64,000 nucleotides of DNA from Rhodospirillaceae bacterium. GTDB lineage: Bacteria; Pseudomonadota; Alphaproteobacteria; UBA8366; Aestuariispiraceae. Location: positions 186,001-250,000 of the forward strand of contig PAQY01000022.1 in the NCBI GenBank assembly GCA_002709955.1. The letters are read 5' to 3'. Positions 1-64,000 of the stretch are shown here, piece by piece. The position numbers and the translations under genes were made by a program. Every line of letters starts with the position of its first letter. Positions within the stretch are counted from its first letter, which is position 1. The notes below the pieces were generated by a model. The model had not been told where the DNA came from, did no database searches, and was given only the letters and a program-made list of their open reading frames with translations.

Positions 1-301
1 GTGTTTGAACGAAGGGCAGCAAGACAGATTGTGCCCCGATATCCAGAACCCGCTTGATCATCACCTTGTCGTTCCAGGCCGGACGCACAACCGATGCTGC
101 CGACCCCGACGCCGCTGCCTGCAACAGGGGTTGCTGATCAGCAATCTCAGACGGGGCATGTTCGCCATCAAACAAGATCCAATCGAACCCGGACCGGGAC
201 AGTATTTCAGCGACAATCGGGCTGCACAGGCTGCTCCATAAACCACGCTGCAATTGTCCTGCCGCAAGGGCTGCCTTAAATTTATTTTTCTGAATTTCCA
301 T
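1..301 (-). CDS. HpcH/HpaI aldolase family protein (C-terminal part outside window)
   Basis: This is the first 100 codons of a leftward gene cut by the window edge. The product resembles class II pyruvate aldolases of the HpaI/GarL type (4-hydroxy-2-oxoheptanedioate aldolase family), which split 2-keto-acid aldols using a divalent metal. The N-terminal strand with FDGEHAP and the stretch VRPAWND followed by IKRVLDIGAQSVLLPFVQ match the family core; the catalytic region further on is not in the window. The ATG at 301 has GGGGAG upstream. It is divergent from the class II aldolase gene at 527, so the two may share a 225-bp promoter region. Family assignment is firm; the substrate is unknown. 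Confidence 0.85.
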   Translation of the reverse strand, partial: MEIQKNKFKAALAAGQLQRGLWSSLCSPIVAEILSRSGFDWILFDGEHAPSEIADQQPLLQAAASGSAASVVRPAWNDKVMIKRVLDIGAQSVLLPFVQT

Positions 302-526
302 ATGCACTGCTCCCCAAATTCAGCCTTAGACACTCTTTAAGGCTGTTATAATAGTTGTGCCGCAAACGCCATTGATCCCAACCTGGACCCTGCGTAGTGT
401 TATTCGCAACGACGCATGAACGTCGCACCGGGACACAATGATGCCTGAATTAGAAGATCGCACGTTATTTTGTTCACTTAGCGTGAGCATATTGGCCTAA
501 ACAAACAGCCAAATCGGGAGAGAGAC
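302..526. promoter_or_regulatory. divergent intergenic region between two aldolase genes
   Basis: This 225-bp gap separates the leftward HpaI-type aldolase from the rightward class II aldolase and must carry both promoters. It is A/T-richer than its surroundings. I see no convincing long dyad or RNA gene. A GGAGAG ribosome binding site lies just before the rightward ATG at 527. Confidence 0.4.
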
Positions 527-1339
527 ATGCCTGACCTAGGAACACGCACATCGATTTATCAACCGGAACAGCCCGGTCGTATTTTTCCGGAAGAGCCTAA
601 ATTCAACTCCCCCGAAGAATTGCGCATGGACCGCAAGAAACGGCTGGTTGCGGCCTGTCACGCCTTTGCCGAACACGGGCTGGATTATGGGTTTGCCGGC
701 CACCTGACCGTGCGCGACCCGGAACGCCCGGAGCTGTATTGGACCAACCCGATGGCGGTTCATTTTGCCCAGGTATCTATGTCCAACCTGATCCTGGTCG
801 ATCATGACGGAATGGTTATCGAAGGTGATTATGCGGTCAACCGGGCGGGCTTTGTCCTGCATGCTGCGATCCATGCCGCCCATCCCGATATTCTGGCCAT
901 GTGCCATGCCCATTCGATCTATGGTACCGCCTTTGCCGCCCTGGGTCGCCCGCTGGAACCGATCACCCAGGATGCCTGTGCCTTTTTTGAAGACCATGCC
1001 GTTATCCTGGAAGAAGCTGGGCAGGTCGCGGTCGAGGCCGACGCAGGATCCAATTTTGCCAAGGCCTTTACCGGGGTGAAGGCTGCAATCCATCAAAACC
1101 ATGGCCTGCTGACCGCCAGCCGCCACAGCATTGATTCCGCTGCCTTCTGGTTCATCGCGCTGGAGCGGTGCTGCCAACAGCAATTGCTGATCGAAGCGAC
1201 CGGCCACAAGCCCATTCAAATCCCGGAAGACCGCGCCCGCTATAGCCGGGAGCATGTCGGTAGTGAATATATCGGCTGGCTGCACTTCCAACCACTTTAC
1301 GAAAACATCCTGGCCACGAAACCGGAAATGTTCAACTGA
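527..1339 (+). CDS. class II aldolase/adducin family protein
   Basis: A 270-residue protein of the class II aldolase/adducin fold (fuculose-phosphate aldolase and ribulose-phosphate epimerase type), Zn2+-dependent and cytoplasmic. The metal ligands are visible as HAH at residues 127-129 and the His of HQNHGLL at residue 192. The N-terminal 35 residues are an extension rich in Pro and Gly, as seen in the longer bacterial members often of unknown substrate. GGAGAG precedes the ATG. It is the first gene of a rightward run with an N-carbamoyl-D-amino-acid hydrolase and a D-amino-acid transaminase, so it may process a carbon skeleton released by them; that role is inference. Confidence 0.85.
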   Translation: MPDLGTRTSIYQPEQPGRIFPEEPKFNSPEELRMDRKKRLVAACHAFAEHGLDYGFAGHLTVRDPERPELYWTNPMAVHFAQVSMSNLILVDHDGMVIEGDYAVNRAGFVLHAAIHAAHPDILAMCHAHSIYGTAFAALGRPLEPITQDACAFFEDHAVILEEAGQVAVEADAGSNFAKAFTGVKAAIHQNHGLLTASRHSIDSAAFWFIALERCCQQQLLIEATGHKPIQIPEDRARYSREHVGSEYIGWLHFQPLYENILATKPEMFN

Positions 1340-1369
1340 CCCGGCAGGCCAATCTGTAAGGAGATTTAA

Positions 1370-2311
1370 ATGCGTGGCGGAGTTATTGGTGTGGCCCAAA
1401 TGGGCCCGATTGCAAAGAGTGAAACCCGCCCGCAGGTGGTCAAACGTCTGATCGACATGCTGAAGGAGGCGAAGGGGCGCAATTGCCGCTTCGTCGTCTT
1501 CCCTGAACTGGCACTGACAACCTTCTTCCCCCGCTGGGTCTATCAATTGGGCGATCCAGAACTGGAAGCCTTCTTTGAAACCGAAATGCCCGGCCCGGAC
1601 ACAAGGCCCCTGTTTGAAACGGCAGCGGAGTTGGGGATCGGTTTCTATCTGGGCTATGCCGAGAAGACCAAAGACAAGCATTACAACACCGCCATCCTGA
1701 CCGACGACACCGGCAAGATCATTGGCAAGTACCGCAAGGTTCATCTGCCGGGCCATGTCGAACCAGACCCCAGCCGCAAAGGGGAGCATCTGGAAAAACG
1801 CTATTTCGATATCGGCAATCTGGGTTTCCCGGTCTATGAGGCCCTGGAGGGGCGCGTTGGCATGGCGATCTGTAATGACCGTCGCTGGCCGGAAACCTAT
1901 CGCGTCATGGGCCTGCAAGGGGCGGAGCTGATCACCCTTGGCTACAATACCCCGGTTGGTTTAGGGGAACCGTTCCAGGCCGCCGCCCTGGCAAATTTCC
2001 ACAATTCCCTGACCATGCAGGCGGGCGCCTATCACAATGCCTGCTGGGTTGCTGCTGCTGCCAAATGTGGCAATGAAGAAGGCTTTGAGATGATCGGCCA
2101 GAGCATGATCATCGCCCCGACTGGAGAGGTCGTCGCCCAATGTTCCAGCCTGGAAGATGAGGTGATCAGCGCCCGCTGTGACTTTGACCAGGCACAATAT
2201 TTCAAGCGGGAGATTTTTAATTTCGCCCGCCATCGCCGCCCGGAAGCCTATGGATTGATTACAGAACGCATCGGGGCTGGCGATCCGTTGCCGCCGGTTG
2301 AAAGTTTCTAA
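1370..2311 (+). CDS. N-carbamoyl-D-amino-acid hydrolase (nitrilase superfamily)
   Basis: This 313-residue carbon-nitrogen hydrolase matches the D-carbamoylase (DCase) subfamily closely along its length. Such enzymes convert N-carbamoyl-D-amino acids to D-amino acids, CO2 and ammonia. The Glu-Lys-Cys triad is at E46 (FPELALTTFF), K123 (YRKVHLPG) and C168 (CNDRRWPE), the order and spacing expected for DCase. The family length of about 304-315 residues fits. The gene starts 30 bases after the aldolase and ends 9 bases before the D-amino-acid transaminase, so product and next enzyme fit together chemically. The D-specific reading is inferred from the subfamily motifs; N-carbamoylputrescine and beta-ureidopropionate hydrolases are more distant alternatives. 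Confidence 0.88.
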   Translation: MRGGVIGVAQMGPIAKSETRPQVVKRLIDMLKEAKGRNCRFVVFPELALTTFFPRWVYQLGDPELEAFFETEMPGPDTRPLFETAAELGIGFYLGYAEKTKDKHYNTAILTDDTGKIIGKYRKVHLPGHVEPDPSRKGEHLEKRYFDIGNLGFPVYEALEGRVGMAICNDRRWPETYRVMGLQGAELITLGYNTPVGLGEPFQAAALANFHNSLTMQAGAYHNACWVAAAAKCGNEEGFEMIGQSMIIAPTGEVVAQCSSLEDEVISARCDFDQAQYFKREIFNFARHRRPEAYGLITERIGAGDPLPPVESF

Positions 2312-2320
2312 GGGGATATC

Positions 2321-3175
2321 ATGCCACGCACAGTTTATATCAACGGTCGCTATTGCGCGCCGGAGGACGCCACCGTATCAATCTTTGATCGGGGCCTGTT
2401 GTTTGCCGATGCGATCTATGAAGTTGCAGGCGTGATTGATGGCAAGCTGCTGGACTTTGCCTCACACATGCAGCGTCTGGATCGGTCCCTGGTCGAAATG
2501 CGGATGCCTGCCCCTCTGACCCATGACGAAATCCTGGCCGTGATGCGCGAATTGGTGAAACGCGATCAAGTGGAAGAAGGTCTGGTCTATATGCAGATCA
2601 GCCGTGGCTCCACCGGTGATCGGGATTTCCTTCCTCCAGAAGGCATGAAACCCACGGTTTTCATGTTTGCGCAGCACAAGAGCGACGTCACCCGCCAGGA
2701 ATTCCAAAACGGCATAAAGATGATCAGCGCGCCTGATATCCGCTGGGGCCGCCGCGACATCAAAACCGTGGGCCTGATGGGCAGCGTATTTGCGAAATGG
2801 ACAGCAAAAGAAGCGGGCGGTGCAGAAGTTCTGATGCATCAAGATGGCTATGTCACCGAAGGCGGCGCGACCAGTTTCTATATCATCAAGGACAACACCA
2901 TCATCACCCGCCCCCTATCGAATGACATCCTGCATGGCTGTACCCGCAAGGCGCTGCTGAAAATCCTGGAAGACGGGGATATCGGGCTGGATGAACGGCT
3001 GTACACACTCGACGAGGCCCATAGCGCCGATGAGGCCTTTATCACTGGGGCGTCTACCTTTGTCTGTCCGGTAGTGCAGATTGATGACGCTGTTCTGGGC
3101 ACCGGCAAACCCGGCCCGGTCACGCGCCGCCTGCAAGACATCTATATGGATTTCATCCACAAGGACGCGATCTAA
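2321..3175 (+). CDS. D-amino-acid transaminase (class IV aminotransferase)
   Basis: A 284-residue fold-type IV PLP enzyme, which would convert a D-amino acid and 2-oxoglutarate to a 2-oxo acid and D-glutamate. The Schiff-base lysine is K148 in the DIK motif, and E180 in VTEGGATSFY is the residue that supports the cofactor pyridine. The YINGRY start and the FDRGLLFADAIYEV stretch near residues 22-35 are family hallmarks. It follows the carbamoylase by 9 bases with AGGGGAT as ribosome site. Branched-chain aminotransferase and aminodeoxychorismate lyase share this fold; the D-amino-acid reading rests on overall pattern and on the carbamoylase next door. Confidence 0.87.
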   Translation: MPRTVYINGRYCAPEDATVSIFDRGLLFADAIYEVAGVIDGKLLDFASHMQRLDRSLVEMRMPAPLTHDEILAVMRELVKRDQVEEGLVYMQISRGSTGDRDFLPPEGMKPTVFMFAQHKSDVTRQEFQNGIKMISAPDIRWGRRDIKTVGLMGSVFAKWTAKEAGGAEVLMHQDGYVTEGGATSFYIIKDNTIITRPLSNDILHGCTRKALLKILEDGDIGLDERLYTLDEAHSADEAFITGASTFVCPVVQIDDAVLGTGKPGPVTRRLQDIYMDFIHKDAI

Positions 3176-3190
3176 GATCACCGTGCCTTT

Positions 3191-3460
3191 CACTAGTGTG
3201 GTGCGCGGTTATTTGGGATCGACCAGGACGCTGTTTGCGGTGCTCCGGTTAGGAGCTTTTCGCGAAGCGATGCGGGGCATCGCAAGCGGAAGGCGACGCG
3301 GCCCGGAGCGCCGCAAACAGCGCCTTTGGTCCCTTTATCGGCCTGTCGGACGGCGTCGAGGGCGCTGGACGATGAACCACATCGCCTGCACGCTCTCTTC
3401 TAGCCGACAGGCCGATAAAGAGATCCTGGTGATCCCAAATAATCGCGCACCACACTAATG
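3191..3460. repeat. nested inverted-repeat element with three-way-junction layout
   Basis: A gene-free stretch of about 270 bp is made of inverted repeats. The outer arms are 3191-3228 and 3424-3460 (cores GTGTGGTGCGC and GCGCACCACAC; TTTGGGATC and GATCCCAAA), near-perfect complements. Inside lie two further stems: 3229-3248 with 3303-3322 (19 of 20 paired) and 3333-3349 with 3404-3420 (17 of 17 paired). A small hairpin GCGATGC-GGG-GCATCGC (3267-3283) sits in the first inner loop. As RNA or extruded DNA this would form a closed stem carrying two long arms. It could be a non-autonomous mobile element, a decayed insertion sequence or a structured RNA. I find no coding signal and no second copy in the window. 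Confidence 0.8.
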
Positions 3461-3569
3461 TCTTGAGAATGATAATTTACACCGCTTTTCTTATGGATTG
3501 CGATTGCGGAACTGTCAGTGTGTCGTCTGTTTGATCTAACGCTCTGAACCGTCACCATATGAGGGTCCC

Positions 3570-5201
3570 TTGGCCTCGCATTCCTCCGATTACGATTACA
3601 TTATCATCGGGGCTGGATCAGCCGGATGTGTCCTGGCAGATCGCCTGTCAGCGGATGGTCGCTATACTGTTTGCCTGCTGGAAGCGGGCGGCACGGATCG
3701 GCGCTTTTGGGTCACGGTCCCTCTGGGCTATGGCAAGCTGTTCTATAACAAGGCCGTAAATTGGTGCTACACGACCGAGCCCAGCAAGGGCCTGGGTGGG
3801 CGTCCTGATTTCTGGCCGCGCGGCAAGCTGCTGGGTGGTTCCAGTTCGATCAACGCCATGGTCTATATCCGCGGCCAACAGCAGGATTTCGATGGTTGGG
3901 CAGAGGCTGGCAATCCCGGTTGGGATTGGGAAAGTGTGCTGCCCATTTTCAAGGAAATGGAAACCTATGATGGGGGGTCCAATCACTTTCGCGGGGACAA
4001 GGGGCCTTTGCATGTATCCCGCGCCGATCGGGATGCCCATCCATTATGCGCCGCCTATTTCGAGGCAGGTCAGGCATTGGGACTGCCCCTGAATGAGGAC
4101 TTTAATGGACCCAGCCAGGAAGGTGTTGGCTATTATCAAGTGACGACCCGAAAAGGCCGCCGCCATTCATCGGCAAAGGCCTTCCTGCGCCCCGCCATGG
4201 GTCGCAAGAATTTGACCGTGCTGACCGGGGCTCAGGCGAAACGCATTCTATTTGACGGCAAACGGGCGACCGGCGTGGTGTTTCAACAGGCCGGGCGGGA
4301 AAAGACCCTGCATGCCGGGCGGGAAGTTATTGTTTCCGCCGGTGCCATCAACTCCCCGCAATTGCTGCAATTGTCCGGTGTTGGACCAGCGGACCTGTTG
4401 CGCAAGCATGGCATAGACCCCGTGCTGGACCAGCCGCAGGTCGGGGCCAATTTGCAGGATCACCAGGGGCTGAACATCACCTATAAGGCCCGCATCCCGA
4501 CCTTGAACACAATCCTGCGGCCCTGGTGGGGCAAGCTATGGGTTGGCATGCGCTATCTGCTGAACCGATCCGGCCCGTTGAGCCGCAGCATCAATCAGGC
4601 GGGCGGATTTTTTCGCACCGATCCCAGTCGCAACCGCCCGAATATGCAGCTCTATCTGCAAGCCTTCTCAACCCTGCAACCCCGGCTGGGGGAGCGGCCA
4701 TTGCTGACGCCAGATCCGTTTCCAGGGTTTTCGCTGGGCCTGTCAAACTGTCATCCGCGCAGCCGGGGATATCTGGAAATCACGTCCAATGATCCCTTTG
4801 CCCCGCCGCGCATTGTCGCCAATCCCTTTGAGGATGAGGAAGACATGCAGGAAATGCTGCAAGGGGTGAAATTCGTGCGCCAACTGGCCCAACATCCCGC
4901 CCTGGCCGCCCTGATTGAGGAAGAAATTGTCCCCGGCCCGCAGTGCCAAAGCGATGAGGACCTGATCGAAGACATCCGCCAGCGCGGCGGCACGGTTTTC
5001 CACCCCAGCGGCACCTGTCGCATGGGTCCCGACCCCGCCGCCGCCGTTGTGGATTCGCGGCTGCGAGTCCATGGATTGCAGGGATTGCGGGTCATCGACC
5101 TGTCCATCTATCCAACCATCATCTCCGGCAACACAAATGCGTCCGCGATGATGATCGGCGCAAAAGGGGCGGCAATGATTCTGGAAGACGCGCAGGCGTA
5201 A
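3570..5201 (+). CDS. GMC family FAD-dependent oxidoreductase (choline/alcohol dehydrogenase-like)
   Basis: A 543-residue glucose-methanol-choline oxidoreductase. The FAD dinucleotide motif GAGSAG lies near residues 14-19, the GMC signature (GGSSSINAMVYIRG) near residues 91-104, and the catalytic His-Asn pair is H478 (HPSGTC) and N521 (GNTNAS). Family members oxidise primary alcohols to aldehydes or acids. The start is a TTG with GAGGG four bases upstream; no in-frame ATG fits better. It follows the inverted-repeat element and not the transaminase directly, so it may have its own promoter. BetA-like choline dehydrogenase is the nearest general label, but no betaine gene is nearby, so the substrate is open. 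Confidence 0.9.
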   Translation: MASHSSDYDYIIIGAGSAGCVLADRLSADGRYTVCLLEAGGTDRRFWVTVPLGYGKLFYNKAVNWCYTTEPSKGLGGRPDFWPRGKLLGGSSSINAMVYIRGQQQDFDGWAEAGNPGWDWESVLPIFKEMETYDGGSNHFRGDKGPLHVSRADRDAHPLCAAYFEAGQALGLPLNEDFNGPSQEGVGYYQVTTRKGRRHSSAKAFLRPAMGRKNLTVLTGAQAKRILFDGKRATGVVFQQAGREKTLHAGREVIVSAGAINSPQLLQLSGVGPADLLRKHGIDPVLDQPQVGANLQDHQGLNITYKARIPTLNTILRPWWGKLWVGMRYLLNRSGPLSRSINQAGGFFRTDPSRNRPNMQLYLQAFSTLQPRLGERPLLTPDPFPGFSLGLSNCHPRSRGYLEITSNDPFAPPRIVANPFEDEEDMQEMLQGVKFVRQLAQHPALAALIEEEIVPGPQCQSDEDLIEDIRQRGGTVFHPSGTCRMGPDPAAAVVDSRLRVHGLQGLRVIDLSIYPTIISGNTNASAMMIGAKGAAMILEDAQA

Positions 5202-5307
5202 CGTCCGGGGCGATCAGCAAATTGTTCCCGGTATCCTTGATCGCGCGCATATGGCGGGGCGAGACATAACCAGCTTTTGCAAAATCTGATGTTATAGAGA
5301 GGCCGTC

Positions 5308-6090
5308 TTAGAAATTCCGGTTGGCGCTGCCGCCGTCGATTGTGACGATTGTGCCGCTGATATAGCGGGCGCGGTCGGATGCCAGGAAAGTGACAAGATC
5401 TGCCACTTCTTCAGGCTTTGCCATGCGCCCGAAAGGCAGGTTCATATCGGCGAGGATCTCCGCCCCGCGATCCGGGGTGCCAAATCGGGTCTGGCTGTAG
5501 GATCGCACCATGGTTTCCGCCCGTTCTGTGGCGGTGACACCGGGATTCACCCCCAACACCCGGACTCCATATTCGGGTGACTTTGCGCCCAGTGCCCGCG
5601 TCATCGCCATCAGGGCCGCATTGCCGCTGCTGCCCATGATGTAATTCGGGTTCACGCGCTCGCCAGAATTACCGATCACATTGACGATGACGCCCGATCC
5701 CCGGCGTTGCAGGGCAGTCAGGTACAAACGACACAGATTGATATAACCATAAACCTTAAGGTCCCAGGCGCGTCGCCATTGATCTTCGTCTGCCGCGTCT
5801 AATGACCCTGCCGGAATCGCCCCGGCATTGTTCACCAGGATGTCGATTTCCCCATGGGTTTCATACAGTTTATCCTGATCAGCAGATTGGGACATATCCC
5901 CGCTGAAAACCGCGACAGAACAGGAAAAGTGCCCCAGTAATTCAGCCTTAAGGGTGTTCAATGCCCCCCCATCCCGCGCCGCCAGGATCAGGTTACAGCC
6001 TTCCTGGGCCAGAGCGAAGGCAATGGCACGACCGATCCCTTTGCTGGCCCCGGTGATCAAGGCCGTCTTACCGGTCAAATTAAGATCCAT
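5308..6090 (-). CDS. SDR family protein lacking the YxxxK catalytic pair
   Basis: A 260-residue Rossmann-fold protein of the short-chain dehydrogenase/reductase family. TGASKGIG (residues 13-20) and NNAG (87-90) are present for NAD(P)H binding. At the usual catalytic position the sequence reads YIMGSSGNAAL: the YxxxK slots are G153 and N157, with a Tyr three residues early at 150. I recall this GSxGNAAL variant as a recurring divergent SDR group, so it is probably not a mutation of one gene. The enzyme either uses other residues or is not a classical dehydrogenase. The ATG at 6090 has GGGAGAG upstream; an upstream in-frame ATG would overlap the preceding dabB-domain gene. Confidence 0.8.
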   Translation of the reverse strand: MDLNLTGKTALITGASKGIGRAIAFALAQEGCNLILAARDGGALNTLKAELLGHFSCSVAVFSGDMSQSADQDKLYETHGEIDILVNNAGAIPAGSLDAADEDQWRRAWDLKVYGYINLCRLYLTALQRRGSGVIVNVIGNSGERVNPNYIMGSSGNAALMAMTRALGAKSPEYGVRVLGVNPGVTATERAETMVRSYSQTRFGTPDRGAEILADMNLPFGRMAKPEEVADLVTFLASDRARYISGTIVTIDGGSANRNF

Positions 6091-6112
6091 GCCTGCTCTC
6101 CCAATATAGCTT

Positions 6113-6412
6113 CTAAGACGCAGTGCAATCCAGTACGACCATCTTTTCAATCTGTGTCGCCATGAAAGTCTTCATCGCAACGTGATTGGGGTCGATCTGA
6201 TAGGCATCGTGATGGGCTTCACTTTCAAACCGCGCCAGAATGGCGTAATCGAACCCTTGGGATCGGGTCGCCTTATTCGTTGCATAATCATAGGACAGCA
6301 CACCAGCGCAGGCGTTTTGTATCGCCTGGCAATATTCCTGAACCTTATTATGAAAGGCTGCATCGGCACCGTCGCGATATTTCATCATAACGACGTGATA
6401 AAAGACTGACAT
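6113..6412 (-). CDS. stress-responsive A/B barrel (dabB) domain protein
   Basis: A 99-residue single-domain protein of the dimeric alpha/beta barrel type (Dabb). The pattern is an N-terminal strand FYHVVMMKYRDG, a helix carrying a Cys, then SYDYATNKATRSQGFDYAILARFES and the typical YQIDPNHVAMKTFM segment. Such proteins form beta-barrel homodimers; several act as small isomerases, cyclases or decarboxylases on unsaturated ketones. The ATG at 6412 is chosen because AGAGGTGGG sits seven bases upstream; a GTG four codons earlier lies inside that site. It lies between livM and a divergent SDR gene in one leftward run. Function here is unknown. Confidence 0.75.
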   Translation of the reverse strand: MSVFYHVVMMKYRDGADAAFHNKVQEYCQAIQNACAGVLSYDYATNKATRSQGFDYAILARFESEAHHDAYQIDPNHVAMKTFMATQIEKMVVLDCTAS

Positions 6413-6436
6413 AAGAATTCCCACCTCTAGAGACTG

Positions 6437-7411
6437 TTAATTGAAGCCAATGCGATTCCGGATACGGCCCAATAGACCCACAATGCCATCCCGGAAGACC
6501 AGGACACACAGGACAAACACCACGCCCTGGATGATGAAGACCCAGGATCCGAATGGGGCCAAATAGTTCTGCAACGCGACATAGGTGAACGCGCCAACCA
6601 CAGGACCCATGGCCGTCCCAATGCCACCCAATAGGGTCATCAGCACCACCTCACCCGAGGCATGCCAGTGCACGTCCGAGAGGGATGCGATTTGAAACAC
6701 GATGGCCTTCAATGCCCCGGCCAGTCCTGACAGGCCCGCCGATAGGGTAAAGGCCAGCAATTTGTAATTATCGACCTGATACCCCAATGACACGGCCCGG
6801 GGTTCATTGTCGCGAATGGCGCGCAGCACTTCCCCAAAGGGGGACGATACGATCCGCTGCATCATGAAGAAACAGGCCAGGAAAATCGCCAGCACGACAT
6901 AATACAGAACCAGGCTGTCGGACAGATCAAACAGGCCGAACAGGACACCGCGCGGAATGGCCTGCAACCCATCTTCCCCACCAGTCTGGGGTGCCTGCAA
7001 GGCAACGAAATAGACCACCTGTGACAAAGCCAGGGTGATCATCGCAAAGTAGATGCCCTGGCGTCGAATGGCCAGCCACCCGACAATCGTGCCCAGAAAA
7101 GCCGAAGACAGAGTGGCGATCACTAAGGCCAGTTCAATGGGCAGGCCCCAGACCTTCAGCGCGTGTCCCACGATATAGGCCGCCGCCCCGAAAAAGGCCG
7201 CATGACCAAAGGATAGCAGCCCCACATAGCCAATCAGCAGATTGAAGGCCATGGCAAACAGGGCAAAGCACAACCCCTTCATCAGGAAGGTCGGATACAG
7301 CACTGCAGGTGCCAGACAGGCCAGCAGGATCAAAGCGCCTGTAAACACAGTCCGTTGCATCGTGCCACGACGAGGATTTGCCGCCGGGCTGGAGAGATTG
7401 ACCTGGTTCAT
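6437..7411 (-). CDS. livM: branched-chain amino acid-type ABC transporter permease LivM
   Basis: A 324-residue inner-membrane permease with about nine hydrophobic helices and the LivM signature region GYVGLLSFGHAAFFGAAAY near residues 64-82, followed by RRQGIYFAMITLALSQ. Its partner is LivH, with which it overlaps by four bases (ATGA). It would carry a substrate delivered by a Peripla_BP_6 binding protein, probably the one at 12436-13641. Transporters of this family move branched-chain amino acids but also amides, urea and aromatic acids, so the name describes family and not proven substrate. Confidence 0.9.
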   Translation of the reverse strand: MNQVNLSSPAANPRRGTMQRTVFTGALILLACLAPAVLYPTFLMKGLCFALFAMAFNLLIGYVGLLSFGHAAFFGAAAYIVGHALKVWGLPIELALVIATLSSAFLGTIVGWLAIRRQGIYFAMITLALSQVVYFVALQAPQTGGEDGLQAIPRGVLFGLFDLSDSLVLYYVVLAIFLACFFMMQRIVSSPFGEVLRAIRDNEPRAVSLGYQVDNYKLLAFTLSAGLSGLAGALKAIVFQIASLSDVHWHASGEVVLMTLLGGIGTAMGPVVGAFTYVALQNYLAPFGSWVFIIQGVVFVLCVLVFRDGIVGLLGRIRNRIGFN

Positions 7412-8298
7412 TGCTTCCTCCCAAACAGTCCAGCGGGCCGGATCAGCAGAATGGCCGCCATGAATATAAAGATCACCAGTTGCGAGGCCGGCGGATAGAA
7501 GACTTTGGTCAGCCCCTCTACAACCCCCAGAGCAAAGCCACTGAGTATGGCCCCCATGATGGACCCCATGCCGCCAATCACCACGACGGCAAAGACAACA
7601 ATGATCAGATTGGATCCCATCAAGGGATTGACCTGATAGATCGGGGCCGCCAGCACACCGGCAAAGGCCGCCAAGCCAACGCCCAGGCCATAGATCAGCG
7701 TGATCAGTCTGGGCACATTGATGCCAAAAGCTTTGGTCAATGCCGGGTTTTCCGTTGCCGCGCGCAGTGTAGAGCCAAGCTTTGTGCGCTCAATCACATA
7801 CCAGACCAGGATGCAGACCACGAAGGAAACAACCACGACCCAACCGCGATAGATCGGTAGATACATGAATCCCAGATTAACCCCACCCGATAGGGCCTCT
7901 GGCAGATTATAGGGGATGCCTGACACGCCATAGACCTGCCGGAAGCCGCCTTCGATGATCAGTGCCATGCCATAGGTCAATAACAGGCCATATAGGTGAT
8001 CCTGGCGATAGATTTGCGATACAAGCGTCTTTTCTAGGAATATACCGATCAAAGCGATGATGCCTGGCGCAAACAGCAAGGCCCCCCAATACCCAATTCC
8101 CAGATATTCCAGTAACAACCAGGCGACAAAGGCCCCGGCGGTATAGACCGCGCCATGGGCAAAGTTGATGATGTTCAGCAATCCGAAGATCAGCGCCAAA
8201 CCCAGGCTGAGGATCGCATAGAACCCCCCATTGATCAGACCGATAAGAACTTGCCCCAGCAAGGCCTGGATCGGCACACCAAAAATATCCATGTCCAT
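7408..8298 (-). CDS. livH: branched-chain amino acid-type ABC transporter permease LivH
   Basis: A 296-residue polytopic permease. The N-terminal GLINGGFYAILSLGLALIFG followed by NIINFAHG is characteristic of LivH, as is RAATENPALTKAFGIN in the cytoplasmic loop that contacts the ATPases. It overlaps livM by four bases and follows livF by six. The start ATG has a second in-frame ATG two codons later, and either may be used. Together with LivM, LivF and LivG it completes the inner-membrane part of one importer. Confidence 0.9.
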   Translation of the reverse strand: MDMDIFGVPIQALLGQVLIGLINGGFYAILSLGLALIFGLLNIINFAHGAVYTAGAFVAWLLLEYLGIGYWGALLFAPGIIALIGIFLEKTLVSQIYRQDHLYGLLLTYGMALIIEGGFRQVYGVSGIPYNLPEALSGGVNLGFMYLPIYRGWVVVVSFVVCILVWYVIERTKLGSTLRAATENPALTKAFGINVPRLITLIYGLGVGLAAFAGVLAAPIYQVNPLMGSNLIIVVFAVVVIGGMGSIMGAILSGFALGVVEGLTKVFYPPASQLVIFIFMAAILLIRPAGLFGRKQ

Positions 8299-8304
8299 GC
8301 CCCC

Positions 8305-9027
8305 TTAAATGCCCAGATATTCGTGCAATCGACCGCTTTCGCGCCCGATATCCGAATTGGCTATCTGATCAATCACTTGCCCATGTTCGACGACGTAATG
8401 GCGATCGGCCACAGTGGCCGCGAACCGGAAATTCTGTTCAACCAACAGGATTGTATAGCCCCGGGATTTCAGCGTTTTCAGAACCCGCCCGATGGCCTGA
8501 ACAATGACCGGGGCCAGGCCCTCTGTCGGCTCGTCCAGCAACAGCAGGCGACAGCCGGTGCGCAGAATGCGGGCGATGGCCAGCATTTGTTGCTCCCCGC
8601 CAGACAGATTGCCGCCGCCGCTGTTCAAACGTTCCGCGATGTTGGGGAACAGCTCAAATATCTCGTCAACGGTCATACCACCCGGCGCAATCACCGGCGG
8701 CAACATCAGGTTTTCCCGGACGGTCAGCGACTTGTATATCCCGCGTTCTTCTGGGCAATAGGCAATGCCCATAGGGCTGATCATATGGGCAGGAACCGAC
8801 AAGGCCGATTTACCATTGATTTCAACCACGCCCGTGCGGGCTTCAACAATCCCCATGATCGATCGCAGCGTCGTCGTCTTGCCAGCGCCATTGCGCCCCA
8901 GCAATGTCACGACCTCCCCTTCATTCACATCGAATGTCATGCCATGCAGAATGTGGGATTCCCCATACCAGGCTTGCAGATTTTCAACCTTCAGCACGGC
9001 GGGTTTTTTGGCGGATGTATCACTCAT
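8305..9027 (-). CDS. livF: ABC transporter ATP-binding protein LivF
   Basis: A 240-residue ATPase of the branched-chain amino acid importer group. The Walker A GRNGAGKTT is near residues 44-52, the ABC signature LSGGEQQMLAIARIL and Walker B LLLLDEPTEGLAP lie in the second half, and the LivF-type C-terminal segment ends in LGI. It overlaps the end of livG by eight bases, which implies translational coupling. It pairs with LivG to energise the LivHM permease. Confidence 0.92.
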   Translation of the reverse strand: MSDTSAKKPAVLKVENLQAWYGESHILHGMTFDVNEGEVVTLLGRNGAGKTTTLRSIMGIVEARTGVVEINGKSALSVPAHMISPMGIAYCPEERGIYKSLTVRENLMLPPVIAPGGMTVDEIFELFPNIAERLNSGGGNLSGGEQQMLAIARILRTGCRLLLLDEPTEGLAPVIVQAIGRVLKTLKSRGYTILLVEQNFRFAATVADRHYVVEHGQVIDQIANSDIGRESGRLHEYLGI

Positions 9028-9772
9028 AATCGCCTCCCAGATAGGCTTCGATTACACGCTTATCGGTGGAGACGCTGGCATAATTACCCTCTGCCAGGAT
9101 TTCACCCCGTTGCAGGACCGTGATCGTGTCTGACAGATCCGCCACAACGGACAGATTGTGTTCCACCATGATGACCGTGCGGTCAGCCTTAAGGGCGTGA
9201 ATCAGCTTGCTGATACCGGCGATATCTTCCTGACCCAGGCCCGCCATTGGTTCATCCAACAGCACCAGTTCAGGATCCAGGGCCAAAGTCGTCGCCAATT
9301 CCAGCGCACGCTTTCGGCCATAGGCAAGATCGGCCGCCCGGATATCGCGAAATTCCGTCAGGCCAACGGCCTCCATCAAGTCGCTGGCCCTGGCATCGGT
9401 TGATTTCAAACTGTCCAAAGATCGCCAGAATTTGTATGACAGGCCCAGCGGTCGCGCCAGGGCGACACGCAGATTTTCAAACACGGTCAGGCCAGAAAAG
9501 ACCGCCGAAATTTGGAAGGACCGAACCAGCCCCTGACGTGCAACTTGCACAGGGGTCTTATGGGTAATCTCTTTCCCTTTGAAATAGATTTGCCCACTGG
9601 TCGGCGGCATGAATTTGGTTAGAAGATTAAAAACAGTGGTCTTGCCTGCACCATTAGGGCCGATCAAGGCATGGACCGTATTGGGGCGAACCTTTAGGGC
9701 AACATCCTTGACTGCCGTAAAGCCACCGAAAGCCTTCACAAGGCCTTGCGTTTCCAGAATATAGTCTGACAT
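9020..9772 (-). CDS. livG: ABC transporter ATP-binding protein LivG
   Basis: A 250-residue ATPase with Walker A GPNGAGKTT near residues 38-46, the LivG-type FNLLTKFMPPTSGQIYFKG region, and LLDEPMAGLGQEDI as Walker B. In place of a standard LSGGQ it reads DLAYGRKRALELATTLAL, a form usual in LivG. It is the first liv gene of the leftward block, 7 bases after an SDR gene. The SDR gene may be co-transcribed and so linked to metabolism of the imported substrate. Confidence 0.92.
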   Translation of the reverse strand: MSDYILETQGLVKAFGGFTAVKDVALKVRPNTVHALIGPNGAGKTTVFNLLTKFMPPTSGQIYFKGKEITHKTPVQVARQGLVRSFQISAVFSGLTVFENLRVALARPLGLSYKFWRSLDSLKSTDARASDLMEAVGLTEFRDIRAADLAYGRKRALELATTLALDPELVLLDEPMAGLGQEDIAGISKLIHALKADRTVIMVEHNLSVVADLSDTITVLQRGEILAEGNYASVSTDKRVIEAYLGGDYE

Positions 9773-9779
9773 GACCGCC

Positions 9780-10562
9780 TCAGAACTTCGCCAGAAGGCC
9801 GCCGTCGATTGTCAGCACCTCCCCATTCACAAAGTCACCGGCCTGGCTGGTCAGATAAATCACCGCAGGACCAAGCTCTTCAGCCTTGCCCCACCGACCC
9901 AGCGGGACGTCGCGTTTAATGTAATCCTGAAACTCTTCATTGGATTGCAGGGCTGTTGTGAATTCAGTCTGCATAAACCCCGGCGCAAGCGCGTTTACCG
10001 TGATCCCCTGGCCCGCATATTCAACAGCCAATGCCCGGGCCATGGAGGCCAAGCCACCCTTTACCGTCGCATACAGGGAGATGGCGCCACGCGATGCACG
10101 ACTGGCAACCGATGACATCATGACGATGCGGCCAAAACCATTCTTCTGCATTGATGGCAATGCGGCGCGCAGAACATGGAACGCGCCGTTGATATGGACA
10201 TCAAACAATGAGTCCCATTCGTCGCGCGTATAGTCATGAAAGGGTTTGCGATTCTGATTGCCCGCATTGCTGACGACAATATCCAGACGCCCGTGCTTTG
10301 CGATAATGGCCTTCACCCCGGCATCGGCCACAGCCTCGTCCGAGACACTGAAAACCGCAGGTTCCGCTGAAAATCCTTGATCACGAAGCGCGGCAACAGC
10401 TTCATCTGCGGCTTGCGCGCCAACATCGTTGATCACAACATGGGCCCCTGCCTTGGCAAGCGCCTCAGATATGGCAAAGCCCAATCCCCGTGCAGCGCCG
10501 GTCACAAGAGCAACACGCCCTTCCAACCCGAATGTACGGCGCAAATAATCTGCGTCGATCAT
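9780..10562 (-). CDS. SDR family oxidoreductase
   Basis: A 260-residue classical short-chain dehydrogenase/reductase. The cofactor motif TGAARGLG is at residues 21-28, the SNAG variant of NNAG at 98-101, the catalytic Ser at about 151, and Y164-x3-K168 in YATVK is intact. The C-terminal NGEVLTIDGG is typical. The ATG at 10562 has AGGAAGGAAC upstream; the in-frame extension to 10610 has no ribosome site. It begins the leftward SDR-livGFHM block, and a candidate IclR operator lies 78-96 bases upstream. Substrate unknown; 3-oxoacyl-ACP reductase (FabG-like) is the usual automatic label for such sequences. Confidence 0.85.
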   Translation of the reverse strand: MIDADYLRRTFGLEGRVALVTGAARGLGFAISEALAKAGAHVVINDVGAQAADEAVAALRDQGFSAEPAVFSVSDEAVADAGVKAIIAKHGRLDIVVSNAGNQNRKPFHDYTRDEWDSLFDVHINGAFHVLRAALPSMQKNGFGRIVMMSSVASRASRGAISLYATVKGGLASMARALAVEYAGQGITVNALAPGFMQTEFTTALQSNEEFQDYIKRDVPLGRWGKAEELGPAVIYLTSQAGDFVNGEVLTIDGGLLAKF

Positions 10563-10639
10563 AATTTGGCGTTCCTTCCTATATAGCGGCGGGCATTCAT
10601 GCCCATCCATCTTGGCAATTCGTTATGTCTTTTGCCTTA

Positions 10640-10658
10640 ATCTCACTATATAAGATTT
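10640..10658 (-). promoter_or_regulatory. candidate IclR-type operator, copy 1
   Basis: The 19-bp sequence ATCTCACTATATAAGATTT lies upstream of the SDR-livGFHM block. It matches the site at 14176-14194 at 16 of 19 positions and has the same orientation and a similar distance to the next start codon (78-96 bases here). Half-sites AATCT and AGATT form a loose dyad. The IclR-family gene just beside it makes that protein the natural candidate; binding is inferred. Confidence 0.45.
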
Positions 10659-10712
10659 TTATGAATTATTGCAATATGAATTTTGACAGGATTTATAGAA
10701 AGAAATCGTAGA

Positions 10713-11558
10713 TCAGCGCGTCCCAGCAGCCAGTCGGCGCGGGGATCTTGAAGCCTGATTTCCGCCATTTGTGACCGACATCACCAGATCCAAACGCTCT
10801 GAGACTTCCGCTGCTGCCACTTTGACCGCAGCCCGTAATTCTTCTATGCGGGCGTCTTTCAGACCCGCACGGGAAACAATGAAAGACAGACTGCCCGTGA
10901 CATCGCCTTGCCCCAGAAAAATTGGTGCGCCTATTCCAACCAGCGTGTTATCGATTTGACCAAAGGACACACAACTGCCATCCCGCCGCATCGCCTTCAG
11001 ATTGCCCCGAAATTCTTCCCAGGTTTCCCCCAGGCCGGAATCTGCAATCTCCTTTGCATGATTCAACAGCAGATTCTTTTGCTGATAGGTCGGAAGATGC
11101 GCCAGGATCATCCGGGCGGTTGCACCGCGAAACAATGGCATCGGTCGGCCCCGTTCATAGCTGGACTGGACCTTTGTATCGATCCATTCCTGATGAACAC
11201 ACATCACCTTTTCACCATAGAAGCTGCACAACATCAGGTTGGCCTGATAGGTATCACAAACACGCGACATCACATCACGCGCCGCCGCCAGCAGCGGGTC
11301 GCACAATCTAATCTGCCGATCCAGTTCAATGATGCGCGCGCCCAGAACATAGGCCCCCCCAGCGGCAGGGGCCAACAGACCCGCATCCACCAGCGCCTTC
11401 ACATAGCGATAGGTTGTGGCACGCGACCCGCCCATTTCTGCCTGCAGGGCGTCAACAGTCCAGGCGGGGGTCTCCGTCGTGAAATAATCAAGAATTCCCA
11501 GCATACGATCAGCGCTGCTGCCCCGTCGCGCTGCACTATCGTCCATCTTAGTCGCCAA
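10713..11558 (-). CDS. IclR family transcriptional regulator
   Basis: A 281-residue regulator with an N-terminal winged helix (about residues 13-70; SSADRMLGILDYF, then AEMGGSRATTYRYVKALVDAGLL) and the IclR effector domain (about 85-260). IclR proteins bind small carboxylates or amino acid derivatives and act as repressors or activators. The track of a ribosome site AAGGA nine bases before a TTG at 11558 supports that start; the ATG at 11546 is too far from it. It sits inside the leftward catabolic run between two SDR genes, so it probably controls that transport and oxidation cluster. Two copies of a shared 19-bp motif (10640 and 14176) are possible targets. Confidence 0.88.
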   Translation of the reverse strand: MATKMDDSAARRGSSADRMLGILDYFTTETPAWTVDALQAEMGGSRATTYRYVKALVDAGLLAPAAGGAYVLGARIIELDRQIRLCDPLLAAARDVMSRVCDTYQANLMLCSFYGEKVMCVHQEWIDTKVQSSYERGRPMPLFRGATARMILAHLPTYQQKNLLLNHAKEIADSGLGETWEEFRGNLKAMRRDGSCVSFGQIDNTLVGIGAPIFLGQGDVTGSLSFIVSRAGLKDARIEELRAAVKVAAAEVSERLDLVMSVTNGGNQASRSPRRLAAGTR

Positions 11559-11670
11559 AATGATAATTCCTTAAGAAGCCATTCACAAACGTCTGCCCTA
11601 ACCGCAGGGCCCAATCATTCGAATTTTGCATCATAGAGTATTATTTAGCTGAACCGAGACTTCTGTCCAC

Positions 11671-12420
11671 TTAATGCAGGAAATATCCACCATTCACGTC
11701 CAGTGTAACACCTGTCATATAGCATGAAAGGTCGCTGGCCAAAAACAGGCATGCTTTAGCGATGTCATCGGGACTTGCAAAACGCCCCAGGGGAATTTGA
11801 TCCAGCAGCATCTTTTCCCAGTCCGGCCCAAATTTGCCGCGGGTCATGCTGGTATCAACAATCCCAGGCGCCAGGGCGTTGACACGAATTTTTGCCGGTC
11901 CCAATTCCCGCGCCGCCCCTTTGACCAGCCCCAGAATACCGGCCTTGGATGCAGCATAATGGCTGCTGCCCAACAAGCCACCGCCCCGCATTCCCGCCAT
12001 GGAGGATATTGCAACGAAACTGGCGTTTTTTCCTTCTGTCAGGGCAGGAATAGTCGATTGCAGAAGATTAAAGGTTCCCCCCAGATTAACATCGATCATG
12101 CGATGCCAATCGGCGTCGGTAATGTCACTTAGGCGGTTTGCATTTACGATACCCGCGCTGTTAACCACACAATCCAGGCCACCCAACGGAGCAACGGCCT
12201 GGGCAACCGCAGTCCGAACCGCGCCTTGGTCAGAGACATCACAGGCAATTGCACCCGCGGCCCCCAACTCTGTCGCGGCGGACTGGACCATCTCCTGATC
12301 CAGGTCAATCAGCACAACCTGTGCGCCATTTAATATAAAAAGATGAGCGACCGCCCAACCGATGCCGTCCTTTCGGGCGGCACCGGTGACGATCGCTCTA
12401 GTCTGAGGCAAGAGGGTCAT
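11671..12420 (-). CDS. SDR family oxidoreductase
   Basis: A 249-residue classical SDR. The cofactor loop reads TGAARKDGIG (residues 12-21), a slightly lengthened glycine motif seen in many SDRs; NSAG is at 87-90, Ser at about 139-140 and Y155-x3-K159 in YAASK is intact. The C-terminal VTLDVNGGYFLH is typical. It begins 15 bases after the binding-protein gene, consistent with one transcript, and ends upstream of the IclR gene. The reaction is NAD(P)-dependent oxidation or reduction of a hydroxyl or keto group; substrate unknown. Confidence 0.86.
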   Translation of the reverse strand: MTLLPQTRAIVTGAARKDGIGWAVAHLFILNGAQVVLIDLDQEMVQSAATELGAAGAIACDVSDQGAVRTAVAQAVAPLGGLDCVVNSAGIVNANRLSDITDADWHRMIDVNLGGTFNLLQSTIPALTEGKNASFVAISSMAGMRGGGLLGSSHYAASKAGILGLVKGAARELGPAKIRVNALAPGIVDTSMTRGKFGPDWEKMLLDQIPLGRFASPDDIAKACLFLASDLSCYMTGVTLDVNGGYFLH

Positions 12421-12435
12421 GAAGCAGGAAAGTCC

Positions 12436-13641
12436 TTACTTCTTGACCAACGGGCATTCGCTTTCAGCCAAGGGACGGAAAGCCTGCTCACCCGGAATGG
12501 TGCCAACGACATTGTAGTAATCCCAATCGCGTGTGGATTCAGATTTGTTCTTCACGCTGTAGAGATACATGTCACGGATCACGCGACCGTCTTCGCGGAT
12601 ATAGGCATCCTTGGTGAAGAAGTCGTTGATCTTCGTGCTTTTCATCTTTTCCAGAACAGGCCCGCTGGCATCCGTACCAGCAGCTTTAACCGCATTCAGG
12701 TAATGCGTGACAGCGGCATAGTCACTGGCATGCAACATGGTCGGCATAACACCGGTGCGCTGATAGAAACGCTCAGACCAGGCACGGGTTTCGTCTGTCT
12801 GATCCCAATAGAAAGCTTCCACCAGGTTCACGCCCGCCGCCAGATCCAGACCCAGCGAATGCACGTCGGTCAGGAAGAACAACAAGGCAGCCAGTTTTTG
12901 ACCAGACTGGGTAATGCCAAATTCGTTGGCTTGTTTGATCGAGTTCACGGTGTCAGCGCTGCCATTGGCAAGGCCGACAACCTGTGCGCCCGACGCCTGT
13001 GCCTGCAACAGATAGGATGCAAAGTCAGAGGTGTTCAGCGGGTGCTTGACTTCCCCAACGATCTTGCCGCCGTTGTTTTCAACAACCTGCCCGGCATCTG
13101 CGCGCAGAGCATGACCGAAAGCATAGTCGCTGACCAGGAAGAACCAGTCCTTGTCACCATTGTCCAGCATGGCCGTGGCGACACCGCGTGCCAGGGCATA
13201 GGTGTCATAGGTCCAGTGAATGCCATTTGGTGAGCATTTCGCCCCCGTCAGAGCCGACGAACCGGCACTGGTGAAGATCGCGATCTTATTCAGGTCACGG
13301 GTCAAATCATTCACACCAATGGCAATGGCAGAATTCGGCACGTCGATGATCATATCGACGCCTTCGCTTTCATACCATTTGCGGGCGATGTCCAGGCCGA
13401 TATCCACTTTGTTCTGGTGATCAGCAGAGACAACCTCAATCTTTTTGCCCAACACCGTACCGCCGAAATCTTCAACCGCCATCTGTGCGGCAATCACGCC
13501 GTTGGGGCCTGACAGATCAGCAAAGCTGCCGGATTGGTCATTCAGAACGCCAACCTTAACAACATCATCGGAGACTTGAGCTTGAGCGCTTCCAACAAAA
13601 AGGGCCGTAACAAGGCCTGCATATAGGGCAAGTTTACGCAT
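12436..13641 (-). CDS. ABC transporter periplasmic substrate-binding protein (Peripla_BP_6 type)
   Basis: A 401-residue periplasmic binding protein. The signal peptide is MRKLALYAGLVTALFVGSAQA, cleaved near residue 21, and the mature part opens with DDVVKVGVLNDQSG, the typical first strand of LivK/AmiC-like proteins. Later segments VVSADHQNKVDIGLDIARKW and WFFLVSDYAFGHAL also fit. It is the probable ligand receptor for the LivHMGF importer 2.7 kb downstream; no other binding protein of this class is present. Members of this group often bind aromatic acids, amides or short carboxylates and not only leucine. A cupin gene precedes it. Confidence 0.9.
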   Translation of the reverse strand: MRKLALYAGLVTALFVGSAQAQVSDDVVKVGVLNDQSGSFADLSGPNGVIAAQMAVEDFGGTVLGKKIEVVSADHQNKVDIGLDIARKWYESEGVDMIIDVPNSAIAIGVNDLTRDLNKIAIFTSAGSSALTGAKCSPNGIHWTYDTYALARGVATAMLDNGDKDWFFLVSDYAFGHALRADAGQVVENNGGKIVGEVKHPLNTSDFASYLLQAQASGAQVVGLANGSADTVNSIKQANEFGITQSGQKLAALLFFLTDVHSLGLDLAAGVNLVEAFYWDQTDETRAWSERFYQRTGVMPTMLHASDYAAVTHYLNAVKAAGTDASGPVLEKMKSTKINDFFTKDAYIREDGRVIRDMYLYSVKNKSESTRDWDYYNVVGTIPGEQAFRPLAESECPLVKK

Positions 13642-13719
13642 AATTTCCTCCCAGCTTTTTTTGATTTGGGTGTTTTAATGAAACTTTTCTGTGGATCCGG
13701 GGTTCCTGTGGGCCACCCC

Positions 13720-14118
13720 TTACTCCAACTTCTCTCCAGCGAACTGCTCTAAGAAGACATTCGGTCGCAGGAAGAAGGACAGGACAAGGGCACCATTGGG
13801 CGAATAGGCATAATGCTGGTTGCCCTTGGGGCGCCAGACATAGTTGCCTTCACTGACAGTGCCTTCATCATCTTGGATGGAGCCGGACAGAACATAAGTC
13901 TGTTCCACCTCAACATGTTCATGCAGCGGCAAGCGCGTATTGGGTTCCCAGCGGAACAGTGCCGTCAAAAGACCCGCTTCCTTGTCCTGCATCAGAATTT
14001 TCATATCGATACCGGGCACCTGGGTTGGCTTCCAGGTCAAATCGTCCACGGTCACATATCGGGAATCAAGCTCAGTCAGCTTTTCCTGACCGGCCAGACC
14101 GGGCGTTTCAATCGCCAT
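13720..14118 (-). CDS. cupin domain protein
   Basis: A 132-residue single-domain cupin. The first motif reads PLHEHVEVEQTYVLSGS (metal ligands two His and a Glu expected) and the second GNYVWRPKGNQHYAYSPNG, so a metal-binding site is likely intact. It resembles the ChrR-type anti-sigma cupin or small dioxygenase-like cupins; the function is unknown. ATG 14118 is preceded by GGAGGAAATT, making the ATG twelve bases upstream (which lies at that site) unlikely. It is the first gene of the leftward binding-protein-SDR run and carries a candidate IclR operator 58-76 bases upstream. Confidence 0.8.
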   Translation of the reverse strand: MAIETPGLAGQEKLTELDSRYVTVDDLTWKPTQVPGIDMKILMQDKEAGLLTALFRWEPNTRLPLHEHVEVEQTYVLSGSIQDDEGTVSEGNYVWRPKGNQHYAYSPNGALVLSFFLRPNVFLEQFAGEKLE

Positions 14119-14175
14119 AATTTCCTCCATATTCCGCGCTTAAGCGCGTTCTTACTTACTTTATAAAATGACGTT

Positions 14176-14194
14176 ATCTCACAATATGGGATTT
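14176..14194 (-). promoter_or_regulatory. candidate IclR-type operator, copy 2
   Basis: The sequence ATCTCACAATATGGGATTT lies upstream of the cupin gene and repeats the site at 10640-10658 with three differences. The shared core is ATCTCAC, ATAT and GATTT. Orientation relative to the controlled gene is the same. Two matching sites upstream of two blocks of one apparent regulon argue for a common regulator, most simply the IclR protein between them. Confidence 0.45.
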
Positions 14195-14238
14195 GTCTAT
14201 AAAATCTTATTTTGAGACATAGCGGTGTTTAAAGACAA

Positions 14239-14269
14239 TTCCCCCCACAGGACGATGCTGTGGGGGGAA
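14239..14269 (-). terminator. hairpin downstream of hyuB
   Basis: A perfect 12-bp stem (TTCCCCCCACAG with CTGTGGGGGGAA) and a 7-base loop lies 145 bases after the leftward hyuB stop codon. A modest T-rich stretch follows in the leftward sense. It probably ends the hyuA-hyuB transcript before the cupin promoter. Confidence 0.6.
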
Positions 14270-14308
14270 GGAAATATGCGCTCTTTTAAAAATTGAAAAC
14301 AGATCCGC

Positions 14309-14413
14309 CTATAAGGCGACCATAACCAATTTCATGGAAACCATGCCTTTAACAATGCCCTGTTCATCCCGAACCAGACTATCCGCAAGATACAATCCCG
14401 ACCAAAGGTCCCT
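14309..14413 (-). other. short coding-like remnant directly after hyuB
   Basis: In the hyuB frame, after its TAA stop, an open stretch of 34 codons runs to a TAG at 14309-14311. It reads protein-like, including LADSLVRDEQGIVKGM and ending MKLVMVAL. There is no good ribosome site of its own, though a TTG lies early in it. It may be the tail of a lost gene or chance. I could not assign a family. It fills most of the gap between hyuB and the hairpin at 14239. Confidence 0.3.
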
Positions 14414-16081
14414 TTAAGTGTTCCCTGCGGTTTGATGCTGCAACGCCTGTTCTGTCGTTATCAGACCCAATTGCAGTTCGCGGGCGACGTGTTTCGGATC
14501 GCGTTTGCGGGGGTCTCCATAACCGCCGCCACCAGCCGTTTCAATAATCAGTCGATCGCCCTGCTTCAGTGAAAAATTGGTTTTTGAGGGAAGTGTGATT
14601 TCCTGACCATCACGTTCCACCAGGAACCTGGAAGGCGCGCCAGCGCTGCCCCCAAAGAGACCCCAGGGCGGAATCTGGAAGCGATCTGAATAGCAATTGA
14701 AACTGACATCATCGCTTAAAACCTTGTAGACGCGCCGCACGCCAAGGCCGCCGCGATACTGTCCCGCCCCGGCTGATCCGCGTCGCAGGCTGTATTCCTC
14801 AATCCTGAGGAACGGATAATCCTGTTCCAGGGATTCAACCGGGACATTTGAGCAATTGCCGACATAGCCGTCGACGACATCAGCCCCGTCACAGCCCGCA
14901 GATGCCCCCCATCCCCCCCCGACGACTTCCATGTAAACACGATATCGATCCGATCCCAGATGACCCATTCCAATCGCATTGGTCGTATCATGGCCCGATG
15001 TCAGAACCCGGTCGGGGGCGACAACAGACAAGGCACGCATAATCGCATTATAGACCCGGTGACAGGCATTGTTGCGGGCACGCACACCCAAGGGTTTGCT
15101 GGGATTCAGGAAGGATCCAAAGGGGACATCCACCTTTCGGATCGGGCGATAAAGACCTGTATTCACTGGGATATCCCCACCCCCCAGGACAACTGCCAAG
15201 GCACCGTAAACAGCCGCGACCGTCGATGCCAGCGGACAATTGATAATGCCCTTCGTCTGGTCGGCGCTGCCGTGAAAATCGACCTCTATCTCGTCCCCAT
15301 CAATGGTGACGGCCACTTTCACCCGCAGCGGTGTCTGATCAAAGCCGTTATCGTCAACGAAATCTTCTGCCTCATATCGACCATCTGGAATCTGCCGGAT
15401 CGCCTCCCGGGTCAGGCGTTCTGAATAATCCTGAATGGCGGCCCCTGCCTCCAGAACCGCGTCTTCCCCGAAACGCTCCAGCATTTCCACAAAACGCACC
15501 GCCCCCGTCCGATTGGCCGCCAATTGTGCATACAGGTCGCCAATCACCTGTTCCGGGGCGCGCACATTGAAGCGGATAAATTGTTCCAGCATGCCGGATC
15601 CAAAATCCCGTTCAACATCGAATCGAAGAGGGGGGATGCGAAGCCCTTCCGCAAAGATATCCGCCGCCCCCGCATTTGGTCCCGCAGCCCCACCGCCAAC
15701 ATCAATATGGTGGCCCAAAGAGGCGCTGAACGCGACCAGACGGTCCTTAAAAAAGACCGGGGAGAAAATCAGAATATCGTTCAGGTGTTGCGCGCCACTA
15801 TAGGGATCATTGGTGATCAGGGCTTCGCCAGGGCGCAAAGTTGACAGATCATAGCGCCGGTTGAATTCCTGAAACACCATGCCGAAGGAGTTCATATGAA
15901 TTGGACAGAACTGGGCCTGTGCAACGATACCGCCTGCGCGATCCAGAAACGAGGTTGAACAATCCCGGGCCTCCCGGATGATTGTCGAATGGGCAGACCG
16001 TACCAGCATTTCACCCATTTCCTGGGCGACAGAATGCAGACCGTTGCTGATGATATTAAAAGTGGCGCTGTCCAACGTCAT
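14414..16081 (-). CDS. hyuB: hydantoinase B/oxoprolinase family subunit (copy 1)
   Basis: A 555-residue HyuB-type subunit. N-terminal MVRSAHSTIIREARDCSTSFLD and the metal-site region ITNDPYSGAQHLNDILIFSPVF followed by GHHIDVGGGAAG are conserved, as is the C-terminal GGGGYGDP. With HyuA it forms an ATP-dependent cytoplasmic complex that opens hydantoins, N-methylhydantoins or 5-oxoproline, or carboxylates ketones in the acetone/acetophenone branch. Its ATG overlaps the hyuA stop by four bases. A second hyuAB pair is at 24853-28542; the two are clearly different in sequence. Substrate cannot be decided from motifs. Confidence 0.9.
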   Translation of the reverse strand: MTLDSATFNIISNGLHSVAQEMGEMLVRSAHSTIIREARDCSTSFLDRAGGIVAQAQFCPIHMNSFGMVFQEFNRRYDLSTLRPGEALITNDPYSGAQHLNDILIFSPVFFKDRLVAFSASLGHHIDVGGGAAGPNAGAADIFAEGLRIPPLRFDVERDFGSGMLEQFIRFNVRAPEQVIGDLYAQLAANRTGAVRFVEMLERFGEDAVLEAGAAIQDYSERLTREAIRQIPDGRYEAEDFVDDNGFDQTPLRVKVAVTIDGDEIEVDFHGSADQTKGIINCPLASTVAAVYGALAVVLGGGDIPVNTGLYRPIRKVDVPFGSFLNPSKPLGVRARNNACHRVYNAIMRALSVVAPDRVLTSGHDTTNAIGMGHLGSDRYRVYMEVVGGGWGASAGCDGADVVDGYVGNCSNVPVESLEQDYPFLRIEEYSLRRGSAGAGQYRGGLGVRRVYKVLSDDVSFNCYSDRFQIPPWGLFGGSAGAPSRFLVERDGQEITLPSKTNFSLKQGDRLIIETAGGGGYGDPRKRDPKHVARELQLGLITTEQALQHQTAGNT

Positions 16082-18108
16082 GCTTGCGACTCCTTTGCCA
16101 ATTCAAGTGCGCCCAAATCTCCAACGGTTGCGCGCCATCCCGGCGGCACAAAGGTGGTGGACGTGGCTTCTTCAATCACCGCACATCCGGAAATCGAAAA
16201 TGCCTTTGGTAAAGTATCGCGCCTGTAGAACATACAATCGTGCATGTCACCGCGATATCGGATCCGGCCAGAATGCCCATCCGGTACGCCATCGTGATCC
16301 GGCTCCAGATGCTTCAATACGTCATTGCTGGTGGGCTGGCGCGCGACAAGCTGGAATGTAACGATTTCGGTTCCATTATTAGACGGGGTTTGACCAACGG
16401 TCACTTCATGGGCCTGTTGGAAAGCGGCTGTAAGATAGGCTGCCCCGGTTGCTTTCACCTGCTGTGGATCTACCGGGATCTGGGTTTCAAACCCTTGCCC
16501 GACATAGCGCATTTCCAGAATCCATTCGAACTGAATATCTTCTGCAGCCACACCATAATCCTTGAACTCATCAATCGCGGCGGCCTGTAAACGCTGAAAC
16601 GCGGCGATGACAAAATCTGCGCTGGTGTCGTCAACGACGCGCAAGGCTGTTTCTCGATAAACCCGCTTGATATCAGCCACCAGAAGTCCCAGCGCTGAAA
16701 ACAAACCTGGATGCGGCGGGACGACAATGCGCTTGATCCCCAGATCCTCTGCGGCCAGGGCGGCAATCATCGGCCCCATTCCGCCAAAGGCATACAGGGC
16801 ATGCTGTTTGGGATCATGGCCGCGCTGAACGGAGACAAGACGCACACCACGACTGACATTGGCGGTGGCAATGGCAATGACTGCTTCTGCGACATCATTC
16901 ACCGACAGGCCCAACACATCCCCCAGAGAATGCAGGGCATCGCTGGCCGCCTGGGATTGCAGCGTCATGCGCCCGCCCAGGAAGGTTTCGGGGCGGATCC
17001 ACCCCATCGCGACCAAGGCATCGGTCACAGCAGGTTGAGTGCCGCCGCGACCATAACAGGCTGGTCCAGGCTGGGCCCCTGCCGATTGGGGCCCGACCTG
17101 CAACATGCCGCCATTGTCGATCCACCCGATGCTGCCGCCGCCTGCCCCGACATTGGCAATGTCAATGGTAGGCATGCCAACCGGCAGCCCATCAATTTCT
17201 GTTTCTGCACGAACGCCAGGGGCACCATTGGTAATCAGGCAGACATCCGCGCTGGTCCCGCCAATATCCAGGGTGATCAGTTTCTCATCCCCAAGCCGAT
17301 GGGCAACTGAGGAAGCGGCGATCACCCCGGCGGCAGGGCCAGAATTCAACATCTCAACGCCGCGTTCCCCAAGACCTGCAGCGGGCAGCACACCCCCAGA
17401 AGACTGCATAACAAACAACCGCGCCCCGGCAGGCGATAAGGCCCGTTCTATGGTCTGAAGATAGCGCCCGACCAATGGGGCCAGATAGGCAGCCATAACC
17501 GTGGTGGACATCCGCTCATATTCCCGAAATGTCGGAAGGACGGATGATGACAACACAACCGGTAGATCCGGATACAGCGACTTTATCAGATCACTGACCG
17601 CTATTTCATGGGCAGCATTCCTGTAGGAATGTAAAAGACAGACAGCAATCGCTTCTGGTTTTTCCTTGGTCATCAAGTCCTGGATATCCGTCTTCAATTG
17701 ATCGATATCCAAGTCGGTTACAATGTCTCCCTCTGCCCCAATCCGCTCACGGACTTCGACGATCCGCTCCAGGGCAACCAGGGGGTCGGGTTTCTTGCAT
17801 TCAATCGCATATACATTGGGACGCAATTGTCGCTGAATCAGCAACAGGTCGCGGAATCCCTGCGTAACCAACAGGGCGGCCCTGCACCCCCGACGCTCGA
17901 TCACGGCATTGGTTGCGACGGTGGAGCCATGCAATACGGATTGAACCTCTGTAAACCGGTCACCCACCGCTTCATGGATGCCATTGATAACAGCGCGGGA
18001 TGGGTCATCCGGTGTGGATGGAACCTTATGGGTGCCAATGGCACCAGAGCTGTCTGACCATATGAGATCCGTGAAAGTACCGCCGGTTTCTATGGCTATT
18101 TTAATCAC
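16078..18108 (-). CDS. hyuA: hydantoinase/oxoprolinase subunit A (copy 1)
   Basis: A 676-residue HyuA subunit with the ASKHA-type ATP fold: ETGGTFTDLIW at the N terminus (phosphate 1), DIGGTSADVCLI in the middle (phosphate 2) and GGMGPMIAALAAEDLGI near the adenosine region. The subunit phosphorylates the lactam or carbonyl substrate for its HyuB partner. I choose GTG 18108 because GGGAGAG sits just before it; the in-frame ATGs at 18126 and 18132 lie upstream of or around that site. An MFS carrier gene ends 71 bases upstream on the same strand and may feed the same pathway. Confidence 0.9.
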   Translation of the reverse strand: MIKIAIETGGTFTDLIWSDSSGAIGTHKVPSTPDDPSRAVINGIHEAVGDRFTEVQSVLHGSTVATNAVIERRGCRAALLVTQGFRDLLLIQRQLRPNVYAIECKKPDPLVALERIVEVRERIGAEGDIVTDLDIDQLKTDIQDLMTKEKPEAIAVCLLHSYRNAAHEIAVSDLIKSLYPDLPVVLSSSVLPTFREYERMSTTVMAAYLAPLVGRYLQTIERALSPAGARLFVMQSSGGVLPAAGLGERGVEMLNSGPAAGVIAASSVAHRLGDEKLITLDIGGTSADVCLITNGAPGVRAETEIDGLPVGMPTIDIANVGAGGGSIGWIDNGGMLQVGPQSAGAQPGPACYGRGGTQPAVTDALVAMGWIRPETFLGGRMTLQSQAASDALHSLGDVLGLSVNDVAEAVIAIATANVSRGVRLVSVQRGHDPKQHALYAFGGMGPMIAALAAEDLGIKRIVVPPHPGLFSALGLLVADIKRVYRETALRVVDDTSADFVIAAFQRLQAAAIDEFKDYGVAAEDIQFEWILEMRYVGQGFETQIPVDPQQVKATGAAYLTAAFQQAHEVTVGQTPSNNGTEIVTFQLVARQPTSNDVLKHLEPDHDGVPDGHSGRIRYRGDMHDCMFYRRDTLPKAFSISGCAVIEEATSTTFVPPGWRATVGDLGALELAKESQA

Positions 18109-18179
18109 AGGACTCTCCCACACCATCGACAAAAATGAAATTTACCATCAAAATTTTTAGTACGAGTATCGAATCAATG

Positions 18180-19379
18180 TCAATTCGAATGCCGCATTGC
18201 CCATTTCGTTGAATGGGCGCCCCTATAAAAAATGAGGATCAGAGCAGCGGAAATCATCATCAACCCGGCCGCAAACCACAGCGGCGCGGCAGGGTCACCG
18301 GTTTCATCCAATATCCAGCCCGCAACAAAGGGAAACAGGAAAAAACCACTATAGAACAATAAAAAATATATCCCATAACCAAGGCCTAGGTCTTCTTGAG
18401 GCAACATGCGCTGCAGCAGGCCGGTATAGGGTGCTGCGGGCAATCCCCAGATAATCCCCAATATGATTCCCATCACCATGGGATCCCAATCAAACAAGAC
18501 TGGAACAACCAGCAGCGCAGATACAACAGCCCCAACCAGAATGACACTGCGTGTGGCATCGAACTTATCGGCCAACCAGGCCCCCAAAGGTGTACCGATC
18601 AAGCCCAGCCATACGATCATGCTGGCAGCAGCGCCCGCCCCGGCCAGGGTCATGCCCTGCCCTTCAAAAAAGGTCGGTGCGAAGCTGAGGTAAATGATGC
18701 CCCCCGCCGTAAAGCAGGCAAACGAAGCCCCCAGCGACAAGGACAGATACCAGCTGCGGGGGCTGATCGCGGTTAGGACGGGTGCCCCGTCAGACCCGTT
18801 GGGGCGCGCAGGTTCTGGTACGATCAACACCACACACAATGCTGAGGCAAAGGTAATCCCCGCCACCACCCACATTGCCACCTGCCAATGCCAGATATCC
18901 GCAATCACGGGATAGGCAATCGCGCCAAGGCCCAGACCAACCGGCCACGAGCTCATCACAATGGAAATTGCGCGGTTCATTGTATTGCCATGATACAACC
19001 GCGCGGTCAGACGCAGGAACGAGATATTCAATAATATCCCCCCGGTTCCCGCGATCAGACGGCTAACCGCAGCCTGCCAGAACGTATCGACAAACCCCAG
19101 ACACACGCTGCCCACTGCCATAAAAATTAAACCCGCAACCCCGATCGGCACATGGCCCAATCGCGCAACCAGCAGGGACCCCGGAACCGCGAGAATGACA
19201 CCAGGGGCCAGAAACAATCCGATCAAAAGACCGATTTCACTGTAACTGAAATTCAAATCCGCGATCAAAAACGGCGTTAGGGACGCCACCGTTTGCAACT
19301 GCATACCCATGCAGAAGCGCCCGGATGACAGCGCCAATAGAACGGCAAGCGGCCGACCTGGTTGCGTATTGGGGGACAC
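18180..19379 (-). CDS. MFS transporter
   Basis: A 12-helix major facilitator superfamily protein of about 399 residues. The loop 2-3 motif is VARLGHVPIG, and the helix pattern is two sets of six with a central loop near the stretch PEPARPNGSDG. It resembles cyanate/nitrite-type or organic-acid carriers, without a decisive motif. The start is uncertain: GTG 19379 has AAGG eight bases upstream and avoids overlap with the TRAP small-subunit gene, while in-frame ATGs at 19412 and 19427 overlap it and have no ribosome site. It lies between dctQ and hyuA1 in one leftward unit, suggesting import of the HyuAB substrate or export of a product. Confidence 0.82.
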   Translation of the reverse strand: MSPNTQPGRPLAVLLALSSGRFCMGMQLQTVASLTPFLIADLNFSYSEIGLLIGLFLAPGVILAVPGSLLVARLGHVPIGVAGLIFMAVGSVCLGFVDTFWQAAVSRLIAGTGGILLNISFLRLTARLYHGNTMNRAISIVMSSWPVGLGLGAIAYPVIADIWHWQVAMWVVAGITFASALCVVLIVPEPARPNGSDGAPVLTAISPRSWYLSLSLGASFACFTAGGIIYLSFAPTFFEGQGMTLAGAGAAASMIVWLGLIGTPLGAWLADKFDATRSVILVGAVVSALLVVPVLFDWDPMVMGIILGIIWGLPAAPYTGLLQRMLPQEDLGLGYGIYFLLFYSGFFLFPFVAGWILDETGDPAAPLWFAAGLMMISAALILIFYRGAHSTKWAMRHSN

Positions 19380-19389
19380 ATTGACGGCC

Positions 19390-19944
19390 TTATTTTCCCT
19401 CAGCACGGACATGTGTTTCTGCGGCATATGGCGTCAGAATAACCTTGGCCGCGCGCAGAAGACAGGCCAGGACCAAAAGCCCAAAAGAAATCGGCATGAA
19501 AAAACGGCTGGGCCAGATTTCAATCAGGGATGCCCCCATGACGATCTCCCTACTACTCATCGCACGTAAAGAATCGAACCAGGATTGATAGGCAAAAAGC
19601 CCAAAGAAAAGCGCCGTGGTGAGGATTGAAAACACAAAAACAACCCGCCGCATCATCAGCGGCATTTTTTGATAAAACACATCAACTGTGATGTGTTCAT
19701 CGCGCAGTTCCATATAGGCCAGGGGCAGACAAACCGCGCCAACCATATAATAAAACGAAACAATTTCCGTTGTGCCGTAGACCGGGTGATTGAAAAACAA
19801 CCGGCCCACAACATCCGAAACGACATGAGTTGCCATCAGGACAAGCGCCACGGTTCCCGCGATCAGCAAGAGAGTCGCCAACAATGACAGCAACCGTTCA
19901 ACCGTCGCCAGCGCTGCATTTTGTGTGCTGCCTGCATCTGTCAT
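19390..19944 (-). CDS. dctQ: TRAP transporter small permease subunit (DctQ-like)
   Basis: A 184-residue membrane protein with four predicted helices, a DctQ-type layout: helix 1 (LLSLLATLLLIAGTVALVLM), helix 2 after DVVGRLFFNHPVYGTTEI, then LRDEHITVDVFYQ before helix 3. It is the small membrane subunit of a TRAP transporter, used for Na+-driven uptake of carboxylates. No dctM follows it; the only dctM is at 23499 and the binding protein gene at 21397, both on the other strand. GGAGAG lies upstream of the ATG. An operator-like dyad (20022-20054) is in the divergent promoter region. Confidence 0.85.
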   Translation of the reverse strand: MTDAGSTQNAALATVERLLSLLATLLLIAGTVALVLMATHVVSDVVGRLFFNHPVYGTTEIVSFYYMVGAVCLPLAYMELRDEHITVDVFYQKMPLMMRRVVFVFSILTTALFFGLFAYQSWFDSLRAMSSREIVMGASLIEIWPSRFFMPISFGLLVLACLLRAAKVILTPYAAETHVRAEGK

Positions 19945-20021
19945 TTCATCTCTCCACTCTTGTTGGCGGGACAGGATTATCCCAACCCATTTTATCTCGA
20001 CTCCGCAACTGGACCATTGTT

Positions 20022-20054
20022 AGTATGAAATATTGAGTGCATAGTTTCAATACT
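20022..20054. promoter_or_regulatory. dyad in the divergent dctQ / reductase promoter region
   Basis: AGTATGAAA and TTTCAATACT form an imperfect inverted repeat with a 14-base spacer, in the 187-bp gap between leftward dctQ and the rightward flavin reductase gene. It looks like a regulator binding site serving both directions. No known consensus fits; the XRE-cupin protein at 22639 is one candidate regulator. Confidence 0.35.
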
Positions 20055-20131
20055 GATGCGATCCGGGCCGTGCTTTCAAGTTCGCTTACGGCCATAAAGA
20101 GTTCGCACCATCTTAGTGAGGAGAGTAGATA

Positions 20132-21286
20132 GTGGATACCGCGTTGTTTCGCCCTTTAACACTTCGGAATGTAACCTTACCCAATCGGATCACGATTTCT
20201 CCGATGCAACAATATATGGCTGGGCGCGATGGCTTTGTGCGTGACTGGCATTTTGTTCATCTGGCGAAGATGGCCGTTGGCGGTGCTGGCACCGTCTTTA
20301 CCGAAGCGCTGGCAATCGTGCCGGAAGGCCGTGTGACTTATCATGATCTGGGCATCTGGAGTGATGATCATTTAGAAGGGCTGAAACGACTGGCCGGTGG
20401 CATTGCCGATCACGGTGCCGTGCCCGCGACCCAATTGATTCATGCTGGTCGGAAGGCCAGCGTTGCGCCCCCCTATCACGGCTTTGAACCTCTCAGCCAA
20501 AAGGATGCAGACGAGCGGGGAGAGGCCCCCTGGCCTGTCGTATCCGCATCTGCAATTGAAGCAAATCCAGGCTGGCCGACACCGTCTGCGATGAGCCTGG
20601 ACGATATCAAACGGTTCCTGGATCATGTTGCCGCAGCAACCCGCCGCGCCCGCAAAGCAGGCTTCCAAGTCCTGGATATGCACGGCGCGCATGGATATCT
20701 GATCCATTGCTTCCTGTCGCCCCTGTCGAATGAGCGGGAAGACGAGTATGGCGGCGATTTACAGGGACGCATGAAACTGGCGCTGGACGTCGCTGATGCC
20801 GTTCGGTCCGAATGGCCCAGCGAATTGCCTTTCTTTTATCGCCTGTCCTGTATTGATGATGCGGAAGGCGGCTGGACCTTGGATGATAGTGTGGAACTGT
20901 CCCGCGCCTTCAAAAGCCGAAATGTTGATGTGATCGATTGTTCCTCCGGGGGTCTTGGTCGGCGGACAACACCGCTGATTATCCCACGCGAGCCCGGTTA
21001 CCAGGTTCCTTTTGCAGATCGAATTCGTAAAGAATCAGGCCTGCCAACCATGGCTGTCGGCCTGATCATGGACCCTGTTCACGCCAACAGCATTGTTGAA
21101 AAGGGAGAAGCCGACCTGATCGCCATTGGGCGGGAGGCTTTGAACAATCCCAATTGGGGCCTGCATGCAAGAATCGCACTTGAAGGGCTGGATGCCTATG
21201 AACCCGCCTGGCCCAAGCCGTATGGCTGGTGGCTGGTGCGACGCGCCAAAGCTCTGGAGGCCTCGAAGCAAGTCGCAGCGCAGTAG
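20132..21286 (+). CDS. NADH:flavin oxidoreductase / old yellow enzyme family protein
   Basis: A 384-residue FMN-dependent TIM-barrel reductase close to the YqjM/XenA branch. HAGRKAS is at residues 104-110 and the substrate-anion pair H184 and H187 in HGAHGYL, followed by FLSPLSNEREDEYGG, a conserved family segment. The C-terminal part has AVGLIMDP and AIGREALNNPNW for phosphate binding. Members reduce activated C=C bonds such as enones or nitro compounds. Start is GTG with GAGGAGAG upstream. The TRAP binding protein gene follows after 110 bases on the same strand, so the reductase may act on the imported substrate; that link is inference. Confidence 0.88.
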   Translation: MDTALFRPLTLRNVTLPNRITISPMQQYMAGRDGFVRDWHFVHLAKMAVGGAGTVFTEALAIVPEGRVTYHDLGIWSDDHLEGLKRLAGGIADHGAVPATQLIHAGRKASVAPPYHGFEPLSQKDADERGEAPWPVVSASAIEANPGWPTPSAMSLDDIKRFLDHVAAATRRARKAGFQVLDMHGAHGYLIHCFLSPLSNEREDEYGGDLQGRMKLALDVADAVRSEWPSELPFFYRLSCIDDAEGGWTLDDSVELSRAFKSRNVDVIDCSSGGLGRRTTPLIIPREPGYQVPFADRIRKESGLPTMAVGLIMDPVHANSIVEKGEADLIAIGREALNNPNWGLHARIALEGLDAYEPAWPKPYGWWLVRRAKALEASKQVAAQ

Positions 21287-21396
21287 AGATTTATGAATCG
21301 ACGCCCCCTTTGGCGGCGACACGGGTAGAACCGTTGGAAGTGAACGGTTCTTCAAATGAAGTGAGACTTAGAAACAGCAGAACAAGGAGAGACACA

Positions 21397-22533
21397 GTGT
21401 TAAAAAGACTTCTAACAACTGCGGCGATCGCCGCCTTTGCCGTCGGCAGCGCCCCGGCGCAGGCTGAGACATTCTCGGCAAACAATTTTCTGGACGCCGG
21501 GCACCCATTCTCTGTGGAAAACTACACAAATTTTGCAGAGCATGTTAAGGAACGCACGAACGGGGATATCAGCTTTGATGTATTCCTGGGCGGTGTTCTG
21601 CTGGGGGGCCGGGCCTCTTTGAGCGGGACCGCTGATGGTGTTGCCCAGGTTGCCTATCATGCCGGAACCTATACACCGTCTGATCTGCCGATCACCAACA
21701 TCATTTCTGATCTCGCCTTCTTGACCGATAACTTCTACGCGCTGGCGGCGGCATCGACGATCATGTCGTTTACCCACCCCGCCCTGTTGGGAGAATATAA
21801 AAAGAATGGTGTGGTTTTCGGTGGTGGCTATGGCACCCCGATTTACTATCTGATCTGTAACAAGCCAATCCGTACCGCCGCTGACCTGACCGGCAAGCGC
21901 ATCCGCATGCCGGGTGGTGTTTGGGATCGTTGGGCAACGGAAATGGGCGCTGTGTCCGTAAACGTACCGTCCAGCGAAATCTACACTGGCCTGGATCGCG
22001 GAACTCTGGATTGCGGCGTGAACCCGCTGGATTCCCTGCTGTCACGCAGCTACTGGGATGTTGCGAAATATGTCCCAATGATCCCGCTGGGGTCTTACTA
22101 TTCCGGTCCGATGTGGGCGTATAACATCAAATTCTGGCAAGAGCGCACCGAAGAACAGCGCGCAATCCTGTTGGAAGAAGCCGGCAAAGCCTTTATCCGC
22201 TCTGCAATTGTCTATCTGGAAAACAGTGAACAAGCGATTGAGCAGGGCAAGGCCGACCATGGCATGGAATTCATCACCGTTGATGATCCCCTGATGCAGA
22301 AACATCTCGACTTTGTTGAGAAAGACTCTGCCGCCGTCGTCGAGATTGCCCAGAAGCAATACGGCGTCAGTGAGGAAGTGGCTGTGGACTTGATCGAAAC
22401 ATTCAAGAAAACCGTTGCCGAATGGGAAAAGAAACTTGAAGGCGTCGACATGAAGGATCAGGAAAAGCTGACCCAATTGTTTGTGGACGAAATCTACAAG
22501 AAGGTTGATCCAGCAACCTTTGGCATGAACTAA
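21397..22533 (+). CDS. dctP: TRAP transporter substrate-binding protein (DctP-like)
   Basis: A 378-residue periplasmic solute receptor. The signal peptide starts at the GTG at 21397 (MLKRLLTTAAIAAFAVGSAPAQA), with AAGGAGAG ahead of it. The DctP core shows DLTGKRIRMPGG and the residue stretch LDRGTLDCGVNPLDSLLS, matching the conserved carboxylate-binding Arg region. In-frame codons upstream of 21397 do not begin with a ribosome site. Its membrane partners are apparently DctQ (19390) and DctM (23499), which are not in the same operon. A strong hairpin at 22558 ends the unit. Confidence 0.88.
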   Translation: MLKRLLTTAAIAAFAVGSAPAQAETFSANNFLDAGHPFSVENYTNFAEHVKERTNGDISFDVFLGGVLLGGRASLSGTADGVAQVAYHAGTYTPSDLPITNIISDLAFLTDNFYALAAASTIMSFTHPALLGEYKKNGVVFGGGYGTPIYYLICNKPIRTAADLTGKRIRMPGGVWDRWATEMGAVSVNVPSSEIYTGLDRGTLDCGVNPLDSLLSRSYWDVAKYVPMIPLGSYYSGPMWAYNIKFWQERTEEQRAILLEEAGKAFIRSAIVYLENSEQAIEQGKADHGMEFITVDDPLMQKHLDFVEKDSAAVVEIAQKQYGVSEEVAVDLIETFKKTVAEWEKKLEGVDMKDQEKLTQLFVDEIYKKVDPATFGMN

Positions 22534-22557
22534 GACGTTACACCCGTTGCGTCATGC

Positions 22558-22589
22558 AAGCGCCCGGTTCTTATAAGAGCCGGGCGCTT
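22558..22589 (+). terminator. terminator hairpin after dctP
   Basis: A 15-bp near-perfect stem (AAGCGCCCGGTTCTT with AAGAGCCGGGCGCTT) with a 2-base loop lies 24 bases after the dctP stop. The run of T after it is weak (GCATTTCT). It also separates dctP from the convergent XRE-cupin gene. Confidence 0.7.
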
Positions 22590-22638
22590 CGCATTTCTAG
22601 CTGTGATGTTTTAACCTGGGCCTGTAAAAAAAACCACC

Positions 22639-23307
22639 TTAATAAAAGGGCGGTGATGTGACCCAAATGATATGGGCCATCTTTTTTCCTGGATTATAGG
22701 AACGGTGCGGCAGGTTGCTTTTGAAGCGAAAGGAGTCCCCTTTATAGAGGTGAAAATGTCGTTCACCGACCCAAAGCTCCAGCTCTCCTTCCAAAACGAA
22801 ACCGCATTCCTCTCCTGGATGCCAATAGGTCTCCCCCCCGGTTGATCCGCCCGGCTCAATATTGACGATCAACATTTGCAAGGATCCAGACAGGTCCGGC
22901 GTGACCAGGTCTTTTGTTAATTTCTTGTGGGGCAGATTGAGTTTCCGTCCCGCCCCTTTGCGAACAACGACATCCCTTTCATCCGGCGGGGGAACCTTGC
23001 CGTCATTAAAGAACCAGACCGGCGAAACCCCCACAGCATCAGAAATCGCCCGAAGCGATCGAAGGGAGGGCGACGATGTGCCGCGCTCAATCTGACTTAA
23101 CAGGCCAATCGATAAATTCGCCGCTTCAGACAGTTGTTTTAAGGACATACGTTTTGCTTTGCGCAGGTCGTGCACTTGACGTCCTACCCACTGATTGGAT
23201 GTTTCACCAACCTGTTCCGCAAATTGCTGTCGAATGATTTCCAGATCGTCGGTCAGACTGCCACACTCTTTTTCAATGGTTAACAAAAATGAAATCTTGA
23301 TTTGCAA
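22639..23307 (-). CDS. XRE family regulator with C-terminal cupin domain
   Basis: A protein of up to 222 residues. The helix-turn-helix covers about residues 42-98 (VHDLRKAKRMSLKQLSEAA then LSQIERGTSSPSLRSLRAI) and a C-terminal cupin ends with a metal-site-like pattern (GETYWHPGEECGFVLEGELEL). This is the PuuR/SutR architecture, which senses polyamines, amino acids or sulfur compounds. The start is unclear: only TTG 23307 and other non-ATG codons exist before the HTH and none has a strong ribosome site. It is divergent from dctM, with a dyad between them at 23391, and near a PuuB-like oxidase, so a PuuR-like role is plausible but unproven. Confidence 0.82.
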   Translation of the reverse strand: MQIKISFLLTIEKECGSLTDDLEIIRQQFAEQVGETSNQWVGRQVHDLRKAKRMSLKQLSEAANLSIGLLSQIERGTSSPSLRSLRAISDAVGVSPVWFFNDGKVPPPDERDVVVRKGAGRKLNLPHKKLTKDLVTPDLSGSLQMLIVNIEPGGSTGGETYWHPGEECGFVLEGELELWVGERHFHLYKGDSFRFKSNLPHRSYNPGKKMAHIIWVTSPPFY

Positions 23308-23390
23308 AGTTCATTCTATGCTCATACCATCATAGCAAGATCACATAGGGCGTGACAACGATTCCTTATCGGTTTGCGACAATAACGAAC

Positions 23391-23431
23391 CTAATTCGTC
23401 TATAGTTCACAATTACATAGACCTGAATTAG
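23391..23431. promoter_or_regulatory. dyad between XRE-cupin regulator and dctM
   Basis: CTAATTC-GTCTAT and ATAGAC-CT-GAATTAG form an inverted repeat of 13 paired bases around a 13-base spacer, with a two-base insertion in one arm. It lies in the 191-bp divergent gap and is a likely operator for the adjacent XRE-type protein. Confidence 0.4.
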
Positions 23432-23498
23432 CGCCACACTGTTAAAGCCATTAAGGCATCACCGCGAAGTCTTATTAAAGAACCAGGGGCTCTTAAGT

Positions 23499-24803
23499 AT
23501 GGAACGGGTTGAAATCGGTTTAGTCAGCATCGGTGTTTTGCTGGTTGTTTTGGCCCTCAGGGTCCCCATCGGAATCGCGCTGGCCCTGGTGGCCTTTTTT
23601 GGTGTCGCGATCGTCACAAACTCCAATGTGGCCTTTGGATTGCTCAGCAACGTCCCCTATGAATTTATCGGTGATTGGTCGCTGTCTGCCGTTCCCATGT
23701 TTATGTTCATGGGCTTTCTGGCGACAGAAATGAAACTGACCAGTTCCCTGTTCAAAGCGATGCGGATTTTCCTGGCCGGTCTGCCGGGCAGCCTTGCTGT
23801 ATCCAGCGTTGCCGCCTGCGCCATGTTTGCCGCCGCGTCAGGGTCTTCTGTTGCGACCTCCGCTTCGATGAGCCGGATCGCCGTGCCGGAAATGCTAAAA
23901 CTGGGCTATAATCCTGGACTGGCGACCGGATCAATCGCATCGGCGGGAACGCTAGGGTCCTTGATCCCCCCCTCCATTCTTATGGTGATATTCGGCATTT
24001 TTGCGGAAGTATCGATTGGTAAATTGTTTGCCGCAGGCGTGATTCCAGGGATTCTCTCTGCCGTGATGTTCTGTTTGATGATCATCATACGTGTCAAATT
24101 GAACCCGAAACTGGCCCCGGAAATGATCGAAAAGCCCAGCGCCGCTGATCGTATGTGGGCGATGCGGGAAACCTGGCCGTTGCCCCTGCTTGTCTTTGGC
24201 GTTTTGGGCGGCATTTATATCGGCATTTTCACCCCCACTGAGGCTGGGGCTGTTGGGGCGGGCCTGACCATCCTGATCGCCCTGATGCAGCGGGAATTCA
24301 GTTTCCAGCGATTTTGGAATTCTGCCCGTCAAGCGGTGGAAGGGACGGCATCAATCTTTATCATCGCCGTCGGGGCGGGCCTGTTCGCACGGTTTATGGC
24401 GCTGACAGGCGTACCAGACTTTCTGGCGACATCCTTCCTGACCTCAGATTCTCAGATTATCCTGATCCTGCAATTGTCGCTGATGTTTCTGCTTTTGGGC
24501 TGCTTCCTGGATTCAATCGGAATCATGCTGCTGACATTGCCGATTATCTTACCCCTTCTGCATCAAGCCGATGTTGATTTGATCTGGTTCGGGATCATCC
24601 TGATCAAGCTGCTGGAAATCGGCCTTGTGACGCCGCCTGTCGGGTTGAACGTGTTTGTTATCAAATCGTCGCTGGGGAAGCTGGTCACATTGCCACAGAT
24701 ATTCCGGGGCGTGACCTGGTTCATCTTCGCGGACTTGATCACCCTTGGTCTGCTGATCGCATTTCCCCTCATCTCGCTTTGGCTTCCGTCAATGATGCAA
24801 TGA
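23499..24803 (+). CDS. dctM: TRAP transporter large permease subunit (DctM-like)
   Basis: A 434-residue membrane protein with about 12 helices, the transporting subunit of a TRAP system. The DctM landmarks are SGSSVATSASMSRIAVPEM (near residues 112-130), AGTLGSLIPPSILMVIFG and TPTEAGAVGAGL. It is preceded by AGGGG nine bases before the ATG. The gene is separated from dctQ by 3.5 kb and lies on the opposite strand, yet no second dctQ or dctP exists in the window, so these three probably form one transporter. hyuA2 follows after 49 bases, tying transport to HyuAB2. Confidence 0.9.
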   Translation: MERVEIGLVSIGVLLVVLALRVPIGIALALVAFFGVAIVTNSNVAFGLLSNVPYEFIGDWSLSAVPMFMFMGFLATEMKLTSSLFKAMRIFLAGLPGSLAVSSVAACAMFAAASGSSVATSASMSRIAVPEMLKLGYNPGLATGSIASAGTLGSLIPPSILMVIFGIFAEVSIGKLFAAGVIPGILSAVMFCLMIIIRVKLNPKLAPEMIEKPSAADRMWAMRETWPLPLLVFGVLGGIYIGIFTPTEAGAVGAGLTILIALMQREFSFQRFWNSARQAVEGTASIFIIAVGAGLFARFMALTGVPDFLATSFLTSDSQIILILQLSLMFLLLGCFLDSIGIMLLTLPIILPLLHQADVDLIWFGIILIKLLEIGLVTPPVGLNVFVIKSSLGKLVTLPQIFRGVTWFIFADLITLGLLIAFPLISLWLPSMMQ

Positions 24804-24852
24804 ATGACATGTCCTGTCGGGACAATTTTACGTTAGATAGAAAGGACCAGTA

Positions 24853-26865
24853 ATGCGCGTAGGTATTGAAGTTGGAGGAACTTTCACGGATCTCGTCGCT
24901 GTCGGCGATGGTAAGATCACTGTGACCAAAGTTCCCAGCACACCACACAGTCCAGATATTGGTGCGCTGAATGCCTTGAAAGAGGCGGGTATTAAAATCG
25001 ACACGCTGAGTGACCTTGCGCATGGTTCAACTGTCGCCACCAACGCCGTTCTGGAACGCAAAGGGGCAAAAGTCGCCTTTGTTGCAACAGAAGGATTTCG
25101 GGATATCCTGTTCCTGCAGCGCCATGACAGACGCAGCATCTACAACATTAAATATCAAAAGCCAGAACCTGTTGTTGCCCGTCGGGATTGCTTTGAAGTC
25201 AGCGAACGCATTCTGGCGAATGGCGATGTGGTCGAGGCCCTGAATGAACAGGCCGTTCGTGAAAAACTGATCCCCGCCCTGAAAGCGGGGGGATATGGTG
25301 CCGTTGCCATTTGTCTGTTGAATGGATATGCCAATCCGGTCCACGAAAACCGCTTACTAGAACTGATAGAAGAGTCGGTGCCAGGGCTGCTGGTCACCCG
25401 GTCCAGTGAGATCGTGCGCATCTTCCGGGAATTTGAACGGGCATCCACAACCAGCCTTTCCGCCTTTGTTCAGCCGGTTATCGACAACTATCTGGGTCGT
25501 CTTGAATCCAACCTGAAAGAGGATGGATTCAAGGGGCACTTGACCGTCATGCAATCCAATGGCGGACGCCTTCCTGCAACGGCGATGCGACGCAGCGCAA
25601 TCACCGCCCTGTTTTCCGGTCCGGCGGCTGGTGTCGTTGGTGCCGCCCGTCAATCCAGCAAATCTGGATTTGAAAATCTGATCACCTTCGACATGGGCGG
25701 AACATCCACGGATGTCTGTCTGGTCGACAATGGTCGCCCTGCCCTGACGATGGAAACTGAAATCGGTGGCCTGCCGGTCATGACCCCGGTTCTGGACATT
25801 GTCACCGTTGGTGGCGGCGGTGGATCCATCGCCTGGATCGATGATGGTGGCATGTTGCGTGTCGGCCCGCAAAGTGCGGGTGCAGATCCTGGCCCAGCCT
25901 GTTATGGTTTTGGGGGCAAGCTGCCCACAGTGACAGATGCCCAAGTGGTGCGCGGCGCGGTGCGCCCCGAAGCCTTCCTGGGCGGGCGCATGAAGATCGA
26001 TGTTGAGGCGGCGCGAAATGCGTTTACCGAAATCGCCGACCATTTTGGCATGACCATCGACGAGGCCGCCGAAAGCGTGGTTCGACTGGTCAATTCCAAT
26101 ATCGTGCGTGCCATTCAGTTGGTGTCGACAGAACGGGGTCGGGACCCGCGTGATTATGCCCTTGTGCCATTCGGTGGTGGCGGACCTTTGCATGCCGCAT
26201 CCATTGCTGAAGAACTGGGCATTGAGACGATTTGCATTCCGCCCAATGCCGGTGTGATTTCCGCATTCGGATTGCTGGCCTCAGACTTTGTTAAATTTGG
26301 CAATCGTACTCAAAAAATGCCCATGAAGGATGGTCCGGTTGAAGGGGCAACCATCTTTGCAGAACTGCGCGACGAGCTGATGGAAGAATTCAAACAGATG
26401 GGTCTGCCCGCAGACAAGCTGGAATTCACCTATACTGCCGATATGCGTTTTGTGGGTCAGGCATTTGAACTGGGCGTGGAACTGCCCGGCGACAGATTGA
26501 AATCCCTGACCGTGAAGGATTTCGGGGATGGCTTTGAAGAAGCGCATTTCCGCATGTTCTATCATGGTGTTGGGGCAAACCGCCCAATTGAAATCGTATC
26601 TTTCCGGGTCGGGGCAACATATCCTGTTGGGGAAATTCCGGACTTGCGATCCACAGGCGATGCCGCGCATTCCCTGGTGGAGCATCCGGTTTTTGACGGC
26701 GGTGAATGGATTTCCTGCCAGCATATGGCCAGCGAGGCCCTGAAAACCGGTGAGAAAATTGATAAACCAACCATTATTGAAGGCAGCACGGCGACCACTT
26801 TCGTGCCCGCTGGCTGGCACGCTGAATTGGATGATGCCAGCAACTTGATCATGAAAAGGAGCTAA
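24853..26865 (+). CDS. hyuA: hydantoinase/oxoprolinase subunit A (copy 2)
   Basis: A 670-residue HyuA-type subunit: EVGGTFTDLVAV at the N terminus, TFDMGGTSTDVCLVD near residue 278, and GGGGPLHAASIAEELGI near residue 438. The C-terminal hydantoinase domain ends with GSTATTFVPAGW. It is 3 bases ahead of hyuB2 and directly after dctM, in a rightward unit that continues to a FAD oxidase and gamma-glutamyltransferase. That company favours 5-oxoproline or a gamma-glutamyl lactam as substrate. It is clearly a diverged paralog of the copy at 16078, not a recent duplicate. AAAGGA precedes the ATG. Confidence 0.9.
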   Translation: MRVGIEVGGTFTDLVAVGDGKITVTKVPSTPHSPDIGALNALKEAGIKIDTLSDLAHGSTVATNAVLERKGAKVAFVATEGFRDILFLQRHDRRSIYNIKYQKPEPVVARRDCFEVSERILANGDVVEALNEQAVREKLIPALKAGGYGAVAICLLNGYANPVHENRLLELIEESVPGLLVTRSSEIVRIFREFERASTTSLSAFVQPVIDNYLGRLESNLKEDGFKGHLTVMQSNGGRLPATAMRRSAITALFSGPAAGVVGAARQSSKSGFENLITFDMGGTSTDVCLVDNGRPALTMETEIGGLPVMTPVLDIVTVGGGGGSIAWIDDGGMLRVGPQSAGADPGPACYGFGGKLPTVTDAQVVRGAVRPEAFLGGRMKIDVEAARNAFTEIADHFGMTIDEAAESVVRLVNSNIVRAIQLVSTERGRDPRDYALVPFGGGGPLHAASIAEELGIETICIPPNAGVISAFGLLASDFVKFGNRTQKMPMKDGPVEGATIFAELRDELMEEFKQMGLPADKLEFTYTADMRFVGQAFELGVELPGDRLKSLTVKDFGDGFEEAHFRMFYHGVGANRPIEIVSFRVGATYPVGEIPDLRSTGDAAHSLVEHPVFDGGEWISCQHMASEALKTGEKIDKPTIIEGSTATTFVPAGWHAELDDASNLIMKRS

Positions 26866-26868
26866 AGC

Positions 26869-28542
26869 ATGAAAATCAGTGCGCTCGACTATGCGGTAAT
26901 CAGCCAGGGCATTCATGCCGCCGCCCGCGAAATGGGTGTTAAGCTGATCCGTTCCGCTTACTCCACCATCCTGCGCGAGGCCCGCGACGGGTCCGCTGCC
27001 CTGTTGGACGCCCAGGGGCGGACCATTGCACAGGCCGAATTGATCCCGATGCAATTGGGCACAATTGACGCCATCGTGCAGCCCTGTTTGGAACTGTACC
27101 CGCCAGAAACCCTGGTCGAAGGGGATTTCCTGATCAACAATCACCCCTATCACGGCGGCCAGCACCTTCAGGATGTGTTCATTTTCAATCCTGTCTTCTT
27201 TGAAGGTGAATTGATTGGCTTTGGTGCCAGCGTTGCCCACCACCTTGATCTTGGGGGCGGCAGTGCCGGTCTGAACCCGAACGCGTCCGACGTCTATCAG
27301 GAAGGACTGCTGATCCCGCCATCGAAATACAATATGGAACGCGACTGGAATGGTGGAAATCTGGAACGCCTGATTGCCGCAAATATTCGTGTTCCGACCC
27401 AGACAATCGGTGATTTCAATGCACAATTTGCCGCCAATTTCATGGGGGGCGGTCGCTTGAAAGAGCTGTGCACGAAACACGGTGTCGATGCGGTGCGTGA
27501 AGCAATGGAAGAAATGCTGAACTATACCGAACGCCGCGTTCGGGCCGCGATTGAAGAATTGCCTGATGGTGTCTATACCGGTGAAGATTGCATCGACGAC
27601 GCTGCCTTTGCCGGTCAGGACCCAGTCTGGATCCGCGCCAAGGTCACCGTGAAGGGCGATACCATCGATGTGGATTTTGAAGGAACCGATCCACAGGTCG
27701 CGTGTAATATCAACTGTCCTTTCGCATCAACGCAATCTGTTGCCCTGTCGGCTGTGAAGGTCGCGTTGACCGGTTCGGATGTTCCTTTCAATTCCGGCCT
27801 GCGCCGCCCAATCACTTTCCGCGCACCCTATGGGTCAATCCTGAATCCCAAGCCGCCAGCCCCGGTTCGCGCGCGGATGATCCCCGCCTATCGGGCCTAT
27901 GATGCCATCATGAAGGCATTGTCGAAGGCGGCACCGGAAAAGGTCACGGCCATGGGCTTTGACTGTACCACAATCGCCTGTCTGTCCCATCAGGAAGATA
28001 CCGGCTTTGCCGTTCATATCGAACCCTATGGTGGCGGCTTTGGGGGCGGTTTTGACCGGGATGGCTGTGATGCAATCGACAACCAATTGTCCAACTGTGC
28101 CAACACACCGGTTGAGGCGCTGGATGCCGGTTATGATTTCTTCCGGATCAAATCCTACGCCATGGTGGCCGATTCCTTCGGACACGGACGCCATCGCGGT
28201 GGGGCTGGATTCCTGCGCAGCTATGAAATCCTGAAAGACGGCGCGACCTTCGCGATCTATTCCGATCACCACAAATTCGCAGCATCGGGATTGTTCGGGG
28301 GCAGCGACGGCTCGTTGGGCTATTGCCGCATCTTGCGGGGCAAGGAAATCATCACGGTCGGGTCCAAGAACCTGGTGAACCTGAAGAAGGGCGATATCGT
28401 CGAAGTCTTCTGTGGCGGCGGTGGCGGATATGGCGATCCGAAAGAGCGTGCACGGTCGGACATTGATCATGATATCGCCGAAGGATTGCTGACCGCCGCA
28501 GAAGCCGATCGCTTCTATCAAAGCGCCCAGGCGGCTGAGTAA
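26869..28542 (+). CDS. hyuB: hydantoinase B/oxoprolinase family subunit (copy 2)
   Basis: A 557-residue HyuB subunit. Conserved parts are SAYSTILREARDGSAALLD, INNHPYHGGQHLQDVFIFNPVFF and AHHLDLGGGSAG, with the C-terminal GGGGGYGDP. The gene begins 3 bases after hyuA2 with AGGAG upstream, so subunits are made together. The pair would hydrolyse a lactam or hydantoin at the expense of ATP in the cytoplasm. Alternative activity as an acetone-type carboxylase cannot be excluded from these motifs. Confidence 0.9.
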   Translation: MKISALDYAVISQGIHAAAREMGVKLIRSAYSTILREARDGSAALLDAQGRTIAQAELIPMQLGTIDAIVQPCLELYPPETLVEGDFLINNHPYHGGQHLQDVFIFNPVFFEGELIGFGASVAHHLDLGGGSAGLNPNASDVYQEGLLIPPSKYNMERDWNGGNLERLIAANIRVPTQTIGDFNAQFAANFMGGGRLKELCTKHGVDAVREAMEEMLNYTERRVRAAIEELPDGVYTGEDCIDDAAFAGQDPVWIRAKVTVKGDTIDVDFEGTDPQVACNINCPFASTQSVALSAVKVALTGSDVPFNSGLRRPITFRAPYGSILNPKPPAPVRARMIPAYRAYDAIMKALSKAAPEKVTAMGFDCTTIACLSHQEDTGFAVHIEPYGGGFGGGFDRDGCDAIDNQLSNCANTPVEALDAGYDFFRIKSYAMVADSFGHGRHRGGAGFLRSYEILKDGATFAIYSDHHKFAASGLFGGSDGSLGYCRILRGKEIITVGSKNLVNLKKGDIVEVFCGGGGGYGDPKERARSDIDHDIAEGLLTAAEADRFYQSAQAAE

Positions 28543-28547
28543 CCTGC

Positions 28548-29816
28548 ATGCGGGGCAATGTCTGGCATGACACGGCAAAAGAGCCGCCCATTACTGCCCA
28601 GGCTTTTCATGGCGACATGAAGACGACTGTGGCCGTGGTGGGTGGCGGCTTTGCGGGATTGTCCGCAGCATTGCATCTGGCAGAAGCGGGTGTGGATTGC
28701 TGTCTTCTTGAGGCAGCGGCATTCGGTGAAGGGGCATCAGGCCGAAACAATGGCCAGGTGATCCCCGGCCTGAAACTTGGCCCCGCTGATTTGAGAAAAC
28801 GCTATGGCGACGCCGGGGAAACCGTTGTGGAAACAGCGGCCGGCGCAGCCGATTTGGTTTTCGATTTGATTGAAAAACACGCCATCAACTGTGAACCAGA
28901 TCGCCGGGGATGGGTGCGGGCCGCCCACAGCCCCATCGCCATGCCCGCCATAGAAAAACAGGCCCGACAATGGCAGGACTATGGCGCACCGGTTGACGTG
29001 CTGGACCAAGGTCAGATTGCGGAATTGCTGGGGTCTGACCGGTATGTGGGGGGCATGATTGATCGTCGTGCGGGACGGCTGCACCCCCTGTCCTATTGCC
29101 ACGGCCTGGCACGGGCGGCCCAGTCCAAGGGGGCACGCCTGTATCAGAACAGTCCCGTCCTGTCGCTGTCCAAAAATGGCAGTGACTGGCACATAAAAAC
29201 AGCACAAGGCACGCTAACTGCAGAAAAAGTAATCCTGGCAACAGGGGCCTATAGCGATCATCTGGTGCCCGGATGGTCCAAGGGCTTTATGACGGTGCAC
29301 GCCATGCAGATCGCCTCTGCCCCACTATCATCCAACATCCTGAAAACCGTATTGCCAGGCGCATCGGCGATGTCCGATACGCGAAAACTGGCCCATGCGA
29401 TCCGCCTGGATGCGGAAGGGCGCATTATCATTTCCGGCCGTGGCCCCTTAAGCGGGCGCATAGACGACAGCGTTGTCCAGCAACTGGTCCGAACCATCGG
29501 GCGGTTGTTTCCAACCGTAGACGGCCAGGACTGGACCCATGTCTGGGCCGGGCGGATTGGCATCACCATGGACGAACTGCCACGGCTGTCATCGCCCCAA
29601 CCCGGACTGTATGGTATTGTCGGCTTCAATGGGCGCGGTGTCGCTATGGCAACCGCTTTTGGCAAGGCCGCCGCACAGCATTGTATGGATCAACCTGCGG
29701 GCTTTCCCATCGTTGATGCCCCAAAAGTCCCGTTCCACACATTGCGCAAGCCGATCCTGGCTGCGGCAATTGCCTATTACCGCACCCGTGATGCCTTGGG
29801 CCTTGCCAGCCGTTGA
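28548..29816 (+). CDS. FAD-dependent oxidoreductase, gamma-glutamylputrescine oxidase-like
   Basis: A 422-residue DAO-family flavoprotein. The first 25 residues (VWHDTAKEPP...) match the N-terminal arm seen in PuuB-type oxidases, so I keep the start at 28548 although its ribosome site is weak. The FAD motif GGGFAGLSAALHLAEAG begins at residue 32, and GASGRNNGQVIPGL follows at about 62-75. The C-terminal FAD segment is HVWAGRIGITMDELP and GIVGFNGRGVAMA. It would oxidise an amine or amino group to an imine or aldehyde with H2O2. The gene is 5 bases after hyuB2 and 29 before ggt, which supports action on a gamma-glutamyl amine, but glycine/sarcosine oxidases share the fold. Confidence 0.82.
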   Translation: MRGNVWHDTAKEPPITAQAFHGDMKTTVAVVGGGFAGLSAALHLAEAGVDCCLLEAAAFGEGASGRNNGQVIPGLKLGPADLRKRYGDAGETVVETAAGAADLVFDLIEKHAINCEPDRRGWVRAAHSPIAMPAIEKQARQWQDYGAPVDVLDQGQIAELLGSDRYVGGMIDRRAGRLHPLSYCHGLARAAQSKGARLYQNSPVLSLSKNGSDWHIKTAQGTLTAEKVILATGAYSDHLVPGWSKGFMTVHAMQIASAPLSSNILKTVLPGASAMSDTRKLAHAIRLDAEGRIIISGRGPLSGRIDDSVVQQLVRTIGRLFPTVDGQDWTHVWAGRIGITMDELPRLSSPQPGLYGIVGFNGRGVAMATAFGKAAAQHCMDQPAGFPIVDAPKVPFHTLRKPILAAAIAYYRTRDALGLASR

Positions 29817-29845
29817 TGCGAATTTTGCCTTAAAAGGAATATGAT

Positions 29846-31462
29846 ATGAAAGCCCACTCTTTCATCAGCACCCCGCAACCAGAGGCAACGGAAACCGGGA
29901 TTGAAATCCTGCGGCGCGGTGGGAATGCTGTCGATGCAGCCATCGCAACCGCCCTGGTGCAAGGTGTTGTCGATCCCCAGATGTGCGGCATCGCCGGTTT
30001 CGGCAGCATGCAAATCTATATGCCGAAAAAAGGGTTCCACGGCTTTATTGATTTTCACGGCAAGACACCTGCTGCCGCGACACCAGACATGTGGCAGGAC
30101 TTGATCGAAGGGGAAGCCCGGGATGGCTTCGGCTTTATCCTGAAAGGCAATGTCAATGATGCGGGCTATCAATCCATTACCGTACCGGGCAGCCTGAAAG
30201 CCTATTTTGAGGCCCAGACAGAGCATGGCGTGATGGACTGGTCAGACATCGTCCAACCCGCAATCGATCACGCCGAACGCGGTGTCGTCATTCGCCCGCA
30301 TATGCATTTTTTCTGGACGGTCAATGACGGTATGGGGCGTGTTCTGACAACAGACCGTCTGGCCCTGACACCGTCTGGTCGTCGCATCTATTTTCACCCC
30401 GATGGCACATTAAAGCGTCCTGGTGAGCGGCTGGAGAATCCCGACCTGGCACAAACCCTGCGCAAAATTGCAAAAGGGGGGGCGGATGTCTTTTACACCG
30501 GTGAGATCGCGGAAATCATCGCCGCCGATATGCAGGCGAATGGGGGCCTGTTATCAGCGGATGATCTGAAGAATTATCAGACAACCCGCTGTGATCCGCT
30601 ATGGGGGCGCTTTCGCAGTTTCGATATTGCCAGCAATCAGCCGCCGGGCGGTGGTATCATGCTGATCGAAATGCTGCAGATCCTAGAGAATTTTGATCTT
30701 AAAACATTGGGTCACAATTCCACTGAGTATATCCGGATCGTGGCTGAGGCCATGAAGCGTGCGACCCGCGACAAGGACATGTTTGTCGGGGACCCCGCAT
30801 TCTTTGATGTTCCCATCGACCGGCTAACCGATATCGCCTATGCGCGGGAACAGGCGGATCGGATCAAAGCAGGCGACATCGCCTCCGTAGAGCGTTTGAA
30901 CGACAGTTTCCCGGAATCAAAGGACACAACCCATATCGCTGTGGCCGATGCTGCTGGAAATCTGGTCAGCATGACCCATTCCCTGGGCATGCCGTCGGGC
31001 ATCATTACAGAGGGGTTGGGCTTCATGTATAATGGCTGTATGGCCGTGTTCGATCCCCGCCCCGGTCGGGCAGGGTCCATCGCGCCAGGGAAATCCCGGT
31101 TCAGTTCCGTCTGTCCGACCATCGTCTTTAAGGACAAGGACCCTAAAGTGGTGATTGGCGCCCCAGGCGGCACCCAGATCGCCATGGGCGTGCTTCAGGC
31201 CACATTGAATGTGCTGGAATTTGACATGCCGATCCTGGATGCCATCGTTGCCCCCCGGTTTTCCGCCACCAGCAGCGCGATTGACGTCAGCAACCGAATT
31301 CCAGGATTTGTAACGAAAGGGCTGGAAACGCGCGGTTATGAGATAATCCGAAGCCCGTTCAGCTATGGTTTTGCCGCCGTCCACGGCCTGAAGCGCAATT
31401 CAGACAAGACATGGTCCGGCGCGGCAGATCCCGGCCATGACGGTATGGCGCTGGGCCTTTAG
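29846..31462 (+). CDS. ggt: gamma-glutamyltransferase family protein
   Basis: A 538-residue Ntn-hydrolase precursor. The nucleophile is T361 in DTTHIAVAD, the start of the small subunit after self-cleavage. The N-terminal large-subunit landmark is GGNAVDAAIATALVQGVVDPQMCGIAGFG. There is no signal peptide, so unlike many GGTs it should act in the cytoplasm. The enzyme removes or transfers gamma-glutamyl groups, or hydrolyses cephalosporin-like amides in some members. It ends the hyuAB2-oxidase unit. AAGGA is seven bases before the ATG. Together with HyuAB2 it suggests a gamma-glutamyl or 5-oxoproline pathway. Confidence 0.9.
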   Translation: MKAHSFISTPQPEATETGIEILRRGGNAVDAAIATALVQGVVDPQMCGIAGFGSMQIYMPKKGFHGFIDFHGKTPAAATPDMWQDLIEGEARDGFGFILKGNVNDAGYQSITVPGSLKAYFEAQTEHGVMDWSDIVQPAIDHAERGVVIRPHMHFFWTVNDGMGRVLTTDRLALTPSGRRIYFHPDGTLKRPGERLENPDLAQTLRKIAKGGADVFYTGEIAEIIAADMQANGGLLSADDLKNYQTTRCDPLWGRFRSFDIASNQPPGGGIMLIEMLQILENFDLKTLGHNSTEYIRIVAEAMKRATRDKDMFVGDPAFFDVPIDRLTDIAYAREQADRIKAGDIASVERLNDSFPESKDTTHIAVADAAGNLVSMTHSLGMPSGIITEGLGFMYNGCMAVFDPRPGRAGSIAPGKSRFSSVCPTIVFKDKDPKVVIGAPGGTQIAMGVLQATLNVLEFDMPILDAIVAPRFSATSSAIDVSNRIPGFVTKGLETRGYEIIRSPFSYGFAAVHGLKRNSDKTWSGAADPGHDGMALGL

Positions 31463-31500
31463 CGTGGCAGGCGGGGGTATGGTCGGCGGGATGCCGGGCC

Positions 31501-31998
31501 TTAAACCAGGTCCTCGATATCGACATCTGGACCGACCGGCACGCCATATTCCCGTTTAGACGTGCGAATACCGATGGCAGACCGCACATTGGCGACATTC
31601 GGGGCGGCTGTCAGTTGGCTTGTCAGAAAGCGGTTATAGCTGTCCAGGTCCCGGGCGACGACCTTCAATAGAAAGTCCGTATCCCCTTGTAACATGTGAC
31701 ATTCCCGAACCAGGGGCCAGTCTGCGGCCATTTCCTCAAACTTCCGCAAGTCACTTTCGGCCTGACTGACCAGACCGACAAAGGCAAAGACCGTAACGTC
31801 AAAGCCCAGCATTTCCCCATCAAGGTCTGCATGATAGCCCCGGATAAACCCGGCTTCTTCCAGCGCCCGCACACGCCGCAGGCAGGGCGGCGCAGAAATT
31901 CCAGCATTATGGGCCAGTTCAACATTCGTGATCCGACCGTCCGCTTGAAGATCGCGCAGGATTTTCTTATCAATTTTATCCAGTTTTGCCCGTCGCAT
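31501..31998 (-). CDS. Lrp/AsnC family transcriptional regulator
   Basis: A 165-residue Lrp/AsnC protein. The N-terminal HTH (LDKIDKKILRDLQADGRITNVELAHNAGIS then CLRRVRALEEAGFIRGY) covers about residues 5-63, followed by a RAM effector domain (about 70-155) with the DTDFLLKVVARDLDSYNRFL pattern. Such regulators sense amino acids. It is convergent with ggt, with 38 bases between, and divergent from the ELM1-like gene. Control of the adjacent amino acid derivative pathway is plausible, yet no binding site was recognised. Confidence 0.9.
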   Translation of the reverse strand: MRRAKLDKIDKKILRDLQADGRITNVELAHNAGISAPPCLRRVRALEEAGFIRGYHADLDGEMLGFDVTVFAFVGLVSQAESDLRKFEEMAADWPLVRECHMLQGDTDFLLKVVARDLDSYNRFLTSQLTAAPNVANVRSAIGIRTSKREYGVPVGPDVDIEDLV

Positions 31999-32153
31999 TC
32001 CTGCACCATCCTATTGGGAAATATCGAACTGCCATGATAACAGGAATTACCCTTTTTGGCCTGTTCGCGCAATAATATTATCTATCTGATTTATCGCAGA
32101 TGTCCAGGCAGAGATACTTGCCCTGCCATGACAGGCGGGGCATAACCGCTGAT

Positions 32154-33185
32154 ATGGTAACAGATAACGCCCCTTTTGGCCCGCAAGCGCCCCCCCTATG
32201 CTGGGTTCTGACCGATGGTCGGGCTGGCAATCGATCTCCTGCGCGTGGCCTGGCAGAAGCAGTCGGTCTGCCAATTGTGGAAAAGGAAATTACACTGGCC
32301 AGGCCATGGCAATGGCTGCCCGCCAGCTATTGGCCAAAAGGGTTGATTGGAAACTCTATGGGGACCCGTCCGTCTGCTTCCGACCCGCTGACGCCCCCTT
32401 GGCCCGCTCTGATTGTTTCCTGTGGACGGCGCAGCATCGGCACCGCCCTTGCGATAAAGCGACGCAGCGCAGGCCGCACCAGCATTGTTCATATCCAGAA
32501 CCCGCGCATGGACTTGCGCCCTTTTGATCTGGTTGCTGCCCCTGAACACGATGGGATCACAGGGGAGAATGTCGCCATAACGACAGGGTCGCTGCATGGC
32601 GTGACCCGCGCAAAGCTGGATGACGCCGCCGCCCACTGGCAGTCCCGGCTGTCCCATCTGCCCACGCCCAGAATTGCTGTCCTGATCGGTGGCAGCAACA
32701 GCGCCTATCGATTGGATGCGGCGACCGGCACGCGCATTGCCCAGGAGCTGGCCAGCCTGGCCCATAGTACCGGGGCGGGTCTGATGGTCACAACATCCCG
32801 CCGCACCGACCCCACCGCCGTTGCCGCCATTCGCGCGGCCCTGGAGGACGCCCCGGCGGAAATCTGGTCTGGCGATGGGGAAAATCCCTATTTCGCCTAT
32901 CTGGGATTGGCCGACCGGATCATTGTCACCGGCGATTCCGTAAATATGGTATCAGAGGCCGCAGCCACAGGCCGCCCGGTTCAGGTCATTCATTTGCCCA
33001 TTACTGGCCGCGCCACGAAATTTGAACGCTTTCACCGCGCCATGGAAGACGCCGGGGCCACGCGCAAATTTGAGGGCGCGTTGGTTGACTGGGAATTTAA
33101 CGCCCTAAATGATACCCTGGCTGTGGCGCAACGGGTCAAAGACATCCTGCGCCATAAAGGTGTAGAAACGCCGGACGCATCCTAA
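32154..33185 (+). CDS. ELM1/YiiP-like GT-B fold protein (mitochondrial fission ELM1 family)
   Basis: A protein of about 343 residues of the ELM1 family (DUF1022), also annotated as nucleoside-diphosphate-sugar epimerase-like. The landmarks are WVLTDGRAGNRSPARGLAEA near the N terminus, ISCGRRS-like IVSCGRRSIGTALAIKR, HIQNPRMDLRPFDLVAAPEHD, and a C-terminal TSRRTDP and VTGDSVNMVSEAAATGRPV, the last resembling a GT-B donor site. Bacterial members are of unknown function and often linked to envelope sugar genes. ATG 32154 is preferred over an upstream in-frame ATG at 32100, but neither has a clear ribosome site. Confidence 0.78.
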   Translation: MVTDNAPFGPQAPPLCWVLTDGRAGNRSPARGLAEAVGLPIVEKEITLARPWQWLPASYWPKGLIGNSMGTRPSASDPLTPPWPALIVSCGRRSIGTALAIKRRSAGRTSIVHIQNPRMDLRPFDLVAAPEHDGITGENVAITTGSLHGVTRAKLDDAAAHWQSRLSHLPTPRIAVLIGGSNSAYRLDAATGTRIAQELASLAHSTGAGLMVTTSRRTDPTAVAAIRAALEDAPAEIWSGDGENPYFAYLGLADRIIVTGDSVNMVSEAAATGRPVQVIHLPITGRATKFERFHRAMEDAGATRKFEGALVDWEFNALNDTLAVAQRVKDILRHKGVETPDAS

Positions 33186-33282
33186 ACATTAAATGCGACA
33201 CGGTGTCAGATAGACATCACAACACGACAGGTCGATATATATAGAGTGATCGTAAATCTATGAAACATTAGGGGTATTTGAA

Positions 33283-34656
33283 ATGGATGCTGTAACACTC
33301 GCCCGCATGCAGTTTGGTGCGAATATCTCATTCCATATCCTGTTTCCGACGATCACGATCGCGCTGGGTTGGGTGTTGCTGTATTTCAAAATGGCCTATG
33401 CCCGCAGCGGCGACAGCAAATGGATGGATGCCTATTTCTTCTGGGTAAAGATTTTCGCACTGTCCTTTGCCATGGGTGTGGTGTCCGGCATCACGATGAG
33501 CTTCCAATTCGGCACCAATTGGCCCGGTTATATGGAGCGTGTCGGGAATATCGCAGGCCCCTTGTTGGCCTATGAGGTGCTGACAGCCTTTTTCCTGGAA
33601 GCCGTATTTTTGGGGATCATGCTGTTCGGGTTCAGCCGCGTTTCCAATCGTGTCCATACAATCGCGACCTTTCTGGTAGCCTTTGGCACGACGGTTTCCG
33701 CCTTCTGGATCATTGCCCTGAATTCCTGGATGCAGACCCCGACAGGGTTTGAGATGCGCGACGGCGTTGCCCATGCGACGGACTGGTTTGCCATCGTCTT
33801 CAATCCCTCCATGCCCTATCGGCTTGTCCATATGCTGCTGGCTTCAGGCTTAACCGTCTCTTTCCTGATTGCCGGATTGTCCGCATTCCGGTGGTTGCGC
33901 AGTGATCGCAGCCCCGGCAACCGCGTCGCCCTGAAAACCGGTGTCACGCTGGCGGCAATTCTGATCCCTGTCCAGATTTATGCCGGGGACCTGCACGGAT
34001 TGAACACACTGGAACATCAGCCCGCCAAGGTCGCAGCGATGGAAGCGAACTGGACCACCCAAAGCAATGTGCCGCTGGTGCTGTTTGCAATTCCAGACCA
34101 GGAAACACGCGAGAATAAATTTGAAATCGCGATTCCCAACGGGGCCAGTCTGATCCTAAAACATGATCCCGATGGCATTATTCCGGGCCTGAATGATTTC
34201 GTTGCCGCCGATGGGACCATCAATCACCCCCCCGTCGCGCCCGTCTTTTTCGCATTCCGGATCATGGTCGGCGTTGGCCTGGCCATGCTGGCCGTTTCCT
34301 GGTTTGCGACATGGTATCTGCGCAACGGTCAAGATTTGCGACCCTGGCTGGCCTGGATCCTGGTTGGGATGGCATTTTCCGGCTGGATCGCGACCCTGGC
34401 TGGTTGGTACACAACCGAAATTGGCCGCCAACCCTGGCTGGTCACGGGCGTTCTGACAACCACAGAGGCAGCGTCCGACGTGGCGGCTGGAATGATCGCC
34501 AGCACGTTTATTGCCTATCTTGTGGTCTATGCAGGACTGATCGTCGCCTATATCGCGACACTGATGTATGTCTCTGACAAGGCCGCCAAGCAAACCCCCG
34601 GTGCCCAATCCGATAAAGGGTACCAACCGGGCTTCTCATCCTCACCAGCGGAGTAG
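33283..34656 (+). CDS. cydA: cytochrome bd-type quinol oxidase subunit I (CIO-like)
   Basis: A 457-residue membrane protein that reduces O2 to water with quinol. Haem ligands H18 (NISFHILFP) and H183 (YRLVHMLLASG), the acidic pair E98 and E106, and GRQPW at 381-385 are present. It lacks the long Q-loop insert of Escherichia-type CydA, so it belongs to the short, cyanide-insensitive oxidase (CIO/CydA) class. GGGGT lies shortly ahead of the ATG. cydB follows after 5 bases; no cydX or cydDC is adjacent. A high-affinity or low-proton oxidase fits an organism that must adjust oxygen tension for phototrophy. Confidence 0.93.
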   Translation: MDAVTLARMQFGANISFHILFPTITIALGWVLLYFKMAYARSGDSKWMDAYFFWVKIFALSFAMGVVSGITMSFQFGTNWPGYMERVGNIAGPLLAYEVLTAFFLEAVFLGIMLFGFSRVSNRVHTIATFLVAFGTTVSAFWIIALNSWMQTPTGFEMRDGVAHATDWFAIVFNPSMPYRLVHMLLASGLTVSFLIAGLSAFRWLRSDRSPGNRVALKTGVTLAAILIPVQIYAGDLHGLNTLEHQPAKVAAMEANWTTQSNVPLVLFAIPDQETRENKFEIAIPNGASLILKHDPDGIIPGLNDFVAADGTINHPPVAPVFFAFRIMVGVGLAMLAVSWFATWYLRNGQDLRPWLAWILVGMAFSGWIATLAGWYTTEIGRQPWLVTGVLTTTEAASDVAAGMIASTFIAYLVVYAGLIVAYIATLMYVSDKAAKQTPGAQSDKGYQPGFSSSPAE

Positions 34657-34661
34657 ACATT

Positions 34662-35672
34662 ATGGGCGATTTATCCGATCCGACTGTATGGCTGCCCCTG
34701 GTTTTTGCCGGATTGATGGGACTGTCGATCCTGATCTATGTGGTACTGGATGGATATGACCTGGGCATTGGCATGTTGATGATTGTTGCAGAGGATGATG
34801 AAAAAGACCGCATGATCGCCTCTATCGGACCCTTCTGGGATGCGAATGAAACCTGGCTGGTCCTGGCGGTTGGCCTGTTGCTGGTGGCCTTCCCCACCGC
34901 CCATGGAACCATTCTGACCGCCTTATATCTGCCCGTCGCCCTGATGCTGATCGGATTGATTTTGCGGGGCGTCGCGTTTGATTTCCGCGCCAAGGTATCG
35001 CCACCGCGAAAACCCTTATGGAACTTCCTGTTCTTTCTGGGGTCCCTGATCGCCGCCCTGTCGCAGGGTTTCATGCTGGGCATGTATGTGATGGGGCTGG
35101 ATTGGACCCTGGCCCATGTTGCTTTCGCAGCCCTGATCGCCTGCTGTCTGGCGGCCGCCTATATGACCATCGGGTCCACATGGTTGATCTATAAAATGGA
35201 AGATCTGTTACAGAAAAAGGCGGTTACCTGGGCAAAGCGGACGCTGATCTTCACTGCCTTTGGTATGGGAACGATTTCCTTGGCAACCCCGCTGGTTAGC
35301 CCGCGCATTTTTGACAAATGGTTCAGCTTCCCAGAAATCCTGGCCCTGGCCCCCCTGCCTTTGGGGGCGGGTGCCTTGTTCCTGGGGCTGGTTCTGATCT
35401 TGCGTAAGCTGCCAAAAGACAAGGACCGGCATGCCTGGCTGCCGCTGTTTCTGACCGGCAACATCTTCGTGCTGGGGTTCCTGGGGCTGGCCTATTCCTT
35501 TTATCCCTATGTCGTGCCCGACAAACTGACCATTTATGAAGCTGCTGCCGCACCGGAAAGCCTGACGATCATTCTGATTGGCACCTTGTTCGTGCTGCCC
35601 GCCATTTTGATTTACACCGCTTTCGCCTATTACGTCTTCCGCGGCAAGGCGACAGACTTAAGCTACGACTAG
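34662..35672 (+). CDS. cydB: cytochrome bd-type quinol oxidase subunit II
   Basis: A 336-residue, eight-helix partner of CydA. The N-terminal LPLVFAGLMGLSILIYVVLDGYDLGIGML and NETWLVLAVGLLLVAFP are typical of CydB, as is RGVAFDFRAK. It carries no haem in this family and supports the haem subunit. GGAG lies eight bases before the ATG. Its stop codon TAG overlaps the stop of the convergent lipoprotein gene in the palindrome CTAG at 35669-35672. There is therefore no spacer for a terminator downstream. Confidence 0.93.
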   Translation: MGDLSDPTVWLPLVFAGLMGLSILIYVVLDGYDLGIGMLMIVAEDDEKDRMIASIGPFWDANETWLVLAVGLLLVAFPTAHGTILTALYLPVALMLIGLILRGVAFDFRAKVSPPRKPLWNFLFFLGSLIAALSQGFMLGMYVMGLDWTLAHVAFAALIACCLAAAYMTIGSTWLIYKMEDLLQKKAVTWAKRTLIFTAFGMGTISLATPLVSPRIFDKWFSFPEILALAPLPLGAGALFLGLVLILRKLPKDKDRHAWLPLFLTGNIFVLGFLGLAYSFYPYVVPDKLTIYEAAAAPESLTIILIGTLFVLPAILIYTAFAYYVFRGKATDLSYD

Positions 35673-36307
35673 GGCACATTCTGAAGGCGGCGGCCACAGC
35701 CGGTATAGGGCGTGTCATCCACCGTCAGCGTCACCGTCAGGGGGGAGTATTCTCCGCTCATCGGATCGCGGCATCCATCCTCGCGATAGGCGATGGTGAT
35801 GCGATGGTCCTGTGTTTGTATCGTCAGGGGATAGATTTTCAGACGCGGGGGTGGTGTCTGAATAATCGTGGATCCATAGTCCAACAGGATGAAGGCACCC
35901 CGCAGATACTCTAGCTCCAGCAGCCATCCGGGCTCATTCCCAACAGCGCGAAAATCAACGCCCCGCACAGCCGCCGCACGCCAGGGCGTATCCACCAACT
36001 GCCCCTGACAGTCTTTCAATGTCAAACCCTGCGCGCCTTCAAAAAAGGCCTGCTGGCCTTTCATAAACAGCAGATTACCGGCCCCATCCTGATATTTCTG
36101 ACCAGATGCGGACGGCACCAGCGGCAAGACGACCTGTGACCCCTGATGCAGCACCCGTGCCTCATCATCCCCCAATTTGACCTCGAAGGCGCCATCGGAA
36201 CAGCGATAGGCGAAATATGTGGGGGGCGTATAGGGCAAGCTGGCGGGCATCCCGGCACAGCCCATCATCAGGCTGATCAGTCCCAGGATCAGCGCAAGCC
36301 GGACCAT
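35669..36307 (-). CDS. lipoprotein with MliC domain and COG3650-like C-terminal domain
   Basis: A 212-residue lipoprotein. The signal ends in LMMGC, so C17 is the lipid-attached residue and the protein would be envelope-anchored. Residues about 32-100 fit the MliC/lysozyme-inhibitor fold (FAYRCSDGAFEVKLGDDEARV to LTLKDCQ), with the two Cys that usually bond. Residues about 118-210 (VGNEPGWLLELE, YREDGCRDPMSG, YTGCGRRL) resemble the COG3650/YajI-like domain. The fusion joins a possible lysozyme-inhibitor part to an unknown domain. It is convergent with cydB. Inhibition of host or predator lysozyme is inferred from the family only. Confidence 0.78.
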   Translation of the reverse strand: MVRLALILGLISLMMGCAGMPASLPYTPPTYFAYRCSDGAFEVKLGDDEARVLHQGSQVVLPLVPSASGQKYQDGAGNLLFMKGQQAFFEGAQGLTLKDCQGQLVDTPWRAAAVRGVDFRAVGNEPGWLLELEYLRGAFILLDYGSTIIQTPPPRLKIYPLTIQTQDHRITIAYREDGCRDPMSGEYSPLTVTLTVDDTPYTGCGRRLQNVP

Positions 36308-36320
36308 TTATGCAATCCGA

Positions 36321-36593
36321 TCAATCATTGCGACGCCCGCGCCCTTTCAAAACATTGAACAGGACAGAAATCAGCCACAGGGGAATGACAATGACGGCCC
36401 CGATGACAATGTAACCGGCGCTCCATTCAATCGCGCCCTTGGCCATTTCATAGATCCGGCGCACCGTCTCGCCAAAATTATTGAAGATATCCTCGGGCGT
36501 GACATCGAACTGCACCAACAGCCATCCAATGATGAAGCTGATCACCGCCAGTTTAAAAAGTGTCGACAGTATCCGGCTCAAATCAGGGCGCAT
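36321..36593 (-). CDS. small two-helix membrane protein (DUF6460-like)
   Basis: A 90-residue protein with two hydrophobic segments (LAVISFIIGWLLVQF and IVIGAVIVIPLWLISVLFNVL). The MRPDLSRILSTLFKL start and the NNFGETVRRIYEMAKGAIEW middle match a small alphaproteobacterial membrane family sometimes mislabelled integrase. The ATG at 36593 has AAAGGACG upstream; the extension to 36674 would cross the lysK terminator. Function unknown. It lies 13 bases ahead of the lipoprotein gene, perhaps in the same transcript. Confidence 0.7.
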   Translation of the reverse strand: MRPDLSRILSTLFKLAVISFIIGWLLVQFDVTPEDIFNNFGETVRRIYEMAKGAIEWSAGYIVIGAVIVIPLWLISVLFNVLKGRGRRND

Positions 36594-36609
36594 GGTCGTC
36601 CTTTCATAG

Positions 36610-36642
36610 AAAACGGGGTCCAGACACACAGCCTGAACCCCG
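36610..36642 (-). terminator. rho-independent terminator of lysK
   Basis: Read leftward, CGGGGTTCAG and CTGGACCCCG form a 10-bp stem with one mismatch and an 8-11 base loop, followed by TTTTCT. It lies about 52 bases after the lysK stop and before the small membrane protein gene. Position, stem and T run are all typical. Confidence 0.8.
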
Positions 36643-36694
36643 ATATCCTTACTGTTACAATCTGAATTCGGCAAGTCTAAGCCGTCATCTGATC

Positions 36695-38281
36695 CTATGC
36701 CGACAGATCCTCACCAGCCAGTGCCCGGTCTATCAAGGCGATGGTTTCCGGCAGACCATACAGCGCAAAGAACGACCCGATGCGTGGCCCCTGTTCCTGA
36801 CCCAGCAGGATCTGATACTGCGCCTTGAACCAGTCGCGCAGATTTTCATATCCGTGACGTTTGCCGACCTCATAGACCTGAGTCTGAATTTCCTCTGCTG
36901 AGGCCGTTGCATCAAATCCCGACAGGACCTCACGCAAATCCACCAGGGCAGCCCGATCATTCTCTTCTGGCACCTTGAATACCTTATGCGGCTTAACAAA
37001 ATCCTGGTAATATCGAATGGCGAACCCAACCAACTGATCCAGCAGCGGATCACTTTCTGGCGATGCCTGCGGTGCATAGCGTGTGATAAAGCCCCACAAG
37101 ACATCCTTGTCTTCTGTATTACAGACCGCCGCCAAATTCAGCAGCAGGCTGAAACTGACGGGCGGTACATCCTTGGGAACATCCCCCTGATGGATGTGGA
37201 AAGCGGGATTCTCCAACTGCTGTTCCGGCGTTTCCTCCGGAAACTTTGCCCGGAATGTCAGATAATCATCCACAGCCTTGGGGATGACATCAAAATACAG
37301 ACGCTTGGCCGTGCGGGGTTTCTGGAACATGAACAGGCCCAGGCTTTCGTCAGGCGCATAGGCCAGCCATTCTTCCATCGACAGGCCGTTTCCTTTGGAT
37401 TTGGAAATCTTCTGCCCCTGATCATCCAGGAAAAGTTCATTGATCTGGGTCTCGGGCGGTGGCGCACCCAAAGCCTGGCAAATCCGGGTGGATAGCTTGA
37501 CAGAGTCGATCAAATCCTTTCCAGACATTTCGTAATCAACCCCCAGCGCATACCAGCGCATGCCCCAATCGGGCTTCCATTGCAGCTTACAACGCCCGCC
37601 CGTGACCGGTGTTTCCACCTCACGCCCATCGGGATGGCGATAGACGATTGTCCCCGCCTTGGCATCCGTATGCAGGACGGGCACCTGATAGACTTCATGC
37701 GTATCCGGATCGACCGGCAGAAAGGGGGAATAGGTTTCCCGTCTTTCGTCGCGCAGGGATGGCAGCATGATCTTCTGGATCGCCTCGTAACATTCCAGCA
37801 TGCGGATCAGGGCATCATCGAACCGGCCAGAGAAGTAATATTCCGTCGAACTGGCAAATTCATATTCAAAGCCAAAACCGTCCAGAAAATCCCGCAGCCT
37901 GGCATTATTATGGGCCCCAAAACTGTCATGCGTGCCAAACGGATCGGGCACTTTGGTCAGGCGCTTGTTCAACGCTGCCGTCAGCATGTCCTGATTGGGC
38001 ACATTGGTCGGCACCTTGCGCAGCCCGTCCATATCGTCGGAAAATGCCAGCAATTTGGTCGGAATATCACTCATCAATTCAAAGGCACGGCGCACCATGG
38101 TCGTGCGCAGCACTTCCCCAAAGGTCCCGATATGCGGCAGGCCCGACGGGCCATAGCCTGTTTCAAACAGAACATAGCCTTTTTCAGGCTGTTTATTCTC
38201 ATAGCGTTTCAACACTTTGCGCGCTTCTTCGAAAGGCCAGGCTCGGGCATTGAGGGCTCTGTCGCGCAGTGTTGTTGTCAT
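36695..38281 (-). CDS. lysK: lysyl-tRNA synthetase, class I
   Basis: A 528-residue class I LysRS, which charges tRNA-Lys. The HIGH-type motif is PHIGT at residues 49-53 and the KMSKS motif KISKSKG at 291-297; the length matches the family. Class I LysRS, instead of the class II LysS found in most bacteria, is usual in many alphaproteobacteria. The ATG is at 38281 with AGAAGAAG upstream, and gmhA ends 167 bases before it on the same strand. A terminator follows at 36610. Confidence 0.95.
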
Positions 38282-38448
38282 CGCTTCTTCTCATTCTGTT
38301 AAGGATAATGGGCATAATGCGCCAAACGCGCCGGAAACTAGGCTTGGCAGCCCGGTTCGTCAACTATGGGGCTATAGATTGCTGCGCTGCCTGCTGTTTG
38401 TCACCCGTGGACTTGATCCGATATCAGCAGCGACAGGCAGGGATGGGA

Positions 38449-39036
38449 TTATTCGGAGACCAGACCCAGATCGATTTCCAGCGCGGCACACAGCATTTGG
38501 CCGATCAGGATATGCATTTCCTGAATACGCGCCGTTGTATTGGACGGCACGATGATCATCGGTTCCGCCAGCCCGACCAGTTTACCGCCATCGCGCCCAG
38601 TCAGGGCCGCAGGGGTCAGGCCTTTGCGGCGCGCCATTTCCAGGGCAAGGGTCACATTCGGACTTTTCCCCGATGTAGTGATGCCAACGGCCACATCGCC
38701 CGCCCGGCCAATCGCTTCAATCTGTCGCGAAAAGACGTGATTGAAACCCATATCATTGCCAATGGCGGTCAGGGCAGAGGTATCAACGCTGAGCGCCAGG
38801 GCTGCGATGGGGGATCGGTCCGCGCGATAGCGCACGGCCAGTTCTGTCGCCAGATGCTGGGCATCCCCGGCGCTGCCACCATTGCCGAAAAACAGGATCT
38901 TGCCACCCCGGCGAATACAACTGGCCCAGACGGACAGCATCTTCGCCATATCCTCACGGCATGCCTCATGTGTCCGCGCCAGGACAGAGGCATGTTCGGC
39001 AAATTCATCGTCAAAGAAGGTCTCAGAAACGCTCAT
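38449..39036 (-). CDS. gmhA: phosphoheptose isomerase GmhA
   Basis: A 195-residue SIS-domain protein, the isomerase converting sedoheptulose 7-phosphate to D-glycero-manno-heptose 7-phosphate for lipopolysaccharide. FFGNGGSAGDAQHLATEL is the conserved phosphosugar-binding stretch near residues 49-66, and GITTSGKSPNV the second. The C-terminal EMHILIGQMLCAALE is typical. It starts 9 bases after a Lon-related protease gene. Other SIS proteins such as DiaA share the fold; length and motifs favour GmhA. Confidence 0.87.
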   Translation of the reverse strand: MSVSETFFDDEFAEHASVLARTHEACREDMAKMLSVWASCIRRGGKILFFGNGGSAGDAQHLATELAVRYRADRSPIAALALSVDTSALTAIGNDMGFNHVFSRQIEAIGRAGDVAVGITTSGKSPNVTLALEMARRKGLTPAALTGRDGGKLVGLAEPMIIVPSNTTARIQEMHILIGQMLCAALEIDLGLVSE

Positions 39037-39045
39037 GCGCGCAGA

Positions 39046-41415
39046 TTACTCTGCGTCTGCCGTGCGAACAAGCGCCGCTTCACGCTGAAACAGGGCTGCG
39101 TCAAAAGCGGCCAATTGGCGTTGCACGCGACCATACAGGGTATCGGCCGGATAGTCGCCGGACTTACCCGGCTTCCCGATCTTAAGCCCGGTCATAAGAC
39201 TGGCGGCTTCTTCCACCGTCTGGACGGTATGCAGGTGGAATTTACCTGCGGCAATGGCATCGCGCACAGCATCATCAACCACCAGCCCATCAGCCACAGA
39301 ATCCGGCACGATAACCCCCTGACTGCCGGTCAGACCCCGTGCCGCACACAGCTTGAAGAACCCTTCAACCTTATGATGAACACCGCCTACGGCCTGGGCA
39401 TCCCCGCGTTGATTGACCGATCCGGTAATCGCAAGATCCTGTCGCAAAGGGGCACCTGCCAGATCTGATAGAACGGCAATCAGTTCCGCCATAGAGGCAC
39501 TGTCCCCCTCGACCCCGCCATAGTTCTGCTCAAAGGTGATGGAGCAATTGAAGGACAGGGGCGCGGTACGGGCGAACAGGCCTGAAAGATAGCCCTGTAG
39601 CACCAAGGCACCTTTCTGTTGGATCGGGCCACTCATCGCGATCTGACGCTCAATATTCAAGACACCGTGACGCCCGACACTGGCCCGGGCCGTGATGCGC
39701 GACGGACCGCCAAAGGCGTGATCACCGGTATCGCGGACCGTAAGGCCATTGATTTGACCAATCACCGACCCTTCTGTCGCAATCATCACCACGCCACGGT
39801 CGATCATATCCTGACTGCTGACCTCAACACGGTTATTGCGTTGTTCCTGTTCCCGACGCGCCAAGATCAGATCCGCCTCTGTCAGGGCCCCCTTCCCCGA
39901 TGTCCGCGCGGCGGCCTCTGATATCAGATCATCCAGCAATTCAAGGCTGGCCGACAGGCGGGAACGGTCGCCGATCATGCGCGCCGCAAGCCCCAGCAAA
40001 TAAGAAATCGCCCCGTCCTTCAGCCCCCGCCCGGTCTGGGCCTTGGCCCGCGCCTGCAACACGGTGCCATAGATCGACAAATTTGCTGCGCTGGCTGGCA
40101 TATCCTGGGCGATGTCCGCCTTTACCTTAAACAAGGCGCGAAAATCAGGGGAGGGGGAATATCCGCCGTAATACAGCGCAGGCGTTCCCACGATAACGAC
40201 CTTCAGTGACAATGGAATGGCCTTTGGCGAAGGGGCACCTGTCACGGGCATGGCATTCTGGCGGTGGCGTTCCTCAATACGGATATATCCATCCCGCAGG
40301 GCAGATATCAGTGCCTGCCAACTGCCCGGCAGTGCCGCCAGCGCATCGGCACGCAAGACCAGCACCCCGCCATTGGCCCGATGCAATGCGCCCGGACGGA
40401 TCAAGGTGAAATCTGTTTCCAGATGGGACGCGCCGGGCCGATACTGAATCTCCCCGAACAAGTTCTCATAATCAGGGGTCGATTCCAGAATAACCGGCGG
40501 GCAATTGGTATCGCCATTATCAACCAGCAGATTGACCGCATAACGCTGTTCCGGTTTTTCCACTGCAATCGGCTGGCCCTGGGGATCAACCGCAGGCCCA
40601 AAACTGCGCAGGTGGTCCAGAATATCCTGTTCCAGTTCCACAAACCATCTGTTCAGCCCCTGCCCTGAAAACTGGGCGATCAAAGGCCGCAACAGGATGT
40701 CACAGGCGTCGCGGGCAACATCCTGAGTGATATCCGCAATCGCCTGCATAAGGCCTGCGCGGTCCTGGGCAATTTCCTCATTGATCACCTGCAATTTCGC
40801 AATCAGCTTTTTGGCACTAGCTGCCATTGCCTCGCGATCTTCCGGGGGAACCTTTTCCCAAGGCAATGCAGCCCCCTGTGGGTCCAAGGGGGCAAAGGCT
40901 GGGCCCTGTTCCCCCTGGAATATGCCCAGACCAACCTGTGCTGCTTCTTCCCGCAGGCCAGCCAGGGCGGCTTCGGCCTTTTTGGTTAGACGCTGCGTGA
41001 CGGCCTGAACACGCGCCTGATAGGCTTCCCCCTCAAAAGTCTGTTTCAGGGCGGTGCGTAACTGGGCGATGAAATGTTCCATCGACTGGCGCAGTTTTCT
41101 GCCTGATCCCGCAGGCAGTTCGAAAGGCTTTGGCCGATGCGGGCGCAGAAAATTATTCAGGTAGACCCAGTCGCTGGCGGGCTTTTTCGACGCATTACAG
41201 TCACGCAGATAGGCCAGGGTTTCCGTCATCCGTCCGGCCCGGTCCGGCCCAAGAACGAAGATATTGAAGCCCGGCGTTTGCATCGATAACCCAAAGTCCA
41301 AGGCGGCGCGGGCACGCTCGTGGCTGGAAAGATCGAACAAGACTGCCGTCTTGCGGGCCTTCCATTTAAAGCGCGGGATACCAACTTTTTCGGCTTTTAA
41401 ACTGCGCGCGGCCAT
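39046..41415 (-). CDS. Lon-related ATP-dependent protease (AAA_32/LonB-like family)
   Basis: A 789-residue protein of the Lon-related group with a C-terminal Lon protease domain. The catalytic dyad is S639 (GDSAS) and K682 (GGVHHKVEGF), spaced 43 residues as in Lon. The N-terminal AAA-like part has GPDRAGRMTETL where a Walker A lysine would be expected, so the nucleotide site looks degenerate there. The later segment TDFTLIRPGALHRANGGVLVLRADAL is a conserved element of this family. ATG 41415 has GGAGG upstream; the 11-codon extension does not. Cytoplasmic quality-control role inferred from family. Confidence 0.88.
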   Translation of the reverse strand: MAARSLKAEKVGIPRFKWKARKTAVLFDLSSHERARAALDFGLSMQTPGFNIFVLGPDRAGRMTETLAYLRDCNASKKPASDWVYLNNFLRPHRPKPFELPAGSGRKLRQSMEHFIAQLRTALKQTFEGEAYQARVQAVTQRLTKKAEAALAGLREEAAQVGLGIFQGEQGPAFAPLDPQGAALPWEKVPPEDREAMAASAKKLIAKLQVINEEIAQDRAGLMQAIADITQDVARDACDILLRPLIAQFSGQGLNRWFVELEQDILDHLRSFGPAVDPQGQPIAVEKPEQRYAVNLLVDNGDTNCPPVILESTPDYENLFGEIQYRPGASHLETDFTLIRPGALHRANGGVLVLRADALAALPGSWQALISALRDGYIRIEERHRQNAMPVTGAPSPKAIPLSLKVVIVGTPALYYGGYSPSPDFRALFKVKADIAQDMPASAANLSIYGTVLQARAKAQTGRGLKDGAISYLLGLAARMIGDRSRLSASLELLDDLISEAAARTSGKGALTEADLILARREQEQRNNRVEVSSQDMIDRGVVMIATEGSVIGQINGLTVRDTGDHAFGGPSRITARASVGRHGVLNIERQIAMSGPIQQKGALVLQGYLSGLFARTAPLSFNCSITFEQNYGGVEGDSASMAELIAVLSDLAGAPLRQDLAITGSVNQRGDAQAVGGVHHKVEGFFKLCAARGLTGSQGVIVPDSVADGLVVDDAVRDAIAAGKFHLHTVQTVEEAASLMTGLKIGKPGKSGDYPADTLYGRVQRQLAAFDAALFQREAALVRTADAE

Positions 41416-41577
41416 AAAATCCTCCACCAGAACAAACTGTCCAAACACATATTACTGTCACCTTGATACACTGGCAGGCTAGGCCGTTACAGCACATTGG
41501 AAAAGCCGGATATTTTGACACAGTCCGGCAGTGCAGAAAGTCTTGTCTGTTCGGCGGCATCGGATACTGTCGGTGTC

Positions 41578-42339
41578 ATGACAGTGACACTTGATCAAAT
41601 CTATCGTTTTCCCGTTAAGGGAATGGGGCCGGACCCTTTGGACAGCGTTGCCTTGCAGGAGGGCGATGGCCTGCCTTTTGACCGCCATTGGGCGGTTGTG
41701 CATGGCTCCAGCAAAGTCGACCCCGCCGCCCCAACCTGGGCGAAGAAGGCGAATTTTCTGTGCCTGGCCCGGGATGAAAAACTGGCGCAACTGGATATCG
41801 CTTTTGATGAAGAAACCCGCACCCTGACGGTTCTGCGCAAGGGAAAACAGATCAGCCGCGCCAAGCTGGACGACCATATGGGTCGCACCCTGTTACAGAC
41901 ATTTCTGACTGGCTTTATGCCCGACGGCCCAAGGGGCAACCCGAAGGTTGTTGAGGCCCCGCAAGGTGTTGCCTTCACCGATGTGGAAGCCGCGAAAGTA
42001 TCGATCATTAATATGGCCAGTGTCCGGGATATTGAGCGTGTGACACGGGAACCCGTTGATCCGATGCGGTTTCGCGGCAATCTGTATCTGGAGGGCCTGG
42101 ACGCCTGGAAAGAATTCGATTGGGTCGACAAGCAAATCCAGATCGGGGATTGTGTCTTACAGATTCTGGAACGCATTGACCGTTGTGCGGCAACCAATGT
42201 CAATCCACAGACCGGCACCATCGATATGAACATCCCGCTAAGCCTGCGAAAGGGCTTTGGTCACATCGATTGCGGCATTCATGCGAAGGTTGTTCGCAGC
42301 GGCACGATCAAGCTGGGCGATACGATCACTGTGCTATAA
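41578..42339 (+). CDS. MOSC domain-containing protein
   Basis: A 253-residue protein with an N-terminal MOSC beta-barrel domain (LDQIYRFPVKGMGPDPLD) and a C-terminal MOSC domain holding the conserved Cys in ERIDRCAATNVNPQTG near residue 205. MOSC proteins bind molybdenum cofactor or act in reductase partners of the mARC type. No molybdoenzyme lies nearby. The ATG at 41578 is chosen by the family start; it lacks a clear ribosome site, and an in-frame ATG at 41497 is possible. Confidence 0.85.
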   Translation: MTVTLDQIYRFPVKGMGPDPLDSVALQEGDGLPFDRHWAVVHGSSKVDPAAPTWAKKANFLCLARDEKLAQLDIAFDEETRTLTVLRKGKQISRAKLDDHMGRTLLQTFLTGFMPDGPRGNPKVVEAPQGVAFTDVEAAKVSIINMASVRDIERVTREPVDPMRFRGNLYLEGLDAWKEFDWVDKQIQIGDCVLQILERIDRCAATNVNPQTGTIDMNIPLSLRKGFGHIDCGIHAKVVRSGTIKLGDTITVL

Positions 42340-42343
42340 CGCA

Positions 42344-42359
42344 TCATGCGGTCGCATGA
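42344..42359. terminator. small hairpin between convergent MOSC and uup genes
   Basis: TCATGCG-GT-CGCATGA is a perfect 7-bp stem with a 2-base loop in the 33-bp gap between convergent genes. It could slow transcription in both directions, but lacks a T run, so the terminator call is tentative. Confidence 0.35.
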
Positions 42360-42372
42360 GCGGGTAACAAGA

Positions 42373-44190
42373 TTACCCTTCGATCTCTTCGCGCAGAATT
42401 TCAAGCTCCAGCCATTTTTCCTCTGCCACGGCCAAGGCGGATATCGTTGTTTCCAGCGCCTTTGAGGATTTTTCCGCTAATTCCCGTTTTTCTGTAAAAA
42501 CCTTGGGGTCCGCCAGAACAGCTTCCAGCTTGGCCTTTTGGGCGCGCAGGGTTTCAATCTGACCCGGCAAGGTTTTCAGGGCTTCGCGCTCTTTCATCGA
42601 AAACTTGCGCTTGGCATCGGATGTGGTGGCCGACAGCATTGGTTTCGCCGCTGATTTGGTGGATTTCTGAGCTGTCGCATTTTCCTTGATATCGCGAATG
42701 GCACTGCCACGCTGGTCCAGCATATCGCTATAGCCGCCCGCATATTCCTGCCAATGGCCCTTCCCTTCGGCAACCAGAACCGATGTAGCGACTCGATCCA
42801 GGAAATCGCGATCATGGCTGACCAGGATGACGGTACCTGGATAGTCGTTCAGCAATTCCTGTAACAGGTCCAGGGTTTCAAGGTCCAAATCATTGGTCGG
42901 TTCATCCAGGATCAACAGATTGGACGGCCGCGTCAGCGCCCGGGCCAGCATCAGCCTTCCCCGTTCCCCCCCGGACAGACGCCCAATGGGCTGGCGGGCC
43001 TGTTCCGGGGTGAACAGAAAATCTTTCATATAGCCGATGACATGGCGGGATTGACCGTTCACGATCACCTTGTCGCTGTCACCGCCGGTCAGGGCATCTT
43101 GCAAAGTGACATCGGGTTCCAGTTCCGCGCGGCGCTGATCCAATGTCGCAATTTCCAATGCAGTGCCCTGAATGGCCGTGCCACTGTCGGGGGCCAGTTC
43201 TCCGGTCAACAGCTTCAACAGGGTTGTCTTGCCCGCCCCATTCGGCCCGATAATGCCCAACCGGTCGCCCCGCAGCACCCGCAGCGACAGGTCTTTGACG
43301 ATCGCGCGGCTGCCAAAGGATTTCGACATATCCTCGGTTTCCATCACCCGCTTGCCAGAGGTTCCCGCATCCCCGGCGGCCAGCGTTACCGTGCCTTGGG
43401 CACGACGATAGTCACGCCGGTCCTGGCGCATGCTGACCAGATTGCCCAGGCGTTTCTGATTGCGCTTGCGCCGGGCGGTGACGCCATAGCGCAGCCAATC
43501 TTCTTCCATCGCAATCTTGCGGTCCAGCTTGTGGCGGTCCCGCTCCTCTTCCTCCAGCGTCTGATCACGCCAGGCCTCAAAGGCTTCAAAACCCCGATCC
43601 ATACGCCGGGCGCGGCCGCGATCCAGCCACAAAGTCGCCTTGGACAGTCGTGTCAGAAAGCGCCGGTCATGGCTGATCAGGATGAGGGCAGAACGCAGGC
43701 CCAGAATTTCTTCTTCCAACCATTCGATGGCTTCCAGATCCAGATGGTTGGTCGGCTCATCCAGCAACAGGATATCGGGCTCTGCGGCCAGGACCCGCGC
43801 CAGGGCGGCGCGGCGGGCCTCACCCCCAGACAGGGTCGTTGGATCTTCCGCCCCTGTCAGGCCCAAACGCTCCAACAGATAGGAAACGCGATAGCCTTCC
43901 ATGTCCAGATCCAGCCCATCCTGGGCATAGTCCAGGACGGTCTTGTATCCAGACAGGTCCGGCTCTTGCGGCAGATAGCGCACGGTCGTTCCAGGGTGGA
44001 CCCATCGCTTGCCGGAATCCGGCTCAATCTGTGCCGCTGCAATCTTCAACAGGGTAGATTTGCCAGACCCGTTGCGCCCAACAAGGCACAGGCGTTCGCC
44101 CGGTCCAATGGACAGGCTGGCCCCATCCAGCAGTGCGTGACCGCCAAATGTCAGGTGAATATCGTCTAGTGTCAGGAGTTGTCTTGCCAT
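42373..44190 (-). CDS. uup: ABC-F family ATPase (Uup-like)
   Basis: A 605-residue soluble protein with two ABC ATPase domains and no membrane segment. Walker A GRNGSGKST lies near residue 37 and GPNGAGKTT in the second half; signatures are LSGGEARRAALARVL and LSGGERGRLMLARAL. A linker rich in charged residues (about 220-260) and a C-terminal coiled-coil (KALETTISALAVAEEKWLELE) match Uup, which acts at ribosomes or DNA repair intermediates. ATG 44190 has GCGGGGC upstream, and the longer ORF start lies beyond it. Housekeeping gene at the edge of the photosynthesis cluster. Confidence 0.9.
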   Translation of the reverse strand: MARQLLTLDDIHLTFGGHALLDGASLSIGPGERLCLVGRNGSGKSTLLKIAAAQIEPDSGKRWVHPGTTVRYLPQEPDLSGYKTVLDYAQDGLDLDMEGYRVSYLLERLGLTGAEDPTTLSGGEARRAALARVLAAEPDILLLDEPTNHLDLEAIEWLEEEILGLRSALILISHDRRFLTRLSKATLWLDRGRARRMDRGFEAFEAWRDQTLEEEERDRHKLDRKIAMEEDWLRYGVTARRKRNQKRLGNLVSMRQDRRDYRRAQGTVTLAAGDAGTSGKRVMETEDMSKSFGSRAIVKDLSLRVLRGDRLGIIGPNGAGKTTLLKLLTGELAPDSGTAIQGTALEIATLDQRRAELEPDVTLQDALTGGDSDKVIVNGQSRHVIGYMKDFLFTPEQARQPIGRLSGGERGRLMLARALTRPSNLLILDEPTNDLDLETLDLLQELLNDYPGTVILVSHDRDFLDRVATSVLVAEGKGHWQEYAGGYSDMLDQRGSAIRDIKENATAQKSTKSAAKPMLSATTSDAKRKFSMKEREALKTLPGQIETLRAQKAKLEAVLADPKVFTEKRELAEKSSKALETTISALAVAEEKWLELEILREEIEG

Positions 44191-44261
44191 GCCCCGCGAT
44201 GTACGCGCCCCGCCACAACTCGGCAAGCGAATTGAGGGGGATTTTATCGGAAATCACCGGA

Positions 44262-44816
44262 TTATAGCGAAAGCTCTTCCCAGCGGCGCAAATATATTCG
44301 GAACCAGGGGGTAAATGCCTGGGGGGTCGCGGATACTTCCGCGCGCAGATGATCCAGGGAAACCCAGCGGGTTTCGCTGACTTCGTCGGAGTTTAGGGCA
44401 AGGATGATACGTTTAGAATCCGCCTGGCCCCGAAAGACAACGACCTGTTCATGCTCCCACAGGCCGCCCCCCACATCCGCGCGATATTCAACCGTCGTGC
44501 GACGTTCCAGAGGAAGGGTCAGGCCCAATTCCTCCCGCATGCGCCGTGCCGCACAGTCTTCGTGACTTTCCCCGAAATGCGGATGCGTGCAGCAGGTATT
44601 CGCCCATAACCCACCACAATGGTATTTTTCCGCCGCCCGCCGCTGGATCAGCAATTCCCCGGATTGGGAGAAGACAAAGGCCGAAATCGCCTGATGAAAC
44701 ACACCCCGGCGATGCGCCTCCATCTTCTCAATCGGGTATAGCGACTGATCCGACGCAATTGCCGGAATCATCCCCGATGCGCGCACAGCATCGGATTTGG
44801 GCGGAACATAGGTCAC
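44262..44816 (-). CDS. idi: isopentenyl-diphosphate delta-isomerase, type I
   Basis: A 184-residue Nudix-fold isomerase interconverting isopentenyl and dimethylallyl diphosphate, supplying carotenoid and phytyl chains. The active-site Cys is C76 in WANTCCTHP and the acidic pair is E121 and E123 in LWEHE; REELGLT is the Nudix-box remnant. It overlaps the end of hemA by four bases (ATGA) and is the last gene of the photosynthesis superoperon. An idi gene inside a photosynthesis cluster is known from Rhodobacter, although in a different neighbourhood. Confidence 0.92.
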
Positions 44817-46027
44817 GCCGTTGCCCGGTTCAGGCCCATTTGGGACCAGATTTCTGACAAGGCATTGATCAGCTTGTCGATATCCTCGTTGGTATGCAGC
44901 GGAGATGGGGTAACGCGCAAACGCTCGGTCCCCCGGGCGACGGTCGGATAATTGATCGGCTGTACATAAATGCCATGTTCATGCAGCAATTGATCGCTGA
45001 TCTGTTTACACAGAACCGGATCGCCAACCATGACCGGCACGATATGGCTGGGATTGGGCAAATGCGGCAGACCAGCAGCATCAAGGCGACGGCGCACCAG
45101 GGCGACACGCTCTTCCTTACGATGGCGTTCGATCTGGCTGACCTTTAAATGCTTCACACTGGCGCGCGCACCAGCGGCGATTGCAGGCGGCAGGGCGGTT
45201 GTGAAGATGAAACCTGCGGAAAAGCTGCGGACAAAATCACACAGGGCTTCCGACGCGGCAATATAGCCCCCAATCACCCCAAAGGCTTTCGCCAGGGTTC
45301 CTTCGATCACAGTCAACCGGTGGGCCAATCCTTCTCGTTCTGATATGCCGCCGCCACGCGGACCGTACAGGCCCACCGCATGCACCTCGTCCAGATAGGT
45401 CATGGCATTGTATTTATCGGCCAGATCACAGATCTCCTTAATCGGCGCGATACAGCCATCCATCGAATAGACACTTTCAAAGGCGATCAGTTTCGGGCGA
45501 TCCGCTGGCAGGGATTTCAGTACCCGTTCCAGATCCGCCACATCGTTATGTTTGAAGACGACCTTATCTGCACGGGAATGGCGGATGCCTTCGATCATCG
45601 ACGAATGGTTCTTTTCGTCGGATATCACAATGCAGCCGGGAATTTTTGAGGCCAGGGTCGACAGGGTCGCCCAGTTTGAGACAAAGCCCGATGTGAACAG
45701 CAGTGCGGATTCCTTGCCATGCAGATCGGCCAATTCCTGCTCCAGCAGGACGTGATAGTGATTGGTGCCGGAGATATTCCGGGTGCCCCCCGCACCCGCA
45801 CCGCATTTGTCCATCGCCTCGTGCATGGCATTCAGAACCGTCTGATTCTGGCCCATACCCAGATAGTCGTTGGAACACCAGACCGTGACGTCGCGCGCTC
45901 CGTCTTCAGCATGATGCGTAGCCCTGGGAAAGTTCCCACGTTGGCGTTCCAGATCGGCAAAGATCCGATAGTTCCCCTCTTCGCGCAAATCGCTCAAGGC
46001 ATCCTGGAAATAGCCTTCATAATCCAT
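44813..46027 (-). CDS. hemA: 5-aminolevulinate synthase
   Basis: A 404-residue PLP enzyme condensing glycine and succinyl-CoA, the C4 route to tetrapyrroles used by alphaproteobacteria. The Schiff-base lysine is K247 in GTLAKAFG, and YLDEVHAVG at 211-219 holds the cofactor Asp and His. It starts 52 bases after puhE and couples to idi. Placing it in the photosynthesis operon would link precursor supply to bacteriochlorophyll demand; a second hemA or a hemA outside the cluster may serve haem, but that cannot be seen here. Confidence 0.95.
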
Positions 46028-46079
46028 GGTTCAACCTCCCACTCGGGTTCTTGGGCCGCTATCGGCCTGTGTTATCCCT

Positions 46080-46898
46080 TTACGGTGTCCCTGCAACGGT
46101 CGCGTTGCGTTTCACCGTGTCGGGAGCCGGTTCCACCGGCCGGGTTTCTGACTTGGGCGAAATTGCCCATTTCCAAAGGGCTGCATCCTGAATGGGCAGC
46201 ACCAGCAACCAATGTTCCAACAAGGCCAGCGCCATCATGGTGCCAACCAGCATCGCAGCCGTGATCTGAAACGCGCTGCCATGGGCACCATGATAGATCA
46301 ACGCAGCCAACACCGTTCCCGCGGTGACAGACAGGGCAAAAAAAGCGGAGATACGCCGGGTCCCAAAATAGCTTTTCAGATAGGTCAGATGCGGGGGCAA
46401 CAGATCAACGGCCAAATTGGCGACGCCAAAATAGACATTCAGTTTTGCACTGAGCCGCATCACCCACAAAACGCCAAATGTCCACCAGGCAACGCGGTTC
46501 CCCGCATTCTCAGATAACAGAATGATGACCAGCCCGGATATCAGAATGGCCATTTCGTGGTACAGCACCGTCCCTGCCGCCAACAGGAATTTCTTCCCCG
46601 CGCCAGTCCCCTTGGGCAATGCATGTTGAACCGGACCAGTGACATAGCCCAGAAGGAACATCACTTCATTCCAGGCCCAGATTCCCAAACCGCAGCCAAA
46701 AGCCATATATGCCCCGGCAACCGTTGTCATATCCCGGGTCAACCAGATGCCGATAAGGCTTGCAAACAAAAGGATGGTAACGGCAATCAAAATCCAACCC
46801 CGCGCCTTGGGCGCGCGACCATCGGTCATAAAGACCAGTCCGGTGGAGAACCACCAGATAAAAACCGCAAAGAAGAAGGGGATCAGATATGTATCCAT
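46080..46898 (-). CDS. puhE: photosynthetic complex assembly protein PuhE
   Basis: A 272-residue integral membrane protein (DUF3623) with about seven or eight helices: YLIPFFFAVFIWWFSTGLVF at the N terminus and GLGIWAWNEVMFLLGYVTGP further on. PuhE is required for normal reaction-centre and light-harvesting 1 levels in Rhodobacter; its mechanism is unknown. The ATG at 46898 lies 16 bases after the acsF stop; an in-frame start further upstream would be inside acsF. Order acsF-puhE-hemA is typical of aerobic and marine phototrophs. Confidence 0.9.
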   Translation of the reverse strand: MDTYLIPFFFAVFIWWFSTGLVFMTDGRAPKARGWILIAVTILLFASLIGIWLTRDMTTVAGAYMAFGCGLGIWAWNEVMFLLGYVTGPVQHALPKGTGAGKKFLLAAGTVLYHEMAILISGLVIILLSENAGNRVAWWTFGVLWVMRLSAKLNVYFGVANLAVDLLPPHLTYLKSYFGTRRISAFFALSVTAGTVLAALIYHGAHGSAFQITAAMLVGTMMALALLEHWLLVLPIQDAALWKWAISPKSETRPVEPAPDTVKRNATVAGTP

Positions 46899-46914
46899 CC
46901 TGTCCGTAAACCTC

Positions 46915-47961
46915 CTACCAGGCCGGCTGCATGCGGCTGGTTTCCGGGATTTCGTTGCTGATTGTCGGTAACAGATACAGCCGCGCAAAGACGGCCCCTG
47001 CCGCCAGGGTCAGGGCCGCCTTTTTCAGGCGTCCAGCCCCTTGCATCCGGTCATTTAAAACCCGCAACTGTTCAAAGCCTGCGCGCAGTTTCGGATTGTC
47101 CGTATCCAATGTGAAAGGGAATACCTGCTTGGTGATTTCTGAACAGATATTGAAGACTTTGTAATCATACTCCGTCGGGTCCAGCTTGGCTGCCTTATGG
47201 AATTCCGGGCGGTTATGATCGCGCACATACATGGTCGCATACACCGCCAGCAGGAAGAACCGGATCCACAGCTTGTTATGGCCTTTCAACAATTCCGGTT
47301 GGGACCGCATCAACAGGGCAAAGGCCTCGCCATGGCGGAACTCGTCATTGCACCAGCGCTCAAACCATTTGAAGATCGGGTGAAAGCGCAATTCCGGATG
47401 CCGTTCAAACTGGCGGAAGATCAGAATATAGCGGGCATAACCGATCTTTTCTGACAGATACGTGGCATAGAAGATGAATTTGGGACGGAAATAGGTGTAT
47501 TTCTTCGCCTTGGTCAGAAAGCCCAGATCAATGCCGATGTTGTATTCTTTCAGCGCGTCATTGATGAAACCGGCATGGCGACTTTCGTCCCGCGCCATCA
47601 GTTTGAACAATTCGCAGATATCCGGGTTGGACCCGCGCTTGCGCATTTCCGCATACAGGATACAGCCTGAAAATTCAGACGTCATGGAACTGACCAGAAA
47701 ATCCACGAACTCCTTGCGCAAGGCAGGGGGCAGATCATCCAGGCTGGTTTTATCCCAGTTTTCATCTTTCTTGAAATGCAGACGGTTCGGATCGCTTTTC
47801 ATTTCAGCGATCAGCGCATCCCATTCCTTGCGCACCGGGGTGACATCCATCTTGTCCAGGGCATCGAAATCCGTGGTGTAAAAGCGCGGGCTCAACACCG
47901 TTGATTCCTTGGCAATGTTCAACGTGTCATCGGTCGTGATCGACATGCTGGTGATGGTCAT
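46915..47961 (-). CDS. acsF: aerobic Mg-protoporphyrin IX monomethyl ester cyclase AcsF
   Basis: A 348-residue diiron enzyme that forms ring E of bacteriochlorophyll using O2. The two ExxH iron motifs are visible in DESRH (125-129) and DEFRH (204-208), with further Glu ligands near E96 and E105. ATG 47961 has AGGAGA six bases upstream and overlaps the stop of the preceding small gene by one base (TAATG). The oxygen-independent BchE is not in the window, so pigment synthesis here can proceed with air present; a BchE gene elsewhere is possible. Confidence 0.95.
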
Positions 47962-48290
47962 TATGCATCTCCTGCTGAAAAACTGACTTCCAAAAGCTCC
48001 AGGCATTCAAGGCGCCCTGTAAGCTTGGTCCAGGCCCGTTCCACCCGTCCGGCCCGTTGTACTTCCGCTGTCCGGAACAAGGTGAATTTGGACCCGTAAG
48101 GGGCAACGATCTTGTCCCCCAACACCCGAACCGTATCCCCCGGACCGACCGGCACATTGGCCTTCAAATCGACATGGGCATAAACACCATCAAATGTGTT
48201 TTCGACATCCACCACGCAGGGCACTTCTGACACAAGGCGCTTAAAAAAGTGCGGGTTTTCAGCTGGTTGAGGATCGAAATCAGGGGTCAT
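47961..48290 (-). CDS. small conserved-type protein between puhC and acsF
   Basis: A 109-residue protein with no membrane segment. Its pattern is [30 protein letters not shown], a [15 protein letters not shown] turn, then [32 protein letters not shown]. It reads like a small beta-rich domain. I recall similar small genes at this place in other phototrophic alphaproteobacteria, but I cannot name a function. It is not PuhD, which is about 55 residues and hydrophobic. ATG 48290 is 13 bases after puhC and its stop overlaps acsF, so expression with acsF is certain by layout. A helper for the AcsF cyclase is an open idea. Confidence 0.7.
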
Positions 48291-48303
48291 CTCAGTATCA
48301 TCC

Positions 48304-48786
48304 TTATGACGCACGGGCGAAAAACAGGCGGCTGAAGGCCTGTGCATTGGTGGGCCCAAAAGCATTCAGGAATATTTCCCGATTGGTCTGTGGATCCGAC
48401 AGGATCAAGGCACCATCTGTTGTCAGGATCAGATTGAACGGGGGTGTTGAACCGATACCCATGGCGCGACGCTCCCGGGCGAAGCCCCGCAAAACCCCCC
48501 GCACGAACCCATCTTCCTTTGGCTCCACAGCGGTAATGATGGCAGAAGTTTCACCGTCCAGAACCGCAATCGCGCCATTGGGTTGATCCGCAAATCCAAT
48601 GGCGCGGATGCGGGTTTCACCTGCCTGGATGATTTCACGGACATCCGCATCCCGCTGGGCCGTGGTCTGATGCTTTTGATAGCTGGACCAGGCCGACAAG
48701 ATGATTGTCAAACCCACCATCACCGCGACCGCGATCAACAAAGGCCGTGGGACGGCGGTATCATGATGGTGATGAACTGGCTTCAT
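48304..48786 (-). CDS. puhC: photosynthetic complex assembly protein PuhC
   Basis: A 160-residue protein with an N-terminal His-rich stretch (HHHH at 5-8), one membrane helix (about residues 15-31) and a periplasmic domain with LDGETSAIITAVEPKEDGFVRG and FARERRAMGIG. PuhC supports assembly of the RC-LH1 core complex. It lies 56 bases after puhB and 13 before the next small gene. Length agrees with Rhodobacter PuhC (about 162). Confidence 0.88.
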   Translation of the reverse strand: MKPVHHHHDTAVPRPLLIAVAVMVGLTIILSAWSSYQKHQTTAQRDADVREIIQAGETRIRAIGFADQPNGAIAVLDGETSAIITAVEPKEDGFVRGVLRGFARERRAMGIGSTPPFNLILTTDGALILSDPQTNREIFLNAFGPTNAQAFSRLFFARAS

Positions 48787-48842
48787 TGGATCATTCCTTT
48801 AGCGTATCGCGGGCCTTTAGCGTGTCGCGGGGTCGTCATGCT

Positions 48843-49505
48843 TTATTCCGCGGGTTCCGGCATCATGCCTGGCGCATGTTGAGCTTCTGTCTTTTCCTCC
48901 ATAAAGGTGACAGGGTTGCCAGCAATCGCGTCAGCCAGAAGCTGTGCTACTTTTTCTGGGTTCTTCACGGCACGCAGCATCGGCTGTGGGCGCGCAAATT
49001 TCAGGGGTCGAACAAAGGGCCACATATGGACATAACCAACCCGATGCGGACCGGTAAAATCCAATGGCAAGTCCCCGGTGCCATCGCCACAAATCCGCAT
49101 ATCCACTGATTTAACCAGGGAGAATGGCAGATTAACCGTCAGCGTCAGCGCCATGCCAAACCGCATCACCACCCGCTTGGACGTGATCGTATAAACCGTG
49201 GTGCGGGCATAGAACCATGCCAGCAGACACAAAACACCAACCGTCACCGCGGCGATGGGTGCCATCATCGCGAAGGTTCCGCCGACATCCGCCAATGCCT
49301 GACCATCATGATAGCCAGAGGCCGCGCCCCAGGCCAGAAGGATGGCAAAATAGATCGCAACCTTTCGAACATGAAAGACGCGATAGGCAAGCCCGGTCCA
49401 GCTCGGCTTTCCCCGCCACAGGATGCGTTCATCCTCCGGTGGGGTTTCCGGCAGTCCCTCTACGGGTTCAAACTCGTGCTCGCCAATGACAGGGGCCGAC
49501 TTCAT
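48843..49505 (-). CDS. puhB: photosynthetic complex assembly protein PuhB
   Basis: A 220-residue membrane protein with three predicted helices and a PH-like domain (ARTTVYTITSKRVVMRFGMALTLTVNLPFSLVKSVDM). The N-terminal segment ERILWRGKPSWTGLAYRVFHVRKVAIYF is a family mark. PuhB dimers promote reaction-centre assembly. It overlaps puhA by four bases (ATGA). Length fits Rhodobacter PuhB (214). Confidence 0.92.
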   Translation of the reverse strand: MKSAPVIGEHEFEPVEGLPETPPEDERILWRGKPSWTGLAYRVFHVRKVAIYFAILLAWGAASGYHDGQALADVGGTFAMMAPIAAVTVGVLCLLAWFYARTTVYTITSKRVVMRFGMALTLTVNLPFSLVKSVDMRICGDGTGDLPLDFTGPHRVGYVHMWPFVRPLKFARPQPMLRAVKNPEKVAQLLADAIAGNPVTFMEEKTEAQHAPGMMPEPAE

Positions 49506-50278
49506 AACAACGGCTCCGACCGGGATGGGGTGGCATAAAGGGTGCCACCGCCATAAAAGCCACTGATTTTATCTTCTTCCAGGCGTGTCACCACATCCGG
49601 ATTTCTGGTGGCTGGAACCTGAACGAAATGTCCACCCAGGATCGATTTCACCTTGATCTGACGCCGTTTGGCATCAACCCGCGACAGGGTCATCGGCAAC
49701 AGCCGCTTACCGGCACCCGGGACATCCACTTCCAGATAACGAATGATGTATTCACCGGTATCGACCCAGATATCAGCAACCGTGCCACCGACAACACCAT
49801 CGGCCCCGACGACATCCATGCCACGGGGATCAGGGTCATCTTCATCCACATGGAAACTACCCGCGATCCGCATCGGCTTCAGCTTGGGCGAACCATCAAT
49901 GGCCGCATCAGGGATATCCTGACGTTGGGCATAGGCAGCAGGGCCAACCCCATCGACCATTGGATTGCCGGTTGGGACCAGGGGTGCACCAGGATGACCG
50001 GCCGACGGCTTGGCCGCAATCGGGCGATCATCGGACAGGCCATTGGGGGCCATCACTGTGGACCCATCCGCCATGCGGAAGGTCTTGGGGGATGGCACAT
50101 CCGGATACCCTCGACTGGACGCGCGGGGATTACGCTCCGTCAGATCATTCTGCAGCGGATACCCTTCCCGCTTGCTTTCCTGATGCAGATGGAGAACCAA
50201 AAATGCAAAGAATATCCAGAATACATACAGCACGATCTGCGCTGCATCGATGTATCCTGTTATCGCTCCGACTTCCAT
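49502..50278 (-). CDS. puhA: photosynthetic reaction centre H subunit
   Basis: A 258-residue H subunit with a single N-terminal membrane helix (about residues 11-31, ending in FLVLHLHQESKREGYPL) and a cytoplasmic PRC-type barrel with the segment VVGADGVVGGTVADIWVDTGEYIIRYLEV. It caps the L and M subunits and guides proton delivery to the secondary quinone. L and M (puf operon) are not in the window. A gap of 39 bases follows lhaA with AGGGAGG upstream of the ATG. Confidence 0.97.
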   Translation of the reverse strand: MEVGAITGYIDAAQIVLYVFWIFFAFLVLHLHQESKREGYPLQNDLTERNPRASSRGYPDVPSPKTFRMADGSTVMAPNGLSDDRPIAAKPSAGHPGAPLVPTGNPMVDGVGPAAYAQRQDIPDAAIDGSPKLKPMRIAGSFHVDEDDPDPRGMDVVGADGVVGGTVADIWVDTGEYIIRYLEVDVPGAGKRLLPMTLSRVDAKRRQIKVKSILGGHFVQVPATRNPDVVTRLEEDKISGFYGGGTLYATPSRSEPLL

Positions 50279-50317
50279 GGGAAACCTCCCTTTCTTTATG
50301 GTCTAAGCCGCTCTCGG

Positions 50318-51757
50318 CTAGCCTGGAAATTGAACCAGGCCAAATTTCGTTCCAACAGGTACGGTCTGTTCAGACCGGTAATTGACCAACGGCCCAATCG
50401 CCGCCAGCGTGGCAAACAACAGCAAAATTTCTAAATGATAGACGACCGAATACCCCACCGACGGATCGGTCAGGGCCACACCCAAAGCACCCTGTTCAGA
50501 CAAAGTGCTGACAAAATCTCTCAAGGCACCCCCCAAAAATGTGGCAACACCGGTTGCAGTCGCAGTCACCGCGCCCCAGGCCCCCAGTGCCAGTCCGCTG
50601 TAACCATCCCGTGCAAGCGCCATCGCTGCCGTTAAAGTGCCCGTGACAAACAGCCCACCGCCCACACCGATCATGAACGTACCGATGCGGAACAAGGTCG
50701 GCGATTGGATCGGTGCAGAAAAGATCACAGCAGAAAAGGCGAAAACGCCAATTACAGCCCCAAATCCAGCCAGCCGATGCACATCACCGCCCTGGCCCAA
50801 TTTGCGTGCTGAATAGGCCAGACCCAACAGGGTCCCCCCCGCCAGCAATGCCGTCAGCAAGGTGGTTGCACTGACACTAAGCCCCAGGATTTCGCCACCA
50901 TAGGGCTCTAACAGGATATCCTGCATACTAAAGGCGGCGGTTCCCAGACCAACCGCAATCAACAGACGCTTGGCCCGACCTGCCGCCAGAAATTCATTCC
51001 AACTTTGTTTGAAGCTGGGGCGTTCCAGATCAGGTGCGGTTTGTGCCGGATCGCGGGTTTCCTGTTTCCAGACCGCAATCAGGTTCAAGACGACGGTCAC
51101 CGCCGCCGCCCCCTGCACCAGTTGGATCAGCAGTTTTGGATTATAATTCTGCAACAGGAAACCATAGACCAGTGACGCGCCAACCATGCCGACCAGCAGC
51201 ATGACATATAGCAGCGCCACGACGCGGGGTCGTTTGTCTTCTGGGGAGATATCCGTTGCCAGCGCCAGACCGGCGGTCTGGGTCGTATGCATGCCCAGGC
51301 CGACCATCAGGAAGGCCAGGGCTGCGCCAACGACGCCAAGCTCCTGCGGGCCGCCCCGGACATCGCCTGACAGAACCAACAGTGCGAAGGGCATGATCGC
51401 CAGTCCACCAAACTGCAACAGCGACCCGTACCAGATATAGGGCAGACGCCGAACCCCGAGATAGGATTTATAGGTATCGGATTTATACCCGATTAATGCC
51501 CGGAACGGGGCCACCAATAGGGGCAGGGAAACCATAACGGCCACAACCCAGGCCGGTACATTCAGTTCAACGATCATCACGCGATTCAACGTCCCGGTCA
51601 GCAGCACGGCTGCCAATCCAACGCTGATCTGAAACAGAGATAAGCGCAACAGGCGACCCAGCGGCAGTTCCGTTGAGGCGGCATCCGCGAAAGGCAGATA
51701 TTTTGGTCCTAACTGGGACCAGAACCGCTGAATCTTTTTGACCCGGCTGCGTTTCAT
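50318..51757 (-). CDS. lhaA: light-harvesting 1 assembly protein LhaA (BCD/PucC family)
   Basis: A 479-residue, about 12-helix major facilitator-like protein of the BCD family, which includes PucC and LhaA and is needed for LH1 or LH2 assembly. Motifs are PLLVAPFRALIGYKSDTYKSYLGVRRLPYIWYG and ALALATDISPEDKRPRVVALLYVMLLVGM. Its place between bchM and puhA identifies it as LhaA. ATG 51757 overlaps the bchM stop by four bases; longer in-frame starts lie inside bchM. Confidence 0.93.
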   Translation of the reverse strand: MKRSRVKKIQRFWSQLGPKYLPFADAASTELPLGRLLRLSLFQISVGLAAVLLTGTLNRVMIVELNVPAWVVAVMVSLPLLVAPFRALIGYKSDTYKSYLGVRRLPYIWYGSLLQFGGLAIMPFALLVLSGDVRGGPQELGVVGAALAFLMVGLGMHTTQTAGLALATDISPEDKRPRVVALLYVMLLVGMVGASLVYGFLLQNYNPKLLIQLVQGAAAVTVVLNLIAVWKQETRDPAQTAPDLERPSFKQSWNEFLAAGRAKRLLIAVGLGTAAFSMQDILLEPYGGEILGLSVSATTLLTALLAGGTLLGLAYSARKLGQGGDVHRLAGFGAVIGVFAFSAVIFSAPIQSPTLFRIGTFMIGVGGGLFVTGTLTAAMALARDGYSGLALGAWGAVTATATGVATFLGGALRDFVSTLSEQGALGVALTDPSVGYSVVYHLEILLLFATLAAIGPLVNYRSEQTVPVGTKFGLVQFPG

Positions 51758-52452
51758 CGCACCACAAGCTCCTGTGCGTGGGACATGTAAAATCCGGTCG
51801 TGACCCGCAAATCGCGCCCAGCGCTCCACCCCTGACTTTCAGGATGAGCCAGGAACAATTGACGGATTTTTGTATTGGCTATCGGCTCAATGAACGGCGC
51901 GCGATTGCCTTGCGGGAACAGGCGCCCTACCGCATGCATGACGGTCAGCATCGGGGTCCGTGGCGCATGGGTAAACAGGATCGATTTGCGTGTCCGTTTC
52001 GTCAGCCCGACCAGCATCGCGGCCATATCCGCCGCCTTATAATGGATCATACTGTCCATTCCGATGACATGATCGAAGCTGCCCAGATCGGGCGACAGCA
52101 TGTCACCAGACAGCCAGGTCACGGTACCCGCCAAATCCGTTGGCGCGCGCTCCCGCGCTAATTCCACAAGGGTCGGGGACAGGTCGATGGCGGTTACCAT
52201 GGCACCGCGCCGTGCGGCATCTATCGACAATGCACCGGTGCCACAGCCCGCATCCAGGATTGAAACCCCGGTCAGATCCTCGGGCAACCAGGACAGTAAG
52301 GCATTGCGAATCTGATCCCGACCAGCCCGCACGGTTGCGCGGATCTTGCTGACCGGTGCATCGGTCGTCAGCTTCGCCCAGGCTTCAACCGCTGTGCGGT
52401 CAAAATAGGTCTCTAACTGACCTCGGCGCGCAATATAGGTTCCGGTTTCCAT
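51754..52452 (-). CDS. bchM: Mg-protoporphyrin IX O-methyltransferase BchM
   Basis: A 232-residue SAM-dependent methyltransferase. The SAM motif I is LDAGCGTGALSIDAARRG near residues 65-82, followed by MVTAIDLSPTLVELARERA. The enzyme methylates the ring C propionate of Mg-protoporphyrin, the step before AcsF. ATG 52452 lies 14 bases after bchL and is supported by GAGAAAGG upstream; an in-frame ATG 6 codons earlier overlaps bchL. Confidence 0.95.
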   Translation of the reverse strand: METGTYIARRGQLETYFDRTAVEAWAKLTTDAPVSKIRATVRAGRDQIRNALLSWLPEDLTGVSILDAGCGTGALSIDAARRGAMVTAIDLSPTLVELARERAPTDLAGTVTWLSGDMLSPDLGSFDHVIGMDSMIHYKAADMAAMLVGLTKRTRKSILFTHAPRTPMLTVMHAVGRLFPQGNRAPFIEPIANTKIRQLFLAHPESQGWSAGRDLRVTTGFYMSHAQELVVR

Positions 52453-52466
52453 CGGTCCGGCCTTTC

Positions 52467-57158
<4,692 letters not shown>

Positions 57159-57184
<26 letters not shown>

Positions 57185-58763
57185 TATACAATGTCTCTAA
57201 AGTGATCGGGGAAATGCCCTTTTCCCGCGCGTAAAGCTCTGTGTTCTTCCGTGCCTTGCCCCGCACGAAAAAGGGGATCTTCTTCAACTCTGCTTCCGCA
57301 TCCTGTCGCCAGTTTGCAGTCCATTCGGCGAGGGTCGCCGTACTGTCGCCTGTTGTGCTGTCGCCTGCTGGAGCGGCGGAACTCGGGTCCTGGGTCTCCG
57401 TACGTTCTTTCGCCGCGCCATGCCCCAGATGTGATGCCTGCGCATCGCCATGAAATTCGAAATCTTCCCGGAACATGCCCAGCAGATGCTCTTCCAGCCC
57501 CATCATCAGGGGATGCACCCAGCTATCGAAAATGACATTCGCGCCTTCAAAGCCCATCTGAGGAGAATAGCGCGCTGGGAAATCCTGAACATGAACCGGG
57601 GCGGATATGACCGCACAGCCAATCCCAAGGCGCTTGGCGATATGACGCTCCATCTGGGACCCCAGAACCATTTCCGGCTCCAATGCCTCAATCGCGGCTT
57701 CAACTTCCAGATAATCGTCGCTGATAAGGGCTTCCAGGCCATATAGTTTCGCGGCATCGCGCACGTCACGCGCCTGCTCCCGGCTATAGGTGCCCAGCCC
57801 GACAACGTTAAAGCCAAATTCCTTGTCCGCGATCCGGGCTGCAGCAATGGCATGGGTGGCATCACCGAAGATGAAAACCCGCTTGCCGGTCAGGTAATTC
57901 GAATCCACAGACCGGGAATACCAGGGCAGTCGTGTCGGGGATTGGGCCAGAACTGCACTGGGGTCGATACCGGCGATTTCTGCGACTTCCGCGATGAAAT
58001 CCCGTGTCGCGCCAACACCGATCGGCACTGTTCTGGTATAGGGTTGCTTGAACGTGCGATGCAGCCATTTTGCCGCTGTTTCTGCAATTTCGGGATACAG
58101 CACGACATTGAAATCCGCGTCGCCCAAATTCTGGATATTTGCCGCCGTCGCATCCATTGGCGCGACGCAAGCAACGTCCACGCCTAAGGATGTCAGCAAT
58201 CGCGTGATTTCTGTTATGTCATCGCGGTGCCGGAAACCAAGCGCCGTCGGACCCAGCAGATTACAGCATGGGCGCTGACCCTGTGGGCGTTCGGGGCGCT
58301 GCCAACCGGCGTCTGGTGCCTTCGCCCCGGCAAGGCCACGCACCAGATGATAGAAGGTTTCCGATGCGCCCCAGTTTTCCTTGCGCTGATAAGACGGCAG
58401 TTCCAGGGGAACAACGGGAATCGGAAGGTTCAGAGCCTTTGCAAGGCCCGCAGGGTCGTCCTGAATCAATTCAGCGGTGCAGGAAGATCCGACCAACATA
58501 GCCGCTGGCTTGAACCGTTCATAGGCTTCGGCCATGGCGGATTTGAACAACTCCGCCGTGTCCGTTCCCAAATCGCGGGCCTGGAATGTCGTATAGGTGA
58601 CCGGCGGGCGTTTCTGGCGGCGCTCAATCATCGTGAACAACAGGTCCGCATAGGTATCCCCCTGCGGCGCATGCAGAACATAATGAACATCCTGCATTGC
58701 AGTTGCGATACGCATTGCCCCAACATGAGGGGGGCCTTCATATGTCCAGACGGTCAGTTGCAT
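57159..58763 (-). CDS. bchB: light-independent protochlorophyllide reductase subunit B
   Basis: A 534-residue subunit of the nitrogenase-like reductase. D36 (HAPQGD) is the unusual Asp ligand of the shared [4Fe-4S] cluster. The C-terminal domain ([33 protein letters not shown]) is the substrate-covering tail found in BchB. ATG 58763 is chosen because it gives the conserved [15 protein letters not shown] start; longer ORF extension is inside bchN. It overlaps bchH by 26 bases. Confidence 0.97.
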
Positions 58764-58767
58764 CGCA

Positions 58768-60626
<1,859 letters not shown>

Positions 60627-60662
60627 CGGCCTGCTTCTCCTGCATGTCGCCTTATTAAAAAC

Positions 60663-60692
60663 AGTCTAAATCGGAAAAGACCCGAGTGTCAA
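60663..60692 (-). promoter_or_regulatory. predicted bchF promoter
   Basis: On the minus strand, TTGACA (60692-60687) is a perfect -35 element and TAGACT (60668-60663) follows after 18 bases as a -10. The transcript start would lie some 30 bases upstream of the bchF ATG. The -35 lies inside the PpsR-type box, which fits repression by blocking RNA polymerase. Confidence 0.6.
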
Positions 60693-60704
60693 TTAAAGTT
60701 GACG
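60687..60704. promoter_or_regulatory. PpsR/CrtJ-type box at bchF (overlaps -35)
   Basis: Reads TGTcaattaaagttgACG, matching TGT-N12-ACA except for the last base. Its inner sequence on the other strand (caactttaattg) differs by one base from that of the bchG box at 63547 (caactttgattg), so both are probably the same site. Confidence 0.7.
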
Positions 60705-60720
60705 TAAAAGAAAACTTACA
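60703..60720. promoter_or_regulatory. second PpsR/CrtJ-type box at bchF
   Basis: Reads CGTaaaagaaaacttACA, one base off TGT-N12-ACA, and shares two bases with the neighbouring box so that the two lie 16 bases apart centre to centre. Paired boxes of this kind are usual for PpsR, which binds as a tetramer of dimers. Confidence 0.55.
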
Positions 60721-61114
60721 TTCTGAAACTTTATAGTATAGACTGATGCCCATAGCGCCTTAGGGCGGCGTTTTTATCGCGTTTTGGTAAGGCTGACAGA
60801 ATTGAAATTTTTCAGAGGTGATGGCGAGGCCCCGAATAGAGATTGGGCAAAAAAGGAGCGCCTTTACAAAATTTTGTGTCAGGGATGACGATTCAGGAAA
60901 ATCCTGCTTCTGCATTCACCATAAAGTGTGATTAACTAATTGCTGAGTACAAAGCGGATTGGGACAGAGGTTGTCTGAAACAGGCATATCCCGGAAAACA
61001 GGCTGAGTTAATGGTCTGACTTCGGGAAAAAAGCCCGACCAATCCATACAGCAGTAATTAGCTGAGCATATCCCCTCTCCCGGGGCGCGATTGAATCAAT
61101 TCGGGAGGTCAGAG

Positions 61115-62014
61115 ATGGCAAGCCTAATGCTGCGTGACACGACTGCGGAAGACGGTCGGAATGAGGGGCGGTATGGCCCTGGGGGGATCGCGATCCATCG
61201 CGATAGAAGATTCGTGACGACATCAAAGATTGGTGCACAAAAATCACGCTTAGACCTTGTAATTGAAGCCGAAATCATTCCACGCCTGATGGTCGCCCAC
61301 AGCGTCTCTATTGGCATAGAAGCCTACCAGGACCCGCCGCTGGCGACGACGCTGGATGAATCAGAAGTAAAAGAGTTTTGCCAGTTGATCTTGAAACAGG
61401 AAGTCCCCGTGGCCTTCTCTTATATAGAAGCCATCCAGAGTCAGGGCATGAAACTGGAGACTGTATTTCTGGATTTACTGGCCCCGGCGGCCCGGAATCT
61501 GGGGGCATTATGGGAGGATGATTTAGTCAGCTTTGCAGATGTGACGGTTGGATTGTCGCGACTGCAGCAGATACTGAGGGAATTGAGCCCCGGCACAGAT
61601 ACCACTCTGGATGAAATCTCCGTTGGGCATCGTGCCTTGCTGGCATCGGTGCCAGGAGATCAGCATACATTCGGTGTGTTTATGGTCGAAGAGTTCTTCC
61701 GTCGTGGAGGCTGGGACGTTGTGACTTGTGTGATGGAATCCTCGGAAGAGTTGTTGGAACTGGCGTCGATGGAAGAGTTCTCGATCATTGGTTTTTCCAC
61801 CGGACGCGACGATTTGCTGGATCAACTTGCATCGGATGTCCGTAATCTTTATAGGGTTTCCAAGAACAGAAACGTTAGAATACTTGTGGGTGGCCGTTGT
61901 TTTAGAGATGACCCAGTTTTGGTGAAGAAGATTGGGGCGGATGGAACTGCCTCCGACGGTAAGGAAGCCGTAGACATAGCAAATGCGCTGTGTGGCGTTG
62001 CAATGCGGGGGTAA
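61115..62014 (+). CDS. aerR: B12-binding antirepressor AerR/PpaA
   Basis: A 299-residue regulator of the AerR/PpaA family. A helical part (about 50-165) with LGALWEDDLVSFADVTVGLSRLQ is the B12-cap region, then GDQHTFG at 181-187 gives the DxHxxG motif with H184, the lower ligand of cobalamin. The C-terminal half is a Rossmann-like B12-binding domain. In Rhodobacter it binds adenosyl- or hydroxocobalamin and opposes the PpsR/CrtJ repressor under light and low oxygen. ATG 61115 has GGGAGGT upstream; a possible start at 61091 has none. It is next to ppsR on the same strand. Confidence 0.93.
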   Translation: MASLMLRDTTAEDGRNEGRYGPGGIAIHRDRRFVTTSKIGAQKSRLDLVIEAEIIPRLMVAHSVSIGIEAYQDPPLATTLDESEVKEFCQLILKQEVPVAFSYIEAIQSQGMKLETVFLDLLAPAARNLGALWEDDLVSFADVTVGLSRLQQILRELSPGTDTTLDEISVGHRALLASVPGDQHTFGVFMVEEFFRRGGWDVVTCVMESSEELLELASMEEFSIIGFSTGRDDLLDQLASDVRNLYRVSKNRNVRILVGGRCFRDDPVLVKKIGADGTASDGKEAVDIANALCGVAMRG

Positions 62015-62049
62015 TGGTGACGAAAGTCACCACAAGAAAAGGGTTAAGG

Positions 62050-63477
62050 ATGGACACGCGAGCAGACAGCAGCATGAATGGCGGAGCCCCATCCGCCAAA
62101 CCCATGCTGCTTAGCCTTGACCCACAACAAGCCGGGTCCGTTGTCGCCGCAGCGGCCGATATCACATTGGTGATGGACAGCGATGGCACAATCCGTGACT
62201 TGGCTGGTGGCTCGGAAGACCTTACCCAATTTGGTTTCGATGAATGGCTGGGCAAATCCTGGTTTGATATTGTTACCATAGAAAGCAAACCAAAGCTGAA
62301 AGCCATGCTGGAAAGCGCCGCCAATGCAGCAGCGCTGAGATGGCGACAAATCACCCATAAAACTGACAATGGCACGGAAATTCCCGTGCGCTATGCCACC
62401 ATCTCGCTGGGGGATGGTCGGGTTCTGGCGATTGGCCGCAACATGCAGGCCATGGCGGAAATGCAGCAACGCCTGGTCGAAGCCCAGATGTCGATGGAAC
62501 GGGAATATGCGCGCATGCGCCGGGCGGAAACCCGCTATCGCCTGTTATTCCAATTGGCGTCCGAGGCTATTCTAATTCTGGATGCCGCGACCAATAAAGT
62601 TGTCGAAGCCAATCCCGCAGCATGCAAGCTGTTGTTGCGTGACGAAAAACGGCTGGTCGGCAGCTCCGTCGCCTCCGCTTTTGACAGCGACAGCCGAAGC
62701 CGGGTGCAGGATCTTGTTACCAAAATACGCGATGGCGCGACGGGTGAAACAACATCGGCTGTGACGGCGGAAGGCCATGCTGACCTGACATTGGCTGGAT
62801 CGTTTTTCCGTCAGGACGGCAACACATTCTTCCTGATCCGACTTGTTGCAAAGGATGAAACATCGGGGGGCGAGGCATCGTCTCACACCAATAATGTCGT
62901 TCAGAATGTGATGGAAACGCTGCCGGAAGGGTTTGTTGTCACCGATATGAATGGGGAAATCCTGAAGGCGAACGACGCCTTTCTGGATATGGCCCAGGTC
63001 GGTACGGAAGAACAGATCAAGGGGCGTTCGATCAATCGCTGGGTCGGGCGGTCTTCCGTTGACCTGAATGTCCTTATGGCGAATCTGAAAGAGCATGGCT
63101 CTGTCCGGTTCTTTGCCACCGTATTGCGTAATGAACTTGGCAGTTCAATCGATATCGAAATTTCTGCCGTTTCAGTTGAAGACGGTGAAATACCCTGTAT
63201 CGGCTTTATCATTCGCAATCTGGAAGGGCGCGTCACCCTGCCGGAAACCAGAGCCGGAACAGGCCCCCGGTCGGTTGAGCAACTGTCCAAACTGGTCGGG
63301 CGTGTGCCACTGAAAGACCTGGTGCAGGAATCCACAGACATTATTGAAAGCATGTGCATCGAAGCCGCCCTGGAACTGACCGGGGACAACCGGGCTTCTG
63401 CAGCAGAAATGCTGGGGTTAAGCCGCCAAAGCCTGTATGTGAAGCTGCGCCGTCATGGCCTGAGCCAGCGGGATTAA
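62050..63477 (+). CDS. ppsR: photosynthesis repressor PpsR/CrtJ
   Basis: A 475-residue regulator with PAS-type domains (about residues 32-130, 165-270 and 285-390) and a Fis-type HTH at the C terminus (ALELTGDNRASAAEMLGLSRQSLYVKLRRHGL, about 440-471). It represses bch and crt genes under oxygen through TGT-N12-ACA sites. Cys residues are at 192, 383 and 436; C436 is just ahead of the HTH, in the place of the redox Cys (C424) of Rhodobacter PpsR. The start ATG 62050 has AAGGGTTAAGG upstream; an in-frame ATG at 62014 overlapping the aerR stop is also possible. Confidence 0.95.
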   Translation: MDTRADSSMNGGAPSAKPMLLSLDPQQAGSVVAAAADITLVMDSDGTIRDLAGGSEDLTQFGFDEWLGKSWFDIVTIESKPKLKAMLESAANAAALRWRQITHKTDNGTEIPVRYATISLGDGRVLAIGRNMQAMAEMQQRLVEAQMSMEREYARMRRAETRYRLLFQLASEAILILDAATNKVVEANPAACKLLLRDEKRLVGSSVASAFDSDSRSRVQDLVTKIRDGATGETTSAVTAEGHADLTLAGSFFRQDGNTFFLIRLVAKDETSGGEASSHTNNVVQNVMETLPEGFVVTDMNGEILKANDAFLDMAQVGTEEQIKGRSINRWVGRSSVDLNVLMANLKEHGSVRFFATVLRNELGSSIDIEISAVSVEDGEIPCIGFIIRNLEGRVTLPETRAGTGPRSVEQLSKLVGRVPLKDLVQESTDIIESMCIEAALELTGDNRASAAEMLGLSRQSLYVKLRRHGLSQRD

Positions 63478-63522
63478 GGGCAAAAAGGGCGCTATCATTG
63501 TCGCCGAAATCCCTACCTTGTG

Positions 63523-63540
63523 TGTCATTTTAAATTTACA
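63523..63540. promoter_or_regulatory. upstream PpsR/CrtJ box at bchG
   Basis: Reads TGTcattttaaatttACA, an exact TGT-N12-ACA match, 6 bases from the next box. It lies in the 116-bp gap between ppsR and bchG. Confidence 0.75.
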
Positions 63541-63546
63541 TTTTGT

Positions 63547-63564
63547 TGTCAACTTTGATTGACA
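63547..63564. promoter_or_regulatory. PpsR/CrtJ box overlapping the bchG -35
   Basis: Reads TGTcaactttgattgACA, an exact consensus match. Its last six bases are the -35 element TTGACA of the predicted bchG promoter, so bound repressor would block polymerase. Confidence 0.8.
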
Positions 63565-63587
63565 TAATTCTGTCTCAGCCCTAGGCT
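63559..63587 (+). promoter_or_regulatory. predicted bchG promoter
   Basis: TTGACA (63559-63564) and TAGGCT (63582-63587) are 17 bases apart. A start site 6-7 bases after the -10 falls on or beside the bchG ATG at 63594, and no ribosome binding site is seen before that codon, so the transcript may be leaderless. Confidence 0.6.
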
Positions 63588-63593
63588 GATTGC

Positions 63594-64000
63594 ATGACAG
63601 AACAGGTTGCCTTGAAAGCACAATCATCCCTGCCAACGCCTGGTGCGTTGCTGGAATTGCTGAAGCCAATCACTTGGTTTCCGCCGATGTGGGCCTTTGC
63701 CTGTGGCGCTGTTTCTTCCCCGGTCTCTTTCATGGACCGGTGGGACGTCATCTTGCTGGGCATATTGCTGGCAGGCCCGCTGGTGTGTGGCACCAGTCAG
63801 GTTGTGAATGACTGGTTCGACCGTCACGTCGATGCCATCAATGAACCCGGACGTCCAATCCCATCCGGTCGTGTTCCCGGACGCTGGGGCCTGTATATGG
63901 CGCTGGTCTGGACGGTGCTGTCGCTTGTCGTCGCCTACAGTCTTGGGGTTTGGGTGTTTTCCGCCGCCTGTATCGGCATGGCGCTGGCCTGGGCCTATAG
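63594..64000 (+). CDS. bchG: bacteriochlorophyll synthase BchG (N-terminal part)
   Basis: The first 135 codons of the prenyltransferase that attaches the geranylgeranyl or phytyl tail to bacteriochlorophyllide a; the rest is beyond the window. The Mg-diphosphate site reads NDWFDRHVDAINEPGRPIPSGR near residues 72-93, and the first membrane helices are visible. It lies rightward after ppsR and is controlled by two exact PpsR boxes. There is no ribosome site before this ATG; TTG 63611 in frame is a less likely alternative. Confidence 0.95.
   Translation, partial: MTEQVALKAQSSLPTPGALLELLKPITWFPPMWAFACGAVSSPVSFMDRWDVILLGILLAGPLVCGTSQVVNDWFDRHVDAINEPGRPIPSGRVPGRWGLYMALVWTVLSLVVAYSLGVWVFSAACIGMALAWAY

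Follow-up and report, generated by a model that had tools for sequence, protein, structure and literature searches.

Bacterial miniature transposable elements (MITEs) are generally regarded as remnants of insertion sequences (ISs) and are defined by their ends. RUP (repeat unit of pneumococcus), a MITE of 107 bp linked to IS630-Spn1, is presented in the available part of a review as a small intergenic repeat with TA-containing insertion sites and IS630-family-like ends, and that part reports no further signature of structure or function (PMC2229807). For IS630/Tc1-mariner elements, insertion at TA targets and recognition of ends of about 24 bp are described in the accessible portion of PMC2170065. 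The CGTC- and GTAG-tagged REPs are palindromic units of 20–40 bp that often occur as inverted pairs; according to the portion of PMC3733652 at hand, the CGTC super-family is mainly alphaproteobacterial, and a few REP families lie within longer palindromes. Br-REP1 of Bradyrhizobium, which comprises three palindromes, was first found between convergent genes (PMC5082802, as far as its available text goes).

The element analyzed here has a cloverleaf-like layout and resembles each of these systems in part. Like RUP, as the available part of the review describes it, the element is a small intergenic repeat at TA sites with IS630-family-like ends, but it measures 264 bp rather than 107 bp, contains two conserved and covarying inner hairpins, and is spread through a bacterial class. 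It shares with ISY100-like members of the IS630/Tc1-mariner group the insertion at TA with TA duplication and ends of the kind of which about 24 bp are recognized in known elements, whereas IS630/Tc1-mariner elements carry a transposase gene and the cloverleaf element does not. The tagged REPs are also palindromic and often paired in inverted orientation; their units of 20–40 bp contrast with hairpins of 94 bp, and TA-duplicating terminal repeats are not reported in the consulted portion of PMC3733652. The three palindromes of Br-REP1 recall the three stems of the element, but the printed consensus of Br-REP1 differs (CCGGAATCTCGAGATTCCGG), and TA ends are not reported in the available text of PMC5082802. 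The literature searched, part of it seen in excerpt and with most subscription journals outside its scope, contained no description of the cloverleaf element, which may have been published under a different name.

Location and stem structure of the element

The element was found in a window of 64,000 nucleotides (the whole stretch of DNA that was analyzed), where it sits in a 394-bp gap between the end of an aminotransferase class IV gene (positions 2321–3175) and the start of a GMC oxidoreductase ORF (3570–5201); a CN_hydrolase gene occupies positions 1370–2311. An earlier note on this DNA had described three inverted repeats, and all three were found at the block by an inverted-repeat check: an outer repeat (3191–3220 with 3431–3460, 30 nt, 93%), the arms of hairpin 1 (3229–3248 with 3303–3322, 20 nt, 95%), and the arms of hairpin 2 (3330–3349 with 3404–3423, 20 nt, 95%). 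The stem noted earlier at 3333–3349/3404–3420 is the perfect 17-bp part of the 20-nt stem of hairpin 2. The pairing of the outer arms over 3191–3460 stands as well, but its outermost positions are not the ends of the element. Homologues and empty sites place the limits at 3194 and 3457 (TA ... TA, 264 bp), which leaves 3191–3193 and 3458–3460 as flank.

In its canonical orientation, with hairpin 1 before hairpin 2, the whole element lies on the + strand (3194–3457), as judged from homologues and from an empty site with a single TA in a related genome (G002). The left terminal inverted repeat or outer arm (TAGTGTGGTGCGCGG..., 3194–3228, + strand) and its right counterpart (...CGCGCACCACACTA, 3424–3457, + strand) were both delimited by the inverted-repeat match and by homologues. 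Their outermost dinucleotides are the left TA (3194–3195) and the right TA (3456–3457) of the target duplication, to which no strand is assigned and which correspond to the single TA at relatives' empty sites. The left outer arm opens with a TAG that is usable as a stop codon. Between the outer arms, on the same + strand, lie hairpin 1 (3229–3322, 94 bp), a junction spacer that separates the two hairpins in the element alignment (3323–3329), and hairpin 2 (3330–3423, 94 bp). Hairpin 1 consists of a 20-bp arm, a 54-nt structured loop, and a second 20-bp arm, according to the repeats, the folding, and model R2. Hairpin 2 is homologous to the reverse complement of hairpin 1, according to models R1 (a covariance model of hairpin 2) and R2. 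Column identity in 23 elements delineates the conserved loops of hairpin 1 (3249–3302, + strand, TTAGGAGC...GCGATGCGGGGCATCGC...GCGACGC) and hairpin 2 (3350–3403, + strand).

The folding energy of positions 3170–3480 amounts to −188.8 kcal/mol, compared with −109.3 ± 5.6 kcal/mol for shuffled sequences (z = −14.2), and none of the 100 shuffles was as low. In the whole 64-kb window, perfect 16-mer inverted repeats with starts at most 300 nt apart occur only in the element block, as two overlapping matches that both lie inside hairpin 2. The folding of shuffled sequences and the existence of dispersed copies rule out chance palindromes and bear out the earlier claim that three such stems cannot be chance.

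Dispersal, target sites, and terminal repeats

The genome from which the window derives (4.23 Mb, 24 contigs) contains 18 copies or large pieces of the element, of which 11 are full, 5 are truncated by contig ends, and 2 have a single hairpin. The element is thus a short (264 bp), non-coding sequence with terminal inverted repeats and many dispersed copies, as is typical of MITEs. The many dispersed copies at unrelated sites bear out one suggestion of the earlier note, that of a palindromic repeat family. A second suggestion, a miniature transposable element, is borne out by the copies and also by the 2-bp TA duplication at empty sites and from the IS630-like ends described below. The observations named in advance as fatal to the idea, a lack of any other copy and of conserved pairing, with arms that drift freely, were not made; copies exist, and the arms covary strongly.

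Searches at the DNA level (E ≤ 0.001) gave matches in 13 of 39 genomes, including the source genome. Among the genomes drawn, model R1, which in searches of more than 40 genomes was run with stricter filters that lose weak matches, detected the hairpin in 19 of 43 from the order (with each of the four families drawn represented), 38 of 385 from the class, and 7 of 398 from the phylum, all 7 being members of the same class; the source genome is included in each of these counts. An exact core pattern was found in 52 stretches, with record titles that are mostly Rhodospirillales, other Alphaproteobacteria, or Proteobacteria, and with Marivibrio halodurans among the records. Exact-pattern matches in Paenibacillus, Planctomycetota, and Leucobacter look like chance and had no match to R1, to which 20 of the 52 loci were given. 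A record titled Bacteroidetes bacterium B34T3L8 (locus L119) carries a genuine element (96 bits), owing to either a binning error or transfer. Plasmids gave no match to the L047, L053, or window elements, phages gave none to the L051 or window elements, and viral contigs gave none to one exact pattern, all by searches that depend on rather close DNA similarity and would miss divergent copies. Most copies are 260–270 bp long, and some have insertions and reach up to 304 bp. The two copies L029 and L030 of genome G004 have a common left flank and different right flanks, which points to recombination between copies or to an assembly join.

Alignment of flanks showed that relatives have a single TA at empty sites where the carrier has TA-element-TA. 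The empty site of L017 is clean in two relatives. Those of L014, where one end base is lost, and L015, where the left flank has diverged, agree with a single TA, and the window copy likewise corresponds to a single TA in G002, with a few differing bases adjoining the site. Four copies (L012, L013, L016, and L024) lie at the same place as the relatives' sites, but base-by-base agreement is absent. G004 lacks an insertion at the sites of L012, L014, L015, and L017. Some old insertions are common to the source genome and G004 (L013/L032 and L024/L031); in the latter, the copy of the source genome is 119 bp shorter. The window block is, hence, mobile DNA, and empty sites identify its target-site duplication as TA. 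The sequence YTAR was found at 28 of 34 distinct target sites, 11 of them CTAG, and the remaining sites comprised 3 CTAT and 3 ATAT; G never preceded the TA. IS630 itself reportedly prefers CTAG targets, and insertion at TA with a 2-bp duplication and a preference for YTAR/CTAG is the behavior expected of the IS630/Tc1-mariner group.

To compare the ends, the IS630 catalytic domain DDE_3 was sought across the order, where it is present in 13 of 43 genomes, and TA-bounded inverted repeats were sought around the matches at 15 loci. Seven IS630 elements, and thus 14 ends, were usable; five loci had no pair, the pair at L219 did not span the match, and L218 and L226 repeat L217. All 14 ends, selected by us and in the case of L215 as the look-alike of two equally good pairs, match some family end at 15–20 of 26 positions, and 11 of them do so at 17 or more, with two ends shifted in register by 2 and compared over 24 positions. 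For comparison, the 95% and 99% points of the null distribution were 14 and 17, and random TA-starting sites reached 17 in 1.1% and 15 in 2.3% of cases. Examples of such pairs are TAGAGCATGATGATATTAGACGG (IS630 of the source genome) with TAGAGCATGATGATTTCATATGG (element of G012) and TATACCACCGAGTATTGAGCGAGACTCA (IS630 of G025) with TATACCAAGGAGCGTTGATAGTGACTCA (element of G022). The end type of the window copy (TAGTGTGG...) had no partner among the IS630 ends compared. Because of the TA duplication, the YTAR targets, and the IS630-like ends, we consider that the element works as, and very probably is, a MITE of IS630/Tc1-mariner type, in other words a non-autonomous DNA transposon.

An autonomous parent within the same genome was considered and, on pattern scans of the source genome and of G022, rejected. 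A pattern scan of the source genome, allowing up to two mismatches, did not find an autonomous element with the ends of the window copy (TAGTGTGGTGCGCG), and pattern scans with the window end in the source genome and with the end of G022 in that genome revealed no paired ends at IS length. The ends of the DDE_3 element in the source genome (L217, positions 1399–2468, on C7; 1,070 bp) differ from those of the window copy (TAGAGCATGATG...). The transposase frame of this DDE_3 element changes several times, and the DDE_3 match is split likewise in L218 (G004). When R1 was applied to 20 IS630 loci, no hairpin was found within the IS630 elements, and matches were confined to L220 (G012, contig 11), where an element copy of the TACCA end type directly adjoins the end of an IS630 remnant. 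An autonomous form built around a lone hairpin was also rejected, as the lone-hairpin loci viewed turned out to lie at contig ends, to be partial copies, or to carry a divergent hairpin 1.

Among the genomes of the order, many of which are drafts, DDE_3 is absent from 11 of the 19 that bear the element, including G022 with its 28 full-length copies, and present in 5 of the 24 that do not. Since the presence of DDE_3 does not track that of the element, in many carriers any helper would be missing, lost, not assembled, or of a different kind. A resident IS630 or Y1 transposase was rejected as a required partner, as neither tracks the presence of the element. Most likely, IS630-type transposases help the element to move, the mobilizing enzyme being inferred. 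An IS630-family transposase supplied in trans would recognize the first ~25–28 bp of the outer arms, excise the element, and join it into a TA, preferably within YTAR, whereby the TA would be duplicated.

Movement could also be of an entirely different kind, namely that of a REP/BIME-like single-stranded DNA element in which a tyrosine (Y1/RAYT) transposase recognizes the inner hairpins by their flanking TAG and CGTC. Each hairpin module does have TAG at one foot and CGACG at the opposite foot (CGTC when read from the complementary strand), the modules are inverted like the REP dimers in the available portion of PMC3733652, and the copy-rich genome G022 has Y1_Tnp genes (three matches above the cut-off). 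However, neither long terminal inverted repeats nor the duplication of a TA belong to that mechanism, a Y1_Tnp match is absent from the source genome and from 12 of the 19 genomes of the order that bear the element, and the stems of the element are unlike the 8–9-bp CGTC stems in that portion of PMC3733652. We regard this mode of movement as very improbable.

We give just as little credence to membership in the CIR (Caulobacter methyltransferase-associated) family or a similar alphaproteobacterial family of intergenic repeats. CIR elements of Caulobacter and Brucella, here compared by description only, resemble the element in being alphaproteobacterial and intergenic and in having two arms, which in CIR are joined by a linker; according to the available part of PMC2229807, they are about 110 bp long, have GANTC at the terminal loop, and lack an outer 5′–3′ stem. 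The element is 264 bp long and has an outer stem. Of the 21 GANTC sites counted in 26 elements, most (16) fall in the right outer arm and 2 in hairpin loops; 9 of the 26 elements have no GANTC at all. Another palindromic repeat, roughly 105 bp long (TTTAGAGCAAATCCCGAGCGAACGGAATCG...GCATGATGCTCTAG), was seen at L028 (source genome, C7, near 154.8 kb; query positions 2867–2975), to the left of a solo end. This repeat has many copies in G004 and G002 and contains GAATC; it might, at a guess, be a member of a CIR/RIME-type family.

Covariation and conservation of the hairpins

Covariation was assessed in a set of 23 full, non-redundant elements with lengths close to 264 bp, from which L052, L054, and L057–L059 were excluded. 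Over 84 consensus pairs, 91.3% of cells were paired, compared with 73.6% after shuffling, a percentage that is favored by the derivation of the structure from the same 23 sequences. Changes on both sides occurred in 55 of the 84 pairs, and all three stems covary. Cells with double changes numbered 345, compared with 114 in shuffles (none of 500 had as many) and 63–81 in controls with slid partners. We do not think that the double changes are explained by the way in which the structure was derived, although related sequences can exceed shuffles.

Mean column identity was 0.65–0.66 in the outer arms, 0.70–0.77 in the hairpin arms, and 0.81–0.84 in the loops. In the 23 elements, loop 1 (mean column identity 0.84) has 20 invariant positions out of 54 and loop 2 (0.81) has 25 out of 54. 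Across the compared regions, 59 positions are invariant, and 45 of these lie in the loops. The inner hairpins are more conserved than the ends, which is not expected of a plain MITE and counts against that reading. Loop 1 and the reverse complement of loop 2 agree at 27 of 54 positions without gaps (equaled in 0 of 5000 shuffles), and R1 and R2 each match both hairpins, on opposite strands, in distant genomes. Hairpins 1 and 2 are inverted copies of one module, for which 48 hairpins yield the consensus GG.TAGGAG.G...GGCGATGC-GG-GCATCG..A...CGACGC..TCC.

Hairpins also behave as units. In two copies, whole 94-bp hairpins are inverted in place (L020, positions 1138–1231, and L035, positions 1037–1130; about 95 and 97% identity). 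Genome G022 has 36 end pairs within 400 bp and no nearest end pair between 400 and 2,600 bp. Twenty-eight of the 36 are spaced at 260–263 bp (two hairpins), and the other eight at 55, 136, 157, 157, 158, 168, 176, and 193 bp. A spacing of 157–158 bp fits one hairpin, and R1 locates a 94-bp hairpin centrally in the copy of 158 bp; the spacing of 55 bp fits zero hairpins. Some copies thus seem to have lost hairpins as units of ~103 bp; the lengths in between are irregular. A tree of 51 cores, weak at 26 of its 48 inner branches, requires 15 changes of end type (minimum 12; mean 29.7 after shuffling), which implies that ends and core mostly descend together. Locus L144 is a possible exchange of end type.

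Strong covariation of stems is also what would be expected if, as the earlier note allowed, the element were a functional structured RNA, that is, a cis-acting 3′-UTR element or a small RNA that spread by transposition and kept an RNA role on one strand. An almost invariant G-U pair at the base of hairpin 2 (in 22 of 23 elements), a lower RNAalifold energy for the + strand (−106.6) than for the − strand (−96.2), and the location of many copies near gene ends would fit such a role. Selection for an RNA on one strand should make G-U pairs exceed A-C mismatches on that strand, and here the data diverge from the expectation. Single mismatches comprised 72 G-T and 61 A-C in 38 elements that share ancestry and were folded without G-U (L055, L024, L025, and L059 left out), and one-sided changes in 14 near copies comprised 24 G-U and 32 A-C. 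Nor is the better strand consistent, as 16 near copies favor the + strand and 23 distant ones the − strand (p about 0.05 each). A promoter- or terminator-like site is absent from window positions 3150–3600, and Rfam gave no match at the gathering score for positions 2500–4200, where the one match below the cut-off was mir-49 (21.2 of 60 bits, E 0.35). The direction of neighboring genes has no clear bias, with 29 toward, 21 away, and 28 unclear among 78 sides by a crude count. L055, which is unbounded, was omitted from the counts of mismatches, energies, stop codons, target sites, and gene directions. With covariation present but no consistent wobble bias between strands, and with whole hairpins inverted in L020 and L035, the suggestion of a structured RNA is not supported, and we consider it unlikely.

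Since there is no consistent strand bias and hairpins are inverted or lost whole, structure at the DNA level fits better than a functional RNA, and we infer that the structure acts and is maintained at that level. In L017, there are two adjacent mirrored changes, as expected from copying of one arm onto the other. Unlike ordinary MITEs, the family carries a fixed cargo, the two inverted modules of ~94 bp with their strongly conserved loop. The module, as a cruciform or single strand, may extrude or fold at replication and pair the ends, and the folded module may expose its loop to a candidate protein partner, while the arms would stay matched via arm-to-arm conversion and selection on active copies. 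A more far-reaching reading, which we offer tentatively as possible rather than probable, is that of an ancient, alphaproteobacterial, structure-addressed selfish DNA. In it, the defining and selected part would be the inverted hairpin pair with a protein-recognized loop, the outer repeats would change with, or be swapped to suit, whichever IS630-type transposase is available, and arm-to-arm copying would keep the palindromes matched.

In genomes scattered over a bacterial class, the inside of the element is conserved while its ends diverge. The conserved inside points to an unrecognized protein–DNA (cruciform) interaction or copying process. The three covarying stems are a case of covariation that is not evidence for RNA; RNA-discovery pipelines would probably label the element a structured RNA, and caution is needed.

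Stop codons and solo ends

As the ends read TAG...CTA, a gene whose TAA or TAG stop codon receives the element still terminates in TAG, and landing at gene ends could therefore be harmless. The terminal TAG often provides the stop of an adjacent gene. It closes an in-frame open frame of at least 100 codons at 23 of 74 ends, a count raised by open frames that arise by chance in GC-rich DNA, as the 11 and 8 cases in the other two frames show. In the window, 16 of 85 YTAR sites outside gene interiors lie in stop codons (by crude gene calls), and part of the excess of TAG stops therefore reflects the availability of targets. TAG ends would be a simple route for mobile elements into stop codons without harm.

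The source genome also contains solo left ends of 14–36 bp from which the rest of the element is absent (e.g., L069, L071, L072, L073, L026, L027, and L077). Of 13 solo-end candidates retrieved, 6 lie on frames closed by the terminal TAG and 2 in other frames. One candidate, L078, looks like a coding coincidence, and solo ends were for this reason excluded from the evidence for mobility. Several solo left ends start at a TAG that closes a long open frame, and the solo left ends are perhaps deletion remnants that were kept for their stop.
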